Part shown: positions 1 to 64,000 of the stretch, piece after piece | Numbering within the stretch: the stretch's first letter is position 1 | How the letters are laid out: each line of letters begins with the position of its first letter | DNA from: Gammaproteobacteria bacterium | GTDB lineage: Bacteria > Pseudomonadota > Gammaproteobacteria > HK1 | NCBI GenBank assembly: GCA_021773795.1 | Contig: JAJFJT010000016.1 | Coordinates: 1-64,000, forward strand | Length of the DNA: 64,000 nt | Direction: 5' to 3' | Position numbers and translations under genes: made by a program | Notes under the pieces: generated by a model | Seen by the model: only the letters and a program-made list of their open reading frames with translations | What the model was told of the DNA's origin: nothing | The model's database searches: none

Positions 1-920
1 CAGGGGTTAAGGCGCTTAAACTACAGACTTTCAACGCTGATAGCATGACGCTTGATATGGCCGGGAAAAACTTCATGGCCAATCCAGAAGGTGCTTGGCG
101 TGGGAAAAGACTACACCAGGTTTACCAGGAAGCAGCTACACCGAGGGAGTGGCATCGCCCCATTTTTGAGCTATGTGATGAACTTGGACTTATTGGTTTC
201 AGTTCTCCGTTCGATTCAGATGCAGTCGAATTTCTTGAAGGTCTCGATGTGCAGATTTATAAAATTGCATCATTCGAAATCGTCGATATTCCTCTGATCG
301 AAAAAGTTGCCAGCACCGGGAAACCCGTGATCATATCGACCGGCATGGCTACGGTGGATGAGATTGATGATGCTGTGCAGGCGGCGAGTAGGAATGGGTG
401 CAAAAGCATCGTATTGCTTAAGTGTACCAGCGCCTATCCAACGCCACCGGAAGATGCCAACCTGCGTAGCATTCCCTATCTCATTGAGCGCTATAGCTGT
501 CCTGTTGGATTGTCAGACCATACCTTAGGAATCGGTGTTGCGATTGCATCTGTGGCCTATGGAGCCACAGTGATCGAGAAACATTTCACTAATGATCGTA
601 ACCAAGGTGGAGTCGATAGTGCCTTCTCAATGGAGCCAGGTGAAATGGCTCAGCTAGTGAAGGAGTCGGAGCGGGCATGGCAGGCGGGTGGTGAAATGTA
701 TATCGGCCCTACCGATTCAGAGGTCAATGCTCGCGCCAAGCGTCGCTCCCTCTATGTGGTTGAGGCCATGAAAGCTGGCGATATCGCTACGTTGCGGAAA
801 ATTCGTTCAATTCGCCCGGGTAATGGCCTGCTACCAAAACATCTCAATGAAATTCTGGATAAAAGGGCTGTGAGAGATATTGAAAAGGGCACGCCCGTGT
901 CTTGGGACTTGTTTGAATGA
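1..920 (+). CDS. pseI: Pseudaminic acid synthase-type nonulosonate synthase (NeuB family), 5' end outside window
   Basis: Expected to condense phosphoenolpyruvate with a 6-carbon amino-sugar to give a nine-carbon nonulosonic acid in the cytoplasm. The reading frame is open to the first base (codons start at base 3), and residues before the first ATG at 45 (KALKLQTFNAD) match the family's conserved N-terminal segment, so the gene starts upstream. Visible signatures are YKIASFEIVD, the LLKCTSAYPTPPEDANL block, LSDHTLG, IEKHF and DSAFSMEPGEM, then a C-terminal SAF/antifreeze-like domain (about the last 60 residues). SDHT, EKHF and the DSAFS block resemble PseI more than sialic-acid NeuB, but NeuB or LegI specificity cannot be excluded. 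Its stop overlaps the next start (ATGA), so it is translationally coupled to the cytidylyltransferase. Confidence 0.88.
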   Translation, partial: GVKALKLQTFNADSMTLDMAGKNFMANPEGAWRGKRLHQVYQEAATPREWHRPIFELCDELGLIGFSSPFDSDAVEFLEGLDVQIYKIASFEIVDIPLIEKVASTGKPVIISTGMATVDEIDDAVQAASRNGCKSIVLLKCTSAYPTPPEDANLRSIPYLIERYSCPVGLSDHTLGIGVAIASVAYGATVIEKHFTNDRNQGGVDSAFSMEPGEMAQLVKESERAWQAGGEMYIGPTDSEVNARAKRRSLYVVEAMKAGDIATLRKIRSIRPGNGLLPKHLNEILDKRAVRDIEKGTPVSWDLFE

Positions 921-1657
921 GCAGGGTCGTAGCGATTATTGAGGCACGGATGACCTCATCCCGATTGCCAGGAAAGGTGCTTCTTCCGGTATGCAATAAA
1001 CCGCTACTGGAGTTATTAATCGAGCGTGTTTGCAGAATTCCCAGGATTGACGAGATAGTTGTAGCTACAACCTGGAATGATTCTGATGATCCGGTCCATG
1101 CGTTGGCCACTGGTATCAGCGCTGGCTGTTACCGGGGCAGCGAACATGATGTGTTGGGGCGAGTGCTTGGGGCAGCCAAAACCTTCAGCGCTGATTACAT
1201 CGTAGAAATTACTGCTGACTGCCCCCTTCTGGACCCCGGACTTTCCAAGCAATGTATCGACAATTTCTTTCGGCTGAAAATGGATTACGGGTCTATTCCG
1301 GCGGATAACTTTCCGTCCGGAACAGCAATTCAGATTTTCCCCACTTCAATTCTTTCAGAAGTGGACCGCGAATTTCCAGATAATCCTGCCGCACGGGAAC
1401 ATGTATCACTACCCATCTACAGTCATCCTGAGCGGTATAGGTTATATCGTATGGAGGCGACGGTAGAGTTGAATCGCCCGGACTTACGCTTTGACCTTGA
1501 TACGACAGAGGACTTCGATCTGATCAAAGCCATCTACGAGGCACTCTATCCAACGAACCCCGACTTTCGATTGCAGGATATCCTAAGCCTTCTTGAAGCC
1601 CGCCCCGAATTGGTGGGGATTAATGCAGATGTCCAGCAGAAAAAAGCAGAACTGTAA
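917..1657 (+). CDS. SpsF/PseF-type acylneuraminate cytidylyltransferase
   Basis: Predicted to activate the nonulosonic acid made by the preceding synthase as its CMP-sugar. The 246-residue protein has a nucleotidyltransferase fold with the N-terminal motif EARMTSSRLPGKVL (residues about 9-22), which resembles the nucleotide-binding loop of SpsF and CMP-KDO synthetases. The metal-binding stretch ITADCPLLDP lies near residue 95. It resembles the SpsF subgroup more than classical NeuA. The ATG overlaps the synthase stop by four bases. Length and position next to a PseI-like gene support the role. The exact sugar is unknown because the upstream precursor genes lie outside the window. Confidence 0.82.
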   Translation: MSRVVAIIEARMTSSRLPGKVLLPVCNKPLLELLIERVCRIPRIDEIVVATTWNDSDDPVHALATGISAGCYRGSEHDVLGRVLGAAKTFSADYIVEITADCPLLDPGLSKQCIDNFFRLKMDYGSIPADNFPSGTAIQIFPTSILSEVDREFPDNPAAREHVSLPIYSHPERYRLYRMEATVELNRPDLRFDLDTTEDFDLIKAIYEALYPTNPDFRLQDILSLLEARPELVGINADVQQKKAEL

Positions 1658-2675
1658 CACTCCCTTGCGGGCTGCCATTATTGGATGTGGTTGTGTTGCT
1701 GGTGGATATGATCATGCATCCTCAGAGCGCGGAATCAGAACACACAGCAAGGCGTATGCGCTCAATGAGTACACAGAGCTGGTTGCTGCTTGTGATGTGG
1801 ACCGCGAACGTCTGCAGGATTTTATCCGGGCCTGGGAAGTTGAGGAAGGTTATACGGATGCACGCGAGATGCTTCAGTATGTTTCTCCAGATATTGTCAG
1901 TATCTGTGCACCGGACGACTCGCATTACGATCTGCTGGAAATGTGCCTGGACTTCCCCTCCGTACGTGGTGTTTGGTGCGAAAAACCTTTGGCGAAGGAC
2001 ACGAAGGGATGTGCCGAGTTGATAACACGATATCGTGAGTCAGGAGTAAGGCTGCTGGTCAATTACATGCGCAGTTTTTGCGCCGATTACCTTAAGCTGA
2101 AGGAGCAATTACTCGCTGGAGAGTTTGGAAAGATACAGAAAGTATCTGTCTACTATACCAAGGGCATTATGCACAATGGCTCGCATGCTGTAGATCTTCT
2201 TCTTGATTGGTTGGGTAAGCCGAAGTTGATAAACGTGACCCATGCCTTCGTCGATTATGACCCCGAGGATCCGACAGTCGATGCCTACGTTTTATTTGAT
2301 GACGTCCCTGTCAATTTTATTGGGTTGAATGAATCTTGCTTTTCTATTTTTACAATAGAGATCTTCACCAATGACGCTCGAGTATCGCTGGAGGAGTTCG
2401 GAAGACGTTTGATTATCAGAAGGATTGATTCCGGCCCGCAGTCGAGCGGCCACAGAATTCTCGACTATCCTCATGAAAGCGATACCAAGCTGGCCTTTGC
2501 GATGGCAGATTCCCTTTCCTGTCTTGTCAATACGATGGGGGGCCATAATAGCGAAATAAATGAATCCAAGGCACTGAATGTGCTTGATCTAACGGCAAGT
2601 TTAGCGGAGATGGGAAGAAAATTATTGAATCCTAGGATTGTCACCGAAACAATGAATAATTCAGAGCCAGTGTAA
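1623..2675 (+). CDS. Gfo/Idh/MocA family sugar dehydrogenase
   Basis: An NAD(P)-dependent oxidoreductase of the Gfo/Idh/MocA family. The N-terminal Rossmann segment reads AAIIGCGCVAGGYD, and the family's catalytic EKP lysine motif appears as WCEKPLAKD about 115 residues in. The start is placed at ATG 1623, where GGTGGGG lies just upstream. ATG 1629 is an alternative. An earlier in-frame TTG at 1593 would overlap the previous gene further and lacks a clear ribosome-binding site. Followed after seven bases by a PLP aminotransferase, the pair could oxidise a hydroxyl to a ketone and then aminate it. That pairing is inferred from context. The substrate could be a CMP-nonulosonate, a free nonulosonate or an unrelated sugar. 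Confidence 0.8.
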   Translation: MQMSSRKKQNCNTPLRAAIIGCGCVAGGYDHASSERGIRTHSKAYALNEYTELVAACDVDRERLQDFIRAWEVEEGYTDAREMLQYVSPDIVSICAPDDSHYDLLEMCLDFPSVRGVWCEKPLAKDTKGCAELITRYRESGVRLLVNYMRSFCADYLKLKEQLLAGEFGKIQKVSVYYTKGIMHNGSHAVDLLLDWLGKPKLINVTHAFVDYDPEDPTVDAYVLFDDVPVNFIGLNESCFSIFTIEIFTNDARVSLEEFGRRLIIRRIDSGPQSSGHRILDYPHESDTKLAFAMADSLSCLVNTMGGHNSEINESKALNVLDLTASLAEMGRKLLNPRIVTETMNNSEPV

Positions 2676-2682
2676 GTAAGAG

Positions 2683-3954
2683 ATGGAAAATGAACTAGCT
2701 CTACTGGGTGGCAGTAAAACGATTGACAAGCCAATCAATCGCTATAACAGTATCGGCGCTGAAGAGATGGAAGCTGCAAAGTCGGTGGTGGAAAGCGGTA
2801 TTCTTTCCAGGTTTCTTGGTTGCTGGGACGAGGATTTTTATGGCGGAGATAAAGTACGTGAGTTTGAGGAGGCGTGGCGTACTTATTTCAATGTCAAACA
2901 CGCCGTTTCTGTAAACTCCAATACTTCAGGGCTTATCGCTGCCATCGGAGCGTTGGGCATTGAGCCCGGCGATGAGGTGATTGTCAGTCCGTGGACAATG
3001 TGTGCCACTGCCACTTCTATCCTGATCTGGAATGCAATTCCGATTTTTGCCGATATCGAATCCGAGACATTCAATCTCGATCCAAATTCAATACGGCGGT
3101 GTATTACTCCGAATACTAAGGCCATCATCGTTACGGATATTTTTGGACACGCAGCAAGGCTGGACGAAATTATGGAGATCGCCCGTGAATACGGGCTGAG
3201 TGTGATTGAGGACGCTGCTCAAGCACCGGGGGCCCGGTATGGGAAGCGATTTGTTGGGACTGTGGCGGATATTGGTGTATTTAGTCTTAATTATCATAAG
3301 CATATCCATACTGGTGAAGGTGGCATGTGTGTCACAGAAAACGATTCTCTCGCCGAGCGGTTGCAACTAATTCGCAATCATGCCGAGGCAGTTGTAGAGG
3401 ATAAAGGCGTAACCAATCTTTCCAATATGATTGGCTTCAATTTCAGGCTTGGTGAGATCGAGGCTGCTATTGGAATTGAGCAACTGAAGAAGCTCGACGG
3501 CCAGCTTGATAGCATTATTTGCAGAGCCAATTCACTAACTCAAGGCCTCGAGGGACTACGGGGATTACGTACTCCTCGGGTAATGGACGGATGCACGCAT
3601 GTCTATTATGTCTACCCACTGGTTTACGATGCCAAAGCGACAGCCGTATCAAGGAAACGTCTACTTGAAGCCCTCCGGTCTGAAGGTCTGAGAATTGGTG
3701 GCGGATATCAAAATCTTCATTTGTTGCCCTTGTTCCAGAGGAAGACTGCTTACGGAACCCGCGGTTTTCCGTGGAAGTTTTTTGACCCGGAAGAGAAGAT
3801 AAGTTATGCCAAGACGATATGCCCCGTTGCGGAAGAATTACACGATCACACGTTTTTGGTGTTGCCGATGTGCCTGTTCGATTACTCCAATAATGATGTT
3901 GAATTAATCATTAAGGCCTTCCGGAAAGTCTGGCGCAACCTGGATTCACTATGA
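2683..3954 (+). CDS. DegT/DnrJ/EryC1/StrS family PLP aminotransferase (AHBA-synthase-like subgroup)
   Basis: A fold-type I PLP sugar aminotransferase of 423 residues, slightly longer than the usual 370-400. It has the typical GDEVIVSPWT segment (about 96-105), the PLP-contacting IEDAAQAPGARY block (about 175-186) and SLNYHKHIHTGEGG, whose lysine at about position 206 should form the Schiff base. The YHKHIHTGEGG form rather than FFPTKNLG groups it with AHBA-synthase/StsC-like members that aminate keto-cyclitols or atypical keto-sugars. The start ATG follows the SD-like AAGAG at 2679. It lies between a Gfo/Idh/MocA dehydrogenase and a GNAT acetyltransferase, as expected of an oxidise-aminate-acylate route. 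Substrate unknown. Confidence 0.85.
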   Translation: MENELALLGGSKTIDKPINRYNSIGAEEMEAAKSVVESGILSRFLGCWDEDFYGGDKVREFEEAWRTYFNVKHAVSVNSNTSGLIAAIGALGIEPGDEVIVSPWTMCATATSILIWNAIPIFADIESETFNLDPNSIRRCITPNTKAIIVTDIFGHAARLDEIMEIAREYGLSVIEDAAQAPGARYGKRFVGTVADIGVFSLNYHKHIHTGEGGMCVTENDSLAERLQLIRNHAEAVVEDKGVTNLSNMIGFNFRLGEIEAAIGIEQLKKLDGQLDSIICRANSLTQGLEGLRGLRTPRVMDGCTHVYYVYPLVYDAKATAVSRKRLLEALRSEGLRIGGGYQNLHLLPLFQRKTAYGTRGFPWKFFDPEEKISYAKTICPVAEELHDHTFLVLPMCLFDYSNNDVELIIKAFRKVWRNLDSL

Positions 3955-4517
3955 CAAGTGTTACTATTCCCCATCATATCTATGAATCCACGCATTTAAG
4001 GTTTCGTGGCCTTTGCGAGACTGATATTGAAGGTCCGTATCTCCACTGGTTCGATGACCAGGAGGTGTGTCGTTTCAATTCTCATGGACGGTTCCCCAGT
4101 ACCCGAAAAAAGATGTTTGCCTACATCGAAATGCTTCAGACTTCTGAAATACACCTTGTGTGGGCCTTGATTGAGAAGGGTAGCGAAGCGCATATCGGAA
4201 ATATCAGCCTTCAATCCATTAATACGGTGAATCGTTCGGCGGAGTTCGCAATCATCATCGGGGCCAGGTCATGCTGGGGCAAGGGTTATGCGTATGAAGC
4301 CGCAAACATTCTATTCTCTCATGGGTTCAGGAAGCTTGGATTGAATCGTATCCAGTGCGGAACGTCACAGCATAATATAGGAATGTTGCGGTTGGCCGAA
4401 AAACTAGGCATGACACGAGAAGGGAATCGTCGGTTAGCCCTATTCGAGAATGGGGAATTTGTCGATGCAGTAGAGTTTGGCTTGCTCAAGGAAGAGTTCG
4501 ATTCTTCGGCTAAATAG
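3951..4517 (+). CDS. GNAT family N-acetyltransferase (RimJ/RimL-like)
   Basis: A 188-residue acetyl-CoA-dependent acyltransferase. It opens with the ESTHLRFRGLCETDIEG pattern common in RimJ/RimL-type GNATs, and the acetyl-CoA loop is seen as CWGKGYAYEAANILFSHGF, followed by GLNRIQCGTSQHNIGMLRLAEKLGM. The ATG overlaps the preceding aminotransferase stop (ATGA), so the two are probably co-translated. The natural inference is acetylation of the amino group installed by that aminotransferase. Modification of another nonulosonate amine, as PseH does, is also possible. It has no signal peptide or membrane segment. Confidence 0.83.
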   Translation: MTSVTIPHHIYESTHLRFRGLCETDIEGPYLHWFDDQEVCRFNSHGRFPSTRKKMFAYIEMLQTSEIHLVWALIEKGSEAHIGNISLQSINTVNRSAEFAIIIGARSCWGKGYAYEAANILFSHGFRKLGLNRIQCGTSQHNIGMLRLAEKLGMTREGNRRLALFENGEFVDAVEFGLLKEEFDSSAK

Positions 4518-5421
4518 CCTAAAAACTATTCTTATAGTTTGTCATGATGCAGGTGGAGCCGAAGTCGTGTCATCGTGGGTTCGACACAATGATGGATTTG
4601 AATATACCTTCCTGTTAGATGGGCCGGCGGTTGCCATTTTTAGAAGAAAACTGGGCGCGATAAATATTCTCTCATCCGATTCTCTGACAGAAAAGTTTGT
4701 CCAAATATTTGATTTTGTTCTGACCGGCACGGGATGGGCCTCTAAGCTGGAGCAGGCGGCGGTCAGAGCCTGTAGGGCTTCCGGAGTCATCTCAGCGTCG
4801 TTTCTTGACCATTGGTGTAACTACCTTTCAAGATTTCGCCATGGCAGTGAGTTAGTACTTCCTGATGAAATCTGGGTTGGAGATAAAGATGCCTATCAGT
4901 TAGCCCAATCGTGTTTCGGAACGCGGGCAATCAGGCTAGTAGAAAACCCCTATTTCATTGATGTTGAGGAAGAGTTTTCTAACTATGGTGTGAGCCCGCG
5001 GGATGCAACGGATTTACGGATTCTTTATGTTTGCGAGGCAATTGCAGAGTCCGGGGCAATGCTTCTTTCCGGGGAATTTATAGAGTATAGAAGTCTGGAC
5101 CTATTTCTCGGCCATTTGAAACGGATAACAACCGGCAAAGAGAAAACGACAATCCGCCTACGCCCACATCCGGCAGAGGAGCCGGATAAATATGCCGAAT
5201 ACGCTAGTCGTAAGGGTTTATTCAAGGTCGAGATTGGTGATGGCCTAACCTTAATCGAAGACTGTGTTTGGGCGGACTGTGTCGTTGGCATGAACAGCAT
5301 GGCTTTGGTGATTGCAAGGATTGGCGGCAAGAGAGTCTTTTACTGCAACCTTGATGGGAAAAAGCCGAAAAGTCTCCCAACTACCGGATTGGAAAACTTC
5401 CTAAATATTAAATCTCTTTAA
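4477..5421 (+). CDS. Unrecognised glycan-cluster protein, possibly GT-B-fold glycosyltransferase-like
   Basis: About 300 residues with no motif I can name with certainty. It begins with a beta strand and small-residue loop (TILIVCHDAGGAEVVSSWV), contains LTGTGWASKLEQAAVRACR, a hydrophobic DFVLTGTGW turn, and a later RLRPHPAEEPDKYAEYA followed by DCVVGMNSMALVIA. Such RxHP(E) and GxNSM(A) segments are seen in GT-B proteins of the capsule/CDP-glycerophosphotransferase type, so a transferase is plausible. The start is uncertain: the open frame begins at TTG 4477 inside the GNAT gene. AAGGAAGAG at 4489-4497 would suit a start near 4501, but no ATG or GTG is present there. Its place between nonulosonate genes and a KpsC/S-like transferase argues for glycan assembly. 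Confidence 0.6.
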   Translation: MACSRKSSILRLNSLKTILIVCHDAGGAEVVSSWVRHNDGFEYTFLLDGPAVAIFRRKLGAINILSSDSLTEKFVQIFDFVLTGTGWASKLEQAAVRACRASGVISASFLDHWCNYLSRFRHGSELVLPDEIWVGDKDAYQLAQSCFGTRAIRLVENPYFIDVEEEFSNYGVSPRDATDLRILYVCEAIAESGAMLLSGEFIEYRSLDLFLGHLKRITTGKEKTTIRLRPHPAEEPDKYAEYASRKGLFKVEIGDGLTLIEDCVWADCVVGMNSMALVIARIGGKRVFYCNLDGKKPKSLPTTGLENFLNIKSL

Positions 5422-5422
5422 G

Positions 5423-6988
5423 ATGGCAATTAGAAAAATACTATCATTACTCAGAGGTCTAGTTCTTGACAGCGATGAGCAAGCGTTTGTTCGCCATAAT
5501 AGAGCGTTCTGGAAGGGACCAGTTCCGGAGCCAAACGGTGAGATCCTGATAGAGGAAACTGTATTTGCCAGTACCATAATTGCGGTTAGCTATGTTGCGA
5601 ATGTTCTAGCCCAGAAATATAGATCCAGTATTACTGTCTATTCAGGAAAGAGGTCGTTATTCCTGCCTAGATCGGTCCGCAGGATATATCAATCATTTGG
5701 ATCCCGATTTTTATTTTATTCGGACCATACGGTACAAAAAGTAGTAGAAGTGCTTTTTGAGGATGTATATCCCAAAATTAAAAGCAAGCGTGATGTGGAG
5801 CAGTTAGCCATTGACGGAGTACCAATCGGTGATCTTGTTTACGATACGCATCTTCGGAAGTACCTCATCCCTACCATCGATATTGCCAGCGAAGAGTTCA
5901 AACAGACATTGAGGGAAAGCTTGTGTCTTTATCTTTACTGGGAAGGGTATTTCAAGCAACACACCGTCAAGGCAGTGATCGTCAGCCACTGCGTCTATTC
6001 CTGGAATGCCATCATATTGCGGGTTGCCGTTCATCAATCGATTCCGGTTTATCAGGCAACAGCTCAAGGACTCTATTATATTACCGAAAGCCATAATTAC
6101 CGGGCCTACAATGAATTTATTGATTATCCGAAGAGCTTTCAGGAAATGGACAATCAAGAAAAAAGGGCTGCATATGCTGAGGCTGAAAGCCGTTTGGCAC
6201 TCCGGTTTGCCGGTCATGTTGGGGTCGATATGCATTATTCGAAAAAATCTGCATATACGCCTGTTGTCAATGAAAAGAGGATAGTTGCAGAGAGCCCCCG
6301 AATTAAAATGCTGATCGCCACACACTGTTTTTTCGACAGCCCTCATCCTTATGGCAACAATCTGTTTCCAGATTTCTACGAGTGGCTCACATTTTTGGGG
6401 GAAATATCGGAACGAACGAATTATGACTGGTACATCAAGACCCACCCGGATTTTCTGCCGGGGAATCTGGAGGTGATTGACGGGTTTCTGGGAAAATATT
6501 CAAAGTTCAATCTCATTCCGTCAGATACATCGCATCACCAGTTGATCAAGGAGGGAATTGATTTTGCTTTGACCGTATACGGTACTATTGGTTTCGAGTA
6601 TGCAGCTCAGGGAGTTACAGTGATCAACGCGTCGATATGCAATCCACATATTGCATATGATTTCAATCTGCATCCTGAAACTGTTAAAGAATATGAGCAG
6701 ATACTTCTAAATTGTGAGAGTCAAAAAATCCATATAGAAGATAATAAAGTCTATGAGTATTACTACTGTAGATTTATCAATCAATTTGATAACTGGATAT
6801 ATAAAGACTATGACAGCTTCATACTAAAAATTGGTGGATATTCACAACAGGCAGGGTCAATCAGCTATCGTCAATTTCTGGACGAGTTTTCTACTATCAG
6901 AAACGAGGAGATTATAGGTGCTCTGGAGAAATTTATCGAGTCAAATGACTATTGTCTAGCTTACAAACATACCAGACCAGCCTCGTGA
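5423..6988 (+). CDS. Capsule polysaccharide biosynthesis protein (KpsC/KpsS-like glycosyltransferase)
   Basis: A 521-residue cytoplasmic protein. Central and C-terminal segments resemble the capsule-synthesis family related to KpsC/KpsS: YWEGYFKQHTVKAVIVSHCVYS (about 173-194), the YQATAQGLYYI block, and YDWYIKTHPDF followed by DFALTVYGTIGFEYAAQGV. The KTHP and GTIGFEYAAQG segments correspond to the nucleotide-sugar side of GT-B enzymes in this family, which use CMP-activated ulosonates. This fits adjacent genes that make a CMP-nonulosonate. There is one base between the previous stop and this ATG. Family assignment is fairly secure. The transferred sugar and acceptor are inferred only. Confidence 0.72.
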   Translation: MAIRKILSLLRGLVLDSDEQAFVRHNRAFWKGPVPEPNGEILIEETVFASTIIAVSYVANVLAQKYRSSITVYSGKRSLFLPRSVRRIYQSFGSRFLFYSDHTVQKVVEVLFEDVYPKIKSKRDVEQLAIDGVPIGDLVYDTHLRKYLIPTIDIASEEFKQTLRESLCLYLYWEGYFKQHTVKAVIVSHCVYSWNAIILRVAVHQSIPVYQATAQGLYYITESHNYRAYNEFIDYPKSFQEMDNQEKRAAYAEAESRLALRFAGHVGVDMHYSKKSAYTPVVNEKRIVAESPRIKMLIATHCFFDSPHPYGNNLFPDFYEWLTFLGEISERTNYDWYIKTHPDFLPGNLEVIDGFLGKYSKFNLIPSDTSHHQLIKEGIDFALTVYGTIGFEYAAQGVTVINASICNPHIAYDFNLHPETVKEYEQILLNCESQKIHIEDNKVYEYYYCRFINQFDNWIYKDYDSFILKIGGYSQQAGSISYRQFLDEFSTIRNEEIIGALEKFIESNDYCLAYKHTRPAS

Positions 6989-7059
6989 TGCGAACTAAAA
7001 AACTACATTTATCAGAAGTCGCTGTAGGGACATCTCTCATTCCCGGCGGGATTGTGTTT

Positions 7060-7065
7060 TATAAT
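7060..7065 (+). promoter_or_regulatory. Candidate -10 element upstream of rfbB
   Basis: The 142-base gap between the capsule-like gene and rfbB contains a perfect TATAAT at 7060-7065, but the hexamer about 17 bases upstream (CTCATT) is a poor -35. GGGAGAG at 7120-7126 precedes the rfbB GTG and is a good ribosome-binding site. An internal promoter for the dTDP-sugar module is plausible but unproven. Confidence 0.35.
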
Positions 7066-7130
7066 AGAGAACTGTCAAAAACTCCTGGGAAACTCTACTT
7101 ATATACTGTCACATTGACGGGAGAGCTTAT

Positions 7131-8219
7131 GTGAGAATTTTTTCTCCAAGCGTTATATTGGTGACCGGAGGAGCCGGGTTTATCGGATCGGCGCTTATCC
7201 GTTATCTAATCAATGAAACTAACATCCACGTCGTAAACGTGGATAAGCTGACCTACGCTGGGAGCCTTCACTCTCTGAAATCTGTGTCAGGAAAGCCACG
7301 CTATTCCTTTGAGCAAGCAGATATTTGTGACGCATCCGAACTCTCACGTATCTTTCAGAAGTACCAACCTAACGCCGTTATGCATCTGGCCGCTGAATCA
7401 CATGTAGATCGCTCTATTGACGGGCCTGCTGAATTCGTGCAGACGAATATCGTTGGCACATACACGCTTCTGGATGAGGCCCGACGATACCTGGATTCCT
7501 TTGCCGCTAAGGAGAAAGAGAATTTTCGTTTTCACCATATTTCGACGGATGAAGTCTACGGCAGCCTGGGCAAAACGGGGCTTTTCTCTGAGGAGAGCCA
7601 ATACAAGCCAAACTCACCATATGCCGCCAGCAAGGCAGCCTCTGATCATTTGGTTCGTTGCTGGTATAAAACTTATGCGGTGCCCGTAATTATGACTAAT
7701 TGTTCCAATAACTACGGGTCTTATCAATTTCCAGAGAAACTAATTCCACTGATGATTCTCAATGCATTGGAAGGGAGGCCACTGCCTATATACGGAAAAG
7801 GGGACCAAATTCGTGATTGGCTTTATGTTGAAGACCACGCTCGCGCCCTTTATGTTGCCCTTACTACCGGCAAAGTGGGGGAGAGCTATAATGTCGGCGG
7901 AAATAATGAGAAGACAAACCTCGAAGTTGTTAAGACTCTTTGTACGATTCTCGATGAGTTAGTTCCGAATCATCCCGCAGGAATATGCCGCTATGATGAG
8001 CTCATTTCCTATATTGAGGATCGGCCAGGCCATGACCATAGGTATGCAATTGATGCCAGTAAAATACAAAAGGAACTGGGCTGGATACCAACGGAAACAT
8101 TTGAAAGTGGCATAAGGAAGACTATCTCCTGGTATCTTGAGCACTTGGAATGGTCAACCAAGAGTCAGGGTGATTACCAGAGAGAACGACTCGGCCTTGT
8201 AAATGAGGTAACAACATGA
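7131..8219 (+). CDS. rfbB: dTDP-glucose 4,6-dehydratase
   Basis: Converts dTDP-glucose to dTDP-4-keto-6-deoxyglucose. The 362-residue extended SDR has the NAD-binding [10 protein letters not shown] (11-20), the [12 protein letters not shown] motif, the dehydratase acid/base pair in [10 protein letters not shown] (D140, E141) and the catalytic YAASK (Y164, K168). GTG at 7131 is chosen because GGGAGAG sits about five bases upstream and the N-terminus then matches the family. The stop overlaps the rfbA start (ATGA). It begins the dTDP-sugar module and supplies the common 4-keto intermediate to RfbC, the C-methyltransferase and the FdtA-like isomerase. Confidence 0.96.
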
Positions 8220-9085
8220 AGGGAATCGTTCTCGCCGGGGGGTCGGGCACTCGCCTGTACCCGGTTACCTCTGTTGTGACCAAGCAACTTTTGCCTGTCT
8301 ATGATAAACCGATGGTTTATTATCCCATCAGTACGTTGATGCTCGCTGGAATTCGGGATGTGTTAATCATCTCCACTCCTATGGATACGCCCCTCTTTGA
8401 GCAACTACTTGGAAACGGTAGTCAGTGGGGCATGCAAATTTCATATGCAGTTCAGGAGAAACCAGCCGGGATAGCTCAGGCTTTTTTGATTGGTAAAGAG
8501 TTTATAGGAAATGAATCTTGTGCACTTATTCTTGGCGATAATATTTTTTATGGTCATGACCTGACCGCAGTTCTGGAACAGGCAACAAGTTCCGTGGATG
8601 GGGCGGTTGTCTTTGCATATGGTGTTGGGGATCCCGAAAGATATGGGGTTGTTGAGTTTGATGCGTCTGGGAAAATCCTGAGTTTAGAGGAGAAACCGGC
8701 CAAACCTCGTTCCCGATATGCCGTAACCGGTATGTACTTCTATGATAACCAGGTGGTAGATATTGCTAGTGCGGTCCAGCCATCCGCTCGTGGCGAACTG
8801 GAAATTACCGATGTAAATCTTGCTTACTTTGAGCTAGGCAGGCTACAGGCGCAGGTACTTACACGCGGTATGGCATGGCTGGATACAGGTACACATGAAT
8901 CGCTTATAGAGGCGTCTCATTTCATTCAGACGATTGAACGTCGGCAGGGAATGAAAATTGGCTGTCCCGAGGAAGTAGCTTGGCGTATGGGTTGGGTAAG
9001 TGATGAGCAGCTTGAAAAGCTCTCGCATTCGGTTGGAAAAAGCGGTTATGGCAAATACCTCTTCGACCTGCTCAGAAACGTATAG
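8216..9085 (+). CDS. rfbA: Glucose-1-phosphate thymidylyltransferase
   Basis: Makes dTDP-glucose from glucose-1-phosphate and dTTP, the substrate of RfbB. The 289-residue length is typical. The N-terminal signature reads [14 protein letters not shown] (5-18), followed by [30 protein letters not shown] is the metal and sugar-phosphate site, and [15 protein letters not shown] is diagnostic of the RmlA group. The start overlaps the rfbB stop by four bases, and rfbC begins one base after its stop, so all three should be expressed together. Confidence 0.97.
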
Positions 9086-9086
9086 C

Positions 9087-9641
9087 GTGAAGGTCACTGA
9101 ATCCAGTATTCCAGGCATGCTGATTATCGATCTTGATAGGTATGAGGATAAACGTGGCTTCTTTATGGAAACTTACGAACGCCGCCGCTACAAAAAATAT
9201 GGTCTGGACGCAGAATTTGTCCAGGATAATCAGTCGTTATCATGTCGCCATACCCTGCGGGGCATGCATTATCAGATTAGGCATCCACAGGGACATCTTG
9301 TGCACGTGATTCGGGGCGAAGTGTTTGATGTAGGATTGGATCTGCGTCGGAAGTCACCGACTTTTGGAAAATGGTATGGAGTAAACCTGAACGCTGAAAT
9401 GCCCCGGCAGGTATTTCTACCTGCTGGGGTAGCCCATGGTTTTTGCGTGCTGAGTAAAGAAGCTGAGATTTACTACAAATGTACCGAGTATTATTACCCG
9501 GGAGATGAGGGTGGAGTACTGTGGAACGATCCTGATGTGGGAATCGAATGGCCAACTAAGCACGGTATTATCAAGCGCAGGGACGAGAACTTTCCTGTAT
9601 TGAAAGATATTTGCGACGACCAACTACCTAATTTCCAATAG
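9087..9641 (+). CDS. rfbC: dTDP-4-dehydrorhamnose 3,5-epimerase
   Basis: Cupin-fold epimerase acting on dTDP-4-keto-6-deoxyglucose. The N-terminus VKVTESSIPGMLIIDLDRYE aligns with the family start, so GTG 9087, one base after the rfbA stop, is preferred over the in-frame ATG at 9048 inside rfbA. The 184-residue product has RGFFMETYERRRY, the catalytic-histidine block LRGMHYQ, VFDVGLDLRRKSPTFGKW and the FLPAGVAHGF turn. No rmlD-like reductase follows. The C-methyltransferase comes next, so the 3,5-epimerised keto-sugar may go to a sugar other than L-rhamnose. Confidence 0.93.
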   Translation: MKVTESSIPGMLIIDLDRYEDKRGFFMETYERRRYKKYGLDAEFVQDNQSLSCRHTLRGMHYQIRHPQGHLVHVIRGEVFDVGLDLRRKSPTFGKWYGVNLNAEMPRQVFLPAGVAHGFCVLSKEAEIYYKCTEYYYPGDEGGVLWNDPDVGIEWPTKHGIIKRRDENFPVLKDICDDQLPNFQ

Positions 9642-9826
9642 CTACTTTAAAGCCTGAAGCCATTTTCTCTGCTACGCAGCTAACCCCAGGCAGTTTTGGA
9701 GAACAGCCTGGATAAACGTTCTCCTCAGCGGCTTGTGCTCAAACAGCATCACGATGGCCTTTGCCTACCATCATGTCGCCAAGCATCATCTTGCATCTTG
9801 CAGATTATACCAAGGGAAACCATTTG

Positions 9827-11035
9827 ATGAAATGTAGAATATGCCATACCGAAATTCAGTCCTTCATGTCCTTTGGAAAAATGCCCATCGCCAATGGATT
9901 CCTAAACGAGGATGAATATGAAAATGAGTATTTTTTCGAATTAAAGCCTGCATTCTGCAAGGAGTGTTTTACGTTTCAGATAGAAGAACAGCCGGATCCA
10001 GAGCAGATGTTCCATGAGAACTACGCCTTCTTTTCCCGTACATCCAGATTTATGCAACAGCATTTCAAGGCATATGCAGACTGGGTTCGCAAACACCATC
10101 TGCAGGGTGATGACCTTTTCGTTGTGGAAATCGGCAGCAACGACGGGATTATGTTGGAACACTTCGCTAATCACGGTATCCGTCATCTGGGCGTAGAGCC
10201 TTCTGCTAATGTAGCCAAAGAGGCACGAAAACATGGTGTGAACACCATGGTTCGTTTTTTTGGATCTGAAACAGCCGACGAAATTGTGGCAGAGTACGGT
10301 CAGGCGAATGCGCTACTTGCTGCAAACGTGATGTGCCATATTCCAGATTTGAACGGTATTGCCAAGGGAGCTGAACACCTATTAAAGAAAGATGGTGTGC
10401 TTATTTTCGAAGATCCATATCTGGGATCCATGATAGAGAAGGTCTCATATGATCAGATTTACGATGAGCATGTTTTCATCTTTTCGGCACTTTCAGTAGC
10501 TAATATTTTTGCTCCGTACGGATTTGAACTGATCGATCTTCTTCCGCAGAAGACGCACGGTGGGTCTATGCGGTATGTACTATCCAGAAGAGGTGAACGA
10601 AGTATTTCCTCTGCTGTTTTAAAAATTGTTGCCGCCGAGAAGAAAGCCGGTCTGGAGCTTCCGAAAACCTATGAAAGGTTCCGTGAAAATTGTGCAGCTT
10701 CTAAGGAACGTTTAGTACGCCTTCTTACCAAGGAGAAAGAGGCAGGGCGCCGAGTCGTTGGTTACGGTGCGACATCCAAAAGCACAACAATTCTCAACTA
10801 CTGCGATATTGGCCCTGAGCTTATTGAATTCATATCTGATACAACGCCGATAAAGCAGGGGAAATATAGCCCCGGCATGCATATCCCTGTGAAGTCATAT
10901 GCGGCATTTATGGAAGATTATCCAGATACTGCTCTTTTGTTCGCCTGGAACCATCAGAAGGAGATCATGGAAAAGGAGGACGCATTTGGCGCCCAAGGTG
11001 GCCAGTGGATGATGCATCTTTCTAAGAAGTTATGA
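9827..11035 (+). CDS. Sugar C-methyltransferase (TylC3/NovU-like, class I SAM methyltransferase)
   Basis: A three-part protein typical of SAM-dependent NDP-hexose C-methyltransferases. It has an N-terminal zinc-binding domain (C3, C6, C44 and C47 in MKCRICH and FCKECF), a central Rossmann methyltransferase with VVEIGSNDGIMLEHF, and a C-terminal domain containing VVGYGATSKSTTILNYCD. Characterised relatives put a methyl on C3 of dTDP-4-keto-deoxysugars to give branched sugars, or act as C5-methyltransferases. ATG 9827 is chosen because AAGGGAA lies at 9812-9818 and the Cys motif then sits at the extreme N-terminus. An upstream in-frame extension to 9761 lacks support. A 185-base gap precedes it. 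Its stop overlaps the next start. Confidence 0.85.
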   Translation: MKCRICHTEIQSFMSFGKMPIANGFLNEDEYENEYFFELKPAFCKECFTFQIEEQPDPEQMFHENYAFFSRTSRFMQQHFKAYADWVRKHHLQGDDLFVVEIGSNDGIMLEHFANHGIRHLGVEPSANVAKEARKHGVNTMVRFFGSETADEIVAEYGQANALLAANVMCHIPDLNGIAKGAEHLLKKDGVLIFEDPYLGSMIEKVSYDQIYDEHVFIFSALSVANIFAPYGFELIDLLPQKTHGGSMRYVLSRRGERSISSAVLKIVAAEKKAGLELPKTYERFRENCAASKERLVRLLTKEKEAGRRVVGYGATSKSTTILNYCDIGPELIEFISDTTPIKQGKYSPGMHIPVKSYAAFMEDYPDTALLFAWNHQKEIMEKEDAFGAQGGQWMMHLSKKL

Positions 11036-11889
11036 ATGAATTGAATATAAAAGTTATTAAACGCATAGAAGTATTTGTTCCCCTAGTTCTTTGGAAAGTC
11101 CTCCGAAAACTTGGCTTTATTCAAGATAGGAAAAATGTGTTTGAAGGTGTTTTTGAGCATATAGAGCAAGTGGAGGCGCCTGAATATGATTCTGATGAAT
11201 CGCTCAATGAAAGTTATAAGTTTACGAAAGATAAATTTGCTACGTATTTGAGCAAGGGGAAACTACCTGAATCAACTCCATTAACTCCTATAGCAAATCT
11301 TCTTCCATTACTAATCGCTATACTCGGTCAAAGCAGAAGGACGATCTCAATTCTAGACTATGGCGGAGGTATGGGAGCCTCCTACGTAGATTGTCTTCAT
11401 TCATTGAGCAACGCTGATATAGAACTGGAATATCATATTGTTGATTTGAGTAGAACAATAAAGTTTGGGAAGAAGATATTTACTTCTGATTTAAATATTC
11501 ATTTTCATAGTAATATTCCATTAGATACTCAAAAAATTGATGTTGTTGTATTAGGTAGTTCCCTTGAATACATATCCGATTATAAATCATTAATTCATTG
11601 CTTAATGGAATTGTCTCCAAAGTATGTGTTTATGACAGATAACTTTATGGGAAAGATGCCAACGTTTGCTACAACCCAAGTTAATATGAAAAATCGTAGA
11701 ATTGGATATTGGATTTTTCAATTAGATGAAATTATAGAACTAATTACTCAGTATAACTTCTCCCTGATATATAGATCAGTTAATTATCAACCATTTCATC
11801 ACTTTGAAAACTTTCCAGACAGATATAGAGTAAAAAACACTTGCAATTTGCTTTTTTCGAGGAATATATGCGGAGAATCGGGGTTATAG
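11032..11889 (+). CDS. TIGR04325/LIC12133-family putative methyltransferase
   Basis: A 285-residue protein with a SAM-binding-like glycine loop ISILDYGGGMGASYVD (about 104-119), then EYHIVDLSR and VVVLGSSLEYISDYKSL. These fit the small family of putative methyltransferases found in polysaccharide loci (TIGR04325). The target is unknown. It is markedly AT-rich, with runs of ATT and AAA codons, unlike the flanking rfb and aminotransferase genes, which suggests separate acquisition. ATG overlaps the C-methyltransferase stop. A 66-base gap separates it from the following aminotransferase. Confidence 0.68.
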   Translation: MNELNIKVIKRIEVFVPLVLWKVLRKLGFIQDRKNVFEGVFEHIEQVEAPEYDSDESLNESYKFTKDKFATYLSKGKLPESTPLTPIANLLPLLIAILGQSRRTISILDYGGGMGASYVDCLHSLSNADIELEYHIVDLSRTIKFGKKIFTSDLNIHFHSNIPLDTQKIDVVVLGSSLEYISDYKSLIHCLMELSPKYVFMTDNFMGKMPTFATTQVNMKNRRIGYWIFQLDEIIELITQYNFSLIYRSVNYQPFHHFENFPDRYRVKNTCNLLFSRNICGESGL

Positions 11890-11955
11890 AAAATGAAAGT
11901 GTATTTACAGCTTCCAACGGCAAATGACCCGAATCATCATGGCCGGGGTTAAATA

Positions 11956-13059
11956 ATGATTCCTTGCGCTTGTCCCGAGGCTCAGTATTTGTCATATAAG
12001 GATGAGATCGATGCGGCGATCCACAGAGTTCTGGATAGCGGTAGATACATCCTTGGCGACGAAGTGGTTTCTTTCGAGTGGGAGTTTTCTGAATATCTGG
12101 GGGCTAGTTTTTCGGTTGGGTGTGGCAGTGGTACCGATTCGCTTGTGCTGGCGCTGCGTGCGTTAAACATCGGTCCGGGTGATGAGGTAATTGTCCCGTC
12201 GCATACGGCAGTGCCAACTGTGGCTGCGGTTGTGATAGCAGGGGCATCTCCGGTATATGCAGATATTGAGCCTGATTATTTCACCATTGATCCAGATCAG
12301 GTGGAAGCAGAATGTACAGACAAGACTAAAGCGATAATTGTTGTCCACCTATACGGCCAGGCTGCTGAAATGGATGCGTTACTGGATATTAGTAGGCGGC
12401 ACAATCTACGGATTATTGAAGATTGTGCACAAGCAGCCGGGGCTTCATATCGCGGGAAGAAGCTGGGTACGTTGGGTGATGTAGGCTGTTTCAGCTTCTT
12501 TCCGACCAAGAATCTGGGGGCGATTGGAGATGGTGGCGCAGTGGTGTGCCAGGATAAGCCGCTGGCGGATAGATTGCGTAGTCTCAGGCAATATGGCTGG
12601 GATAAAAATCGCATCAGCCAGGAGCCAGGTATCAATAGCCGGCTTGATGAGCTGCAGGCAGCAATACTACGCGTAAAGCTCCGCCATCTCGATGCTGATA
12701 ATTCCGAGAGGCAGTCCTTAGCGGATATATATAATGCTGAATTAGAAGGATTGGCACTGAAATGTCCCGTCAAGCGAGATGCTTCCACACATGTGTATCA
12801 TTTATATGTTTTGCAACTGGAAAAGCGTGATGCATTAATCGCCTATCTTAGGAAAAATGGAATTGCCTCTGGCATTCATTACTCTATGCCAGCACATCAG
12901 ATGCCTGGATTCTTCGACGATATTCAGTTACCAATGACCGAGCATATCGCCACTCGTGTTGTTTCACTCCCTCTCTTCCCAGGGCTGTCAGATCAACAGA
13001 TTAGGAAAATAGCTGATTTGGTAAATAGGTGGGAAATAGAACCGAGTTCAGGGACATAA
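11956..13059 (+). CDS. DegT/DnrJ/EryC1/StrS sugar aminotransferase (FdtB/QdtB-like)
   Basis: A PLP-dependent aminotransferase expected to aminate a dTDP-keto-6-deoxyhexose. Its 367 residues carry SGRYILGDEVVSFE near the N-terminus, GCGSGTDSLVLALRAL (55-70), IIEDCAQAAGASYRGKK and FFPTKNLGAIGDGG with the Schiff-base lysine at about 185. This pattern is typical of enzymes acting on dTDP-3-keto-6-deoxyhexoses. A WxcM/FdtA-like 3,4-ketoisomerase 1.8 kb downstream would supply exactly that substrate, so a dTDP-3-amino-3,6-dideoxyhexose (Fuc3N or Qui3N) is the best guess. Confidence 0.86.
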   Translation: MIPCACPEAQYLSYKDEIDAAIHRVLDSGRYILGDEVVSFEWEFSEYLGASFSVGCGSGTDSLVLALRALNIGPGDEVIVPSHTAVPTVAAVVIAGASPVYADIEPDYFTIDPDQVEAECTDKTKAIIVVHLYGQAAEMDALLDISRRHNLRIIEDCAQAAGASYRGKKLGTLGDVGCFSFFPTKNLGAIGDGGAVVCQDKPLADRLRSLRQYGWDKNRISQEPGINSRLDELQAAILRVKLRHLDADNSERQSLADIYNAELEGLALKCPVKRDASTHVYHLYVLQLEKRDALIAYLRKNGIASGIHYSMPAHQMPGFFDDIQLPMTEHIATRVVSLPLFPGLSDQQIRKIADLVNRWEIEPSSGT

Positions 13060-13071
13060 TTCCGGGAATGT

Positions 13072-14127
13072 ATGGGCACTCTTCTTGTGAGTAGTGGCAA
13101 CGATTTCGAGGGCACGTCTATAGAGAACTCTCTGCTCCAATACTTCGATGGAAAGACTCTCCTTGTTACAGGCGCGAGTGGATATATTGCGACTAACCTA
13201 GTCAACTCCTTGCTGGACACGCATTGTACGATTGTCCGACTAAGCAGCAGTGGTAAGTTATTACCGCTAAGCGGAGTTGCCAATATCATTGATATGGTTG
13301 GTAATATAAGCAAGCCAAAAGTTTGGGAAAAAGCGCTAGAAAATGTCGATATCGTCTATCATTTTGCCGGACAAACAAACGTTTATATCGCTAATGATGG
13401 CGCGCTATCTGATATGACATCCAACGTTGTGCCCATGAATAATCTGTTAGAGGTATGTCGTAATAAAGGAGTTCGTCCAATTGTTGTATTTTCAGGGACA
13501 TCGACCGAGGTAGGCATTCCCAACACCATGCCAGTTGATGAAAAACAAAGAGACCTCCCTGTTACGATTTATGACTTACATAAGTTAATGGCAGAGGAGT
13601 ATTTAAAATACTATGCCCGCCAGGGAATAGTGAGTGGAACCACACTACGATTGGCAAATGTATATGGCCCCGGGCCGAAGAGCAGCAGTGTTGGTCGTGG
13701 GGTGATGAATATAATGATTGAAAGAGCCTTGAATGGAGAGCCGTTGACGATATATGGAGAAGGAAAATATTTTAGGGATTACGTGTATATAGCCGACGTT
13801 GTATCTGCATTTTTACGGGCTGCTGTCTATATAGGTCGATTGAATTCGAATCATTATATTTTGGGTAGTGGTGAAGGTTTTAAAATTGCCGATGCAATAA
13901 ATATTGTAGCTGACAGGGCCGCCCTTATTACCAATAATCGCGTTTTAGTAAAACATATCGATCCGCCTTCTGGGTTGTCGTTGATTGAAGATAGGAATTT
14001 TGTGTCCGATTCCAATGCCTTTTCAAATGCTACAGGCTGGAAGAGCCGCCATTCGTTGGTAGAAGGGATTGATAAGACCTTGGAATATTTAACTCGTAAT
14101 AGTCAAAACAACCATTTATTAAATTGA
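13072..14127 (+). CDS. NAD-dependent epimerase/dehydratase (extended SDR)
   Basis: A 351-residue sugar-nucleotide SDR. After an unusual 25-residue N-terminal extension it shows the cofactor loop LVTGASGYIATNLV, HFAGQTNVY, a serine region FSGTSTEVG and the catalytic YDLHK. LRLANVYGPGPK and FRDYVYIADVV complete the family pattern. It is not an RmlD: that reductase is shorter and has a different N-terminus. It could be a 4-keto reductase or epimerase finishing the C-methyl or amino sugar. The start is ATG 13072, 12 bases after the aminotransferase stop. The second half is AT-rich. Confidence 0.8.
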   Translation: MGTLLVSSGNDFEGTSIENSLLQYFDGKTLLVTGASGYIATNLVNSLLDTHCTIVRLSSSGKLLPLSGVANIIDMVGNISKPKVWEKALENVDIVYHFAGQTNVYIANDGALSDMTSNVVPMNNLLEVCRNKGVRPIVVFSGTSTEVGIPNTMPVDEKQRDLPVTIYDLHKLMAEEYLKYYARQGIVSGTTLRLANVYGPGPKSSSVGRGVMNIMIERALNGEPLTIYGEGKYFRDYVYIADVVSAFLRAAVYIGRLNSNHYILGSGEGFKIADAINIVADRAALITNNRVLVKHIDPPSGLSLIEDRNFVSDSNAFSNATGWKSRHSLVEGIDKTLEYLTRNSQNNHLLN

Positions 14128-14146
14128 CGCTTTCGGAGAAGCGAGT

Positions 14147-14770
14147 ATGAAAGAGAAAGACGTAGATATAAAACTCAACATAGGCTGCGGTGGTAGACCA
14201 CTATCAAGTTATATGAATATAGATTCAGACAATCTAGAGACCCTTAAAAAACGTTATCCTCTCCAAGACTTCTCCGATACTACCGAAGTTTTTCAGTACG
14301 ATATATTTAACCTTCCATTTCCCGATGGGAAGGTTTCTGAGGTACGTACTGATTCGTTGATTGAACACCTTTCCTTCATTGAAGAGCCCAAGTTCTTTAA
14401 TGAAGTAAAGCGCGTATTACGACCTGGTGGAATTTTCATATTCTCAACGACAAACTTTGAAAAAATTGTAAAGCTCTGGCTAAAGGCGAAGGATGATTGG
14501 AAGGAATTTTATCGGAATGACAATGATGCAATAGAGAAACAACATTGGTTTGGGCAGTATTCATATGGCACAGATAACCGATGGGGATACTTAAGTGCGA
14601 TGATCTTTGGTAGCCAGAATGGGGAAGGACAGTTTCATAAAAACTGTTACACCATTCCAAAAATACGGGCAATACTAGACCATCTTAATTTTATCGACGT
14701 GGATATCACTGAGACTTTGTGGAAGGGAGACCGAGATCCCATGATAAATGTTCGGGCAATAAAGGGTTAA
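14147..14770 (+). CDS. Class I SAM-dependent methyltransferase
   Basis: A 207-residue methyltransferase with KLNIGCGGRPLSSYMNID (motif I), the motif II/III stretch YDIFNLPFPDGKVSEVRTDSL, IEHLS, and KRVLRPGGIFIFST. This is the Methyltransf_11-like arrangement common in glycan loci. CGGAGAAGCG at 14133-14142 provides the ribosome-binding site. The gene is AT-rich. Substrate unknown: an O- or N-methylation of a dTDP-sugar or of the assembled glycan is plausible. Confidence 0.8.
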   Translation: MKEKDVDIKLNIGCGGRPLSSYMNIDSDNLETLKKRYPLQDFSDTTEVFQYDIFNLPFPDGKVSEVRTDSLIEHLSFIEEPKFFNEVKRVLRPGGIFIFSTTNFEKIVKLWLKAKDDWKEFYRNDNDAIEKQHWFGQYSYGTDNRWGYLSAMIFGSQNGEGQFHKNCYTIPKIRAILDHLNFIDVDITETLWKGDRDPMINVRAIKG

Positions 14771-14814
14771 TATGCAGTTTAACTACCTGGAAGCCGGGCG
14801 GGAGAGTTTTTCCA

Positions 14815-15228
14815 GTGAATAATACCGAGGACATGGAGCTCATTAGGCTTTCCAGCCATGTGAACTCAGGAAAACTGGTTGCCCTTGAAGTTGGCAAGGA
14901 TATTTCCTTGCCGATTCGCCGAGTATTTTTTGTATCTGGCGAATTAGGGGAGCACCGTGGGCACCATGCACATAAAGTGCTGACTCAGATTCTGGTTTGC
15001 GTTAACGGTTTGTGCACTGTGATATGTGATGATGGAGCAAATCGAAAGAAGTTTATTTTGGATAGCTCGGAAAAGGTACTGGAAATTCCGCCTGGAATCT
15101 GGGCAGAGCAGATCTATTCCAGGGAAAATACAGTATTATTAGTCATGTGCGATTATCCTTTCGATGAAGCTGACTATATTCGCGATTACGACGAGTTTAT
15201 ACAGTACAGAAAGGAGCAGCTGACTTGA
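14815..15228 (+). CDS. WxcM/FdtA-like dTDP-4-keto-6-deoxyglucose 3,4-ketoisomerase (cupin)
   Basis: A cupin-fold protein related to FdtA/QdtA/WxcM C-terminal domains, which move the keto group of dTDP-4-keto-6-deoxyglucose from C4 to C3. Signatures are RVFFVSGELGEHRGHHAHK, with the histidine pair of the active site, ILVCVNGLCTVICDDG, EIPPGIWAEQIY and the very characteristic C-terminal DYIRDYDEF. GTG 14815 is chosen because GGAGAG lies eight bases upstream at 14801-14806. ATG 14833 is an alternative, and a longer frame from 14719 would overlap the methyltransferase. It should feed the FdtB-like aminotransferase at 11956. No FdtC/QdtC acetyltransferase is recognised nearby. Confidence 0.82.
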   Translation: MNNTEDMELIRLSSHVNSGKLVALEVGKDISLPIRRVFFVSGELGEHRGHHAHKVLTQILVCVNGLCTVICDDGANRKKFILDSSEKVLEIPPGIWAEQIYSRENTVLLVMCDYPFDEADYIRDYDEFIQYRKEQLT

Positions 15229-16175
15229 AAGTCGTTGTCACCGGCGCGTTGGGGCATATTGGTTCACGCCTGATTAGAGAATTGCCTCTATGCTTTCCTT
15301 CGGCGGAAATAGTCATAGTCGATAACCTTTCAACGCAACGTTACCCATCTCTCTTTAGTCTTCCGAAGGAAGGTTGCTATAAATTTGTTGAAGCTGATGT
15401 AACGAATATCGACCTTCAACCAATATTTCGAGGCGCTGACGTAGTCATCCATTTGGCTGCACTCACTGATGCAACCAGTAGCTTTGACAATAAGGATGCA
15501 GTAGAACGAATTAATTTTACAGCAACAAAATGCGTAGCAGAAGCCTGTGTAAGTAATGGAATTAATCTTATTCACGCTTCCTCCACCAGTGTCTATGGTA
15601 GCCAAAGTGAAATGGTAGACGAGACATGTTCTGCGGAGGAGTTACAACCGCAAAGTCCCTATGCGGAGACCAAGCTTAAAGAGGAAGTTCTGATAGCTAA
15701 AATGTGCCGGAGTAATGGCCTTAAAGCGATAACCTTTCGATTTGGGACAATCTTTGGGACCTCCCCAGGCATGCGTTTCCATACGGCGGTTAACAAATTT
15801 TGTTGGCAGTCAGTTATGGGCCAGCCCCTGACTGTTTGGAAAACAGCCTATGATCAAAAACGTCCATATCTTGATCTAAGTGATGCTGTTCGTGCGGTCG
15901 AATTTGTGATTAAAAAAGGACTTTTTACCGGCTTGATTTATAATGTTGTAAGTACAAATATTACCGTTAGAGAGGTCGTTGAGACTATTCGTGCATATGT
16001 TCCATCGTTAGAGATTAATTTTGTTGAAAATCAGATTATGAACCAGCTTTCCTACGAGGTTATGAATACAAGAATTGTGAATGCGGGATTTGATGTGCGA
16101 GGAAATATCGAGAAGGGAATTGTCAGCACAATTGATTTATTGAAGAATTCTAATAATTACGCCGAATTACCTTAG
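15225..16175 (+). CDS. NAD-dependent epimerase/dehydratase (extended SDR), TTG start
   Basis: A 316-residue sugar-nucleotide SDR with VVTGALGHIGSRLI at the N-terminus, VVIHLAALTDATSSFDNKD, HASSTSVYGSQ, the catalytic YAETK and FRFGTIFGTSPGMRFH. The start is TTG 15225 overlapping the previous stop (TTGA), with AAGGAGCAG immediately upstream, so translation is probably coupled. It may provide the reductase or epimerase step for one of the dTDP-sugars. It does not look like RmlD. It is the last gene before a 348-base gap, so the dTDP-sugar module probably ends here. Confidence 0.82.
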   Translation: MKVVVTGALGHIGSRLIRELPLCFPSAEIVIVDNLSTQRYPSLFSLPKEGCYKFVEADVTNIDLQPIFRGADVVIHLAALTDATSSFDNKDAVERINFTATKCVAEACVSNGINLIHASSTSVYGSQSEMVDETCSAEELQPQSPYAETKLKEEVLIAKMCRSNGLKAITFRFGTIFGTSPGMRFHTAVNKFCWQSVMGQPLTVWKTAYDQKRPYLDLSDAVRAVEFVIKKGLFTGLIYNVVSTNITVREVVETIRAYVPSLEINFVENQIMNQLSYEVMNTRIVNAGFDVRGNIEKGIVSTIDLLKNSNNYAELP

Positions 16176-16523
16176 AAGAGTCACGTGTTATAAATGTGCG
16201 TGTTGTTTTTAGAATAGTTCGCGCCGTACGTGCTGCTACTAAGCCACATTCAAGAATTCTCCACCCACTAGAGTATCCAAGTAATTTATCTGTTTTGTGT
16301 GGCGAACGATAAAACACAGGTCCTCGGCTAATCTCTCACTAGGCCAACGGATAAACTGGCGTACTTTCAGCTTTGTGTTTCTGGGGGCCCTAGCACTCGT
16401 TTGTTGTGAGTGATGCCTTATCTTTGATTTGGGGAAGTTGCACACCATTCCTTACCCACATAGTAACCTGGTAGCCACGTCCTACGTGTATTTAGCTGCA
16501 ATCTATGCTTAAGACTCAGCTTT
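16176..16523. other. 348-base gap with no convincing gene
   Basis: Between the SDR gene and the next glycosyltransferase. A minus-strand open frame of 69 codons (16239-16448) matches nothing I recognise and has no clear ribosome-binding site. It could be the decayed remnant of a gene. No strong terminator hairpin or tRNA is visible. A promoter for the following glycosyltransferase block may lie here, but I cannot point to a good -35/-10 pair. Confidence 0.5.
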
Positions 16524-17498
16524 ATGACTAAACCATTGTTTACATTTGGCGTTATGACTTACAACAGGAAGAATATGTTGAAGGAGTGTCTGACAACAAT
16601 TCTACAGCAGACACATCAAGACTTTGAAGTAATCGTAGGAAATGATTTTATGGGTGATATCCTAACGAAGGAATCGTTGGGCATGGTAGATGAAAGAATT
16701 AAAATAATTAATCATCCTAGAAACCTTGGTGAGTTGGATAATATGAATTATCTTCTGTCAAAGGCAGACGGCCGATATTTCTCATGGCTTGCTGACGATG
16801 ACCAGGTATCACCATATTTCTTGGAATCAATTGTCGATGCGATCACAAAATTCTCTTCGCCGGAATGCGTCTTTTGTTCATACTGTGCCGGTTCGGAATA
16901 CCGACCTGAATCGATTCATTCATATGGTGCTCCACGACTGCTTCATGGCAGTAAGTTTCTTCGACAGTATTTGCGGAGAGAACTTAAAACGATCGGTTGC
17001 TACGGTGGATTTAAGACTGATTATTTGAAGAGTATTGGGGGAATAGAAAGACTTGGTGTTGGATTTTCGCCATATTCCGACAACCTACTTGCTATTCGGG
17101 CGGGCATATTGGAAAAAGTTGCTTTCGTTGAGGCCCCTGTGGTGTTTTTCCGCACTCACGATGAGTCCCTTTCGCTCAGCTCTCCCGAACTTTCGTCGTA
17201 CAGTACGGCTCAGCAGGCCCTTTTGTCTCGGTGCAGGGATATTTTTGTAAATATGAAACTATCTTCTGGCTACAAAATGAATATGTTTCTACTTTTAAAA
17301 TGGTGTTCTAACGATTTCTATTCCGTCCTTCGTCGAGGAGGTGTTTACCGATTTCGTTCTGTATTTGAACACTTGAAGAAAATGGAGCAGTACGCAAGGG
17401 CTACTGGATTCAATTATTTGAAATATTTGCTGCTACAGTTGTCATCAGTATTAAGGCACATTATCTGGAATATGAGGTCTTGTGCAAAATGGGTATGA
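16524..17498 (+). CDS. Glycosyltransferase family 2
   Basis: An inverting GT-A glycosyltransferase of 324 residues. The N-terminus reads FTFGVMTYNRKNMLKECLTT, then LQQTHQDFEVIVGND. The metal-binding DxD equivalent is in FSWLADDDQVSPYF at about residue 92, and the acceptor region includes YGGFKTDYLKSIGG. There is no predicted transmembrane tail, so it acts at the cytoplasmic membrane face on a lipid-linked glycan. Donor and linkage are unknown. AT-rich relative to the wbj/wbp genes downstream. Confidence 0.88.
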   Translation: MTKPLFTFGVMTYNRKNMLKECLTTILQQTHQDFEVIVGNDFMGDILTKESLGMVDERIKIINHPRNLGELDNMNYLLSKADGRYFSWLADDDQVSPYFLESIVDAITKFSSPECVFCSYCAGSEYRPESIHSYGAPRLLHGSKFLRQYLRRELKTIGCYGGFKTDYLKSIGGIERLGVGFSPYSDNLLAIRAGILEKVAFVEAPVVFFRTHDESLSLSSPELSSYSTAQQALLSRCRDIFVNMKLSSGYKMNMFLLLKWCSNDFYSVLRRGGVYRFRSVFEHLKKMEQYARATGFNYLKYLLLQLSSVLRHIIWNMRSCAKWV

Positions 17499-18331
17499 AG
17501 CTGACTCCTAAAAAGCTTATTCGTCTAGCCCTTTACTATTCCTATAATCGGAGAAGGCCTTTTTCAAGAGGATATTATGATCATAAGAACCGCTTTCTAG
17601 AGCGCTCTCTTAATGATCGAGGCCTAATAACACACTTTGGGGGCAGACGCCCTCTTCCACAGAGATATGGTTACCGTGTAGATGAGAGGGCAGTTGAATA
17701 TCCGTGGATCGTTTCAAAGCTAAAGGGTAAGGATAAACTGATTCTTGATGCGGGGTCGGCCCTTAATTTTCCGTTCGTACTCGACAGCATTGGGATGCGA
17801 GAAAAGACGTTTGTATTATGTACACTTTCTCCAGAAGAAGAGCATTACAGCTCACCACGTGTTTCCTACATTTATGACGACTTGAGGGGAACTATGCTAA
17901 AAAGCGGTCATTTTGATGTCGTGACTTGCATATCAACCATTGAGCATATCGGATTAGATAATACAAAACTTTATTCTGGTGACGAACGATATCTCGAAGA
18001 ACAAGTCGATGACTACCTCAAGGTGGTTGTTGAACTGAGAAGAGTTCTAAAACCTGGCGGAAAATTATTGTTGACGGTTCCGTACGGAAAATACCAGAAT
18101 CACGGGTGGCTTCAACAATTCGATCGCCCAATGATCGAGTCATTAGTCAATGCTTTCGATGGCAGCGGATGTACCGCTGACTATTTCAGGTATCAGAATA
18201 ACGGATGGCGTATTTCTGCTTCTGAAGCGTGTGATGGTGATGAGTATTTTGATTTTCATGCCGCCACGGAATTTAGCGAGGATATGCTTGCAGCAGCGAG
18301 AAGTGTCGCATGCCTGGAACTGGTTAAATAA
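17489..18331 (+). CDS. Class I SAM-dependent methyltransferase
   Basis: A 280-residue protein with a basic N-terminal segment, then LILDAGSALNFPFVL (motif I equivalent), YIYDDLRG, FDVVTCISTIEHIGLDN and RRVLKPGGKLLLTVPYGKY. The methyltransferase core is clear but motif I is unusual (DAGSALN instead of DxGxGxG). ATG 17489 is used. ATG 17495 would overlap the glycosyltransferase stop as ATGA and is equally possible. It probably methylates a sugar residue during or after chain growth, but nothing in the sequence fixes the substrate. Confidence 0.76.
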   Translation: MGMKLTPKKLIRLALYYSYNRRRPFSRGYYDHKNRFLERSLNDRGLITHFGGRRPLPQRYGYRVDERAVEYPWIVSKLKGKDKLILDAGSALNFPFVLDSIGMREKTFVLCTLSPEEEHYSSPRVSYIYDDLRGTMLKSGHFDVVTCISTIEHIGLDNTKLYSGDERYLEEQVDDYLKVVVELRRVLKPGGKLLLTVPYGKYQNHGWLQQFDRPMIESLVNAFDGSGCTADYFRYQNNGWRISASEACDGDEYFDFHAATEFSEDMLAAARSVACLELVK

Positions 18332-18513
18332 CTCCTATTATTATAATCGCGTGACTATGGACGGATAATTTGTCCTTCGTTTTATTTCACGCTCCCTGAT
18401 TATAAGTTTTTCACTCTAATTTAGTGCTCCGGTGCGATCGCGCCTGAAAAAATCCCCATTTTTCCAATGAATTATTGGATTCGCCGTATTGTGCGGCTAT
18501 AGGAATAAGTTGA

Positions 18514-20268
18514 ATGGCAACTTTTGTACACGTTAGAAGTTACCGGGACGATATCGACGGCCTTCGGGCGATAGCTGTTTTAGCTGTAATTGCCTTCCAT
18601 TTTGGTTATTTGCCTAATGGATTCCTGGGCGTAGACGTGTTTTTTGTTATAAGTGGATTTCTAATTACCGGGATTATATATAGTGAGCTCATCGAAGACC
18701 GTTTTTCGATGACTAATTTTTACCTTAGAAGAATAAGGAGAATTATACCGTTAGCTTTGTTCATTAGTGTGGTGTCATTGGTGATTGGAATGGGCACTAT
18801 GTTGCCGGATGACTTGGAAAACCTGGCTCAATCTGTTGTTGCCACGAACTTATTTGGCAACAATATTTTGCAAGCTATAACGACGAAGAATTACTGGGAT
18901 GTTGTAAACGAATACAAGCCCCTTATGCACACATGGAGTCTTGGTATAGAGGAACAGTACTATTTGGTATATCCGCTATTATTTCTAGTTATTGGGAAAA
19001 ACCGGTGTGCGTGGTTGCTGCCTATATTGAGTGTTCTGACTATTTCCTCTTTAGCATTATATTTATCGGCATATTCGGAGTATGAGAAATTCTATCTTAT
19101 TCAATTTCGATTTTATGAGCTTTCCATAGGTGGTGTTGCTGCAATTGTTTTAAATAACAAGCGTTTATCCCATGAGTACTCATGGGTGGCTATTCTTTCC
19201 CTTATTTCTATGTTGTGTTTTGATTTCGACCTGTTGTCGAATGATGCCACACTACTAATTACTGTTCTATTGACATTGTGGATTCTTGTCTCATCAACCA
19301 ATAGCAGCAAACTGTCCTCTCTTATTTTAGAAAATAAGTTGCTGGTATATGTGGGCACAATAAGTTTTAGTTTGTATATGTGGCATCAGGTCTTATTGTC
19401 TTACGCTCGTTACATTTTTTTCCAAGAACTGCATGCGATACACCTTCTCTCCATATTCATCTTGACAGTTATATTGTCAGTATTCAGTTATTGTCTGGTT
19501 GAACAGCCATTCAGAAATAAAAATAGAGTTAGTAATGGAAACTTGTTATTGGCTTTAGGTATCGTATTTATTATTGGAAATTCATCTGCATTTTATATTT
19601 ACCTTAAAGGGGGGGTGTTAAAAGATATTCCTGAACTTGGAATTAGTGTGGCCCAGGCAGAGAGGAATATTCATGCCAAGTACAATGCCAATATCTATGG
19701 ATATGACAATAACTTTAAGAACAATGATCAAGTCAAAGTCCTGGTTATTGGAAACAGCTTTGCAAGAGACTGGGTTAATGTTTTGCTGGAGTCAAAGCAC
19801 AGGGAGTTTCTAGATGTATCGTATGTCGAAGATCCATTTTCTCATAAGGATCTGAGGAAAAGGGCGAATGAGGCCGATGTCATATTTTACTCCACCCCCG
19901 AGCGTCAACATATCCATCAGCTTAAAATAGACGAATCTAAACTATTTATAGTAGGTACGAAGAATTACGGTGTTAACTCGGGGATCTTTTATAATTATTC
20001 TGGCGATGATTATTATAAACAAAGGACGTTTATGGAGAAGGGGTATATGGCTAGCAATGAGGCTATGAAGGTAGTATGGAAGAACAGGTATATTGATTAT
20101 ATAGGGAAAGTAATTGATGAAACCGGGATGGTTCCTGTTTTTACACCATCAGGACAATTTATTAGCCAGGACTGCCGGCATTTTACTAAGGCAGGCGCAC
20201 TATACTTTGCGCATCTATTCGAGAACGAGCTTGCTTTTATTCTTCATAATTCAAAGAGTAATTCTTGA
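18514..20268 (+). CDS. OafA/YrhL-type membrane O-acyltransferase with C-terminal SGNH domain
   Basis: A 584-residue inner-membrane acyltransferase-3 protein fused to an SGNH hydrolase-like domain. The N-terminus has the signature YRDDIDGLRAIAVLAVIAFH, then GVDVFFVISGFLITG and RRIRRIIP, and about ten hydrophobic helices up to roughly residue 365. HTWSLGIEEQYYLVYPLLF is another family landmark. The periplasmic domain has VLVIGNSFARDW (GNS instead of the commoner GDS around the catalytic serine) and ends with DCRHFTKAGALYFA, providing the D..H pair. The expected role is transfer of acetyl or another acyl group to the surface glycan. The gene is strikingly AT-rich. AGGAATAAG precedes the ATG. Confidence 0.9.
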   Translation: MATFVHVRSYRDDIDGLRAIAVLAVIAFHFGYLPNGFLGVDVFFVISGFLITGIIYSELIEDRFSMTNFYLRRIRRIIPLALFISVVSLVIGMGTMLPDDLENLAQSVVATNLFGNNILQAITTKNYWDVVNEYKPLMHTWSLGIEEQYYLVYPLLFLVIGKNRCAWLLPILSVLTISSLALYLSAYSEYEKFYLIQFRFYELSIGGVAAIVLNNKRLSHEYSWVAILSLISMLCFDFDLLSNDATLLITVLLTLWILVSSTNSSKLSSLILENKLLVYVGTISFSLYMWHQVLLSYARYIFFQELHAIHLLSIFILTVILSVFSYCLVEQPFRNKNRVSNGNLLLALGIVFIIGNSSAFYIYLKGGVLKDIPELGISVAQAERNIHAKYNANIYGYDNNFKNNDQVKVLVIGNSFARDWVNVLLESKHREFLDVSYVEDPFSHKDLRKRANEADVIFYSTPERQHIHQLKIDESKLFIVGTKNYGVNSGIFYNYSGDDYYKQRTFMEKGYMASNEAMKVVWKNRYIDYIGKVIDETGMVPVFTPSGQFISQDCRHFTKAGALYFAHLFENELAFILHNSKSNS

Positions 20269-20338
20269 TATCGTTATAAGGTGAATATTGGAAGTCAACG
20301 TAAATTGTCGCCTGAGAATATAGTCGTATGCTGGAACT

Positions 20339-21436
20339 ATGGGTTGGACCATATCAATGTTTGTTGATGGCCAGATATTCAGTTTGCAACAGCAAGGGGG
20401 GATTTCACGCCTCTATTATGAAATATTGCGGAGGATGAGCCCAAGCGAACATTGTGTGCTCTATCGTGGCTTTTATCAGGATGTATATGACTGGAGCACT
20501 CTCGAATTAACACGGAATATAGGCATATTTTGTAGCTTTGATGGAAGGATTATTGGTCGTTTGATTAGAATGATTGATCCGTTATGGCTTGAAATGGAGT
20601 GGAAAAAAAGTACTGCATTGGGAGAGGAACTCTACGTCTCAACCTATTATAGATTACCTAGATATCGCACAGGTTCCCGAATTATTGTCGGTGATTACGA
20701 TTGTACTCACGAACATTTTCCAGAGCTCTTTCCCAACGCCAGGAAAGTCATGGAAATGAAACGTCGCGCATTCTCGGATTCAGACCTTGTTTTGACCATT
20801 TCAGAATCGTCCAAACGGGATGTGATGAGGTTTTACGGTGTTCCTGATCGTAAAATTGAAGTCTTTCCTCTTGGTGTTGATACTATTTTCGATATGGAGG
20901 GCTCTCCCCGGTCCAGTAAAGGTTGCTCTAAGAGGAAGCCCTATCTACTTTATGTTGGTAGCCGAGCTGGCTACAAAAACTTCAGTATTCTCCAGGCTGC
21001 GTTTGAACAGGGGCTTGGCAAGGATTATGACCTTGTGGTGGTGGGTGGTGGCATGTTGAGTCCCGCAGAGCTGGAGCCTTTCTCTGGTCAGGTTCGTTGG
21101 CTTTATGCCAATGATTCTCGGTTGCGTCAGCTGTACCAAGGGGCTGCTGCCTTTGTCTACCCCTCTCGCTATGAAGGTTTTGGTCTTCCCCCGCTGGAGG
21201 CGTTGGCATGTGGATGTCCCGTTGTGGTGTCAGACCATCCGGTGGCTCACGAAGTTCTTTCCGACCGTGTGGAATATTGTTTATGGAATGATACCTCTGG
21301 TTTTATCGAAGCCGTTGGGCGTGCAGTGGCTCAGGATAAGCAAACACGTCTGCGTGGCCATATGCATGCCAGAGAATATAGTTGGGAAAAGGCTGCTGAT
21401 AGCTTTATTTCAAAAGTCAGACAGCGTTTGGGTTAG
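20339..21436 (+). CDS. Glycosyltransferase family 4 (GT-B)
   Basis: A retaining GT4 enzyme of 365 residues. The N-terminal half carries the acceptor-side GGISRLYYEILRRM. The C-terminal half has the donor-site pattern PYLLYVGSRAGYKNF and VYPSRYEGFGLPPLEALACGCPVVVSD, with the EGFGLPPLE glutamates typical of the family. The ATG at 20339 could also be 20357, which gives MFVDGQIFSLQQQGG. It starts a run of four glycosyltransferase genes. Donor sugar unknown. Confidence 0.9.
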   Translation: MGWTISMFVDGQIFSLQQQGGISRLYYEILRRMSPSEHCVLYRGFYQDVYDWSTLELTRNIGIFCSFDGRIIGRLIRMIDPLWLEMEWKKSTALGEELYVSTYYRLPRYRTGSRIIVGDYDCTHEHFPELFPNARKVMEMKRRAFSDSDLVLTISESSKRDVMRFYGVPDRKIEVFPLGVDTIFDMEGSPRSSKGCSKRKPYLLYVGSRAGYKNFSILQAAFEQGLGKDYDLVVVGGGMLSPAELEPFSGQVRWLYANDSRLRQLYQGAAAFVYPSRYEGFGLPPLEALACGCPVVVSDHPVAHEVLSDRVEYCLWNDTSGFIEAVGRAVAQDKQTRLRGHMHAREYSWEKAADSFISKVRQRLG

Positions 21437-21441
21437 GATAA

Positions 21442-22218
21442 ATGGTAAGCGAGAGGCAATTGCCGCTGATTTCAGTGATTACTGTCTGCTATCAGGCCGA
21501 AGCATATCTGGAACAATGTATATTGAGCGTGTTGTCGCAGGAGTTCGACGGGTTTGAATATATTTTGATTGATGGTGGTTCTAGCGATCGTACCGTAGAA
21601 ATTATTAAGAAGTACCGGGATCGCTTGGCCTACTGGCATTCCAAACCTGATCGTGGTTTGGCACATGCTTTTAATATGGGGCTTCAGAAAAGTCGGGGGA
21701 AATGGGTTGCCTTCCTTAATTCCGATGACTTTTACAGTGCCCCAAACGTACTTTCAGAAGCGGCGGAGACGCTGGCATCAGCTGATGAGATTGATGTAAT
21801 GCATGGAATAATCAGGCATATCGCACGTGAGCATGATGTCACGAGTCCCTCGGATGAGATAGGGGGCCCTTGGGACTGGAGAAAATTCAGACGCTGCTCA
21901 ACCATTCCGCACCCCGCAGCCTTTGTTTCCAGACGTCTGATAGATGAGATTGGCTTCTTTGATGAGAATTTTAGAAATGCATTGGACTATGAGTTTTTCC
22001 TGAGGAAGGGGCCGGAACTGCGCGTAAGTTTTGTGCCCTCTCTTTTCGCGTATATGCGTACGGGGGGAATAAGTACCAATGAGGCGGAACGAAGTCTTCG
22101 AGAATCGAGAGATTCGCAGATTAAGAATAAGGCCAGTAGTGCTTTTGGGGCCTATTTGTGGTGGGCAAATTTCAGACTTCGCCTGTTTATAAAACGTCTA
22201 TCGGGTCTATCTAGATGA
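21442..22218 (+). CDS. Glycosyltransferase family 2
   Basis: A 258-residue GT2 enzyme of the type often annotated as WcaA/WbpX-like. It shows PLISVITVCYQAEAYLEQCI, FEYILIDGGSSDRTVEIIKKY, the lower-loop RGLAHAFNMGLQKSRGKWVAFLNSDD with the NSDD metal-binding motif at about residue 95, and STIPHPAAFVSRRLIDEIGFFDE. It lies five bases after the GT4 stop, so the two are co-transcribed. The acceptor and donor cannot be read from sequence. Confidence 0.9.
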   Translation: MVSERQLPLISVITVCYQAEAYLEQCILSVLSQEFDGFEYILIDGGSSDRTVEIIKKYRDRLAYWHSKPDRGLAHAFNMGLQKSRGKWVAFLNSDDFYSAPNVLSEAAETLASADEIDVMHGIIRHIAREHDVTSPSDEIGGPWDWRKFRRCSTIPHPAAFVSRRLIDEIGFFDENFRNALDYEFFLRKGPELRVSFVPSLFAYMRTGGISTNEAERSLRESRDSQIKNKASSAFGAYLWWANFRLRLFIKRLSGLSR

Positions 22219-22363
22219 GGGACTACGAGTTTCCTGGATTACCGCTGCTTTGGAATGGGCTGAGGCTAATGCTAGTAATTCGCTAGTTGGGCAATGCTGA
22301 GGATGTCACCACTAGCTGACTCTATGAGTTCGATATCTCTCGATTATTGGATGGCGGACTAAG

Positions 22364-23500
22364 TTGCGTATTCTTGTCAATGGTTTATCCGCGCGTCTCG
22401 GCGGAGGGCAGACGTATTTACGCAACCTTTTGCGTCACGTTCCACATGACGATGATTGGAGAGTGTTCGTACTCGCTCCGGAAGGGTTTGAACTCACGTC
22501 AATTCCTGACAATGTTGAGCGTTGTCAGATTCTCGTGAATCTCGAAAATCCCTTTCGCCGTGCGCTCTGGGAACATCTCAACCTGGGGGAATTAGCAAAT
22601 GACCTTAATGCTGATCTGCTATTTAGCCCGGGAGGGCTTCTGCCCGTCGCCAATTTACCGAGAAAGTTGAAGACTGTAGTTACATTTCAGAACATGCTGC
22701 CTTTTGACCACAAGCAGCGCCGACGCTACCCCTTAGGCTATCGACGTTTCCGCGACTGGCTACTAGAGCGTGGCCTAACCATGGCGATGCGACGGGCAGA
22801 TTTGATTATATTTATTTCCACGTTTGCGCGAGAGTTTATCGAGTCTAGATTAGACAGACTTGATACTCGTAGCGTTGTGATTCCGCATGGAATAGATGCC
22901 CATTTGTTCGCTGGGAAATATCGCGCTTCCTCGTGTTCAAAGAGTGCACCAAAAGGCGAATATTTTCTCTACGTTTCTTTTATCGATTCCTACAAGTCGC
23001 AGATTGAGGTGGTACGCGCTTTCGCTCGTGTGCGCGAACAAACCGGCACCGAGGCAATGCTCGTGTTGGCCGGCGCGGAATATGGCCCCTATGGGGATTC
23101 TTTGCGGCGGGAGATTATTTCTCTTGGCATAGATGATGCTGTCCAACTCACTGGTAATTTGCCACATTCTGAGCTTCCTGCCTTATATCAACATGCCCGT
23201 CTCAATCTATTTGCCTCGTGTACAGAGAATTGTCCAAATATTCTGCTCGAGATGATGGCATCCGGTCGCCCAGCACTTGTTTCAAATCGAGGACCAATGC
23301 CAGAATTTGGTGGTAGCACCGTGACTTATTTCGATCCGGAAGACATCGATCAGTTTGTTGGGTGTTGGATTGACCTGTTGGAGAATCCGGCTCCAGGTGA
23401 ACGCCTTGCGGCAAGAGCTGTGAAACGTATTTCCACAATGGGTTGGAAATACGCCGCAGAAACGACTTGGGGTTCGCTAGAAGCTGTCGTAAAAAGTTAG
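22364..23500 (+). CDS. Glycosyltransferase family 4 (GT-B), TTG start
   Basis: A 378-residue GT4 enzyme starting at TTG 22364 (LRILVNGLSARLGGGQTYLRNL), with no better ATG in frame. It has the glycine-rich acceptor loop GGGQTYLRNLL, IIFISTFAREFIESRL, FLYVSFIDSYKSQIEVVRAF and NLFASCTENCPNILLEMMASG, in which the donor-site acidic pair is E(N)CPNILLE. A 145-base gap without an obvious gene separates it from the GT2 before it. It ends immediately before the next GT4 starts (zero bases between). Confidence 0.88.
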   Translation: MRILVNGLSARLGGGQTYLRNLLRHVPHDDDWRVFVLAPEGFELTSIPDNVERCQILVNLENPFRRALWEHLNLGELANDLNADLLFSPGGLLPVANLPRKLKTVVTFQNMLPFDHKQRRRYPLGYRRFRDWLLERGLTMAMRRADLIIFISTFAREFIESRLDRLDTRSVVIPHGIDAHLFAGKYRASSCSKSAPKGEYFLYVSFIDSYKSQIEVVRAFARVREQTGTEAMLVLAGAEYGPYGDSLRREIISLGIDDAVQLTGNLPHSELPALYQHARLNLFASCTENCPNILLEMMASGRPALVSNRGPMPEFGGSTVTYFDPEDIDQFVGCWIDLLENPAPGERLAARAVKRISTMGWKYAAETTWGSLEAVVKS

Positions 23501-24760
23501 ATGAGACTACTGCTTATTACTCAATATTTCTGGCCTGAAAGTTTTCGGGTGAATGATTTGGTTGAGGGTCTTGTTGAGCGTGGCCATGAAGTCACGGTGT
23601 TAACAGGGCAACCTAATTATCCTACCGGCCGATTCTATTCAGGATATGGTTGGCGTGGTCCGGCAAGGGAGAATTATTCAGGTGCAGCCATATTCAGAGT
23701 GCCGCTATTTGCGCGGGGTTCCGGGAGTGGATTGAGGCTGGCACTTAATTATCTGTCCTTCGTTGTATTCTCTCTATGGGGAATAATGTTCAGATTGCCA
23801 CGGGATCCCGATTTTGATGCCATATTCGTCTTCGAACCATCGCCCGTTACCGTGGGTATTCCCGCGGCGTTCGCGCGCTGGCGCTACCGGGTTCCGATGC
23901 TCTTTTGGGTGCTCGATCTGTGGCCCGAGTCATTGACGGCAACGGAGGCTGTCAAATCGAAGTTTGTGCTTTCCCTGGTGGCAAGACTGGTTCAGTGGAT
24001 TTATTCGAAATGCGATCAGGTGCTGGTCCAGTCGCAAGCCTTTATTCCTGAAATTTGCAAGTATGGGATTGATCGATCTCGCGTTCGCTATTTTCCCAAC
24101 TGGGGAGAGGCAGTTCTGGAAAAATCGAAAAAAACGAACCCGATCCCAACACTACCGGATGGGTTCAGGATCATATTTACAGGCAATATTGGTGCCGCGC
24201 AGGATTTCCCTTCCATCCTGGATGCGGCAACAAAGCTTAGGCATCGCAGCGATATCCACTGGATTATCGTGGGTGAGGGCCGGATGGCTGCCTGGGCACG
24301 TGCCCAGGTCGTACGACGTGGGCTCGGTAACACGGTTCACTTTCTGGGGCAACATCCCCTAGACACTATGCCCGCCTTTTTTACTGCGGCTGATGCCGTG
24401 CTGCTCAGCCTGCGGAACGAGCCTGTTTTTTCTCTCACGGTGCCCGGGAAACTACAATCCTACCTCGCCGCTGGGCAGCCAGTACTCGCGATGCTTGATG
24501 GTGAGGGTTGCCGAATCATTGATGAGGCTGAGGCGGGGTTATCATGTCCGGCCGGAGACTCAGGTGCCTTGGCGTTGGCGGCCAAACGGCTGGCAGATAT
24601 GCCGGCTGCGGAGCGTTCTCAACTGGGCGATAATGCGCGCTTATATTTCGCACAACATTTCGAGCGGGAAGGTGTGTTCGATAGGCTGGAGTTATTTCTC
24701 AGGGATGCAGTTAAGAATCATAGAGCAGGCGGAGGAGTTAGACTTACCGATGAACAATAA
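23501..24760 (+). CDS. Glycosyltransferase family 4, WbuB/WbjE-like (putative L-FucNAc transferase)
   Basis: A 419-residue GT4 enzyme with LLLITQYFWPESFRVNDLV at the N-terminus, TGQPNYPTG, PMLFWVLDLWPESL and the C-terminal IIFTGNIGAAQDFPSILDAA and LSLRNEPVFSLTVPGKLQSY. These segments are hallmarks of the WbuB group, which transfers N-acetyl-L-fucosamine. The next three genes make UDP-L-FucNAc, so substrate and enzyme are encoded side by side, as in E. coli O26 and Pseudomonas aeruginosa O11. It overlaps the wbjB start by 11 bases. Confidence 0.88.
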   Translation: MRLLLITQYFWPESFRVNDLVEGLVERGHEVTVLTGQPNYPTGRFYSGYGWRGPARENYSGAAIFRVPLFARGSGSGLRLALNYLSFVVFSLWGIMFRLPRDPDFDAIFVFEPSPVTVGIPAAFARWRYRVPMLFWVLDLWPESLTATEAVKSKFVLSLVARLVQWIYSKCDQVLVQSQAFIPEICKYGIDRSRVRYFPNWGEAVLEKSKKTNPIPTLPDGFRIIFTGNIGAAQDFPSILDAATKLRHRSDIHWIIVGEGRMAAWARAQVVRRGLGNTVHFLGQHPLDTMPAFFTAADAVLLSLRNEPVFSLTVPGKLQSYLAAGQPVLAMLDGEGCRIIDEAEAGLSCPAGDSGALALAAKRLADMPAAERSQLGDNARLYFAQHFEREGVFDRLELFLRDAVKNHRAGGGVRLTDEQ

Positions 24761-25799
24761 AGAAAAAGTCCAACGGTTGTTTGCTGGCAGGACCGTATTA
24801 ATTACTGGCGGGACAGGATCTTTTGGTAATGAATTTTTACAATATCTGCGTCCTTTTGGTTGTCGCGAGGTGCGTATATTCTCCCGTGACGAGTTGAAAC
24901 AGGAGCAGATGCGGATTGCACTGGAGAGTGACCAGGTAAAGTTTTACATCGGTGATGTGCGCGACCGTGCTGGTGTAGATGCCGCTATGTGCGGTGTTGA
25001 TTACGTATTTCACGCAGCTGCTCTGAAACAGGTGCCCTCCTGTGAATTCTTTCCTACCCAAGCGGTTATGACCAATATTACTGGTAGTCATAATGTTATT
25101 GAGTCAGCCATTGTCCATGGGGTAAAGCGGCTAATTTGCTTATCCACAGACAAGGCAGTGTACCCGGTTAACGCCATGGGCATGACCAAGGCTTTGATGG
25201 AGAAGGTATTGCAGGCAGCAGCACGCGGTTTGGGCGATAAACAGACTATTTTATCGAGTGTTCGCTATGGCAATGTCATGTGTTCACGTGGTTCGGTAAT
25301 CCCGCTCTTTATCAGGCAGATTCGGGCTCGCGAACCGCTAACCCTGACGGTGCCGGAGATGACTCGTTTTCTGTTGCCGTTGCCAGAGGCGATTGAGTTA
25401 GTTGCCTTTGCCTTTCAGCATGGTCGCCAGGGTGATTTGTTTGTGCGCAAGGCACCTGCCTGTACGATTATAGACTTGGCTCAGGCATTAAAGAATCTAT
25501 TTCACTCAAATGTTCCGGTGAACATTATCGGAATGCGCCATGGCGAGAAGATTTATGAAACCCTGGCAACCCGGGAAGAGCTTTCAAAATCTGAAGATAT
25601 GGGGGACTACTATCGGGTCAGTATGGATGACCGGGATCTCAACTATGGAAAGTATTTTACCGAGGGTGATGCAGCCGAGTCGGCACTTAATGATTACACC
25701 TCTCATAATACCGTGCAGCTCGACGTTGGAGCGGTTGAAAAACTATTACTTGGTCTTCCGGAGGTGCGTGCAGAGTTGAAGGCGGCCTTGTGCCTTTGA
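24750..25799 (+). CDS. wbjB: UDP-GlcNAc 4,6-dehydratase/5-epimerase (WbjB/FnlA/CapE)
   Basis: First enzyme of UDP-L-FucNAc synthesis: it dehydrates and C5-epimerises UDP-GlcNAc. The 349 residues contain VLITGGTGSFGNEFLQYL, FHAAALKQVPSCEFFP and CLSTDKAVYPVNAMGMTK, where MxxxK replaces the usual SDR YxxxK, as known for this inverting dehydratase group. ATG 24750 is chosen because GGAGGAG lies at 24731-24737 and the N-terminus aligns with the family. The open frame extends upstream into the GT4 gene but that part is out of context. It overlaps wbjC by ten bases. Confidence 0.93.
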   Translation: MNNKEKVQRLFAGRTVLITGGTGSFGNEFLQYLRPFGCREVRIFSRDELKQEQMRIALESDQVKFYIGDVRDRAGVDAAMCGVDYVFHAAALKQVPSCEFFPTQAVMTNITGSHNVIESAIVHGVKRLICLSTDKAVYPVNAMGMTKALMEKVLQAAARGLGDKQTILSSVRYGNVMCSRGSVIPLFIRQIRAREPLTLTVPEMTRFLLPLPEAIELVAFAFQHGRQGDLFVRKAPACTIIDLAQALKNLFHSNVPVNIIGMRHGEKIYETLATREELSKSEDMGDYYRVSMDDRDLNYGKYFTEGDAAESALNDYTSHNTVQLDVGAVEKLLLGLPEVRAELKAALCL

Positions 25800-26917
25800 G
25801 TATTGGAATTACCGGTGCTAACGGCCTGTTGGGCTGGCATATCCGCGCATTTATCCGGACCTTCCGACCGGAAATAGCCGTGCGTTTGGCAACCAGACAA
25901 ACCTTTGAAAATTCGGATAAATTGACGCAATTTTCCTGTGGGCTTGATGCTATTGTGCATTGCGTGGGAGTAAATCGCGGAGAAGATACTGAGGTAGAGG
26001 CCGGCAATATTGAGTCGGCCCACAAGCTCGCGCAGGCCTGTGAGCGGGCTGTGAGATTGGGTGCACGATATCCCCATGTGGTGTTTACCAATTCCACACA
26101 TGCAGGGGCCGATACTGCATACGGGCGTGGAAAGCAGGAAGCGGCGAGCATTATTTCCGAGTCAACTTCCCGCCATTTAACTAACTGTACGAACCTGATT
26201 CTGCCACATGTCTTCGGGGAATTTGGAAGGCCCTTCTACAACTCGGTGGTGTCTACTTTTTGCCATCAGCTGGCACTGGGTGAAACGACTTCGATCGATG
26301 TAGATGGAGACTTGGAGTTGGTGCATGCACAGACCGTTGCGGCGCGCTGTGTTGCAGCTATAGAAGGCCATGAGAATGGTGATTTCCGAGTGGATGGTGT
26401 TCCACTAAAGGTCAGTGCATTGCATGAAAAACTCGCAGTCATGGCCAAGAGTTATTTTTCCCGGAATATTGTTCCGGATTTGCGCAATTGTCATGACCGG
26501 GAGTTATTTAATACGTTGCGTAGTTACCGCTTTCCTGAACATCAAAAGAATACGCTTGCAGCCCATCGCGATGATCGGGGTACATTATTAGAGGCGGTGA
26601 AGACCGATAATGGTGGCCAGGTGTTTCTTTCAACCACCCATCCGGGAATTACCCGTGGAGATCATTTCCATAGTTCTAAATTTGAACGCTTTCTGGTTTG
26701 TGAAGGTAAGGCGGAAATTCGTTTGCGGCGGCTGTTTTCTAAAGAGGTTCATATGCTCTGTGTTAGTGGGGATGTCCCACAATACGTTGATATTCCAACC
26801 TTTTATACTCACAGCATCACCAATACAGGTGCTGGAGAACTGGTGACACTATTTTGGGCAAGCGAAATTTTTGAACCGGAACAGCCTGATACCTTCGCTG
26901 AAATGGTGCTTTTATGA
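25790..26917 (+). CDS. wbjC: UDP-2-acetamido-2,6-dideoxy-hexulose reductase/3-epimerase (WbjC/FnlB/CapF)
   Basis: Bifunctional second enzyme of UDP-L-FucNAc synthesis. The N-terminal SDR domain (about 1-245) has [26 protein letters not shown] and the catalytic YGRGK. The C-terminal cupin domain (about 260-375) has [34 protein letters not shown] and [10 protein letters not shown], in which the histidines bind metal for C3 epimerisation. The start is GTG 25790 inside the end of wbjB. The length is typical of CapF (about 370). It overlaps wbjD by ATGA. Confidence 0.93.
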
Positions 26918-28050
26918 GTGACAAGATCAAATTAATGACCGTCGTTGGCACGCGACCAGAGATTATTCGCCTTTCCCGAGTGTTGGCGAAGCTCGATCGC
27001 TATAGTGACCACGTTCTGGTTCATACCGGACAGAATTACGATTACGAGCTCAATCAGATATTTTTTGAGGAACTGGGTTTGCGTACCCCGGATTATTTTC
27101 TGGAGGCGGCTGGTGTGGCGGCTGCAGAAACGATAGGAAACATCATCGCCAGAATCGACCCGCTGCTCGAACGTGAGCAGCCTGATGCGATGCTGGTGCT
27201 TGGTGATACCAATTCATGCCTTTCGGTTATTGCTGCCAAACGGCGCAAGATTCCTATTTTCCACATGGAGGCGGGCAATCGTTGTTTTGATGCGCGTGTT
27301 CCGGAAGAGAGTAATCGCAAGGTAGTAGACCATCTTGCTGACATTAATCTTCCCTATAGCGATATAGCCAGGGAATATCTGTTGCGCGAGGGTTTGCCAC
27401 CCGACCGGATTATCAAGACGGGTAGTCCAATGGGTGAAGTGCTGACGTACTACCGGCCGCAGATAGATGCATCGGACGTACTTTCGAGATTGTCTCTTGG
27501 GGTTGGGCATTACTTTGTCGTTAGTTGCCATCGTGAGGAAAATGTGGATGAGCCTGGCCAGCTGGAGAAATTTGTTTCCATACTCAATGGAATTGCGGAG
27601 CGCTATGAGGAACGCATTATCGTATCCACCCATCCACGCACGAGACATCGCTTGGAGGAAGCTGGATTTACACTCGACTCACGGGTCGAGTTATTAAAGC
27701 CACTTGGATTCCCGGATTATGTTTGCCTGCAGATGCATGCCAGGGCCGTGCTTTCAGACAGCGGTACAATTAGCGAGGAAAGCTCCATTCTGAATTTTCC
27801 TGCGCTCAATATTCGTGAGGCACACGAGCGGCCTGAGGCAATGGAGGAGGGGGCCGTGGTACTCGTCGGGCTGGAGCCTCGGCGTGTATTCCAGGGACTG
27901 ACACTGTTGGCTGACCAGCAACGAGGTGATGCCCGACAGCTACGTCAGGTAACTGACTACTCAATGCCCAATGTTTCGGACAAGGTGCTGCGTCTCATTT
28001 TGAGTTATACCGACTATGTAAACCGCACCGTTTGGCGGAAGCTGAGCTGA
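26914..28050 (+). CDS. wbjD: UDP-L-FucNAc-forming C2 epimerase (WbjD/FnlC/CapG)
   Basis: Final UDP-L-FucNAc enzyme, with the non-hydrolysing UDP-GlcNAc 2-epimerase (GT-B-like) fold. Signatures in the 378 residues are [68 protein letters not shown] and [13 protein letters not shown]. These separate it from the WecB/MnaA type mainly by context: it is the third gene of a contiguous wbjBCD set. ATG overlaps the wbjC stop by four bases. Confidence 0.92.
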
Positions 28051-29060
28051 ACAACATCTACGATTCTTCTTCCGCACCTGCAGTGGCCGCACTGGTAACC
28101 GGTGCTTCTGGTTTTATTGGCAGAGCCCTTTGCCGGCAGCTGCAACAGGCAGGCACACGAGTATGGGCATTGATGCGTACGCCGCGTATAGGTCCCTGGG
28201 ACGAGGTCGTCGCATGTGATCTTGAACGCGATGAGGTTCCTGTTACCGCATGTCGCGAGATTGACACTGTCTTCCATCTGGCGGGGAAGGTGCACGCGCT
28301 GGCTGAGCGGGGGGAGGAGGCAGCCTATCAACGGGTAAATGTTCTAGGCACTCACAAGCTTTTGCACGCTGTACAGGTGGCTGGGGTGAAGCGTTTTATT
28401 TTCTTCAGCAGTGTCAAGGCCATGGGAGAGGGAGGGAAAAGCTGCCTTGATGAACAGGCCGAAATACCACCAGAGACACTCTACGGTAAATCCAAATACG
28501 AGGCTGAGAAACTAGTATTTTCCGCCGCTCATGAGGCTGGATTCGAGGCCACCATCTTACGCCTTTCCATGGTCTATGGCCCCGGATGCAAGGGAAACTT
28601 ACCCCGCATGCTGCGTGCCGTATCCAGTGGGCGTTTTCCGCCCTTGCCAGATACCGGCAACCGGCGCTCCATGGTGCATGTTCAGGATGTAGTGCAGGCT
28701 GCATTGCTGGTTGCAGAAAAGCGTGCGGCAGCAGGTAATGTTTATCTCGTCACTGATGGTCACAGTTACTCTACGGCTGAGATCTATCGGCTCGTTTGCC
28801 AGGCTCTGGGCAGGAAAGCTCCTGCTTGGCATATTCCCGAAGGGTTGCTGTGGGCCATCGCACACATGGGAGATCTGGGTGGCATGCTAAGTGGCCGACG
28901 CATGCCGCTAGACTCGGATGCGTTACAAAAGCTTATGGGTTCTGCGTGGTACAGCTGTGAAAAACTCACGGCACTGGGTTATCGAGCAGCTTACGATCTG
29001 GACCGGGGGTTGGCAGAAATGGCGGATGAAATGAATCTGGTTTCTGGTCCAGCCCTATGA
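28032..29060 (+). CDS. WbpV/WbpK-like UDP-4-keto-6-deoxy-GlcNAc C4 reductase (SDR)
   Basis: A 342-residue SDR with [43 protein letters not shown], the catalytic [10 protein letters not shown] and [19 protein letters not shown]. Together with a WbpL-like initiator and a WbpM-like dehydratase immediately downstream, this matches the Pseudomonas arrangement in which WbpV or WbpK reduces the WbpM product to UDP-D-QuiNAc or UDP-D-FucNAc. The sequence does not tell which. The start is uncertain: TTG 28032 lies within the end of wbjD, and a CTG at 28047 overlaps its stop with GGCGGAAG upstream. Overlaps wbpL by ATGA. Confidence 0.85.
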
Positions 29061-30091
29061 CCGAGGTGTGGCTGGCGCTGCTTTCCTTTGTAATTTCCCT
29101 GGCTATTTCATATTGGTTGATGAATCCTGCAGCCCGTTTTTTTACTGTGGACCAGGCTAATCAGCGTTCGTTACACCAAGGCGTGGTACCTCAGGGTGGG
29201 GGGATAGGGATTATTCTCGCGATTCTTGCCGGTGGCGGGTGGATTGCCCTCGGAGCGGCTGAACTTTCCTGGCTGGCATTGATTACCCTGGCCCTGCTTC
29301 CCGTTGTAGTCGTGTCTTTCCTGGATGACCGAGCCCATATTTCACCGGTTTTACGTATCACCATTCATCTGCTGGCTGCCGTGGCACTGGTTGCCGGAGG
29401 ACTGGTGCCTGTCGGCTGGCAATTCCCCGGTTCAGGTGAGGGGCTTTCGGAGTGGGCGGGACTGGGTTTGTCGCTATTCGGTCTCGTCTGGATGATTAAT
29501 CTTTATAACTTTATGGATGGTATGGATGGTTTTGCCGGTGGTATGGCGGTCGTGGGCTTTGCCGCTTTCGCGATACTCGGGGCACTTCAGGGACAGACCA
29601 CTTTCATGCAGTTAAACTTGTGCATCGCGGCCGCTGCCGGTGGCTTTCTAGCGCTCAATTTCCCACCTGCCCAAATATTTATGGGCGACGTCGGCTCTGC
29701 CCCCTTGGGTGCGCTTGCCGGCGCGATGATGCTTTGGGCAAGCCACAACGCGATATTCCCGCTATGGATGGGTGTACTCATTTTTTCGCCTTTCATTGCA
29801 GATGCCAGCGTCACACTGTTGCGGCGTGTTATGCGCGGGGAACGGGTGTGGGAGGCCCATCATGGGCATTATTACCAACGCTTGGTGCGCCTTGGGTGGG
29901 GCCACCGACGGGTGGTCGTGTTGGAGTATGGCCTGATGCTAGCTTGTGCTGGCTCCGCAATTACAGCGTATTCGTGGCTTCCGGAGCATCAATGGCTGCT
30001 TCTGTCAGGTTGGGGTATCGCATACACTTTGATCTTTATAATGGTCCATGTTCTGGAGGCCATGAATATCGAGGATGTGGAATTAACGTGA
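29057..30091 (+). CDS. wbpL: Undecaprenyl-phosphate N-acetylhexosamine-1-phosphate transferase (WbpL-like)
   Basis: Polytopic inner-membrane enzyme of the MraY/WecA/WbpL family that starts glycan assembly on undecaprenyl phosphate. The 344 residues form about 10-11 hydrophobic helices. They carry HQGVVPQGGGIGIILA, the catalytic-loop VVSFLDDRAHI, NLYNFMDGMDGFAGG, PAQIFMGDVGSAPLG and the C-terminal HHGHYYQRLVRLGWGH, the histidine-rich cytoplasmic loop typical of WbpL/TagO relatives. It lies between the WbpV-like reductase and WbpM, so its donor is probably UDP-D-QuiNAc or UDP-D-FucNAc. Overlaps wbpM by GTGA. Confidence 0.92.
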   Translation: MTEVWLALLSFVISLAISYWLMNPAARFFTVDQANQRSLHQGVVPQGGGIGIILAILAGGGWIALGAAELSWLALITLALLPVVVVSFLDDRAHISPVLRITIHLLAAVALVAGGLVPVGWQFPGSGEGLSEWAGLGLSLFGLVWMINLYNFMDGMDGFAGGMAVVGFAAFAILGALQGQTTFMQLNLCIAAAAGGFLALNFPPAQIFMGDVGSAPLGALAGAMMLWASHNAIFPLWMGVLIFSPFIADASVTLLRRVMRGERVWEAHHGHYYQRLVRLGWGHRRVVVLEYGLMLACAGSAITAYSWLPEHQWLLLSGWGIAYTLIFIMVHVLEAMNIEDVELT

Positions 30092-31971
30092 GTATTATCA
30101 ATCGCTTAAGAAGCCGTGGCGGAGCCTTTACGCATGATTTATTGATGGTTCCAGTGGCTTGGTTGGGTGCCTATTGGTTACGCTTTAATCTTGGCTCTAT
30201 TCCCGACGAAGTACTTAGGCCCGCGCTGGCGGCGCTACCGGTGGTGATGGTGGTGCAGGGTCTTGCATCCTGGCGTTTCGGTCTCTATCGCGGGGTGTGG
30301 CGCTTTGCCTCGGTGCCGGATCTGCTGCGTATCCTAAAGGCTGTGGTGGTGGGTATAGCCCTATCGGCCGTGACCCTCTTTCTGTTGACCCGCATGGAGG
30401 GCATTCCTCGCTCGGTATTTCCACTTTATGCCCTGTTGCTTGGGATATTTCTCGGCGGTCCCCGCCTCATCTACCGCTGGCTGAAGGAGCATCACCTCTA
30501 CCAGTTGGCCGAGCACAAGGTGTTGGTCGTAGGAGCTGGCCATGCCGGTGAGACCCTGGTTAGGGACCTGTTGCGGGATCGCGGCCATGGTTATTTGGCG
30601 GTCGCTTTTGTAGATGACGATCGAGATAAATCCGGTCGGGAGATCCACGGTGTGCGGGTCGCTGGGAGATGTGGGCGTATCCCGCGGCTGGTGAAGCAAC
30701 TGGATATAGATCTCATCCTGCTCGCGGTGCCTACCGCCAATTCACGGCAGATGCGACGCCTGGTGAGCCTGTGTGAAAAATCCGGAGTCCCCTTTCGCAC
30801 CTTGCCGCGCACCCAGGATCTGGTTTCCGGGCGGGCCGCGCTGAAGGAGCTGCGCGAGGTTTCTATCGAGGATCTGCTCGGGCGCGAACCCGTGGCTCTG
30901 GACTGGGATGGTATCCGTGGCGGAATTTCGCGCAAGGTGGTGTTGGTGAGCGGCGGTGGGGGTTCCATCGGCTCCGAGTTGTGCCGGCAAATTGCCAGGA
31001 TTAAGCCTGCTGTTTTGATGGTGCTGGATAACAGTGAATACAATCTCTACAGCATCGAACGGGAGTTACGGGAGCGCTTCCCCGAACTGGTACTGCACGT
31101 CTGTCTTTGTGATGTGGGCGATGCGGTGGGGATAGAGCGCGTATTTGCGGCGCACAAGCCTGATTTTGTCTTTCATGCCGCGGCTTACAAGCATGTGCCG
31201 ATGCTGGAAACACGCCTGCGGCAGGCGGTACGCAATAATGTTCGCGGTACGCGCAATCTCGCCGAAGCGGCGATACGTCACGGCGTTCACACCTTTCTCC
31301 TCATCTCCACAGATAAGGCGGTGAACCCCACCAATGTGATGGGCGCCAGCAAACGGGTGGCGGAACTCTTTTGCCAGGGAAAAAGCAGTCAGGGGGCAGA
31401 AACTCACTTTGTGACCGTGCGTTTTGGCAATGTGCTGGATTCTGCAGGCAGCGTGGTACCGCTATTTCGCAGGCAGATCGCCTCTGGTGGTCCGGTGACG
31501 GTCACTCACCCGGAGGTTACACGCTATTTCATGACCATCCCCGAGGCCTGCCAGCTCATCATGGAGGCCTCGGTGGTGGGTAAAGGCGGGGAGATACTTG
31601 TTCTCGACATGGGGGAACCCATCCGCATCAGCTATCTGGCGGAGCAGATGATTGTGTTGTCGGGGAAGACGCCGGGAGAAGATGTGGAGATCGTTTATAC
31701 GGGCCTGCGCCCAGGGGAAAAAATGTTTGAGGAGCTGTTCCACGAGCAGGAAGGCTTGACGGCCACGGGACGGGACAAGCTGTTACTCGCTCGCTGCCGG
31801 GAACGCCACTGGGACCGCTGTCTGGATGAAATCACACGGCTGATTGAGGTCGCCGAGGGCGAAAATGACAAGGAGCTGGATATGTTGCTGAATAAACTGG
31901 TACCGGAGTTTTCCCGGAACTCGCAGGAAGATAATTCCAACGTGGTGCCGCTTGAACAGGTGCAGCGGTGA
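30088..31971 (+). CDS. wbpM: Membrane-bound UDP-GlcNAc 4,6-dehydratase (WbpM/PglF family)
   Basis: A 627-residue enzyme that makes UDP-4-keto-6-deoxy-GlcNAc without C5 inversion. It has about four N-terminal transmembrane helices (up to about residue 125), a CoA-binding-like Rossmann domain with [18 protein letters not shown], and a C-terminal SDR catalytic domain with [50 protein letters not shown] (MxxxK) and [20 protein letters not shown] 30088 is chosen because it overlaps the wbpL stop and gives the family N-terminus. A much longer frame from 29620 is only read-through of the wbpL region. The last bases overlap galU. Confidence 0.95.
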
Positions 31972-32846
31972 GCGCTCGTGTGCGCAAGGCGGTTTTTCCC
32001 GTAGCGGGTCTGGGTACGCGCTTTTTGCCCGCCACCAAGGCGAGTCCCAAGGAAATGCTGCCCGTGGTGGACAAGCCGCTAATCCAGTATGCCGTGGAAG
32101 AGGCGGTGGCGGCCGGGATTACCGATCTTATCTTCGTCACCGGCCGGACCAAGCGCTCCATTGAGGACCATTTTGACAAGGCCTATGAGTTGGAAAGCGA
32201 GCTAGAGCAGGGTGGAAAACATGCTCTGCTGGCACAGGCACGGGACACGCTGCCCGCAGGGATCAATTGCATCTACATTCGTCAGGCGGAACCGCTCGGC
32301 CTCGGCCATGCTGTACTGTGTGCCCGTCCGGTGGTGGGTGATGAACCCTTTGCGGTGATTCTTGCTGACGATTTAATCAACGGTGGCAAGCAAGGTTGTC
32401 TTTCCCAAATGGTGGAGATCTTCGAGCGTGAGCAGTCCAGCGTGATTGCGGTAGAAGAGATCGACCGTGCTGATACCGACAAGTACGGTATCGTCGATAT
32501 TTCCCCCATTGATGAGCGCACCAGCCGTATTGATGCCATTGTGGAAAAGCCGGCGCCGGCCGCGGCCCCTTCTACGCTGGGTGTGGTGGGTCGCTACGTG
32601 CTCACACCACGGATCATGGAGCTGCTGGCTACCACTGGAAAGGGTGCGGGCGGTGAGATCCAGCTTACCGATGGTATTGCCGCGCTGCTTGCCGAGGAAA
32701 GGGTATTGTCTTGGCGCTTTCATGGTCGTCGCTACGATTGTGGCAACAAGTTGGGCTATCTGGAGGCAGCGGTGGAGTATGGCCTTGAGCATGCAGAAGT
32801 GAAGGGTGAGTTTCGTGCCTATCTCAAGGGCCTGGAGTTGGGCTAG
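31968..32846 (+). CDS. galU: UTP-glucose-1-phosphate uridylyltransferase
   Basis: Makes UDP-glucose for glycan synthesis. The 292 residues show [19 protein letters not shown] and [20 protein letters not shown] at the N-terminus, [26 protein letters not shown] in the middle, and [12 protein letters not shown] and [12 protein letters not shown] near the end, all classic GalU. GTG 31968 overlaps the wbpM stop (GTGA), so it is the last gene of the long polysaccharide transcription unit. After it come a pair of small hairpins and then a DapA-like gene. Confidence 0.96.
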
Positions 32847-32853
32847 CGCCGGG

Positions 32854-32901
32854 TCGCTCTCGCACATCCTTGTGCTTCGCGACATAAGGCCATCCGTGGC
32901 C
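32854..32901. repeat. Two adjacent small hairpins between galU and the DapA-like gene
   Basis: The 75-base gap holds an imperfect hairpin (TCGC and GCAC at 32854-32865 pairing with GTGC and GCGA at 32872-32882). A perfect one follows (GGCCA, loop TCCG, TGGCC at 32888-32901), then AAAAAA. Such short back-to-back palindromes often belong to dispersed intergenic repeats. They might also act in mRNA processing after galU. There is no U-tract on the plus strand, so a standard terminator is unlikely. Confidence 0.45.
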
Positions 32902-32921
32902 AAAAAACGGGAGATAGGCCC

Positions 32922-33845
32922 ATGAAACTGGAAGATCGCAGGCGGCTTGCCGAGCGTTTCCCGGAACACGGGATCTGGGCGCCAATTCTGAGCCCCCTGA
33001 ATCATCAGTTCACGCCAGATCCCGAGCGACTCATTGTTCACGCTCAAAAGCTTCTGGCCGACGGCTGTCGCGGCATCTTGCTCTGGGGCAGTACCGGTGA
33101 GGCGCCATCCTTTAGCATCCGCGAACGGATGGGGTTGCTGGAGCAACTCCTTGAGCGGGGATTAGCGCCAGAGCACTTGATGGTGGGTGTTGGCTGTAAT
33201 GCCTGGCCCGATACCCTGGAGCTGGCCCACCATGCGCTGGACTGCGGCTGTCCACGACTCCTTGTGGTGCCACCTTGCTACTACAAAGGGATTTCCGAGG
33301 CGGGTTTATACCGGGTCTACGCGGAGTTGGTGGAGGGTGTTGCGAGTCCTGATTTGCGACTCTATCTCTATCATTTTCCGAAACTCTCTGGTGTGCCGAT
33401 CCCGCCTGCGGTGGTGGCACGCCTGCAAACTGCCTTCCCTGACATCATCGCGGGAATCAAGGACAGCTCCGGTGACCCCGCCCATACCCTTGAATACATC
33501 CGGAAATTCCCTGATCTGGCTATTTTCCCCGGCACCGAAAGCCTGCTGCTGCCGATGCTGGAGCAGGGGGGTGCTGGTTGTATTACCGCCAATGCCAATA
33601 TATGCGTTGCCTCTATCCGCCGGGTCTACGACGCCTGGCTGCATGGCAATCCGGATGCCGCCCCGCTGCAACAGGCAGTAACACGCGTACGCCTTGCCAT
33701 CGAGGCTAATCCGCTGATTCCTACCCTCAAGGCCGTGGTGGCCCATAGCCGTCAGGATGTTGGCTGGAAACGCATGCGCGCTCCGTTTTGTGATGGTGAT
33801 ATCCCCACCAAGTTACCCTCTCTGCTGAAACTCCTCAGCGCCTGA
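32922..33845 (+). CDS. Dihydrodipicolinate synthase/N-acetylneuraminate lyase family aldolase
   Basis: A 307-residue class I TIM-barrel aldolase of the DapA/NanA superfamily. Visible motifs are LLWGSTGEAPSFSIRERMGLL (the GTTGE equivalent), VPPCYYKGISEAGLYRVY, the catalytic tyrosine in LYLYHFPKLSGV and the Schiff-base lysine in IIAGIKDSSGD. It lacks the usual NxPxRT wording of true DapA, so lysine biosynthesis is unlikely. A pyruvate-dependent sugar-acid aldolase or dehydratase is more likely. It follows galU by 75 bases with its own ribosome-binding site (CGGGAGA), and may be separate from the polysaccharide operon. Confidence 0.82.
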   Translation: MKLEDRRRLAERFPEHGIWAPILSPLNHQFTPDPERLIVHAQKLLADGCRGILLWGSTGEAPSFSIRERMGLLEQLLERGLAPEHLMVGVGCNAWPDTLELAHHALDCGCPRLLVVPPCYYKGISEAGLYRVYAELVEGVASPDLRLYLYHFPKLSGVPIPPAVVARLQTAFPDIIAGIKDSSGDPAHTLEYIRKFPDLAIFPGTESLLLPMLEQGGAGCITANANICVASIRRVYDAWLHGNPDAAPLQQAVTRVRLAIEANPLIPTLKAVVAHSRQDVGWKRMRAPFCDGDIPTKLPSLLKLLSA

Positions 33846-33890
33846 ATCCCAAAGCTAAACCATGAGTTCCTACTGAAGCGGAACCAGCTC

Positions 33891-33958
33891 GTAGGGCGGA
33901 CCATGTCCGCCTCGGTAACCGTGGAACAAGGACAGTTGGCGGACATGGTCCGCCCTAC
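33891..33958. repeat. REP-like element: perfect 21-bp inverted repeat, each arm itself palindromic
   Basis: Arms at 33891-33911 and 33938-33958 are exact reverse complements over 21 bases, separated by 26 bases. Each arm also folds on itself, because GGCGGAC pairs with GTCCGCC around a three-base centre. It lies between convergent genes (the DapA-like gene and the secretin-like gene), a favoured location for REP/REPIN sequences, and could serve as a bidirectional terminator. A single unit of the same type is found at 47155-47175. Confidence 0.75.
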
Positions 33959-33991
33959 ACAGTCGTAAACCATGAGAGCAGATAGTTGCTT

Positions 33992-34870
33992 TCATCGGCC
34001 AGCTAATTCCTCCACCTTGAGCCATATTTGTTTGCTTTCATCACCGCGGGCGGTGGTGGCGTGGGTGATTCCGCTTTCGGTATCACTGGAGCGGCGTGAA
34101 CTGCCCCCAATCAGTATCCACTCACCAAGGCGGCCCGCAAGCGTGGTCTGGGCCTGTTGGATATCAATAGCACCACCGCCACGGTGACTCAGGCGCGCAC
34201 TTCGTGGGGATATATTCAGCACCACACGCTCACCGCTTAGCCGGGGAATTACGTAAAAGCCGGTGGTGACATCCTTGTATTGGATAGTGCCGTGGACACT
34301 GGTACGACGGCCAGAGACGATTACCTGTCGTTGCCCGAAGGGCACAGATTGCCCGCTACGGATAAAGGCTTCTTGGCCATTGAGGACTCGAATCTGCTGC
34401 ACGGAGGATTCATCGCTGTGGCCGCGGGTACGGCGGATGCGCACGCCGGCATTCTGTTTATCGTCTCCAGTTCGCAGTGTCAGACCCCCCCCGGAGGTGG
34501 GATGTCGGCCAGTCTCCAGATGAACGTTCCCGCCCGTTCGCCCGAAGGCCTCCGTATTGCTGGAGTTGCGGTGGCTTGCTGTGCCGCGCCGTACCTTGAT
34601 GAGCAATTGTCGCGGCGCCTGGTCCAGGCGCAAGAGCAGGCTACGCAGCTCCGCTATGTCCTGCTCCGTGGCACGTACGATGAGTTGATAGCGCATGCCC
34701 GTGACGGTGCCTGGCCGGGGAACCAGTGGGCGCAGCATGGGCAAGAGCTCCTCGGCGCTGCGGTAGTGTAGTGGAATCACCTCGGTTAGCAGTGGGCCAG
34801 CTGCCTGGCTGCCGATGGTGAGCAGTAGCAGCAAGGAGAAGAACAGGTTTTTTCCGCTTAGCTGTATCAT
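33992..34870 (-). CDS. Short secretin-like outer-membrane/periplasmic protein
   Basis: A 292-residue exported protein with a signal peptide (FFSLLLLLTIGSQAAG, cleavage near residue 24). An N-domain of the secretin type follows: EVIPLHYRSAEELLPMLRPL to LLLRLDQAPRQLLIKV (about 30-92). Then a stretch resembles the beginning of a secretin barrel domain: VLNGQEAFIRSGQSVPFGQ, TTGFYVIPRLSGERVVLNISP and LGEWILIGG. At this length it is far shorter than GspD/PilQ (about 600-700), so it is probably a secretin-fold accessory protein or a reduced secretin. No other secretion genes are nearby. ATG at 34870, six bases after the DUF7931-like gene. Confidence 0.7.
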   Translation of the reverse strand: MIQLSGKNLFFSLLLLLTIGSQAAGPLLTEVIPLHYRSAEELLPMLRPLVPRPGTVTGMRYQLIVRATEQDIAELRSLLLRLDQAPRQLLIKVRRGTASHRNSSNTEAFGRTGGNVHLETGRHPTSGGGLTLRTGDDKQNAGVRIRRTRGHSDESSVQQIRVLNGQEAFIRSGQSVPFGQRQVIVSGRRTSVHGTIQYKDVTTGFYVIPRLSGERVVLNISPRSARLSHRGGGAIDIQQAQTTLAGRLGEWILIGGSSRRSSDTESGITHATTARGDESKQIWLKVEELAGR

Positions 34871-34876
34871 GCGTGC

Positions 34877-35404
34877 TCAAATATGCAGGCGGCGTAGTCC
34901 GGGATGGGGCTCCGCAGTTTCCCAGATAACATCAAAGCCGTGGGCAAGATCCGCGGCTTGTCCCGGTGCGTTGAAGCAGACCGTGCCTTCGTAGCGATCG
35001 GCGATGCTACGATAGATTACGCCACGTTCGTCGGTTACGAAAAAGGCGTGGTTGTAGTTGGCATTTTCGGCACGTGGCCGGCGAATTTCTATAAAACTGC
35101 TGAGTTGCTGTGCCAGCAGGAGCAGGCGGTGTTCACGCTGTAACAGGCCACTGGAATTTTGTAGCAGGATGCAGATCTTTGCCCGCGAGCCATTGATTAT
35201 CAGATCCTTGATAGCGGTGCATATCTCGCCATCATCATAGATCGGCGGGTCAAGGTCACGGCTGGTGATGAGCACTGTACGGCGACTGTGGCGCAGCATC
35301 GCCAGGGTGGCCAGCCGATGCTCCACGCTGCTGTCTACCTCCAGGACTTCTCCGTCCTGGTGAGCGGCCAGTTGCTCGAAGTCGATTTGCGGTGGTTGTG
35401 GCAT
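34877..35404 (-). CDS. Uncharacterised conserved protein (DUF7931-like, phospholipase-D-fold resemblance)
   Basis: A 175-residue cytoplasmic protein: HRLATLAMLRHSRRTVLITSRDLDPPIYDD, then SRAKICILLQNSSGLLQREHRLLLLAQQL and NYNHAFFVTDERGVIYRS. The arrangement (strand, then LxxxLxR near a conserved Arg/His, then FxVTDxxGxxYR) resembles a half of a PLD-type domain, but the HxKxxxxD catalytic motif is absent, so no enzymatic role is claimed. It lies between purB and the secretin-like gene on the same strand and is probably co-transcribed with both. Confidence 0.6.
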   Translation of the reverse strand: MPQPPQIDFEQLAAHQDGEVLEVDSSVEHRLATLAMLRHSRRTVLITSRDLDPPIYDDGEICTAIKDLIINGSRAKICILLQNSSGLLQREHRLLLLAQQLSSFIEIRRPRAENANYNHAFFVTDERGVIYRSIADRYEGTVCFNAPGQAADLAHGFDVIWETAEPHPGLRRLHI

Positions 35405-35423
35405 GGGTCGTTCTCGCGCAGTG

Positions 35424-36818
<1,395 letters not shown>

Positions 36819-36908
36819 TTAGCTGGGGTCAGGTCTTTCTTTAGTACACGCGAAAGGAAAGCCCAGCGCGTTTTTTGCCTACGAGCGCCTAAACCCGACA
36901 GACTCCTC

Positions 36909-37538
36909 CTAGCGCAGCAACGCCTGGGGACCGTGGCGTTGTAGCATCTGATTAAAATAGTTCCGGTAATAGGCCACTGCACTGCTCGCGTTGGCAGTGA
37001 CATCGAAGACTTTCCAGCCCGCAGAGGTCTGGTACATACGGAAATCCAGGCGTACTGGCGGAAAGCCACCGGGGGTCGATACCCGGGCCCGGACCACAGC
37101 CTCCTCGGCCCAGCGCCCGTGGCTGGCGGGGTAGACGTCGATGCGTGGTAAGGGACGTGCATAGGTGCCGAGATTACGTGCCAGCGCTGTCAGGAACATC
37201 TCTCGCAGGGCGGCGTACAGATGCTGCCGTTGTTTCGGGTTAAGACGCCGATAATAGGGTCCGGCCGCCCATTTTCCCATGGCGGAAAAATCAAAGTGAG
37301 GCGCGATCTCGCGCTCGATAAAGACTCGAATACGATCGTTGCTGGTTGCCTCCGGGGTGGCCAGAAAACGGGTCAGACGATCGATGCCATTGCGGATAAC
37401 CTCATCCGGGGCAGGTTGCTGAACTGCATAGCCTGGATGGCCCCAGGGGTCGGCAGCAGTTGTCGTGTTCATTGGCTGGGCGAGGGCAGTATTGAAGCCA
37501 AGCGCCAGGGCCAGGAACAGGGAGGTGTTATTCCACAT
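36909..37538 (-). CDS. MlaC/Ttg2D-like periplasmic phospholipid-binding protein
   Basis: A 209-residue exported protein of the MlaC (toluene-tolerance Ttg2) family, which shuttles phospholipids between outer membrane and an MlaFEDB ABC transporter. It has a signal peptide (FLALALGFNTALAQP), a family core ERGIAPHFDFSAMGKW-like segment (EIAPHFDFSAMGKWAAG), LREMFLTALARNLGTY, and YQTSAGWKVFDVTANASSAVAYYRNYFNQML, the typical MlaC C-terminus. No other mla genes are adjacent, so it is an orphan copy. ATG 37538 lies within the end of clpA. A GTG at 37553 is also possible. Confidence 0.85.
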   Translation of the reverse strand: MWNNTSLFLALALGFNTALAQPMNTTTAADPWGHPGYAVQQPAPDEVIRNGIDRLTRFLATPEATSNDRIRVFIEREIAPHFDFSAMGKWAAGPYYRRLNPKQRQHLYAALREMFLTALARNLGTYARPLPRIDVYPASHGRWAEEAVVRARVSTPGGFPPVRLDFRMYQTSAGWKVFDVTANASSAVAYYRNYFNQMLQRHGPQALLR

Positions 37539-39807
37539 CGGCTTTCGCACCACTTTTTTCTACCTCGTAGCCAAAACAGAGTTCATCGTCGCTAACGCTG
37601 ATACGGACATGCCCACCGCGCTCGAGTTTTCCGAACAGCAGCTCCTCGGCAAGTCGCCGCTTGACGTGTTCCTGAATGATGCGTGCCATGGGTCGTGCGC
37701 CCATGGTGGGATCGAAGCCACGCACCGCCAACCACTGGCGCGCATCCTTGTCGAGTTCGATGGTGACATGCCGGTCGGCAAGCTGACTTTCCAGCTCCAT
37801 GATGAATTTTTCCACCACGTGACCAATGCTTTTCTCCGACAGTGACTGGAAGGGCACGACGGCATCCAGGCGGTTGCGAAACTCTGGTGTAAACAGGTGC
37901 TCAATGGCGGCCACATTGTCGCTGGAGTGATCCTGTTCGGTGAAGCCCATGGAGGCGCGTCCCATTTCATGGGCCCCGGCATTGGTGGTCATTACCAGAA
38001 TGACATTGCGGAAATCCGCCTTGCGGCCATTGTTGTCGGTGAGGGTGCCGTGATCCATAACCTGTAGCAGCAGGTTGAAGACGTCCGGGTGAGCTTTTTC
38101 CACTTCATCAAGCAACAGCACCGCGTGTGGTTCTTTATTGATCGCCTCGGTAAGCAGGCCGCCCTGGTCGTAGCCCACATAGCCGGGGGGGGCGCCAATC
38201 AGGCGTGAGACGGTGTGTCGCTCCATATATTCGGACATGTCAAAGCGGATCAGGGCGATACCCATACTCTTTGCCAATTGGCGGGTGACCTCGGTTTTTC
38301 CTACGCCAGTGGGGCCGGCAAAAAGGTAACTGCCGATGGGTTTTTCTACCTCACGCAGTCCGGAGCGAGCCATTTGAATGGCACTTTCAAGCATCTCAAT
38401 GGCTGGATCCTGACCAAAGACCACCAGTTTGAGATGGCGCCCGAGCCGGCGCAGCATGTCTTTATCGCTGGAAGAAACGGTCTTCGGCGGGATACGCGCC
38501 ATGCGTGCCACGACCGCCTCAATATCCGCTACCCCGAGAAGTTTTTTGCGCCGGGAGGGTGGTAACAACTGTTGTGAGGCGCCCGCCTCGTCGATGACGT
38601 CGATGGCCTTGTCCGGCAGGTGGCGGTCGTTGATGTAGCGCTCTGCCAACTCTGCCGCCACCCGCATGGCCTTGCGGGAGAAACGCAGTTGATGGTGTTC
38701 CTCGAAACGTGATTTCAGGCCGAGGAGAATTTGGGTGGTTTCATCAACACTCGGCTCGGCAATATCTATTTTCTGGAAGCGCCGCGCCAGTGCCCGATCC
38801 TTCTCGAAGACCCCGCGATACTCCTGATAGGTGGTGGCACCGATGCAGCGCAAATCCCCTGAGCCCAGGATGGGCTTCAACAGATTGGAGGCATCCATGA
38901 CCCCGCCAGAGGCCGCGCCGGCACCGATAATCGTGTGGATCTCATCGATGAAAAGGATCGCATTGGGTTCCTCGCGCAGCTCAGCAAGTATCGCCTTGAA
39001 ACGCTTCTCGAAGTCGCCCCGGTATTTTGTGCCAGCCAGCAGGGCGCCAAGATCGAGGCAGTAGATAGTGCTTTTGGCGAGCACCTCGGGAACCTCTTCA
39101 TCCACAATCATCTTGGCCAGCCCCTCGGCAATGGCCGTCTTGCCCACGCCTGCTTCACCCACATACAGGGGGTTATTTTTGCGGCGCCGACACAGTACCT
39201 GAATGGTGCGCTCAACTTCCATTTGGCGTCCGATGAGGGGATCGATCTTGCCCTGCCGGGCCTGCTCATTGAGGTTGCTGGCATAGGCCTCCAGGGCCTG
39301 CTGACTTTCCTCTCCAGCCGCCGTTTCTGCTTCGGTGGAGAACCGGCCTACCTCGTCGTCGTCGTGGACCTTCGAGATGCCGTGCGAGATATGGTTGACG
39401 ACGTCCAGTCGGGTGACGTTACGCTTGTTGAGAAAATAGACCGCAGCAGCCTCGCGCTCACTGAAAATAGCCACCAGTACATTGGCCCCGGTGACCTCTT
39501 TTTTGCCCGCCGACTGGACGTGCAGGACCGAGCGTTGCAGAACCCGCTGAAAGCCGATAGTTGGCTGGGTTTCGCGCTCGTCCTCCGTTGCCAGCACGGG
39601 GGTGTTTTTATCCAGGTGGTGGTCGAGTTCCCCGCGTAGATCTTCCAGTTGCAAGCCACAGGCGCGTAGCACTTCGATGGCCTCTGGATTATCCAGCAGT
39701 GCCAGCAGCAGGTGTTCCACGGTCATGTATTCGTGGCGTCGGTCCCGCGCACTACGAAAGGCCGCGTTAAGGGTAATTTCGAGTTCGTTGCTTAGCATTC
39801 CAGGCAT
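37528..39807 (-). CDS. clpA: ATP-dependent Clp protease ATP-binding subunit ClpA
   Basis: AAA+ unfoldase partner of ClpP. The 759-residue protein has the double Clp N-terminal repeat ([30 protein letters not shown]), a first AAA domain with GEAGVGKT and ILFIDEIHT, a second with GPTGVGKT and [15 protein letters not shown], and a C-terminal D2-small domain containing [23 protein letters not shown] 39807 overlaps the clpS stop (ATGA) and is preferred. ATG 39798 matches the usual E. coli-type N-terminus equally well. The gene is coupled to clpS, as is typical in proteobacteria. Confidence 0.97.
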
Positions 39808-40127
39808 CAGGCGTATTCCATAGTACAAATCAGCGGATGCTCATTCTCGCGCGCGTACTGATTAACCTGGGAAACCTTGGTTTCAGCAATCTCCCTGGTA
39901 TAGGTACCGCAGATCCCTTTTCCCTCGGTGTGGACCTGCAGCATGATACGCACCGCCTGCTCGCTGGGTACGGCAAAGAAATGCTCCAGGATATGCACCA
40001 CAAATTCCATCGGGGTGTAGTCATCATTGAGTAAGATGACTTTGTAGAGCGGCGGGCGCTTGAGCTTCGGCTTCGCCTCTTCTACGGCGAGGCCGTCCCC
40101 GTGGATATGTTCGGGTAAGTTAGACAT
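39807..40127 (-). CDS. clpS: ATP-dependent Clp protease adaptor ClpS
   Basis: A 106-residue N-end-rule adaptor that delivers substrates with bulky hydrophobic N-termini to ClpA. The core reads [20 protein letters not shown], which contains the [10 protein letters not shown] signature lining the N-degron pocket, then [20 protein letters not shown]. The N-terminal extension is rich in charged residues, as in other ClpS. It begins divergently from korA across a 338-base gap. Confidence 0.97.
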
Positions 40128-40465
40128 AAGGCAATTTTAGCGCAAATAGGCCATTCATGACGGTGTCAAATAGTTTGGAGTTGAAGAATTTCCATAGTTG
40201 TTTGAACCCTTCACCCGGGGCCTGGTTTTGCCGGCCCGGGCGGCTCTCTGGTGGCCACCGTGTTTGCCGGGGCTTCCATCGTGCCACGGTAGGGAGTATA
40301 AGGCGTGGTCAGGCGCACGGGGGGTGAGCGGTCACAGTTCCACCAAGCCGGTTATCATCACCTCGCAGGCACACAAAAAATCAGGAAGTCCTGGTTTATT
40401 CTGGATGTAAGAGATGGTTTCACGAATAGATCAGTGTTTTCTTTAACAGGGGGAGCATGCCAGCC
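40128..40465. other. Divergent intergenic region between clpS and korA
   Basis: 338 bases with no convincing coding sequence. It must hold promoters for clpS (minus) and korAB (plus), but neither is unambiguous. A strong GC hairpin is visible (CCCGGGGCC at 40214-40222 against GGCCCGGG at 40233-40240, with one bulge). The last third is occupied by a short MITE-like palindrome (40384-40441), which abuts the GGGGGAG ribosome-binding site of korA. Confidence 0.55.
40384..40441. mobile_element. 58-bp MITE-like palindromic derivative upstream of korA
   Basis: An imperfect inverted repeat. The left end (GGAAGTCCTGGTTTATTCTGG...) and the reverse complement of the right end (GAAAACACTGATCTATTCGTG...) agree at 14 of the first 22 positions. 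The same two end sequences bound the 160-bp element at 43334-43493, here in the opposite order. It looks like an internally deleted copy of that family. No clear target duplication was found. Its right end is only 8 bases from the korA Shine-Dalgarno sequence. Confidence 0.6.
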
Positions 40466-42304
40466 ATGGCAGAAAAGCAGCTTGTTGAGCTTGAAGAAGT
40501 AGCCATCCGTTTTACCGGGGATTCCGGCGACGGGATGCAGGTAACCGGAGGGAAGTTTAGCGAGTCCACTATGCTCGCGGGTAACGATCTATCCACCTTG
40601 CCCGATTATCCAGCGGAAATTCGTGCCCCCGCAGGTACCTTGGCGGGCGTCTCCGGCTTCCAGATCCATTTTGCCTCTCGCAATGTACATACGCCGGCGG
40701 ATCAGCCGGATGTGTTGGTGGCCTTTAATCCCGCTGCCCTCAAGACAAATATTGCGGATCTGCGCCCGGGTGGCACCCTCATCGTCAACCAGGATGCCTT
40801 CAAGAAAAGGGCGTTGGCACGGGCCGAGTACGAGGAAAATCCATTACCGGAGCTACATGATCGTTTCAATGTAGTTGAGCTTCCCCTCACCCAACTCAAC
40901 CGCAAGGCTCTGGAGGACATTGACCTCGGTAGCCGGGACATTGACCGCTGCAAGAATTTTTTCGTCCTCGGCATCATGTACTGGATGTACAGCCGTGATC
41001 TGGAGCCCACCCAGCGCTGGCTGCGAGGGCGCTTCCGGGGAGAGGTGAGGGAGGCCAATCTGCTGGCCCTGGAGGCGGGGCATGCCTATGGTGAAACCAC
41101 CGAATTGCTGCCGAGCTCTTATCAGGTTCCGGCGGCAAAAATCCCACCGGGAACCTATAGAAATATCACTGGCAACACGGCCTTCGCCTGGGGCATCGTG
41201 GCCGCCGGGGTGCAGATGGATCGTCAAGTGTTTCTCGGCGCCTATCCGATTACCCCGGCCAGCGATATTCTCCATGAAGTGGCGCGTTACGGTCATTTTG
41301 GTATCAAAACCATGCAGGCGGAAGATGAGATTGCCGCCTGTAGTGCCGCCATCGGTGCGGCCTTTGCGGGTAGTCTGGCAGTCACTTGTACCAGTGGTCC
41401 TGGCCTTGCTCTCAAGCAGGAGGCCATCAACCTCGCGGTAATGGCCGAGTTGCCACTGGTGATCGTGGATATTCAGCGTGGTGGCCCGTCCACGGGCATG
41501 CCCACCAAGGTGGAGCAGGGCGATCTTCCCATGGCCCTGTACGGGCGTAACTCCGACAGCCCGATGCCGGTGATTGCCGCTTCATCACCAGGGGATTGTT
41601 TTCACACAATTTTCGAGGCCTTTCGCTGGGCGGTAAAATACATGACCCCGGTGATCGTGCTTTCAGATAGTTATCTGGCCAACGGTACCGAGCCCTGGTT
41701 GATTCCGGATATTGAGTCCTTGCCCCGTGTGAGCATTCCGCCGCCCCCGGAACCGGAAAACTTTCAGCCTTATCGCCGCGACGCCAAAACTCTGGCGCGG
41801 CCTTGGGCTGTTCCCGGCACCCCAGGTCTGGAGCATCGTATCGGTGGTCTTTCCACGGAAGAAAATACCGGCAACGTGTCCTACGATCCGGACAATAACG
41901 AGCGCATGATGCATCTACGAGATCAGAAGGTAGCGGGCATTGTCGCTGATATCCCGCCGCTGGAGGTGGTTGGCAACGAGCAGGGTGAATTGCTGATAGT
42001 GGGCTGGGGGAGTACCCGGGGAGCGATTACCTCGGCGGTGGAGGCAGCCCGTGCCGATGGACTGGACGTTTCCCGCGTTCACCTGCGCCACATTAATCCC
42101 TTTCCCGCTAACCTCGGGGAGATCCTCGGTAATTTCCGCCACATCCTGGTGCCGGAGATCAATTTGGGCCACTTGCCCCGCTTGTTGCGTGCCGAGTTCT
42201 TGGTGCCTGCCGAGGTGATGAGCAAGACCCAGGGTAAGCCCTTCAAGGTGGGTGAAATCCGCCAACGTATCGATGAAATTTTGTCCCCGGAGGATGATTC
42301 CTGA
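40466..42304 (+). CDS. korA: 2-oxoacid:ferredoxin oxidoreductase, fused gamma-alpha subunit (KorA-like)
   Basis: Large subunit of a two-subunit 2-oxoacid:ferredoxin oxidoreductase, probably the 2-oxoglutarate enzyme. The N-terminal gamma domain (about 1-190) shows IRFTGDSGDGMQVTGGKFSE. The alpha pyrimidine-binding domain follows with VFLGAYPITPASDILHEVAR, MQAEDEIAACSAAIGAAFAG, TCTSGPGLALKQEAINLAVM and VDIQRGGPSTGMPTKVEQ. ATG 40466 is preferred because GGGGGAG (40449-40455) is well spaced. ATG 40457 is too close. ATG overlap with korB is one base (TGATG). The two MITE-like elements bracket this pair. Confidence 0.92.
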   Translation: MAEKQLVELEEVAIRFTGDSGDGMQVTGGKFSESTMLAGNDLSTLPDYPAEIRAPAGTLAGVSGFQIHFASRNVHTPADQPDVLVAFNPAALKTNIADLRPGGTLIVNQDAFKKRALARAEYEENPLPELHDRFNVVELPLTQLNRKALEDIDLGSRDIDRCKNFFVLGIMYWMYSRDLEPTQRWLRGRFRGEVREANLLALEAGHAYGETTELLPSSYQVPAAKIPPGTYRNITGNTAFAWGIVAAGVQMDRQVFLGAYPITPASDILHEVARYGHFGIKTMQAEDEIAACSAAIGAAFAGSLAVTCTSGPGLALKQEAINLAVMAELPLVIVDIQRGGPSTGMPTKVEQGDLPMALYGRNSDSPMPVIAASSPGDCFHTIFEAFRWAVKYMTPVIVLSDSYLANGTEPWLIPDIESLPRVSIPPPPEPENFQPYRRDAKTLARPWAVPGTPGLEHRIGGLSTEENTGNVSYDPDNNERMMHLRDQKVAGIVADIPPLEVVGNEQGELLIVGWGSTRGAITSAVEAARADGLDVSRVHLRHINPFPANLGEILGNFRHILVPEINLGHLPRLLRAEFLVPAEVMSKTQGKPFKVGEIRQRIDEILSPEDDS

Positions 42305-43329
42305 TGGCTACTCCTGCCGCACAGCTAACGCGTAAGGATTTCACTAGCAACCAAACGGTGCGTTGGTGCCCGGGTTGTGGTGATTACTCTATTCTTGCCA
42401 ATATCCAGCGCATCATGCCGGAACTGGGGATGTCCCCGGAGAAGGTCGTCTTTGTATCCGGCATTGGCTGCTCCAGCCGCTTTCCCTATTACATGGATAC
42501 CTATGGCTTTCACACCATCCATGGTCGTGCCCCTGCCTTTGCGACTGGCATCAAGGCCAGTAATCCCGATTTGTCCGTATGGGTGGTGACCGGTGATGGT
42601 GATGGTCTCGCCATCGGTGGCAATCACCTGTTGCATATCATCCGTCGCAACGTGGATGTCAATATTCTGTTGTTTAACAATCGTGTCTACGGCCTGACCA
42701 AGGGCCAGTACTCTCCCACCTCGCGCATCGGCATGAAGACCAAATCCACCCCGCTGGGCTCCATCGATCATCCGATTGATCCCCTCTCTTTTGCCCTCGG
42801 CGCGGCCGCCACCTTTGTGGCGCGTACCGTGGATGTGGATGCCGAGCATATGCGGTACGTCTTTCGGCGTGCACAGGAACACCGGGGCACCTCCTTCATA
42901 GAAATCCTGCAGAATTGCCCAGTATTCAATGATGAGGAATGGGACGAGCTAGAAGACAAAAAGCAGCGTATCGATGCTGGGCTGCGATTACAGCATGGTC
43001 AACCGCTGGTGACCGGTAGTGAAGGCCGGCGGCGGGGAATTCGTATCGATTCTGGCGTACCTGCAGTTATCGATCTCGGCGATGGCTCTGATATTTCCAC
43101 CGCCGACATCGCGGTACACAATGAACATCATCACTCGCCGGCCTATGCCTTTGCCCTGGCCAGCATGGCGCGGCCCAACTTTCCCTTGCCTTTGGGGGTG
43201 TTCCGGGCAGTGGAGTCACCGACCTACGACGGTATGCTGGAGCAGCAGATGGAACAGGCTATGGAGTTAAGGGGTGCTGGCAACTTGCGGAACCTGTTGC
43301 ATACCGGGGAAACCTGGACGGTTAAGTAG
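42304..43329 (+). CDS. korB: 2-oxoacid:ferredoxin oxidoreductase beta subunit (KorB-like)
   Basis: Thiamine-diphosphate-binding beta subunit (341 residues). It begins with VRWCPGCGDYSILANIQRIM, the CPGCG motif of the two-subunit family, then ASRFPYYMDTYGFHTIHGRA-like (SRFPYYMDTYGFHTIHG), the ThDP/Mg motif VVTGDGDGLAIGGNHLLHIIRRN and LLFNNRVYGLTKGQYSPTS, whose wording is typical of 2-oxoglutarate or general 2-oxoacid enzymes. No ferredoxin-type cysteine clusters are seen in either subunit beyond CPGC. It ends immediately before a MITE-like element. Confidence 0.93.
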   Translation: MATPAAQLTRKDFTSNQTVRWCPGCGDYSILANIQRIMPELGMSPEKVVFVSGIGCSSRFPYYMDTYGFHTIHGRAPAFATGIKASNPDLSVWVVTGDGDGLAIGGNHLLHIIRRNVDVNILLFNNRVYGLTKGQYSPTSRIGMKTKSTPLGSIDHPIDPLSFALGAAATFVARTVDVDAEHMRYVFRRAQEHRGTSFIEILQNCPVFNDEEWDELEDKKQRIDAGLRLQHGQPLVTGSEGRRRGIRIDSGVPAVIDLGDGSDISTADIAVHNEHHHSPAYAFALASMARPNFPLPLGVFRAVESPTYDGMLEQQMEQAMELRGAGNLRNLLHTGETWTVK

Positions 43330-43333
43330 TTAG

Positions 43334-43493
43334 GGAAACTCTGATCTATTCGTGGACTCGTATCTTGCGTTCAAAATGCCCATCTTCATCGTTGCTGCTC
43401 TTCGCAATAGATTGATTATTACGTGCGAACAGCGCCTCAAAGCTGAACATCTTGAACCACAATCTACTTCATCCAGAATAAATCAGAGCTTCC
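43334..43493. mobile_element. 160-bp MITE-like element with IS5-style ends
   Basis: Terminal inverted repeats: left GGAAACTCTGATCTATTCG, right (reverse complement) GGAAGCTCTGATTTATTCT, matching at 16 of the 19 bases shown. Flanked by TTAG (43330-43333) and TCAG (43494-43497), a probable 4-bp target duplication with one change. TTAG fits the YTAR target known for IS5-group elements. There is no open reading frame. It is inserted directly between the korB stop codon (43327-43329) and the stop codon of the convergent gene (43494-43496). Confidence 0.72.
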
Positions 43494-44420
43494 TCAGGCA
43501 GCGCGCCCGGAACGCTTGCGCCCGGGCTTGCCGTACTGCTCTTGGTAATCCTCGCAGCGGGCCATAAATCTGGTGGTGCTTTTTGCCATAGGAACCCGGG
43601 CACTGGCAAGATAGCCAACGATTGCCTTGGCTTCCTGGATTATGCGAAGTCCGGCGTCTTTGCGCCCCCGGGGAATATCCCCCGCCTTTGTCTTGGGCAC
43701 AAAATCAAGCACAGCCTCTCCGGCGGCCACGAAATGTGGCCATAGCTCGAACATCACGGGATCTTTTCGCAGGGTTTCGCTAACCGTCTTGGCCTCTAGT
43801 GCAAGCTCGCGAAAACGGGGTTTGAGCCCGGCGTATGCCGGTTCCTTACAGAGCGTTTGTTCCAGCTGTTTCGTCACCTGGTCAATATCGCGCATCGCTT
43901 GGGAGATTTTCAAGTAGCGGCTATCGTAAAAATCCGATACTGGCAGTAAAAAGGCCTTTAGGGGTTCTCCCCAGAGCTCGTCAATGCCTTCCTGGCCACT
44001 GTAGTGATGGACGAACTTGCCCAATTCCAATGCTTCTTGAAAATAGTCGCCGCATTGCCTCATCAACTCGTTCTGGCGGCTGATGAGCACCCCCTTTTGC
44101 TCCAGTTCCACCACCATAGTGAAGATGTCGGTGGCCCGGTTAAACAGAGCACCCGCGAGCATGGCGCCATTCACGCGTTTGCGTGTTGGATCCTGCTCTC
44201 GTTCGTAGGCAGCACGTGCTTCGTCGAGTTTTTCCCCCGGGGTGTTGATACCTCCCTCGGTGTGGTGAAAGAGGCGCTTGGTCAAGGCGTCGATGAGGTG
44301 TTTTTTTGCCGCCAAGGTGTCCTGTGGCGGTTCGTAATAACGAATCCAGTAGCCATCGTAGTGCACGCTTTCGATGCCGTTGACCTGCCGCCGTGTTCCG
44401 TTTTTTGTCTTTGCCGTCAC
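43494..44420 (-). CDS. Uncharacterised conserved protein (about 308 residues)
   Basis: I do not recognise the family. The sequence looks globular and mostly helical, with a conserved-looking N-terminus VHYDGYWIRYYEPPQDTLAAKKHL and long amphipathic helices (LDEARAAYEREQDPTRKRVNGAMLAGALF, FTMVVELEQKGVLISRQNELMRQCG). A basic tail, GRKRSGRAA, ends it. No signal peptide or membrane segment. The start is GTG 44420. Its stop codon coincides with the target duplication of the adjacent MITE-like element, and before that insertion the stop would have abutted the korB stop. Confidence 0.6.
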   Translation of the reverse strand: MTAKTKNGTRRQVNGIESVHYDGYWIRYYEPPQDTLAAKKHLIDALTKRLFHHTEGGINTPGEKLDEARAAYEREQDPTRKRVNGAMLAGALFNRATDIFTMVVELEQKGVLISRQNELMRQCGDYFQEALELGKFVHHYSGQEGIDELWGEPLKAFLLPVSDFYDSRYLKISQAMRDIDQVTKQLEQTLCKEPAYAGLKPRFRELALEAKTVSETLRKDPVMFELWPHFVAAGEAVLDFVPKTKAGDIPRGRKDAGLRIIQEAKAIVGYLASARVPMAKSTTRFMARCEDYQEQYGKPGRKRSGRAA

Positions 44421-44531
44421 CCACGCGCCCCTCTGCGATTATTCCTGACTGCCACGCTATCCCGTGATTACGTTGCCAAACACCCTGTTTTGCAGTCTTC
44501 AGGCCGTATTATGGGCTCAATTCCCCTGAAC

Positions 44532-45413
44532 TCAATGGGGGATTAACTCCTCCCGGCGTTCGCGCCAGCTGAGATAGGAGCTGCCGGAAATAATAATGAC
44601 GGCGCCAAGCCAGGTGCTTGGACTGATAATTTCATCAAAGGCCAGCCAGGCAATGACGCCGCCCCAGATCACTTTGGTGAAATCCAGCGGTAGCATGGCA
44701 CTGGCCTCGGCGATGCGTAGTGCCTGGGTCATGGCCAGCTGGGCCAGGGTGCCCCAGAGGCCGCAAGCCAGTAGCCACACGAGTTGGCCCGGGGTGGGCC
44801 AACTCCACACCAGTAGTGCGGCAGGGAGTGATAGTGGCGTCATTAGCAGTGCCATATAGGCGGCAATGGTTAAGGCAGAATCATGGCGGGCAAGGGATTT
44901 GACAGTCACCAGGGTGATCCCCCAGAGCAGGCCGGCGGCAAGCGCCGGCAGTAGCCCGGGATTGGGCTCTGTGAAGTCGGGACGGAGAATGATCAGTGCA
45001 CCCATAAAGCCGGCGATCACGGCAATCCCGCGTGGTAGTCGGAGCTTCTCCTTAAGCACCAACACTGCAAGCACACTGGCAAATACCGGTGCCGTCAGGC
45101 TCAACGCTTGTACATCCACCAGTGGTGCCATCGCGAGTGCGAGATAAAACAGCAGCATGGCAACGACATTGGTGATGGCTTGCCACAGATGCCCGCCGCG
45201 ATGGCGGGTACTCAGAATGATGGCAGCCCGGGGTAGTAGCCAGGGAATGAGTATCAGCAGCGCGGCGAGATTACGAAAAAAGGCAATCTCGAAGGGATGA
45301 ATCTCGCTTGAGAGGTAACGCACGCTGGCATGCAGGGCGGCAAAACAAAAGCCGGCAAACAGCATATACAGGGTGCCTTGCAGGGTGGCAGAGAACTTTG
45401 TTGGGGGGTGCAT
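44532..45413 (-). CDS. DMT-superfamily transporter with two EamA domains
   Basis: A 293-residue inner-membrane protein with about ten hydrophobic helices arranged as two EamA repeats. Repeat one begins MLFAGFCFAALHASVRYLS and has FFRNLAALLILIPWLLPR and ALSLTAPVFASVLAVLVLKEKL. Repeat two begins GLLPALAAGLLWGITLVTVKSL and ends MLPLDFTKVIWGGVIAWLAFDE. It is probably an exporter of a small metabolite, but EamA sequences do not reveal the substrate. It is transcribed divergently from the truncated haemoglobin gene across 191 bases. Confidence 0.88.
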   Translation of the reverse strand: MHPPTKFSATLQGTLYMLFAGFCFAALHASVRYLSSEIHPFEIAFFRNLAALLILIPWLLPRAAIILSTRHRGGHLWQAITNVVAMLLFYLALAMAPLVDVQALSLTAPVFASVLAVLVLKEKLRLPRGIAVIAGFMGALIILRPDFTEPNPGLLPALAAGLLWGITLVTVKSLARHDSALTIAAYMALLMTPLSLPAALLVWSWPTPGQLVWLLACGLWGTLAQLAMTQALRIAEASAMLPLDFTKVIWGGVIAWLAFDEIISPSTWLGAVIIISGSSYLSWRERREELIPH

Positions 45414-45516
45414 ATGAGAGTGGTGAGAATCGTAGCGGCTGGATAGGTAGCTCGCAAGCTATGTGCTTGGGATGACTGTCGGCGCTCGCGAATATGCTAT
45501 GAATTTCAGGGTCTTT

Positions 45517-45543
45517 AATAACATGCATATTGTCTATATTATT
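45517..45543. promoter_or_regulatory. Operator-like inverted repeat between the EamA and haemoglobin genes
   Basis: AATAACAT (45517-45524) and ATATTATT (45536-45543) are inverted repeats matching at seven of eight positions, with 11 bases between them, in an AT-rich divergent intergenic region. The arm spacing is compatible with a dimeric regulator. It does not match the NsrR consensus well enough to name a regulator. Confidence 0.35.
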
Positions 45544-45604
45544 AAGCCGCGCCGCAGCATCCAGGCGGTAAATCCTGTTAATCAAGTGTTTGGAGAGTGT
45601 AACA

Positions 45605-45985
45605 ATGGCTGATGACAATAAATCGTCTCTGTATGAACGTCTCGGTGGGCAGGCTGCGGTGGATGCCGCGGTAGAAAAGTTCTATCCGAAAGTGCTGGCG
45701 GACGATCGTATCAATTACTTCTTTGACAATACCGATATGACCAAGCAATCGGGCAAGCAGAAGGCCTTTCTGACCATGGCTTTCGGTGGCCCGAACGGCT
45801 ATACCGGAATGGACATGCGCAAGGGGCATGCACACTTATTGGAGCGCGGTCTCAATGATAGCCACTTCGATGCCGTGGTGGAGAACCTGGGCAACACCCT
45901 GAAAGAGATGGGCGTGACCGATGATCTCATTGCTGAGGTCGCCGCCATTGCGGAAACCACTCGCAAGGATGTGCTGGGGCGCTAA
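45605..45985 (+). CDS. Group 1 truncated haemoglobin (trHbN-like)
   Basis: A small haem protein of 126 residues. It starts SLYERLGGQAAVDAAVEKFYPKVLAD, the typical truncated-haemoglobin N-terminus, followed by INYFFDNTDM (B10/CD1 region) and FLTMAFGGPNGYTG, the glycine-rich loop of group 1. The proximal histidine is most likely H75 in MRKGHAHLLERGL. Such proteins bind O2 or NO, and a role in NO detoxification or oxygen handling is possible. ATG 45605 follows GGAGAG at 45593-45598. A strong terminator follows the gene. Confidence 0.93.
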   Translation: MADDNKSSLYERLGGQAAVDAAVEKFYPKVLADDRINYFFDNTDMTKQSGKQKAFLTMAFGGPNGYTGMDMRKGHAHLLERGLNDSHFDAVVENLGNTLKEMGVTDDLIAEVAAIAETTRKDVLGR

Positions 45986-46002
45986 GCTACCCGCCTTGAT
46001 GC

Positions 46003-46036
46003 AAAAAAAAGCTGGCGGTTATCGCCAGCTTTTTTT
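46003..46036. terminator. Bidirectional rho-independent terminator
   Basis: A-tract (46003-46010), then stem GCTGGCG (46011-46017), loop GTTAT, stem CGCCAGC (46023-46029) and a run of seven T (46030-46036). It is perfectly placed between the convergent haemoglobin and AcuI-like genes and has A/T runs on both sides, so it should work in both directions. Confidence 0.92.
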
Positions 46037-46070
46037 GGTCGCGTTCCGTCAATCCCGTGGCTGGCGGTGC

Positions 46071-47066
46071 CTAGCCTCCCACATTGACCACCACCCGTCC
46101 GCGTACACGGCCCGCCAGGATTTCCTTTCCGAGTTGTGGTAAGTCGTCGAGAGCCACCTCCCGGGTGATGGCTTCCAGTTGTGCTTTGGGCAGGCTCTGC
46201 GCCAGGCGCTTCCAGACTTGCAGACGACGTGTTTGCGGACAGGTGGTGCTGTCGATTCCCAGCAGGCCGACGCCGCGGAGCAGGAAGGGAAGCAGGCTGC
46301 TGCCTAATTGATTGCCACCCGCCAGACCCACGGACGCGACGGCTCCGTGGAGCGCTGTTTCGGCAAGTATCCGGGCCAGCGTATTGCCACCGACGGCATC
46401 CACGCAGCCAGCCCAGATTTCACTTTCGAGGGGGCGTTCCAGCGGTAGCGCCAGTTCCGCACGTGGCAGGATGCGGGTTGCCCCCAGAGCCCGGAGATAG
46501 TCCTCGGCCTCTGGTCGGCCGCTGGAGGTCACTACCGGATAACCCAAGGCGCTAAGGTAGGCAATGGCGATGGAACCGACACCACCGGCACCACCGGTTA
46601 CCAGCACCTCGCCGGCACCTGGCCGTAGTCCGTAATCCTCCAGCGCCAGGATAGCCAGCATGGCGGCCACGCCGGCGGTACCCAGGCTCATGGCCGTACG
46701 GCAGTCCAGACCATCAGGTAAAGGCACCAGCCATTCACTGCGTACGCGGGCACGCTCCGCATAGCCGCCCCAATGGACCTCTCCTACTCGCCAGCCGGTG
46801 AGGATAACGTGATCGCCAACCTGGTAATCCGGGCTCTGGCTGTGGATGACCCGGCCAGCGAGATCGATGCCTGGCACGTGGGGATATGAGCGTACCAGCC
46901 GTCCGATCCCCTGCAGCACCATGCCATCCTTGTAGTTGAGGCTGGAATATTCCACCGCGATGGTGACATCACCCTCGGGTAGTTGTTGTTCGTCAATCTG
47001 CTGGATGGAAGCGCTGACCTTCCCATTCTGCTGCTCTAGTAGAAGTGCTTGGAAATTTTTATTCAC
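46071..47066 (-). CDS. AcuI/YhdH-type acryloyl-CoA reductase family (MDR) oxidoreductase
   Basis: A zinc-free medium-chain dehydrogenase of 331 residues. The N-terminus has EYSSLNYKDGMVLQGIGRLV and YPHVPGIDLAGRV, the YhdH/AcuI signature. The NADPH-binding loop is VLVTGGAGGVGSIAIAYLSALGY, and the C-terminus has LGIDSTTCPQTRRLQVW. The family includes acryloyl-CoA reductase and quinone-oxidoreductase-like proteins. The GTG start at 47066 is used. It lies downstream of the malonyl-CoA decarboxylase gene on the same strand, separated by 203 bases that contain a REP-like palindrome. An acyl-CoA role is therefore attractive. Confidence 0.88.
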   Translation of the reverse strand: MNKNFQALLLEQQNGKVSASIQQIDEQQLPEGDVTIAVEYSSLNYKDGMVLQGIGRLVRSYPHVPGIDLAGRVIHSQSPDYQVGDHVILTGWRVGEVHWGGYAERARVRSEWLVPLPDGLDCRTAMSLGTAGVAAMLAILALEDYGLRPGAGEVLVTGGAGGVGSIAIAYLSALGYPVVTSSGRPEAEDYLRALGATRILPRAELALPLERPLESEIWAGCVDAVGGNTLARILAETALHGAVASVGLAGGNQLGSSLLPFLLRGVGLLGIDSTTCPQTRRLQVWKRLAQSLPKAQLEAITREVALDDLPQLGKEILAGRVRGRVVVNVGG

Positions 47067-47154
47067 TGGCTTCTCCCCGATTGTTCGGCCGGTGTGGCCT
47101 ATTGTGGTCCCTTTGTATAAGGGCCTGTCGTGTGCGCTGTAAAGGAATATATTC

Positions 47155-47175
47155 GGCGGCCACGGGCCGCCCTAT
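47155..47175. repeat. REP-like palindromic unit
   Basis: GGCGGCC/GGCCGCC palindrome followed by CTAT. It aligns with the right arm of the element at 33938-33958 at about 17 of 21 positions, including the GG(C)CGCCCTA tail. It lies in the 203-base gap between the malonyl-CoA decarboxylase stop and the AcuI-like start, where nothing else is evident. Confidence 0.6.
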
Positions 47176-47269
47176 GGCCACACATCCTGGTTTAGACTCC
47201 CTGTAGGGCACGCCATGGTGGCTCTGGCAAGAACACTGTTTTGGCCAGGGACTATTCCTGGCAACCATG

Positions 47270-48682
47270 CTAAGCCTTAAGCAGCTTGCGCACGGCAGAT
47301 GTTGCCGTAACTTTCCCGTCGCTGCAGTAAGCCTCGTGGTTTTCCTCCACGTGCTGTAGTACATAGCGATAGTTGATCATTAGCCCGACACCATTTTTCA
47401 GTCCGCGTTCTGAGATATCGGCAAGCCAGTTGATGCGCTCGATGCGAGCGCCGTTGGAAAGGTGAAAGTGAGCTACGCGATCCCGGGTACCCGCTCGCCC
47501 GCGCTCATTGAGGAGATAATGCGCTGCCAGCGGCATTATCATCGCCTCAAGTGCCTTTGCCGTTTGTTCGTCGCTGGGCCAATCGGGCAGAGCCAGCAAG
47601 CTTTGAAGTGCGCTAACGGTATCTTCTGCCCGCGCCAGTTCACGAATGCGGCGGCCGTCACTGGTCCCAATTAATGGATCCAGGTTTTTGTTGGCTTGTC
47701 CATCCAGCCATTTGCGAAAGCCGGGCAGGGGCGACAGGGTGGCGAAGTTTTTCAATTGTGGCAGGTCACGGGCCAGATCACGGGCGACACGCTTGATCAG
47801 AGTGTTGCCGAAACTGATGCCCGCCAGTCCCGGCTGGCAGTTGGAGATGGAATAGAAGATAGCGGTATCAGTGGCCTCGGCCTCCAGTGCCGGTGTTTCG
47901 CTATCCAGCAGGTTCTGGATGTTATCTGCCAGCCCATGTACCAGTGCTACCTCGACAAAAATAAGTGGTTCTTCGGGCATGTTGGGATGAAAAAAGGCAT
48001 ACAGGCGCCGGTCTGAATCGAGGCGTTTCTTCAGGTCATCCCAGGAATCGATGGCGTGCACCGCTTCGTATTCAATCAACTTTTCCAGCAAGGTCGCCGG
48101 GCTGTCCCAGGTAATTTGTCGCAGGGTCAGAAAGCCCACATCGAACCATGAGGCAAGCCGGGCGCTCAGCTCCTCGTCCAGCATGGCGAGTTCTGGGTTG
48201 CTGCGGGCAAAGCGACGCAGCTCACCACGTAAATCCACCAGAAACTTGATGCCGTCATCAAGGGCATTGAAGAGGCCCAAGAGGCGGATTCTTGGAGCTA
48301 TCAGGCTTGCACGCAGGGCACTTTCAGCTTCTTGCTGTGTCTTTATATCTGCCGCACTCTGATAGTTTTCGATGTTCGCTTCGAGCTTGCTCTGATCCAC
48401 CCCATAATCCTGCGCCAGCACCTCCAGGAAACGCTGCCGGCCTTCAAGATTGAGTTCCAGGTAGGCCTCCCCCAGATGCGCAGCGCGTGCCCGTGCCGAG
48501 ACCTCTCCACCGCGGGCCTCCAGGCAGGCATCGATCTGGTGGCGGAGTTGCTTGATGTCGCTGGCACTGAGTTCGGGGCTGAAGCGGGTATGCGGTGGAC
48601 CGTAGCTGGTACCACGCCAAGCCCGGCGAAAACGCCGCAGAGTGCGCTCCAGCAAGCCGTTACCATTATTCCGTGAATCCAT
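47270..48682 (-). CDS. Malonyl-CoA decarboxylase
   Basis: Decarboxylates malonyl-CoA to acetyl-CoA. The 470 residues match the bacterial/animal MCD family: an N-terminal helical domain (about 40-200) with NIENYQSAADIKTQQEAE, then a GNAT-fold catalytic domain with RRLYAFFHPNMPEEPLIFVEVAL, the catalytic serine region FYSISNCQPGLAGISFGNTLIKRVA, and VAHFHLSNGARIERINWLAD, containing the catalytic histidine, followed by GLMINYRY. There is no mitochondrial or export signal. The start codon ATG (48680-48682) lies inside a 9-bp target duplication of an adjacent MITE-like element, whose terminal repeat provides AGAGG seven bases upstream. Confidence 0.94.
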   Translation of the reverse strand: MDSRNNGNGLLERTLRRFRRAWRGTSYGPPHTRFSPELSASDIKQLRHQIDACLEARGGEVSARARAAHLGEAYLELNLEGRQRFLEVLAQDYGVDQSKLEANIENYQSAADIKTQQEAESALRASLIAPRIRLLGLFNALDDGIKFLVDLRGELRRFARSNPELAMLDEELSARLASWFDVGFLTLRQITWDSPATLLEKLIEYEAVHAIDSWDDLKKRLDSDRRLYAFFHPNMPEEPLIFVEVALVHGLADNIQNLLDSETPALEAEATDTAIFYSISNCQPGLAGISFGNTLIKRVARDLARDLPQLKNFATLSPLPGFRKWLDGQANKNLDPLIGTSDGRRIRELARAEDTVSALQSLLALPDWPSDEQTAKALEAMIMPLAAHYLLNERGRAGTRDRVAHFHLSNGARIERINWLADISERGLKNGVGLMINYRYVLQHVEENHEAYCSDGKVTATSAVRKLLKA

Positions 48683-48687
48683 AAGGG

Positions 48688-48822
48688 CACCTCTAAAAAT
48701 ACAATATTCGTCGCAATATGGTGTTTCTCGTAAAAAAGTTTCGCTTACATATCAAACAGTTGCTGCGCGCAACTTTTTTAACATGCCTTGTGTTGCCTGG
48801 AAACTTAAATTTTTAGAGGTAC
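48688..48822. mobile_element. 135-bp MITE-like element with 9-bp target duplication
   Basis: Terminal repeats CACCTCTAAAAAT (48688-48700) and ATTTTTAGAGGTAC (48809-48822) are inverted with one outer mismatch. The flanks carry an exact 9-bp direct repeat, CCATAAGGG, at 48679-48687 and 48823-48831. An inner perfect 10-bp inverted repeat (TAAAAAAGTT at 48731-48740, AACTTTTTTA at 48771-48780) is nested inside. No coding sequence. It separates the fused ETF gene from the malonyl-CoA decarboxylase gene, and its removal leaves the latter's ATG nine bases after the ETF stop. Confidence 0.82.
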
Positions 48823-48835
48823 CCATAAGGGTGCC

Positions 48836-50638
48836 CTATTCGTTATCCGGGTCAGAGGGAAGCAAGTCTGCCAGTGCCTCGGTCAGTGGCGCTATTAGCT
48901 CGCGCCAGTCCGCTACCATGCCGATATCTGCAAACTCAAAAATAGGTGCCTCCTCATCCGTGTTAATTGCCAGCACGGTACCGGCATTGCGTATTCCCGC
49001 GCTGTGGGTGAACTTGCCGCTCAATCCCAGGGCCAGATAGAGCCGCGGGGCAATGGAGCGTCCGGTAATGCCCAGTTGGCGGGACCGCGGCTGCCACCCC
49101 CGATCCGTGACCTTGCGGGTGGCTGCAAGTTCCGCACCCAGCACCTCCTGGAGTTCCTCAAGTTCATCGTATTCGTCAGGCGGAACTCCCATGCCCACAC
49201 CGATGACGGCCTCCGCATTGATCAAAGCGTTAACCTCGTCATTACGAGTACGTCGATGAATGGAGACCCGGGAATTTGTCGCCATGACCTGTTTCTTGAT
49301 CCTGGCGGTGGCCTTGCGCGGGCGGAGCAAGGGCAGGGCGCCCGGTCGCACCGTGGCCATCTGTACAGGAGATGTACATAAAATTTCTGCTGCCAGCATG
49401 CCAGAAAATGCAGGCTTCCACGCCACCAGGCGACCCTCCCTGACTTCAAGCGCAATGGCATCACCGGTTAGCCCCGCCTGTAGCCGGGCGGCGATGCGCG
49501 AGGCCACTTCCCGGCCCCATTGAGTAGACGGCAGGATGATTGCCCAGGGACTATGGTTGCCGGCCCAGTCGCTCACCGCATGGGCGATATCCTCTTCTAC
49601 ATCACTGCCGTGCAGATGTATGGCCCGGTCAACGCCCCATCCGCCCAGCAAGCCAGGCGCCATTTTTTCAGCCACGAAGGCCCTGACTTCGCCACCGATC
49701 TCTGCCGCCAGCAAGGCCGCAGTACCACAGCACTCCTGGCTCGTTCGTGTTTGCTCTGGCTCCAGTACTACCACGACGGATAGCTCTTCCGATTGCTGGG
49801 CGGGCACCTGTTTTGTTGCATCCGGCGATGGCTCTGCGAACAAATCGCGGTGCCCCAGCATGTCTACCAGCTGCTCTATCTGCTCCTCAACGGGGCCTTT
49901 GAGTATCGCCGGATTTCGTTCCAGCGGAATCGTTCGCGAGCTTCCCACCCGGGTAGGGCTGCCGGCGGCACCCCATGTTCCGGCACCCAGAGCCACGGCA
50001 TCGAGGATGGAAATGTGCTGCTCCAGTGCGCTGATCCACTTCTCTCTGGGGACCTTGCAGGGGGCGCACAGGCGCTCGGCCACCGACAGTACCGCAGGCA
50101 GGCTAACCGAGGCATCCACCCAGCCATCGTCGTGCTCGCAGCGCACCCTGAGTCGCTTGTCATTAAGTTCCAGCTTTCGTACCGGGCCGAGGAACGGGAG
50201 CTCCAGCAATTCCGCCAGTTCCGGCCCCACTTGCCCGGTGTCTGCATCCAGCGAGTTGCGTCCTAGCAAGATGAGGTCAAAGACCCCCTGTAGCCTGATT
50301 GCTGCCAACAGGGTACGTGCGGTGGCCAAGGTGTCGGCACCGGCAAAGGCCGGATCACTGAGTAGTATCCCGGTATTGGCTCCCCAGGCGAGCGCTTCTT
50401 TCAAGACATCTTTGGCTGAAGCCGGACCCATGGTGATGACGGTACAGTGGCCCTTGCTGGCCCGGGCAAGCTTCACCCCCTGGGCCACCGCACGCCGGCA
50501 GTAGGGGTTCATCTCCAGTGCCACTCCCACACGCACCAAGTGCCCATCCTCGCCGAGGCTTATGCCCTCGAGGGCGGGGATTTGTTTCACCAGTACGGCG
50601 ATGCGCAGGGGCTTGAGGTCGTCTGTTTCAGAAAGCAT
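48836..50638 (-). CDS. Electron transfer flavoprotein, beta and alpha subunits fused in one polypeptide
   Basis: A 600-residue protein that combines both ETF subunits. Residues about 10-260 are EtfB-like: PLRIAVLVKQIPALEG, DGHLVRVGVALEMNPYCRRA, LKEALAWGANTGILLSD and LILLGRNSLDADTGQVGPEL. Residues about 290-600 are EtfA-like, with WAIILPSTQWGREVASRIAARL, TVRPGALPLL and the FAD-binding RSIAPRLYLALGLSGKFTHSAGIRNAGTV followed by INTDEEAPIFEFADIGMVAD. Separate etfB and etfA genes are the norm, so the fusion is notable. It presumably carries electrons from an acyl-CoA dehydrogenase to the quinone pool. It precedes malonyl-CoA decarboxylase in the same orientation. Confidence 0.88.
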   Translation of the reverse strand: MLSETDDLKPLRIAVLVKQIPALEGISLGEDGHLVRVGVALEMNPYCRRAVAQGVKLARASKGHCTVITMGPASAKDVLKEALAWGANTGILLSDPAFAGADTLATARTLLAAIRLQGVFDLILLGRNSLDADTGQVGPELAELLELPFLGPVRKLELNDKRLRVRCEHDDGWVDASVSLPAVLSVAERLCAPCKVPREKWISALEQHISILDAVALGAGTWGAAGSPTRVGSSRTIPLERNPAILKGPVEEQIEQLVDMLGHRDLFAEPSPDATKQVPAQQSEELSVVVVLEPEQTRTSQECCGTAALLAAEIGGEVRAFVAEKMAPGLLGGWGVDRAIHLHGSDVEEDIAHAVSDWAGNHSPWAIILPSTQWGREVASRIAARLQAGLTGDAIALEVREGRLVAWKPAFSGMLAAEILCTSPVQMATVRPGALPLLRPRKATARIKKQVMATNSRVSIHRRTRNDEVNALINAEAVIGVGMGVPPDEYDELEELQEVLGAELAATRKVTDRGWQPRSRQLGITGRSIAPRLYLALGLSGKFTHSAGIRNAGTVLAINTDEEAPIFEFADIGMVADWRELIAPLTEALADLLPSDPDNE

Positions 50639-50715
50639 GGTTGGTTTTCTCTACGCACTAAATAGTGATGAGGCAAGTATAGAACAGCTCGCAATACTTA
50701 CAGATGACCATAGCC

Positions 50716-51426
50716 TTAGATGGGGAGAAAGACTGCCCCGGCGAGACGCTGGATGACTTGGCGGATGGTGCGGCTACGGTGGCCGGCGATTATTTTGGCC
50801 AAAGCGTCCTGGATGGCGATGAGTTTGCCGAACAGTCGTTCGTAACTGAGGTTGCGCGGCTCTTGGCCGGTGGAGTCGCTCAGCAGGTAGAGTCTCCCGT
50901 CGGAACTACGATCGTTATGCAGCTTCCAGGCGGCAACCTCCAGATTGCGGGCGCTGTTGTAGAGCTTTTGTGGGTCCAGCTCATCGGTGAGGAAGAATTC
51001 CCGCTTATTGTTATAGGCCGCGAGCAGCATCTGTTGTAAGCCAACACCAAAGGCAAATACCCGATCTCCTCTATATTGTTCATCGAAGGCGAGCTGCACC
51101 ACATTACTGCCACGTTCTCCCTGTAGTGCGGAAAGACTGCCTACGGGTGCGGGCCCAAAGGCGGCCGCTACTGCATCTTCAGGGCGACCACCGACACCCT
51201 TTGTCAGTTCCCGTGGATTACGTCGGTAGAGCTTGAGCATCAACGCTTCGAGATGAATGAGCATCTCGCCGAGATGCATCTCGGCAACGTTATCGATATC
51301 GGATTTTCCGAGCTGGCGGATGTTGAAGGGCCTGGTGGGCACATCGGCTGAGGGTGGCGTGGTGTTGCAGCCCACAAGCAGCAGGCAAAGCAGGCTTATC
51401 GGGATAAACAGGCGCTGCCGTTTCAT
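50716..51426 (-). CDS. Uncharacterised lipoprotein
   Basis: A 236-residue exported protein with a clear lipobox: a basic start (MKRQR), a hydrophobic run and LLLVGC, with the lipidated cysteine at residue 20. The mature part has no recognised motif. It includes SDIDNVAEMHLGEMLIHLEALMLKLYRRN, AFGVGLQQMLLAAYNN and RNLSYERLFGKLIAIQDALAKII. ATG 51426 overlaps the hflD stop (ATGA), so it is translated after hflD and mnmA. A longer open frame starting at 51519 would run through hflD without support. Confidence 0.72.
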   Translation of the reverse strand: MKRQRLFIPISLLCLLLVGCNTTPPSADVPTRPFNIRQLGKSDIDNVAEMHLGEMLIHLEALMLKLYRRNPRELTKGVGGRPEDAVAAAFGPAPVGSLSALQGERGSNVVQLAFDEQYRGDRVFAFGVGLQQMLLAAYNNKREFFLTDELDPQKLYNSARNLEVAAWKLHNDRSSDGRLYLLSDSTGQEPRNLSYERLFGKLIAIQDALAKIIAGHRSRTIRQVIQRLAGAVFLPI

Positions 51427-52055
51427 GGCCCGACCTCGGCTGCCAGGTGGGCGGCCAACTCGCTGAGCCGCCGCTGGGCGAATACCAGGCCGAGACGGCG
51501 CCCTCCTAACTGGCGCCACAGCACGGTGGCACGGATTGCCGCCAGCAATAAAGCGCGCACCCGTTCGGCATTGCGTGGCAGCTCCAGATAATTGCGTTCA
51601 CCACGTACCATGACACGGGGAAACAGGTTCCCTATGGTATCTCGATAAACTTCGGCGAGACCGGCAATAACGGCGTCGTGGCCGGAGTGGAAGTGGCTGA
51701 CCTGGCGCTCGGTGGCAACGATGCCCTGATGAATCTTGTCGAGCAGTGACTCATTGCGATTTAGTTTGCGCTCCAGGTGCATGACGGTAGCGGCATAGCG
51801 CGATATTTCCAGATCCCGTGAGGCCCTCCCACGTAGTTGTGATTGCAATACCTCCAGACCATGCACCACGCCACGGATGCCGCCAAAAACCTCGGCAGTA
51901 TGTGCCGCATCAAAGCGGAACAGGCTGTCGATGCTGGCGGCCATGGGTGCCTCCAGACAGAGCCCTTCATGGGCGATGGCACGCACCAGTGAAACCGCCT
52001 GAAACAGTCCCGCGAGTGCGAGCACCCGATCTGCCTCGGTTGCCTGTGTGCTCAT
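51423..52055 (-). CDS. hflD: HflD family lysogenization-regulator homologue
   Basis: A 210-residue mainly helical protein. The N-terminus reads DRVLALAGLFQAVSLVRAIAHEG, followed by ASIDSLFRFDAAHTAEVFGGIRG, LRYAATVMHLERKL-like (SRYAATVMHLERKLNRN), and AALFFPRVMVRGERNYL-like (IGNLFPRVMVRGERNYLE). These match HflD, a membrane-associated peripheral protein encoded next to mnmA in most Gammaproteobacteria. ATG 52055 overlaps the mnmA stop and is preferred over the longer frame from 52091. Confidence 0.92.
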   Translation of the reverse strand: MSTQATEADRVLALAGLFQAVSLVRAIAHEGLCLEAPMAASIDSLFRFDAAHTAEVFGGIRGVVHGLEVLQSQLRGRASRDLEISRYAATVMHLERKLNRNESLLDKIHQGIVATERQVSHFHSGHDAVIAGLAEVYRDTIGNLFPRVMVRGERNYLELPRNAERVRALLLAAIRATVLWRQLGGRRLGLVFAQRRLSELAAHLAAEVGP

Positions 52056-53170
52056 GCTCGAGTGCTCTCGATGACGCCACCACCCAGGCACTCAGCGCCG
52101 CTATAGAACACCACGGATTGTCCCGGGGTAACCGCCCACTGGGGCTGGGTGAAGCGTACTTGTAGCCGACCATCGGCCAGGGCTTCCACATGGCAGGCCT
52201 GATCTGCCTGGCGGTAGCGGGTTTTGGCGTGGCACTCAAGGGGCAGAGCTGGTGGCTCACCGGCAATCCAGTGCAGCTCCCCGGCCTCCAGTTCGCGGCT
52301 AAAAAGCAACGGATGTTCACGATTCTGCACCACGATCAGGGTGTTGCGGCCTTCATCCTTGGCGGCTACATACCAGGGCGCGCCACTGCTACCGGCCCGT
52401 CCGCCGATGCCGAGTCCGCGGCGCTGGCCGAGGGTGTAATACATCAGCCCTTCATGCTGACCGAGGATTTCGCCCTCCGGGCTTTCCATCGGCCCCGGAT
52501 TGGGGGCCAGATAGCGGCCGAGAAATTCACGGAAGGGGCGCTCACCGATAAAGCAGATGCCGGTGCTGCCTTTCTTGGCGTGCACCGGAATCTCTGCCGC
52601 CCTTGCCAGTCGGCGGACCTCGCCTTTTTTGAGGGTACCTAGCGGGAAGAGGGTGTGGGCCAGGGCGCGTTGGTCGATGGCATGCAGGAAGTAGCTCTGA
52701 TCCTTGTCCAAATCCTCGGCCTTTAACAGCCGCCAGAGCCCATTACGCTGCTGCCGGCGTGCATAGTGGCCGGTGGCGATATATGCACCGCCCAAATCCA
52801 GTGCGTGCTGAAGAAAGTGATGGAATTTGATTTCACGATTGCAGAGTACATCCGGGTTCGGGGTGAGCCCGGCGCGGTAGGCGGCGAGAAAACGCTCGAA
52901 CACCAGATCCCAGTATTCGCTGCTGAAATTCACCGAGTGGAAGTCGATGCCCAACAGGGTGCAAACGGCGCGGGCATCATCCGCATCTTCCGCTGCCGCA
53001 CAGTGCCCCTGGTCGTCGTCCTCCTCCCAGTTCTTCATAAACAGTGCGCTCACCTGCAAGCCCTGCTTCTTGAGCAGCAGAGCGGCGACAGCGGAATCCA
53101 CGCCGCCGGAGAGGCCAACGATGACGGGGGTGTCCGCTGGGGGGGCAGCGTTATGGAGGCTTTGGGGCAT
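52052..53170 (-). CDS. mnmA: tRNA-specific 2-thiouridylase MnmA
   Basis: Makes 2-thiouridine at the wobble position of tRNA-Lys, tRNA-Glu and tRNA-Gln. The 372-residue protein has the PP-loop VIVGLSGGVDSAVAALLL at the N-terminus, PNPDVLCNREIKF with the first catalytic cysteine, and STGICFIGERPFREFL with the second. Mid-domain blocks are IATGHYARR and LDKDQSYFLH. The C-terminal beta-barrel domain includes YTLGQRRGLGIGG. It is the first gene of the mnmA-hflD-lipoprotein group, with the giant YhdP-like gene upstream. Confidence 0.97.
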   Translation of the reverse strand: MPQSLHNAAPPADTPVIVGLSGGVDSAVAALLLKKQGLQVSALFMKNWEEDDDQGHCAAAEDADDARAVCTLLGIDFHSVNFSSEYWDLVFERFLAAYRAGLTPNPDVLCNREIKFHHFLQHALDLGGAYIATGHYARRQQRNGLWRLLKAEDLDKDQSYFLHAIDQRALAHTLFPLGTLKKGEVRRLARAAEIPVHAKKGSTGICFIGERPFREFLGRYLAPNPGPMESPEGEILGQHEGLMYYTLGQRRGLGIGGRAGSSGAPWYVAAKDEGRNTLIVVQNREHPLLFSRELEAGELHWIAGEPPALPLECHAKTRYRQADQACHVEALADGRLQVRFTQPQWAVTPGQSVVFYSGAECLGGGVIESTRA

Positions 53171-53176
53171 GGTGGG

Positions 53177-56100
53177 TCAGGGGGTCGCGGTATCGCCAGG
53201 TTTGGCCCGGGACGAGGCGTCCGTGGCCTTACCCCGGGGGATGCGGGTGACCACCGGATCTGTCCAGCTTCCGGTGACCGTGTACTGGTTGCGGGCAACG
53301 CGATTGAGAATTGGCTTTTCAAACATCTTTTCGGTAAGCCAGATGATGGCCCCCACACCGATGCCCACGGGGCCAAGCGCCACACCGGCAAGGGGCAAGC
53401 TGGCGGAAATATTCGGTGTCACCGTAACTACCTGGTCGTAGTCCTCGGTACGCAGGCCGACGCGCCCGGCTATCTCGACACGGGCCGAGGGGCTCTCTAT
53501 AACCAGGTTGTTGGTGTAAGCATTGCCATCTTCCAGGGCAAAGACGCCATCGATGCGGTCGTAGGCAAGGCCCTTGCGGAAGAGATCGCTGAAGTCGAGT
53601 TTGAGACGCCGCGGCAGGGATTGCAGGCTTAACAGGCCGAACAGGCGACCGGTAGCACCGGTTTTGACCTCCAGCAGACGGCCGCGCTTGGCCTTGAAAC
53701 GCAGGCTACCCTGGAGCGCGGCCAGAGAAAATTCAGCGGGTGAACCGAGCCAGGCGACGTCCATATTCATGAGGGTATCGCCACCGCTGGCGGTGCCCAC
53801 AAAGTCGAGGGCATCGAGCATCAGCCCAAGGTCTTCGCTGGTGGCCTGAATTTGGAAGCGGGATTGGTGCAGATTATTCAGATGGCTCCAGGTGCCGCTG
53901 GATTGGACCTTGAAGTGTTCAGCAAGAATTTCGAGCTTTGTTACTTTTAATCCGTCGGTGGTGGGTTCCGTCAGCAATCGCACGGTGCCGAGGTGGCGCT
54001 CACCGTAGCTGAACTCCGTGGCATAGAAATCCATTGCCGGGAGCGTATGTGGATCCAGTTCTCCGCCACTGCGCTCACCGCCTTCCGCCGGGGCAAGACT
54101 CAGGCGGTCCAGTCGTATATGTAGAGGGGTTTTGCTTTTGGCTGCTGGCAATGACACATCCCCGGCCAGAGTGGGGCCATCTACACGCATCTTCCAGCCA
54201 CCGTTTGCCGTGGGTTGGAGCTCGATTTCCTGATCATGAAAATCTCGCCCTGCCAACTCCAGATTATTTGCATGCAGGCTGATCTGTCGGAGTTGATCCA
54301 GCACAGTTGGGGTGTTGGCTGTGTCGCCCTTAGCTGTAGTGCTAAAGAGGTTTAACCACTCGCTAACCACCAGACGCTTAAGTACACCCCGGAGATTAAG
54401 CCCCTCGATGTCCGGCAGGCTTGCCTCGCCTGTGTTGACGGTGATGCTTCCACGTTCCAGTTGTGTGCCGGTGTCGCCGGGGCGTAATGAAAGCAGTCCC
54501 TGGAGCTGCTCACCGTAGCGAAAGCCAAGTAGCGATTTCGCTTTAGATAGTTGCAGGTCCAGCGTAGAAGCACTCGCCGAAGTTTTATCTTTCCCCAATG
54601 GCTGCGGCAGATCTATCGCCAGACCCTGTAGATCAGATGCTACCCGTAGTCGGGTATCTGCGGTTTTGTCCTCGGCAGCGCCTATGGGCAGTGTCAGCTT
54701 TGCCTGCCAGGTGGTTTGCCCCTCCAGCCGATTAAGTACCGTGCTCGCATCCAGTTTGAGCTGGCTAAACAAGCGGCCCAGAAAGGCAGGATCGGCCTGG
54801 CCCTGCATATGCAGCATAGTGGCTTTTGATTCACCATCCTGAGTCGCTATGGTCGCCGTCACCGGGCTATCGAGATAACGGGCGGTGAGGCCCTCGGCCT
54901 CCAGCCCATGCTCGTCAAACTTGAGTTGGCCATTAAGTGCGTCCAGACGCATGCCCAACCGGTGGGTGGCAATGGAATGGTCGTTGAGATTGATGATGCC
55001 AGCGACACGGGGTGCCCCGGTTCCAGGCTTGAGCGGAATATCGAGCTTGAGGCCAAGATGGATATCTCCGTTGCTCTCAAGCTCAGCAAGCAGGCGTTGA
55101 AAGCGTGCTTCCAGCGGGCTTTCATGCAGGAAGCGCAGGCCATCGCTGCCGGGTCCTCGCGCCTCACCAATAATTTTTAGCTGCGGCTGTTTCGACCAAA
55201 TATCGGGAATACGCACCTGGACAGCGGATAGTTTGGAGCCAAATACTTTAGCCTGGCTACTTGTTATATCCAGACTGGCATCTTCGAACAGTAAGGCCAC
55301 CTTGCCTTCGCGTATTTCTGGCCAGTCTGGGAGAAAGCGAAGTATTCCTTCGTGAACTTGCGCGCGGGTTTCGAAGTGCCCCTGATGTTGACGAAAGGGG
55401 AAATCTGCCGTGCGACCACGGTAGAGCAGATCAGCACTCTCTACCCGTCCGGCCTGGATAGAGCTGTCTAGCCAGTTGTTGAGTCTGGGCGAGAGAAGAC
55501 GGGAGGGGATGTAGCGTTTTGCTGTTTTTTCATTTCCCCCCCGGAGGTGCGCCTGCAGGTCCACCAGGGGGCTGTGTTCACCCTTGTCCATGCGCACGCT
55601 GGCCCGTAGTTGGGCATCGACTTCCGGGGTTTTCAGATGCAGCTCGTCAGTGTGTATCCGCCACCCCTGCGCGCTTGTCTCCCAGTTAATGTCGCCGGTC
55701 AGGCTTTGAAAGGTGAGTGGGGCTGGATAGAGGGCCGGAAGGTCCAGGTTCAGCATTCCGGTGTCCAGATGCAGGACACCACCGCCATCATTACCGCTGA
55801 AGCTGCCACCGAGGCCGCTGATCCCCGGGATTTCCCCCACTGCCCCGGTGTGTAGCTGGCTGATTGCTCCGGCAAAGGCGTAACCGCCTCCTACTCGTGT
55901 TTCCAATCGTATGCTGCGCAATTCTCCCTGCGGTTTGGTATTGAGCAAGGCCTCGGGCAGGTGGACCCCGGTGGGCAACAGGGGGGGCAGGACGTGAAGC
56001 AATATGGGTAGTGAAATGGCATCTGCCTGTGCCCGAAGGATGCCGGGTTTATCCAGGCTGGAGTCGGTCCAGAGCAGCTCCAGTCGGCTGGCCGTTGGCG

Positions 56101-57091
56101 AGGGATCGGCAGTGACGATACGCAAGCCATCCAGCGCCATTCCGCTGCCACCAACCATGCCCCGGTAGCTGAGTTGGGCGCTACTATGGCGAATTTTCAG
56201 CATGCGCCCCTGGTTGTTGAGAGTGAGATTTTCCACCCCATATTTACCGCTCATTTCCAACAGGGCGCCATCTTTCAGTTTTCCCCAGAGTTCGAAATCT
56301 GCAATTCCGTGGGTGGGTATGATATTGCCGATGCGTATTGCTGGTGGCCAACGGCCGAGATCCAGATGGGTTCCCTGGGCATAGAAGTTGCCTGCCCATT
56401 CACCGCTCTCGGGTGTGCCCTTGAGATCCAGCACCAGACGGGCCTGGGAGTCTTCTTTCCCCGGCAGTCGAAAGGAGAGCTCGGCACGATGGTGGCTCCC
56501 CTGATTACGCACTCGAATCTGAACTTGACGCAGGCGCAACGGAGGACGCTGGCGGAATTGGTCATGCCAGATGATGTCGGCAGATTCCAGGCCGAGGAAG
56601 GGTTGGCTGAGCAGGAAAGCTACGAGCGCCTCCCCGTTTTTCTGCGCCTTGCCAGCGCTTGGCGCGCCCACTCCTACGATACGAATGCGCCGATCGGTGC
56701 TACGCACCACGGTAATTGAGGCACCACCCACGCTGAGCGTGTGCAATACCGGTTCACCCTGTTGCAGAGTGCGAAACAGGTCGAGCTCGATATGTGCCCG
56801 GGTGAAGCGTGCCGAGCTTGCGCTGCTGGCCTGCACCAGTTGGACATCCTCCAACTCAATGACCGGGGTCCAGCCGCGCCAATGGGCATTCAGAGTGCCA
56901 ATGGAGACATCCTGCTCAAGCAGCTGGCTGATAGTGGATTCGATGTCCGCTCGGAAGCTGGTGAGATCCGGGAGTAGCACCCGCGCACCCACCAGGCTGA
57001 TGGCAATCAGGGCGATACAGACCACGAGCAGGTCCATAAGTCTTGCCAGCAGAATGCGGCAGCGCTGGATCATGCTGTGATTAGCTGCCAC
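53177..57091 (-). CDS. yhdP: YhdP family AsmA-like protein (TIGR02099)
   Basis: A 1,304-residue envelope protein with one N-terminal transmembrane segment (MDLLVVCIALIAISLVGARVLL) and a long periplasmic part rich in beta strands. It belongs to the AsmA-like family that bridges the inner and outer membranes; E. coli YhdP (about 1,266 residues) participates in phospholipid transport between them. Landmarks are SQLLEQDVSIGTLNAHWRGWTP near the start and, at the end, VGLRTEDYDQVVTVTPNISASLPLAG with GVGAIIWLTEKMFEKPILNRVARNQYTVTGSW, the diagnostic YhdP C-terminus. The start ATG 57091 may instead be 57073. It lies six bases upstream of mnmA. Confidence 0.9.
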   Translation of the reverse strand: MAANHSMIQRCRILLARLMDLLVVCIALIAISLVGARVLLPDLTSFRADIESTISQLLEQDVSIGTLNAHWRGWTPVIELEDVQLVQASSASSARFTRAHIELDLFRTLQQGEPVLHTLSVGGASITVVRSTDRRIRIVGVGAPSAGKAQKNGEALVAFLLSQPFLGLESADIIWHDQFRQRPPLRLRQVQIRVRNQGSHHRAELSFRLPGKEDSQARLVLDLKGTPESGEWAGNFYAQGTHLDLGRWPPAIRIGNIIPTHGIADFELWGKLKDGALLEMSGKYGVENLTLNNQGRMLKIRHSSAQLSYRGMVGGSGMALDGLRIVTADPSPTASRLELLWTDSSLDKPGILRAQADAISLPILLHVLPPLLPTGVHLPEALLNTKPQGELRSIRLETRVGGGYAFAGAISQLHTGAVGEIPGISGLGGSFSGNDGGGVLHLDTGMLNLDLPALYPAPLTFQSLTGDINWETSAQGWRIHTDELHLKTPEVDAQLRASVRMDKGEHSPLVDLQAHLRGGNEKTAKRYIPSRLLSPRLNNWLDSSIQAGRVESADLLYRGRTADFPFRQHQGHFETRAQVHEGILRFLPDWPEIREGKVALLFEDASLDITSSQAKVFGSKLSAVQVRIPDIWSKQPQLKIIGEARGPGSDGLRFLHESPLEARFQRLLAELESNGDIHLGLKLDIPLKPGTGAPRVAGIINLNDHSIATHRLGMRLDALNGQLKFDEHGLEAEGLTARYLDSPVTATIATQDGESKATMLHMQGQADPAFLGRLFSQLKLDASTVLNRLEGQTTWQAKLTLPIGAAEDKTADTRLRVASDLQGLAIDLPQPLGKDKTSASASTLDLQLSKAKSLLGFRYGEQLQGLLSLRPGDTGTQLERGSITVNTGEASLPDIEGLNLRGVLKRLVVSEWLNLFSTTAKGDTANTPTVLDQLRQISLHANNLELAGRDFHDQEIELQPTANGGWKMRVDGPTLAGDVSLPAAKSKTPLHIRLDRLSLAPAEGGERSGGELDPHTLPAMDFYATEFSYGERHLGTVRLLTEPTTDGLKVTKLEILAEHFKVQSSGTWSHLNNLHQSRFQIQATSEDLGLMLDALDFVGTASGGDTLMNMDVAWLGSPAEFSLAALQGSLRFKAKRGRLLEVKTGATGRLFGLLSLQSLPRRLKLDFSDLFRKGLAYDRIDGVFALEDGNAYTNNLVIESPSARVEIAGRVGLRTEDYDQVVTVTPNISASLPLAGVALGPVGIGVGAIIWLTEKMFEKPILNRVARNQYTVTGSWTDPVVTRIPRGKATDASSRAKPGDTATP

Positions 57092-57260
57092 AGGGGAGAT
57101 ACTGCCAAAAAGATGTGACAGGGTAGTGGATGCTCTTTGGCTAAAAGTTTGGTGGGCATGTCTGATTTTAATGCTGGCAGGGGTGGGAAATGGCGCGACA
57201 AAGTGTAGAGATTATGCCGGTTTTCGACAATCCATGAGGCCGTCATTTTTGTTCATATGG

Positions 57261-57288
57261 TTGACTGGAAACTCCGTTCCGCTATCAT
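57261..57288 (+). promoter_or_regulatory. Sigma-70-like promoter for the antiporter cluster
   Basis: TTGACT (57261-57266) and TATCAT (57283-57288) with a 16-base spacer, on the plus strand in the 360-base divergent region between the yhdP-like gene and the mnhE-like gene. Both hexamers are near consensus, so transcription of the mnh-type operon probably starts close to 57295. Confidence 0.6.
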
Positions 57289-57300
57289 ACGGCGCTTTTC

Positions 57301-57336
57301 CGGGAACCCGCAGTTCCCGTATCCACAGACTTTTTT
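57301..57336 (+). promoter_or_regulatory. Leader hairpin followed by a T-tract, upstream of mnhE
   Basis: CGGGAAC (57301-57307) and GTTCCCG (57313-57319) form a perfect 7-bp stem with a 5-base loop, just after the predicted transcription start. A run of six T follows at 57331-57336, 11 bases after the stem, which is too far for a classical terminator. The leader then continues about 115 bases to the mnhE start. It could be an attenuator or RNA-stability element. I see no known riboswitch signature. Confidence 0.35.
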
Positions 57337-57451
57337 GCAGTACCCGTCCGGGATGTATGCGCACCTTCTGGTAGTGGCTGAAACCGGGAAGAGCGCGGTC
57401 CTTACCGTCATCGGAAGGCATGCTGAGAAAAGGCACAAACGGGGACAGAGT

Positions 57452-57925
57452 TTGCTACACGCCATCTATCTGGGGCTCGCTTCTTTCGCATTGTGGCTGT
57501 TGCTGTCGGGCTATTTTGAGGTCTTTCTGCTGAGCCTTGGTCTGCTTTCCACCGCACTTGTGGTCTACATCGCCCGTCGCATGGACGTGGCGGACCACGA
57601 AGGGCGCAGCCTGCACATGCACGTGTTTCGCCTGTTCGGCTACTGGGCATGGCTGGGGGTCGAGATCGTAAAGGCCAATCTGGACGTCACCCGGCGGATT
57701 CTCGACCCACGCCTTCCTATTAGCCCCGAGGTTTTTCGCAGCCCTGCCACCCAGCGAAGCGATGTCGGCAGGGTTGCCTATGCCAATTCTATTACCCTCA
57801 CTCCGGGCACCGTCGCCATCGACCTCGAGGGTGACGAGGTGGTGGTCCATGCGCTCAACCGGGAGGCGGCGGATGGGGTGAGAAGTGGTGAAATGGACCG
57901 GCGTGTGACGGCGCTGGATCTATAG
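57452..57925 (+). CDS. mnhE: Na+/H+ antiporter subunit E (MnhE/MrpE/MbhA)
   Basis: A small integral-membrane subunit of a multi-subunit antiporter. From the proposed TTG at 57452 it is 157 residues, the usual MnhE length. It begins with two hydrophobic helices (LHAIYLGLASFALWLLLSGYF, VFLLSLGLLSTALVVYIA), then YWAWLGVEIVKANLDVTRRIL and the diagnostic NSITLTPGTVAIDLEGDEVVVHALN. An in-frame ATG at 57353 would add 33 residues without family similarity. The TTG has GGGGACAG upstream. It is the first gene of the cluster, as in Mbh-type antiporters. Confidence 0.85.
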   Translation: MLHAIYLGLASFALWLLLSGYFEVFLLSLGLLSTALVVYIARRMDVADHEGRSLHMHVFRLFGYWAWLGVEIVKANLDVTRRILDPRLPISPEVFRSPATQRSDVGRVAYANSITLTPGTVAIDLEGDEVVVHALNREAADGVRSGEMDRRVTALDL

Positions 57926-57929
57926 CCTC

Positions 57930-58220
57930 GTGTTCATCGCCGCCATCTGCGCCATCCTTGTCACCATGGTTCTGGTCCTGATCCGAGCTCTGCTCGGGCC
58001 CTCAGTGTGGAACTGCATCCTCGCGATAAACAGCTTTGGTACCCTCACAGTGCTCCTCATTGCAGCCCACGGCTTTCTGATGGAGCGTCCCGAGTTTCTC
58101 GATATTGCGCTGGTCTATGCATTGATCAGCTACATCGGCACCATTGCCGTGCTCAAATTCTTTGAATACGGCGACCTCGGGCCGGCCAAACGGGCGCCGC
58201 TGGACGAGGAGAGCAACTGA
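57930..58220 (+). CDS. mnhF: Na+/H+ antiporter subunit F (MnhF/MrpF/MbhB)
   Basis: A 96-residue three-helix membrane protein: VFIAAICAILVTMVLVLIRALLGPSVWNCILAINSFGTLTVLL then IALVYALISYIGTIAVLKFFEYG. The order and length match MnhF. The GTG at 57930 is four bases after the mnhE stop, and its stop overlaps the mnhG ATG (TGATG), so the three genes are probably co-translated. Confidence 0.9.
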   Translation: MFIAAICAILVTMVLVLIRALLGPSVWNCILAINSFGTLTVLLIAAHGFLMERPEFLDIALVYALISYIGTIAVLKFFEYGDLGPAKRAPLDEESN

Positions 58221-58555
58221 TGCTGGAAACAGTACGTGATCTGCTTTCCTGGGCCTTTATCCTAGGCGGTGGTTTTTTCCTGATTGTGGGGGGTATCGGT
58301 CTGCTGCGCTTGCCGGATTTTTTCGCCCGCATGCACGCCGCAGGAATCATCGACACGATAGGCACGGATCTGTTGCTGCTGGGTATGATGATCCAGGCAG
58401 GATTCAGCCTGGTGACCCTGAAACTGTTGCTCATCGTATTGTTCATCATGTTTACCTCACCCACCGCCGCGCATGCGCTGGCCAAGGCGGCCTTGCACGG
58501 CGGACACAAGCCACAACTGGCAACCGGAGGCGATGATGATCGAGGCGCTGATTGA
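58220..58555 (+). CDS. mnhG: Na+/H+ antiporter subunit G (MnhG/MrpG/MbhC)
   Basis: A 111-residue membrane subunit. The signature LIVGGIGLLRLPDFFARMHAAGIIDTIGTDLLLLGM is unmistakably MnhG, where the LRLPDxYxRMHAA motif is conserved. It is followed by LVTLKLLLIVLFIMFTSPTAAHALAKAAL. The C-terminal 20 residues are encoded by sequence overlapping the next gene's start. Confidence 0.93.
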   Translation: MLETVRDLLSWAFILGGGFFLIVGGIGLLRLPDFFARMHAAGIIDTIGTDLLLLGMMIQAGFSLVTLKLLLIVLFIMFTSPTAAHALAKAALHGGHKPQLATGGDDDRGAD

Positions 58556-59093
58556 CGAGGCGATCCTCGGGTTAATGCTGGTCATCGCCATCGGGGTGCT
58601 CTATTGGCGCAACCTCTTCGCGGCAGCCATGCTGACTAGTATTTACAGTTTGCTGGCGGCGGCGCTGTTCGTGGTCATGGATGCGGTGGATGTGGCCTTT
58701 ACCGAAGCTGCGGTGGGGGCTGGTATTTCCATTATTCTCACCCTCGGCACCCTGGCGCTGACCTGTGGTGAACAGAAACCCCGACCGGTGTTTGTCCTTG
58801 GTCCCTTTCTGCTGGTGTTGCTCACCGGCGCTGTGCTGATATACGGCACCCTGGATATGCCGGACTACGGTGATGCCTTGGCGCCCATCCATTCCCATGT
58901 GGCGCCTCGTTACCTGGAGGAATCCCGGGGCGAGGTGGGGCCCCCCAACGTGGTCACCTCGGTACTTGCGAGCTACCGCGGCTATGACACTCTGGGGGAA
59001 ACCGTGGTGATCTTCACCGCGGGCATCGGTGTGTTTGCGCTGCTTGGACACGGGCGGCGCCGGGGCAAGGTTGTAGCAAAGGAAGAGGTGTAA
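58536..59093 (+). CDS. Fused DUF4040/MbhD plus MbhE-like antiporter subunit
   Basis: A 185-residue membrane protein joining two small subunits that are separate in archaeal Mbh complexes and that form the C-terminal part of MnhA in bacteria. The first half (about 1-85) is DUF4040: LIDEAILGLMLVIAIGVLYWRNLFAAAML, VVMDAVDVAFTEAAVGAGISIILTLGTLAL. The second half (about 90-185) is MbhE-like, with VLGPFLLVLLTGAVLIYG and PPNVVTSVLASYRGYDTLGETVVIFTAGIGVFALLG, the PNVVTxxLxxYRGxDTLGE motif. ATG 58536 is chosen with GGAGG five bases upstream; it overlaps the mnhG end by 20 bases. Confidence 0.85.
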   Translation: MIEALIDEAILGLMLVIAIGVLYWRNLFAAAMLTSIYSLLAAALFVVMDAVDVAFTEAAVGAGISIILTLGTLALTCGEQKPRPVFVLGPFLLVLLTGAVLIYGTLDMPDYGDALAPIHSHVAPRYLEESRGEVGPPNVVTSVLASYRGYDTLGETVVIFTAGIGVFALLGHGRRRGKVVAKEEV

Positions 59094-59096
59094 CCG

Positions 59097-59504
59097 ATGC
59101 AGCACCATACCGTTTTGCATGTGGTTGCAAAGATTCTGTTGCCGCTGATTCTGCTGTTTGCGCTGTATGTCCAGTTTCATGGTGATTTTGGGCCGGGAGG
59201 GGGTTTTCAGGCGGGTGTGATCTTCGCGGTTGGCTTAATCCTCTATGGCCTGATCTACGGGGTGGACATTCTGAAAGAGGCTATTCCATCACGAGTCCTG
59301 CGTGTACTTATGGCCTCGGGGGTGTTGCTTTATGCGGGTGTGGGGGTGCTCAGCATCCTCATGGGTGGGCAGTATCTGGATTACGGCGTGCTGGCTCATG
59401 ATCCCCTGCACGGTCAGCATTGGGGTATTTTCTTCGTGGAACTCGGGGTGGGTATTACCGTAGCCTCGGTGATGACCAGCCTGTTTTACGCCTTCACTTC
59501 CTGA
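59097..59504 (+). CDS. mnhB: Na+/H+ antiporter subunit B (MnhB domain, MbhF-like)
   Basis: A 135-residue membrane subunit with four hydrophobic helices. The family signature HGDFGPGGGFQAGVIFAVGLILYGLIYG lies at residues 28-55, with the GGGFQAG motif typical of MnhB. The C-terminus has WGIFFVELGVGITVASVMTSLFYAF. It starts three bases after the previous stop. Confidence 0.92.
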   Translation: MQHHTVLHVVAKILLPLILLFALYVQFHGDFGPGGGFQAGVIFAVGLILYGLIYGVDILKEAIPSRVLRVLMASGVLLYAGVGVLSILMGGQYLDYGVLAHDPLHGQHWGIFFVELGVGITVASVMTSLFYAFTS

Positions 59505-59523
59505 AGCTTCGCGGACAGAAATC

Positions 59524-59889
59524 ATGGCAAGTCTTGGTCTTTACAATTACTGGCTGGTTATCGCTTTGATGATGATCGGATTTTATATCGTTATCACCAG
59601 CCCCAACCTGGTCAAGAAGATCATCGGCCTCAATATCTTCCAGGCCTCGGTGTTCGTGCTCTACATCACCATGGGTAAGATCATCGGGGGAAGTGCTCCC
59701 ATTCTCTCGGACCAGATCGCGGTCTATTCCAACCCGCTGCCCCACGTGCTCATCCTGACCGCCATCGTGGTCGGCGTGGCCACTACCGCTGTGGGTTTGT
59801 CTCTGGTGGTGCGCATCTACGCCGCTTACGGAACGATGGAAGAGGACGAGATTGAGAAAATAGAGGCACAGGAGGAGGTGCCGACGTGA
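59524..59889 (+). CDS. mnhC: Na+/H+ antiporter subunit C (MnhC/NuoK-like)
   Basis: A 121-residue protein with three transmembrane helices, related to NuoK. It shows YWLVIALMMIGFYIVITSPNLVKKIIGLNIFQASVFVLYI, then NPLPHVLILTAIVVGVATTAVGLSLVVRIYAAYG, which carries the membrane glutamate-equivalent region; the usual MrpC PLPQALVLTAIVI motif reads NPLPHVLILTAIVV. The short acidic tail EEDEIEKIEAQEEV is encoded by sequence that also contains the GGAGG before the next start. Confidence 0.9.
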   Translation: MASLGLYNYWLVIALMMIGFYIVITSPNLVKKIIGLNIFQASVFVLYITMGKIIGGSAPILSDQIAVYSNPLPHVLILTAIVVGVATTAVGLSLVVRIYAAYGTMEEDEIEKIEAQEEVPT

Positions 59890-61367
59890 TGCTGGCAGTA
59901 CATTTGCCGGTATTTCAGGTGTTGCTGCCGTTGCTAGCGGCACCCGTTAGCATGCTGTTGCCCGGCTCGCGGGTGAGTTGGGTGTTCAGTACCTTGGTTA
60001 GCTGGGGTTGTTTTGCCCTCTCGGTGCTGCTGCTGCAACAGGTGTTGCAAGAGGGCAGTATTTCCTACGCGATTGGTGGCTGGGCCGCACCCTGGGGGAT
60101 CGAGTACCGGGTGGATACAATCAACGCCTTCGTGTTGTTGATCGTCTCCGGAATCAGTTCTCTGGTTCTCACCGGTGCCCAAGCCAGTATTGAACGCGAG
60201 GTGGCGAAGAATCGCATCGATTTGCTGTACACCTGCTGGTTGTTGGCACTGGCCGGATTGCTCGGCATTGCCATTACGGGAGATGCCTTTAATGTCTTCG
60301 TTTTCCTTGAGATTTCCGCTCTCTCCAGTTATGCGTTGATAGCCCTGGGTAGTGGTCGCCGCGCTCTCACGGCCTCATTTCGTTACCTGGTGGTCGGCAC
60401 CATCGGGGCCACTTTTATCGTTATCGGCATCGGTCTCATTTACATGGCTACCGGCACCCTGAACATGGCGGATATGGGTGCTCGCCTGCCAGCGGTGGCG
60501 GAGAGTCGCACAGTTATTGCCGCCTTTGCTTTTCTGATAGTGGGTATTGCTCTGAAGATGGCACTGTTTCCGCTCCACTTCTGGCTGCCCGATGCCTACA
60601 GCTACGCACCTTCACCGGTAGCCGCCTTTCTGGCCGGGACCGCGACCAAGGTGGCGGTTTACCTGCTATTACGTTTCTCATTCACTATTTTCGGCGGGGA
60701 CTTTGCCTTTGGTGCAATGGCCCTCGAGCGGGTATTGATGCCACTGGCACTATTGGGCATCTTCATTGCGTCTCTGGTGGCGATCTTTCAGATGGACGTC
60801 AAGCGCCTGCTGGCGTATTCCAGTATTGCCCAGATTGGCTACATGGTGCTGGGAATCAGTCTGGTCTCGGTCACCGGACTTACCGCCGGGATATTGCATC
60901 TGTTTAACCACGCCCTGATCAAGAGTGCGCTTTTCATGGTGATGGCTTGTGTTTTCTACCGTATGGGCGCTACCCGTCTGGATGATTTTGCCGGCTTGGG
61001 CCGGCGCATGCCCTGGACCATGGCGGCCTTCGTGGCGGGTGGCCTGAGCCTCATCGGTATACCACTGACGGTGGGTTTTGTGAGCAAGTGGTATCTGGTA
61101 GTGGCGGTGCTTGAGCGCGGATGGTGGCCGTTGGCGGTCTTTATCCTGTTCACTTCGCTGCTGGCTGTGGTGTATGTCTGGCGGGTAGTGGAGGTGGCTT
61201 ATCTGCGTCCTGCGGCGGAGGGTGCTGGTCGCTGTGAGGCGCCGCTTTCTATCCTGCTGCCCACCTGGGTCCTCATCATGGCAAATTTCTATTTCGGCAT
61301 TGATAGTTCGCTTACCGTGGGGGTTGCCAGCCGGGCAGCGGCCGCTCTGCTGGGAATAGGCCTATGA
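59886..61367 (+). CDS. mnhD: Proton-conducting antiporter subunit D (MnhD/NuoN-like)
   Basis: A 493-residue, 13-14-helix protein of the ND2/4/5 family. It contains GDAFNVFVFLEISALSSYALIALG, with the conserved helix-5 glutamate, LKMALFPLHFWLPDAYSYAPSPVAAFLAGTATKVAVYLLLR, with the helix-7 lysine pair, VAIFQMDVKRLLAYSSIAQIGYM, and HLFNHALIKSALFMV (helix-8 lysine). The GTG at 59886 overlaps the mnhC stop; ATG 59889 also works, with GGAGGAGGTG just upstream. It is the first of three ND-type subunits in a row. Confidence 0.92.
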   Translation: MMLAVHLPVFQVLLPLLAAPVSMLLPGSRVSWVFSTLVSWGCFALSVLLLQQVLQEGSISYAIGGWAAPWGIEYRVDTINAFVLLIVSGISSLVLTGAQASIEREVAKNRIDLLYTCWLLALAGLLGIAITGDAFNVFVFLEISALSSYALIALGSGRRALTASFRYLVVGTIGATFIVIGIGLIYMATGTLNMADMGARLPAVAESRTVIAAFAFLIVGIALKMALFPLHFWLPDAYSYAPSPVAAFLAGTATKVAVYLLLRFSFTIFGGDFAFGAMALERVLMPLALLGIFIASLVAIFQMDVKRLLAYSSIAQIGYMVLGISLVSVTGLTAGILHLFNHALIKSALFMVMACVFYRMGATRLDDFAGLGRRMPWTMAAFVAGGLSLIGIPLTVGFVSKWYLVVAVLERGWWPLAVFILFTSLLAVVYVWRVVEVAYLRPAAEGAGRCEAPLSILLPTWVLIMANFYFGIDSSLTVGVASRAAAALLGIGL

Positions 61368-62827
61368 ACGGCGAGACCACCATGCTGCTGGCCCTCGCTA
61401 TTCCCGTGCTGACGGCCGTGCTCATCGGCCTGCTGGGGCGCTGGCCCAATATGCGTGAAGCGGTGACCCTGGTGGGAGCCGGAATGTTGTTTCTGTGCGT
61501 TGCATCCCTCACTCCAGGGGTGCTAGCGGGTGAGCGCCCGGAGTTGCTGTTCATCGAGTTTTTTCCAGGCCTGAAACTTTCCTTCCTGCTCGAACCTTTG
61601 GGCATGATCTTTGCCTTGGTGGCTTCTTTCCTGTGGATCATTAATTCCATCTACTCCATCGGTTATATGCGTGGTAATCAGGAGCAGAAGCAGACCCGCT
61701 TCTATATCTGTTTTGCCGTTGCCCTCGCGAGCACCATGGGAATCGCGCTTGCCGGCAATATGCTGACCCTGTTCGTGTTCTATGAAGCGCTGACTCTCTC
61801 GACCTATCCCTTGGTGGTACATAAGGAAAGTGAGGCGGCGAGGGCCGGGGGACGGACTTATCTGGGAATCCTGCTCACCACTTCCATTGCCTTTTTGCTG
61901 CTCGCCGTAGTCTGGACCTGGTCGGCTACCGGGACCCTGGATTTTCGTGCTGGCGGAATTCTCGCGGGCGAGATGCACGGACCCATGGTAGGGGTGCTGC
62001 TGGCCCTTTATATGTTTGGTATCGGTAAGGCTGCACTGCTGCCTTTTCACCGCTGGCTGCCGGCGGCGATGGTTGCGCCTACACCGGTGAGCGCGCTGCT
62101 GCACGCGGTGGCGGTGGTCAAGGCCGGGGTCTTCAGCGTGGTCAAGGTAGTGGTGTATATCTTTGGTCTTGAATTCATGCAGGCGGAGCCGAGTACCGAC
62201 TGGCTGCTCTATATGGCTGGTGCATCCATCCTCATCGCGTCGATGGTCGCGCTGCGCCAGGACAACCTGAAGCGTCGGCTCGCCTATTCCACCGTGAGCC
62301 AGCTGTCCTATGTGACCATGGCAACGGCGATCCTGGCACCGCTCTCCATGGTCGGGGCGGCATTGCATATCGCAGCTCATGCCTTCGGCAAAATCACTCT
62401 GTTTTTTGCGGCTGGCTCCATCTATACCGCGGCTCATAAAACAAAAGTCAGTGAACTCAATGGCATCGGCTGGCGCATGCCCTGGACCATGGGCGCTTTT
62501 GCTGTCGGTAGTCTTTCCATGATCGGGGTGCCGCCTACGATCGGTTTTGTGAGCAAGTGGTACATGCTCCAGGGAGCCTTCAGTACGGGGCAGATGTTCG
62601 CGGTGGCAGTGATCTTTGTCAGCACCTTGCTGAACGCGGCCTACTTTCTGCCGGTGGTTTACGCGGCGTTTTTTCGCAAGCCTGCGGTGGGCGAAGATAG
62701 TCCAGAGCACGGCGAGGCGCCCTGGCCGGTGGTGTTGGCACTCACCCTGACTGCGGCCGGCACTATCGTCCTGTTCTTTTTGCCTGCTCTGCCCCTCGGT
62801 CTGGCAAAGGGACTGATGGGACTATAG
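61364..62827 (+). CDS. Second proton-conducting antiporter subunit (ND2/4/5, MnhD/MnhA-like)
   Basis: A 487-residue polytopic protein of the same family as the preceding gene but clearly diverged. Signatures are IFALVASFLWIINSIYSIGYMRGNQEQKQTRFYICFA (NuoL-like), FVFYEALTLSTYPLVVHKE with the helix-5 glutamate, LLPFHRWLPAAMVAPTPVSALLHAVAVVKAGVF, the NuoL/MnhA-type lysine block, and LRQDNLKRRLAYSTVSQLSYV. The SYMRGN-like loop is more NuoL/MnhA-like than MnhD-like, so it may replace the N-terminal half of MnhA. ATG overlaps the previous stop (ATGA). Confidence 0.88.
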   Translation: MNGETTMLLALAIPVLTAVLIGLLGRWPNMREAVTLVGAGMLFLCVASLTPGVLAGERPELLFIEFFPGLKLSFLLEPLGMIFALVASFLWIINSIYSIGYMRGNQEQKQTRFYICFAVALASTMGIALAGNMLTLFVFYEALTLSTYPLVVHKESEAARAGGRTYLGILLTTSIAFLLLAVVWTWSATGTLDFRAGGILAGEMHGPMVGVLLALYMFGIGKAALLPFHRWLPAAMVAPTPVSALLHAVAVVKAGVFSVVKVVVYIFGLEFMQAEPSTDWLLYMAGASILIASMVALRQDNLKRRLAYSTVSQLSYVTMATAILAPLSMVGAALHIAAHAFGKITLFFAAGSIYTAAHKTKVSELNGIGWRMPWTMGAFAVGSLSMIGVPPTIGFVSKWYMLQGAFSTGQMFAVAVIFVSTLLNAAYFLPVVYAAFFRKPAVGEDSPEHGEAPWPVVLALTLTAAGTIVLFFLPALPLGLAKGLMGL

Positions 62828-62829
62828 CT

Positions 62830-63072
62830 ATGAGTGAAAAGCATTGGCTTTACCGCGAGGAAAATCATCGCAAGCTCTGGATCTGGGGCTGTGTGTTGTT
62901 GCTGCTGACGGTGCTGGCGCAGCTGGTATTCGAGATCCATGGTCACTACGAGTTTGAGGCTTGGCTTGGCTTCGCCGCCTTTTACGGCTTCATCACCTGT
63001 GCCCTGATGGTAGTGTTTGCGAAACTGCTCGGTTTCCTCGTCAAGCGCAAGGACAGCTATTATGATGATTGA
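62830..63072 (+). CDS. Small two-helix membrane protein of the antiporter cluster
   Basis: An 80-residue protein of unknown function with two hydrophobic helices (LWIWGCVLLLLTVLAQLVF and FAAFYGFITCALMVVFAKLLGFLV), with HGHYEFEAWLGF in the connecting loop. The position between two ND-type subunits and a start two bases after the previous stop indicate a structural subunit of this complex, but no family name comes to mind. Its last ten bases overlap the next gene's start. Confidence 0.78.
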   Translation: MSEKHWLYREENHRKLWIWGCVLLLLTVLAQLVFEIHGHYEFEAWLGFAAFYGFITCALMVVFAKLLGFLVKRKDSYYDD

Positions 63073-64000
63073 GGCCTTTTCGCCGGGCCTGATCATGGTC
63101 CTTGGCGCTTTCCTGTTGCCACTGCTGCGGGGCGGCGCGCGTTCCGTATTGGTACTGGTGTTGCCATTGGTCGCCCTCTATCTGGTGTGGCAGGTGCCCG
63201 ATGGCGTACCGGTGACCGTACCCTTCCTCGACTACACTCTGGAGCCCGTACGCGGCGATCGCATGAGTCGCCTGTTCGCTACGATCTTTTCTCTGATGGG
63301 TTTTGTGGGCGGCATCTACGCCTACAAGCAGGCGCGCCTGCTGGAGCTCTGTGCCGCCTATGTCTATGCTGGTGCGGCCATATGTGCCGCTATGGCCGGG
63401 GATCTCATCACTCTGTTCGCCTTCTGGGAAGTGATGGCGGTGGGATCTACCGTAGTAATCTGGTCGGCGGGCTCGCAGGGCGCTTACCGTGCCGGCATGC
63501 GCTATGTTTTGATTCACCTGCTCGGTGGCGTGGTGCTGATGGCGGGAATCGTGGCCTACGTGGGCGCAACCGGTTCGATCTCTTTCAATGCCATCGATAC
63601 CTCGGCCCCGGGGGCGTGGTTGATCCTGGCGGGCTTCCTCGTCAATGCCGGCGCGCCACCGCTCTCGGCCTGGATCGGGGATGCCTATCCCGAGGCCTCA
63701 CCGAGCGGCACCGTATTCCTCTCTGCTTTTACCACCAAGACCGCCGTCTATGTACTTATGCGCGGTTTTCCCGGTGCCGAGATATTGATCTTTATCGGCC
63801 TGTACATGATTTTCTACGGTATCATCTACGCGCTGCTGGAAAACGATATGCGGCGCATCCTTGCCTATAGCATTATCAACCAGGTGGGATTCATGGTGAC
63901 CGGCATAGGCATTGGCACGGAGATGGCGATCAACGGCACCGCTGCCCACGCTTTTGCCCATATCATCTATAAGGCTTTGTTGCTGATGGCTGCCGGTGCG
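63062..64000 (+). CDS. Third proton-conducting antiporter subunit (ND2/4/5 family), 3' end outside window
   Basis: An open frame running off the window end, at least 313 residues. It starts at ATG 63062 or 63065, with AAGGA at 63050-63054, overlapping the small-protein gene. Residues show GDLITLFAFWEVMAVGSTVVIW (helix-5 glutamate), LVNAGAPPLSAWIGDAYPEASPSGTVFLSAFTTKTAVYVLMR, the helix-7 lysine motif in MnhD/HyfB style, LLENDMRRILAYSIINQVGFM, and HAFAHIIYKALLLMAAG, where the helix-8 lysine is seen just before the edge. It is the third ND-type subunit of the cluster. Confidence 0.9.
   Translation, partial: MMIEAFSPGLIMVLGAFLLPLLRGGARSVLVLVLPLVALYLVWQVPDGVPVTVPFLDYTLEPVRGDRMSRLFATIFSLMGFVGGIYAYKQARLLELCAAYVYAGAAICAAMAGDLITLFAFWEVMAVGSTVVIWSAGSQGAYRAGMRYVLIHLLGGVVLMAGIVAYVGATGSISFNAIDTSAPGAWLILAGFLVNAGAPPLSAWIGDAYPEASPSGTVFLSAFTTKTAVYVLMRGFPGAEILIFIGLYMIFYGIIYALLENDMRRILAYSIINQVGFMVTGIGIGTEMAINGTAAHAFAHIIYKALLLMAAGA

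Follow-up and report, generated by a model that had tools for sequence, protein, structure and literature searches.

A high-copy IS5-type MITE at the start codon of a malonyl-CoA decarboxylase gene and the proposed replacement of its native Shine-Dalgarno sequence

Structure of the insertion

The window, that is, the whole stretch of 64,000 nucleotides analysed here, carries on its minus strand a gene for an electron transfer flavoprotein (ETF) fusion protein and, downstream of it, the malonyl-CoA decarboxylase gene (mcd). The ETF stop codon is separated from the mcd start codon by an insertion with inverted-repeat ends, as the preliminary description of this locus had recognized. The features of the region are as follows.

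47270..48682, minus strand: malonyl-CoA decarboxylase gene (mcd), 470 codons; Pfam PF05292 (E 9.6e-105) and PF17408; start conserved in two congeners
48681..48684, no strand: first ATAA of the target site duplication (TTAT when read on the coding strand), which overlaps the start codon of mcd; exact over 4 bp in 30 of 46 copies, longer in none
48685..48824, no strand: IS5-type MITE copy, 140 bp; multi-copy in the genome, 91.5% identity to a 141-bp consensus (46 copies)
48685..48700, plus strand: mcd-side terminal inverted repeat GGGCACCTCTAAAAAT, from the sequence and the genome-wide recurrence of the end pattern
48688..48694, minus strand: Shine-Dalgarno-like AGAGGTG, formed by the transposon end; predicted anti-Shine-Dalgarno (anti-SD) duplex -9.5 kcal/mol
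48809..48824, minus strand: etf-side terminal inverted repeat GGGTACCTCTAAAAAT, on the same evidence as the mcd-side repeat
48825..48828, no strand: second ATAA of the target site duplication, with the same 4-bp support as the first
48836..50638, minus strand: electron transfer flavoprotein beta-alpha fusion gene, upstream of mcd; Pfam PF01012 and PF00766

The element starts with GGGCACCTCTAAAAAT, closes with ATTTTTAGAGGTACCC and has ATAA on both flanks; its two ends differ by one mismatch. On the coding strand it closes as TTTTTAGAGGTGCCC-TT-ATGG, with AGAGG from the transposon end 7 nt ahead of the mcd ATG, which is also how it had been described. This ATG (48682-48680) is the first in-frame start codon, and the frame is closed by a stop within the element. 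No Rfam family was matched in the region. The dimensions originally given for the element, in contrast, had to be changed. It had been taken to be 135 bp long, with 13-bp ends and a 9-bp target duplication, CCATAAGGG. We rejected this duplication, which consists of the 4-bp ATAA and element bases that match the flank; its extra CC and GGG match because the element itself starts with GGG and finishes with CCC. Since the duplication is only 4 bp, the element is 140 bp long and has 16-bp ends.

The family in this genome and the junction in congeners

At least 40 copies of the element, with 83-100% identity, were found in the 2.56-Mb genome (G000), and a few more were recovered through the end pattern, in agreement with the mobile element that had been proposed. 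The 15-bp end pattern, with at most two mismatches, occurs at 104 sites in the genome versus 27 for a reversed control. Because the complete element is found again 40 or more times, at 83-91% identity, and the end pattern exceeds its control, the element cannot be attributed to chance. A consensus of 141 bp was built from 46 copies, 43 of them from this genome and three from the congener G001, and the copies are 86-97% identical to it. Over these 46 copies, the target duplication is an exact 4 bp in 30 and a 3/4 match in eight more, while an exact duplication of 5 to 10 bp was found in none; the target consensus is C-TTAA-G. The elements are short and non-coding with terminal inverted repeats, nearly all intact copies being 137-142 bp, and they are dispersed with target site duplications, as MITEs are. 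They have the same 15-16 bp ends (GGGCAYCTCTAAAAA) as IS5-family insertion sequences (the NCBIfam NF033581 transposase group), and the same 4-bp target duplication at TTAA-like sites. Unlike the full insertion sequences, the element in the window has no transposase.

The same-genus genome G002 lacks the element, and G001 contains three copies. Of these, two share their sites with copies of G000 (L040/L054 and L041/L056), and therefore the family is older than the G000/G001 split and has expanded in the present lineage. Two short sequences in this genome also deserve mention. At L017:1479-1494, ATAA-GGGCACCC-ATAA contains an 8-bp remnant of both element ends between 4-bp repeats, as excision or an extreme internal deletion would leave. 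At L042 (G000:C21:8179-8213), a pair of ends that face each other and are just 35 bp apart seems to be the element in a minimal, inverted-repeat form.

The etf-mcd junction is uninterrupted in both congeners, which further bears out the proposed insertion, and most of the other start sites considered below also have element-free counterparts. The junction reads GAATAAGGCGCTT-ATGGATTCACGG in G001 and AGCTAGCGACAAGACCACTT-ATGGCTTCACGG in G002, and the mcd ATG is conserved in both. In G001, where GAATAAGGCGCTT directly precedes the ATG, a TAAGG overlaps the ETF stop codon. As a result of the insertion, AGAGGTGCCC of the element separates the old flank from the TT-ATG of mcd. A weak AGGG had been assigned to the junction before insertion; given the TAAGG of G001, this probably reflects decay after the insertion.

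Recurrence of the element at gene starts

In nine copies of this genome, an end is followed at a distance of exactly 2 bp by an ATG (AGAGG-N5-NN-ATG; hereafter +2), and eight of the nine start clear genes. The nine are listed below.

L001, ATG at +2: mcd
L005, ATG at +2: protein kinase
L014, ATG at +2: cysE
L015, ATG at +2: response regulator
L022, ATG at +2: ABC-2 permease
L026, ATG at +2: DsrE-like
L027, ATG at +2: ThiL-like N-terminal fragment
L033, ATG at +2: 73-aa ORF without known domain
L037, ATG at +2: branched-chain amino-acid-type permease

When only those ATGs were counted that lie 0-29 nt outside the 86 ends and open an ORF of at least 100 aa, eight had the +2 spacing, two had +8 and six had other spacings. 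With the element disregarded, each of the eight clear genes lies -1 to 25 nt behind a gene of the same orientation. Element-free orthologous junctions exist in one or both congeners for L001, L005, L014, L015, L022, L026 and L027, and in G002 for L033; the start codons of the orthologs are conserved there, the L022 start not being exactly aligned. At L015, the congener has AAGGAG-TGACCA-ATG, and in the present genome the AAGGAG has been left upstream of the element. The remaining site, L037, has an unrelated spacer in G001 instead. This spacer, which is about 160 bp long and immediately precedes position 1501 of G001 L110, lies at a livH-livM-like junction and ends in AGAGGTTCCTAAATCTT-ATG; a decayed copy of the element within it was considered and rejected, as the alignment was no better than with shuffled sequence. 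The ThiL-like gene at L027:1047-1493 has 149 codons and covers only the N-terminal part of ThiL, and a sequence that appears MutH-like by eye follows in another frame.

The ends of the element are present in 23 of the 369 genomes of the class, and six of these, including the present one, have at least 27 sites. One genome from another family, G337, harbors 40 or more MITEs, most of which have clean 4-bp duplications. We used its target matrix to calculate the number of copies expected at +2, with CDS interiors excluded, and obtained 1.7 of 43, so that eight or more have P = 2.8e-4; with a matrix from the other copies of this genome, P = 6.9e-4. Both values are approximate because the gene calls came from a simple codon-usage score.

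Species genomes from many phyla contain the pattern TTTTTAGAGGTGCCC-NN-ATG at 113 or more sites. Outside this genome, 23 of 103 NN-ATG sites open an ORF of at least 100 aa, compared with 17% of random ATGs, and therefore most such sites reflect target preference. Individual cases at gene starts nevertheless occur in other genomes: dxs starts behind a 141-bp element with a TGAT duplication, coaE behind a 180-bp element with a TTAT duplication, a response regulator gene behind a 198-bp element, and, in G337, ispE behind a related end. For obgE, which like dxs, coaE and ispE is a gene of essential type, and for ntrC, the end ahead of the start has no good partner in the vicinity. An enrichment of such solo ends, in which the rest of the element would have been deleted, at gene starts elsewhere was rejected (6/19 versus 14/53, no difference).

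Strength and accessibility of the Shine-Dalgarno-like sequence

The 16S 3' end is not present in the assembly, and pairing energies were therefore predicted with an assumed anti-SD sequence. On this basis, the mcd site scores -9.5 kcal/mol with the element, at a proper distance from the ATG, versus -4.0 kcal/mol in G001 and -0.7 kcal/mol in G002. The median is -5.5 kcal/mol for 50 genes of the window and -3.6 kcal/mol for random positions. For most of the nine copies, predicted pairing is better with the element than in the congeners; in two of nine, the new site is no better than the old (L015 about equal, L037 weaker).

Accessibility gives a different picture. The predicted cost of opening AGAGG on an etf-mcd read-through mRNA is 10.2 kcal/mol for mcd and 6.6-16.9 kcal/mol over the nine copies, compared with 2.5 kcal/mol at the native G001 site. 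For an mcd transcript that begins 16 nt within the element, it falls to 1.8 kcal/mol. However, no sigma-70-like site above shuffled controls was found in the consensus or in the mcd copy, in either direction. A weakened hairpin in the start-proximal copies was also considered and rejected, since it is not relaxed there. The preliminary description had called the element a 'portable RBS'. The idea gains from the roughly seven further operon genes at which the element stands in the same register, but the donated sequence can no longer be regarded as already 'working', because it is predicted to pair with the other end of the element on the read-through mRNA and no promoter-like site was seen inside.

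Interpretation

We propose that a high-copy, non-autonomous IS5-family MITE inserted at this site in this lineage only, and that its AGAGG replaced the native Shine-Dalgarno sequence of mcd; we would put the probability of this reading at roughly two in three. Comparison of the genome sequences shows a multi-copy family with 4-bp duplications, uninterrupted sites in congeners and a retained mcd ATG, and likewise that the native site has been displaced and a sequence of predicted high Shine-Dalgarno strength substituted; its use in translation is what we infer. The MITE would have inserted at the target C-TTAT-G, which spans the mcd start codon. With ends of the sequence TTTTTAGAGG(T/C)(G/A)CCC and a target compatible with an ATG 2 bp beyond them, such an insertion would shift the native Shine-Dalgarno sequence 140 bp away and leave AGAGG 7 nt before the ATG. 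The substitute may keep the downstream gene of the operon translatable, which would explain why insertions survive at tight operon junctions mainly in this one register. On a read-through mRNA, the two inverted repeats would pair and mask the site, so that translation of mcd is probably lowered, or dependent on opening or cutting of the hairpin, rather than simply preserved.

Could the preference of the transposase alone account for these positions? An IS5-type enzyme favors sites similar to C-TTAA-G, to which TNATG conforms, and AGAGG would then be coincidental and have no role in the survival of insertions. The motif does raise the expectation at +2 severalfold, from 0.45 to about 2 of 43, most NN-ATG sites beside ends in other genomes are not gene starts, and G337 shows only two start cases among about 36 copies examined. 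Still, eight or nine were observed where about 2 are expected even with the motif allowed for, and all eight clear cases are at tight operon junctions, which makes preference as the sole cause distinctly unlikely. It is also unlikely, in our judgement, that the hairpin simply hides the Shine-Dalgarno sequence on the etf-mcd mRNA, mcd being lowered or silenced in a cell that tolerates this or can dispense with the gene. The folding energies and the lack of a promoter-like site agree with such a loss, but mcd still has an undisrupted frame of 470 codons that encodes conserved domains, and full-length elements also precede ispE, dxs and coaE in other genomes. These three genes are usually essential, and the full-length copies ahead of them suggest adequate translation behind the element. 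We consider it improbable that mcd transcripts start inside the element from an outward promoter and so keep the Shine-Dalgarno sequence free. Such a start would leave the site nearly free in the predictions above, and an outward promoter is present in another MITE, MITEAba12 (PMC6382973); against it stands the search for promoter-like sites, which covered sigma-70 only.

Beyond the proposed replacement at mcd, the family as a whole may combine ends that carry a Shine-Dalgarno-like AGAGG with a target motif that sets an ATG 7 nt downstream, so that it lands on start codons in operons and takes over initiation, with the hairpin acting as a switch. This wider idea is tentative, and we are more inclined to doubt it than to accept it. 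If it were true, the spread of the family would rewire the translation of operons in many bacteria.

Relation to known MITEs

MITEs are known to supply their neighbors with promoters, protein-binding sites and RNase sites. Donation of a Shine-Dalgarno sequence, repeated and exact in register, at genes within operons would add a further route by which they alter expression, and it would help to account for the survival of a high-copy element in a compact genome. The main new result is the recurrence of ends in the same register at operon gene starts. The open-access papers searched yielded no relevant prior work on these end sequences or on ribosome-binding sites in MITEs, and a description elsewhere is possible.

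MITEAba12 of Acinetobacter is likewise a short, IS-derived, multi-copy MITE that affects its neighbors, with some copies at gene starts; it differs in its 9-bp duplications and in donating promoters and N-terminal codons (an MQQS fusion) instead of a Shine-Dalgarno sequence (PMC6382973). The Correia/NEMIS elements of Neisseria and the ERIC elements of enterobacteria resemble the present element as hairpin MITEs that are cotranscribed with their neighbors and affect mRNA, but act via promoters, IHF sites and processing by RNase III or E; excerpts of the two sources contain no case of ribosome-binding-site donation by them (PMC10969869, PMC2229807). A 2024 review of prokaryotic MITEs lists several effects on expression, and 'ribosom', 'Shine' and 'start codon' do not occur in its main text (PMC10969869). 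Fusions of ORFs and processing by RNase III and RNase E are discussed in an earlier review (PMC2229807).

Possible parent transposons

Full elements with the same ends occur in other genomes. In G166, a 1254-bp element with these ends encodes an IS5-family transposase, and G337 contains several full insertion sequences of this type, about 1335 bp in length. No related match for a mobilizing transposase was found in G000, G001 or G002. The genome has three PF01609 matches, all rejected as the parent, since none has the element ends. The assembly consists of 36 contigs, and therefore a transposase copy may lie at a contig gap. In G337, the IS5-family transposase is split across two adjacent frames at L117, L120, L123, L125, L129 and L130; the split is identical in many copies and looks like programmed frameshifting.
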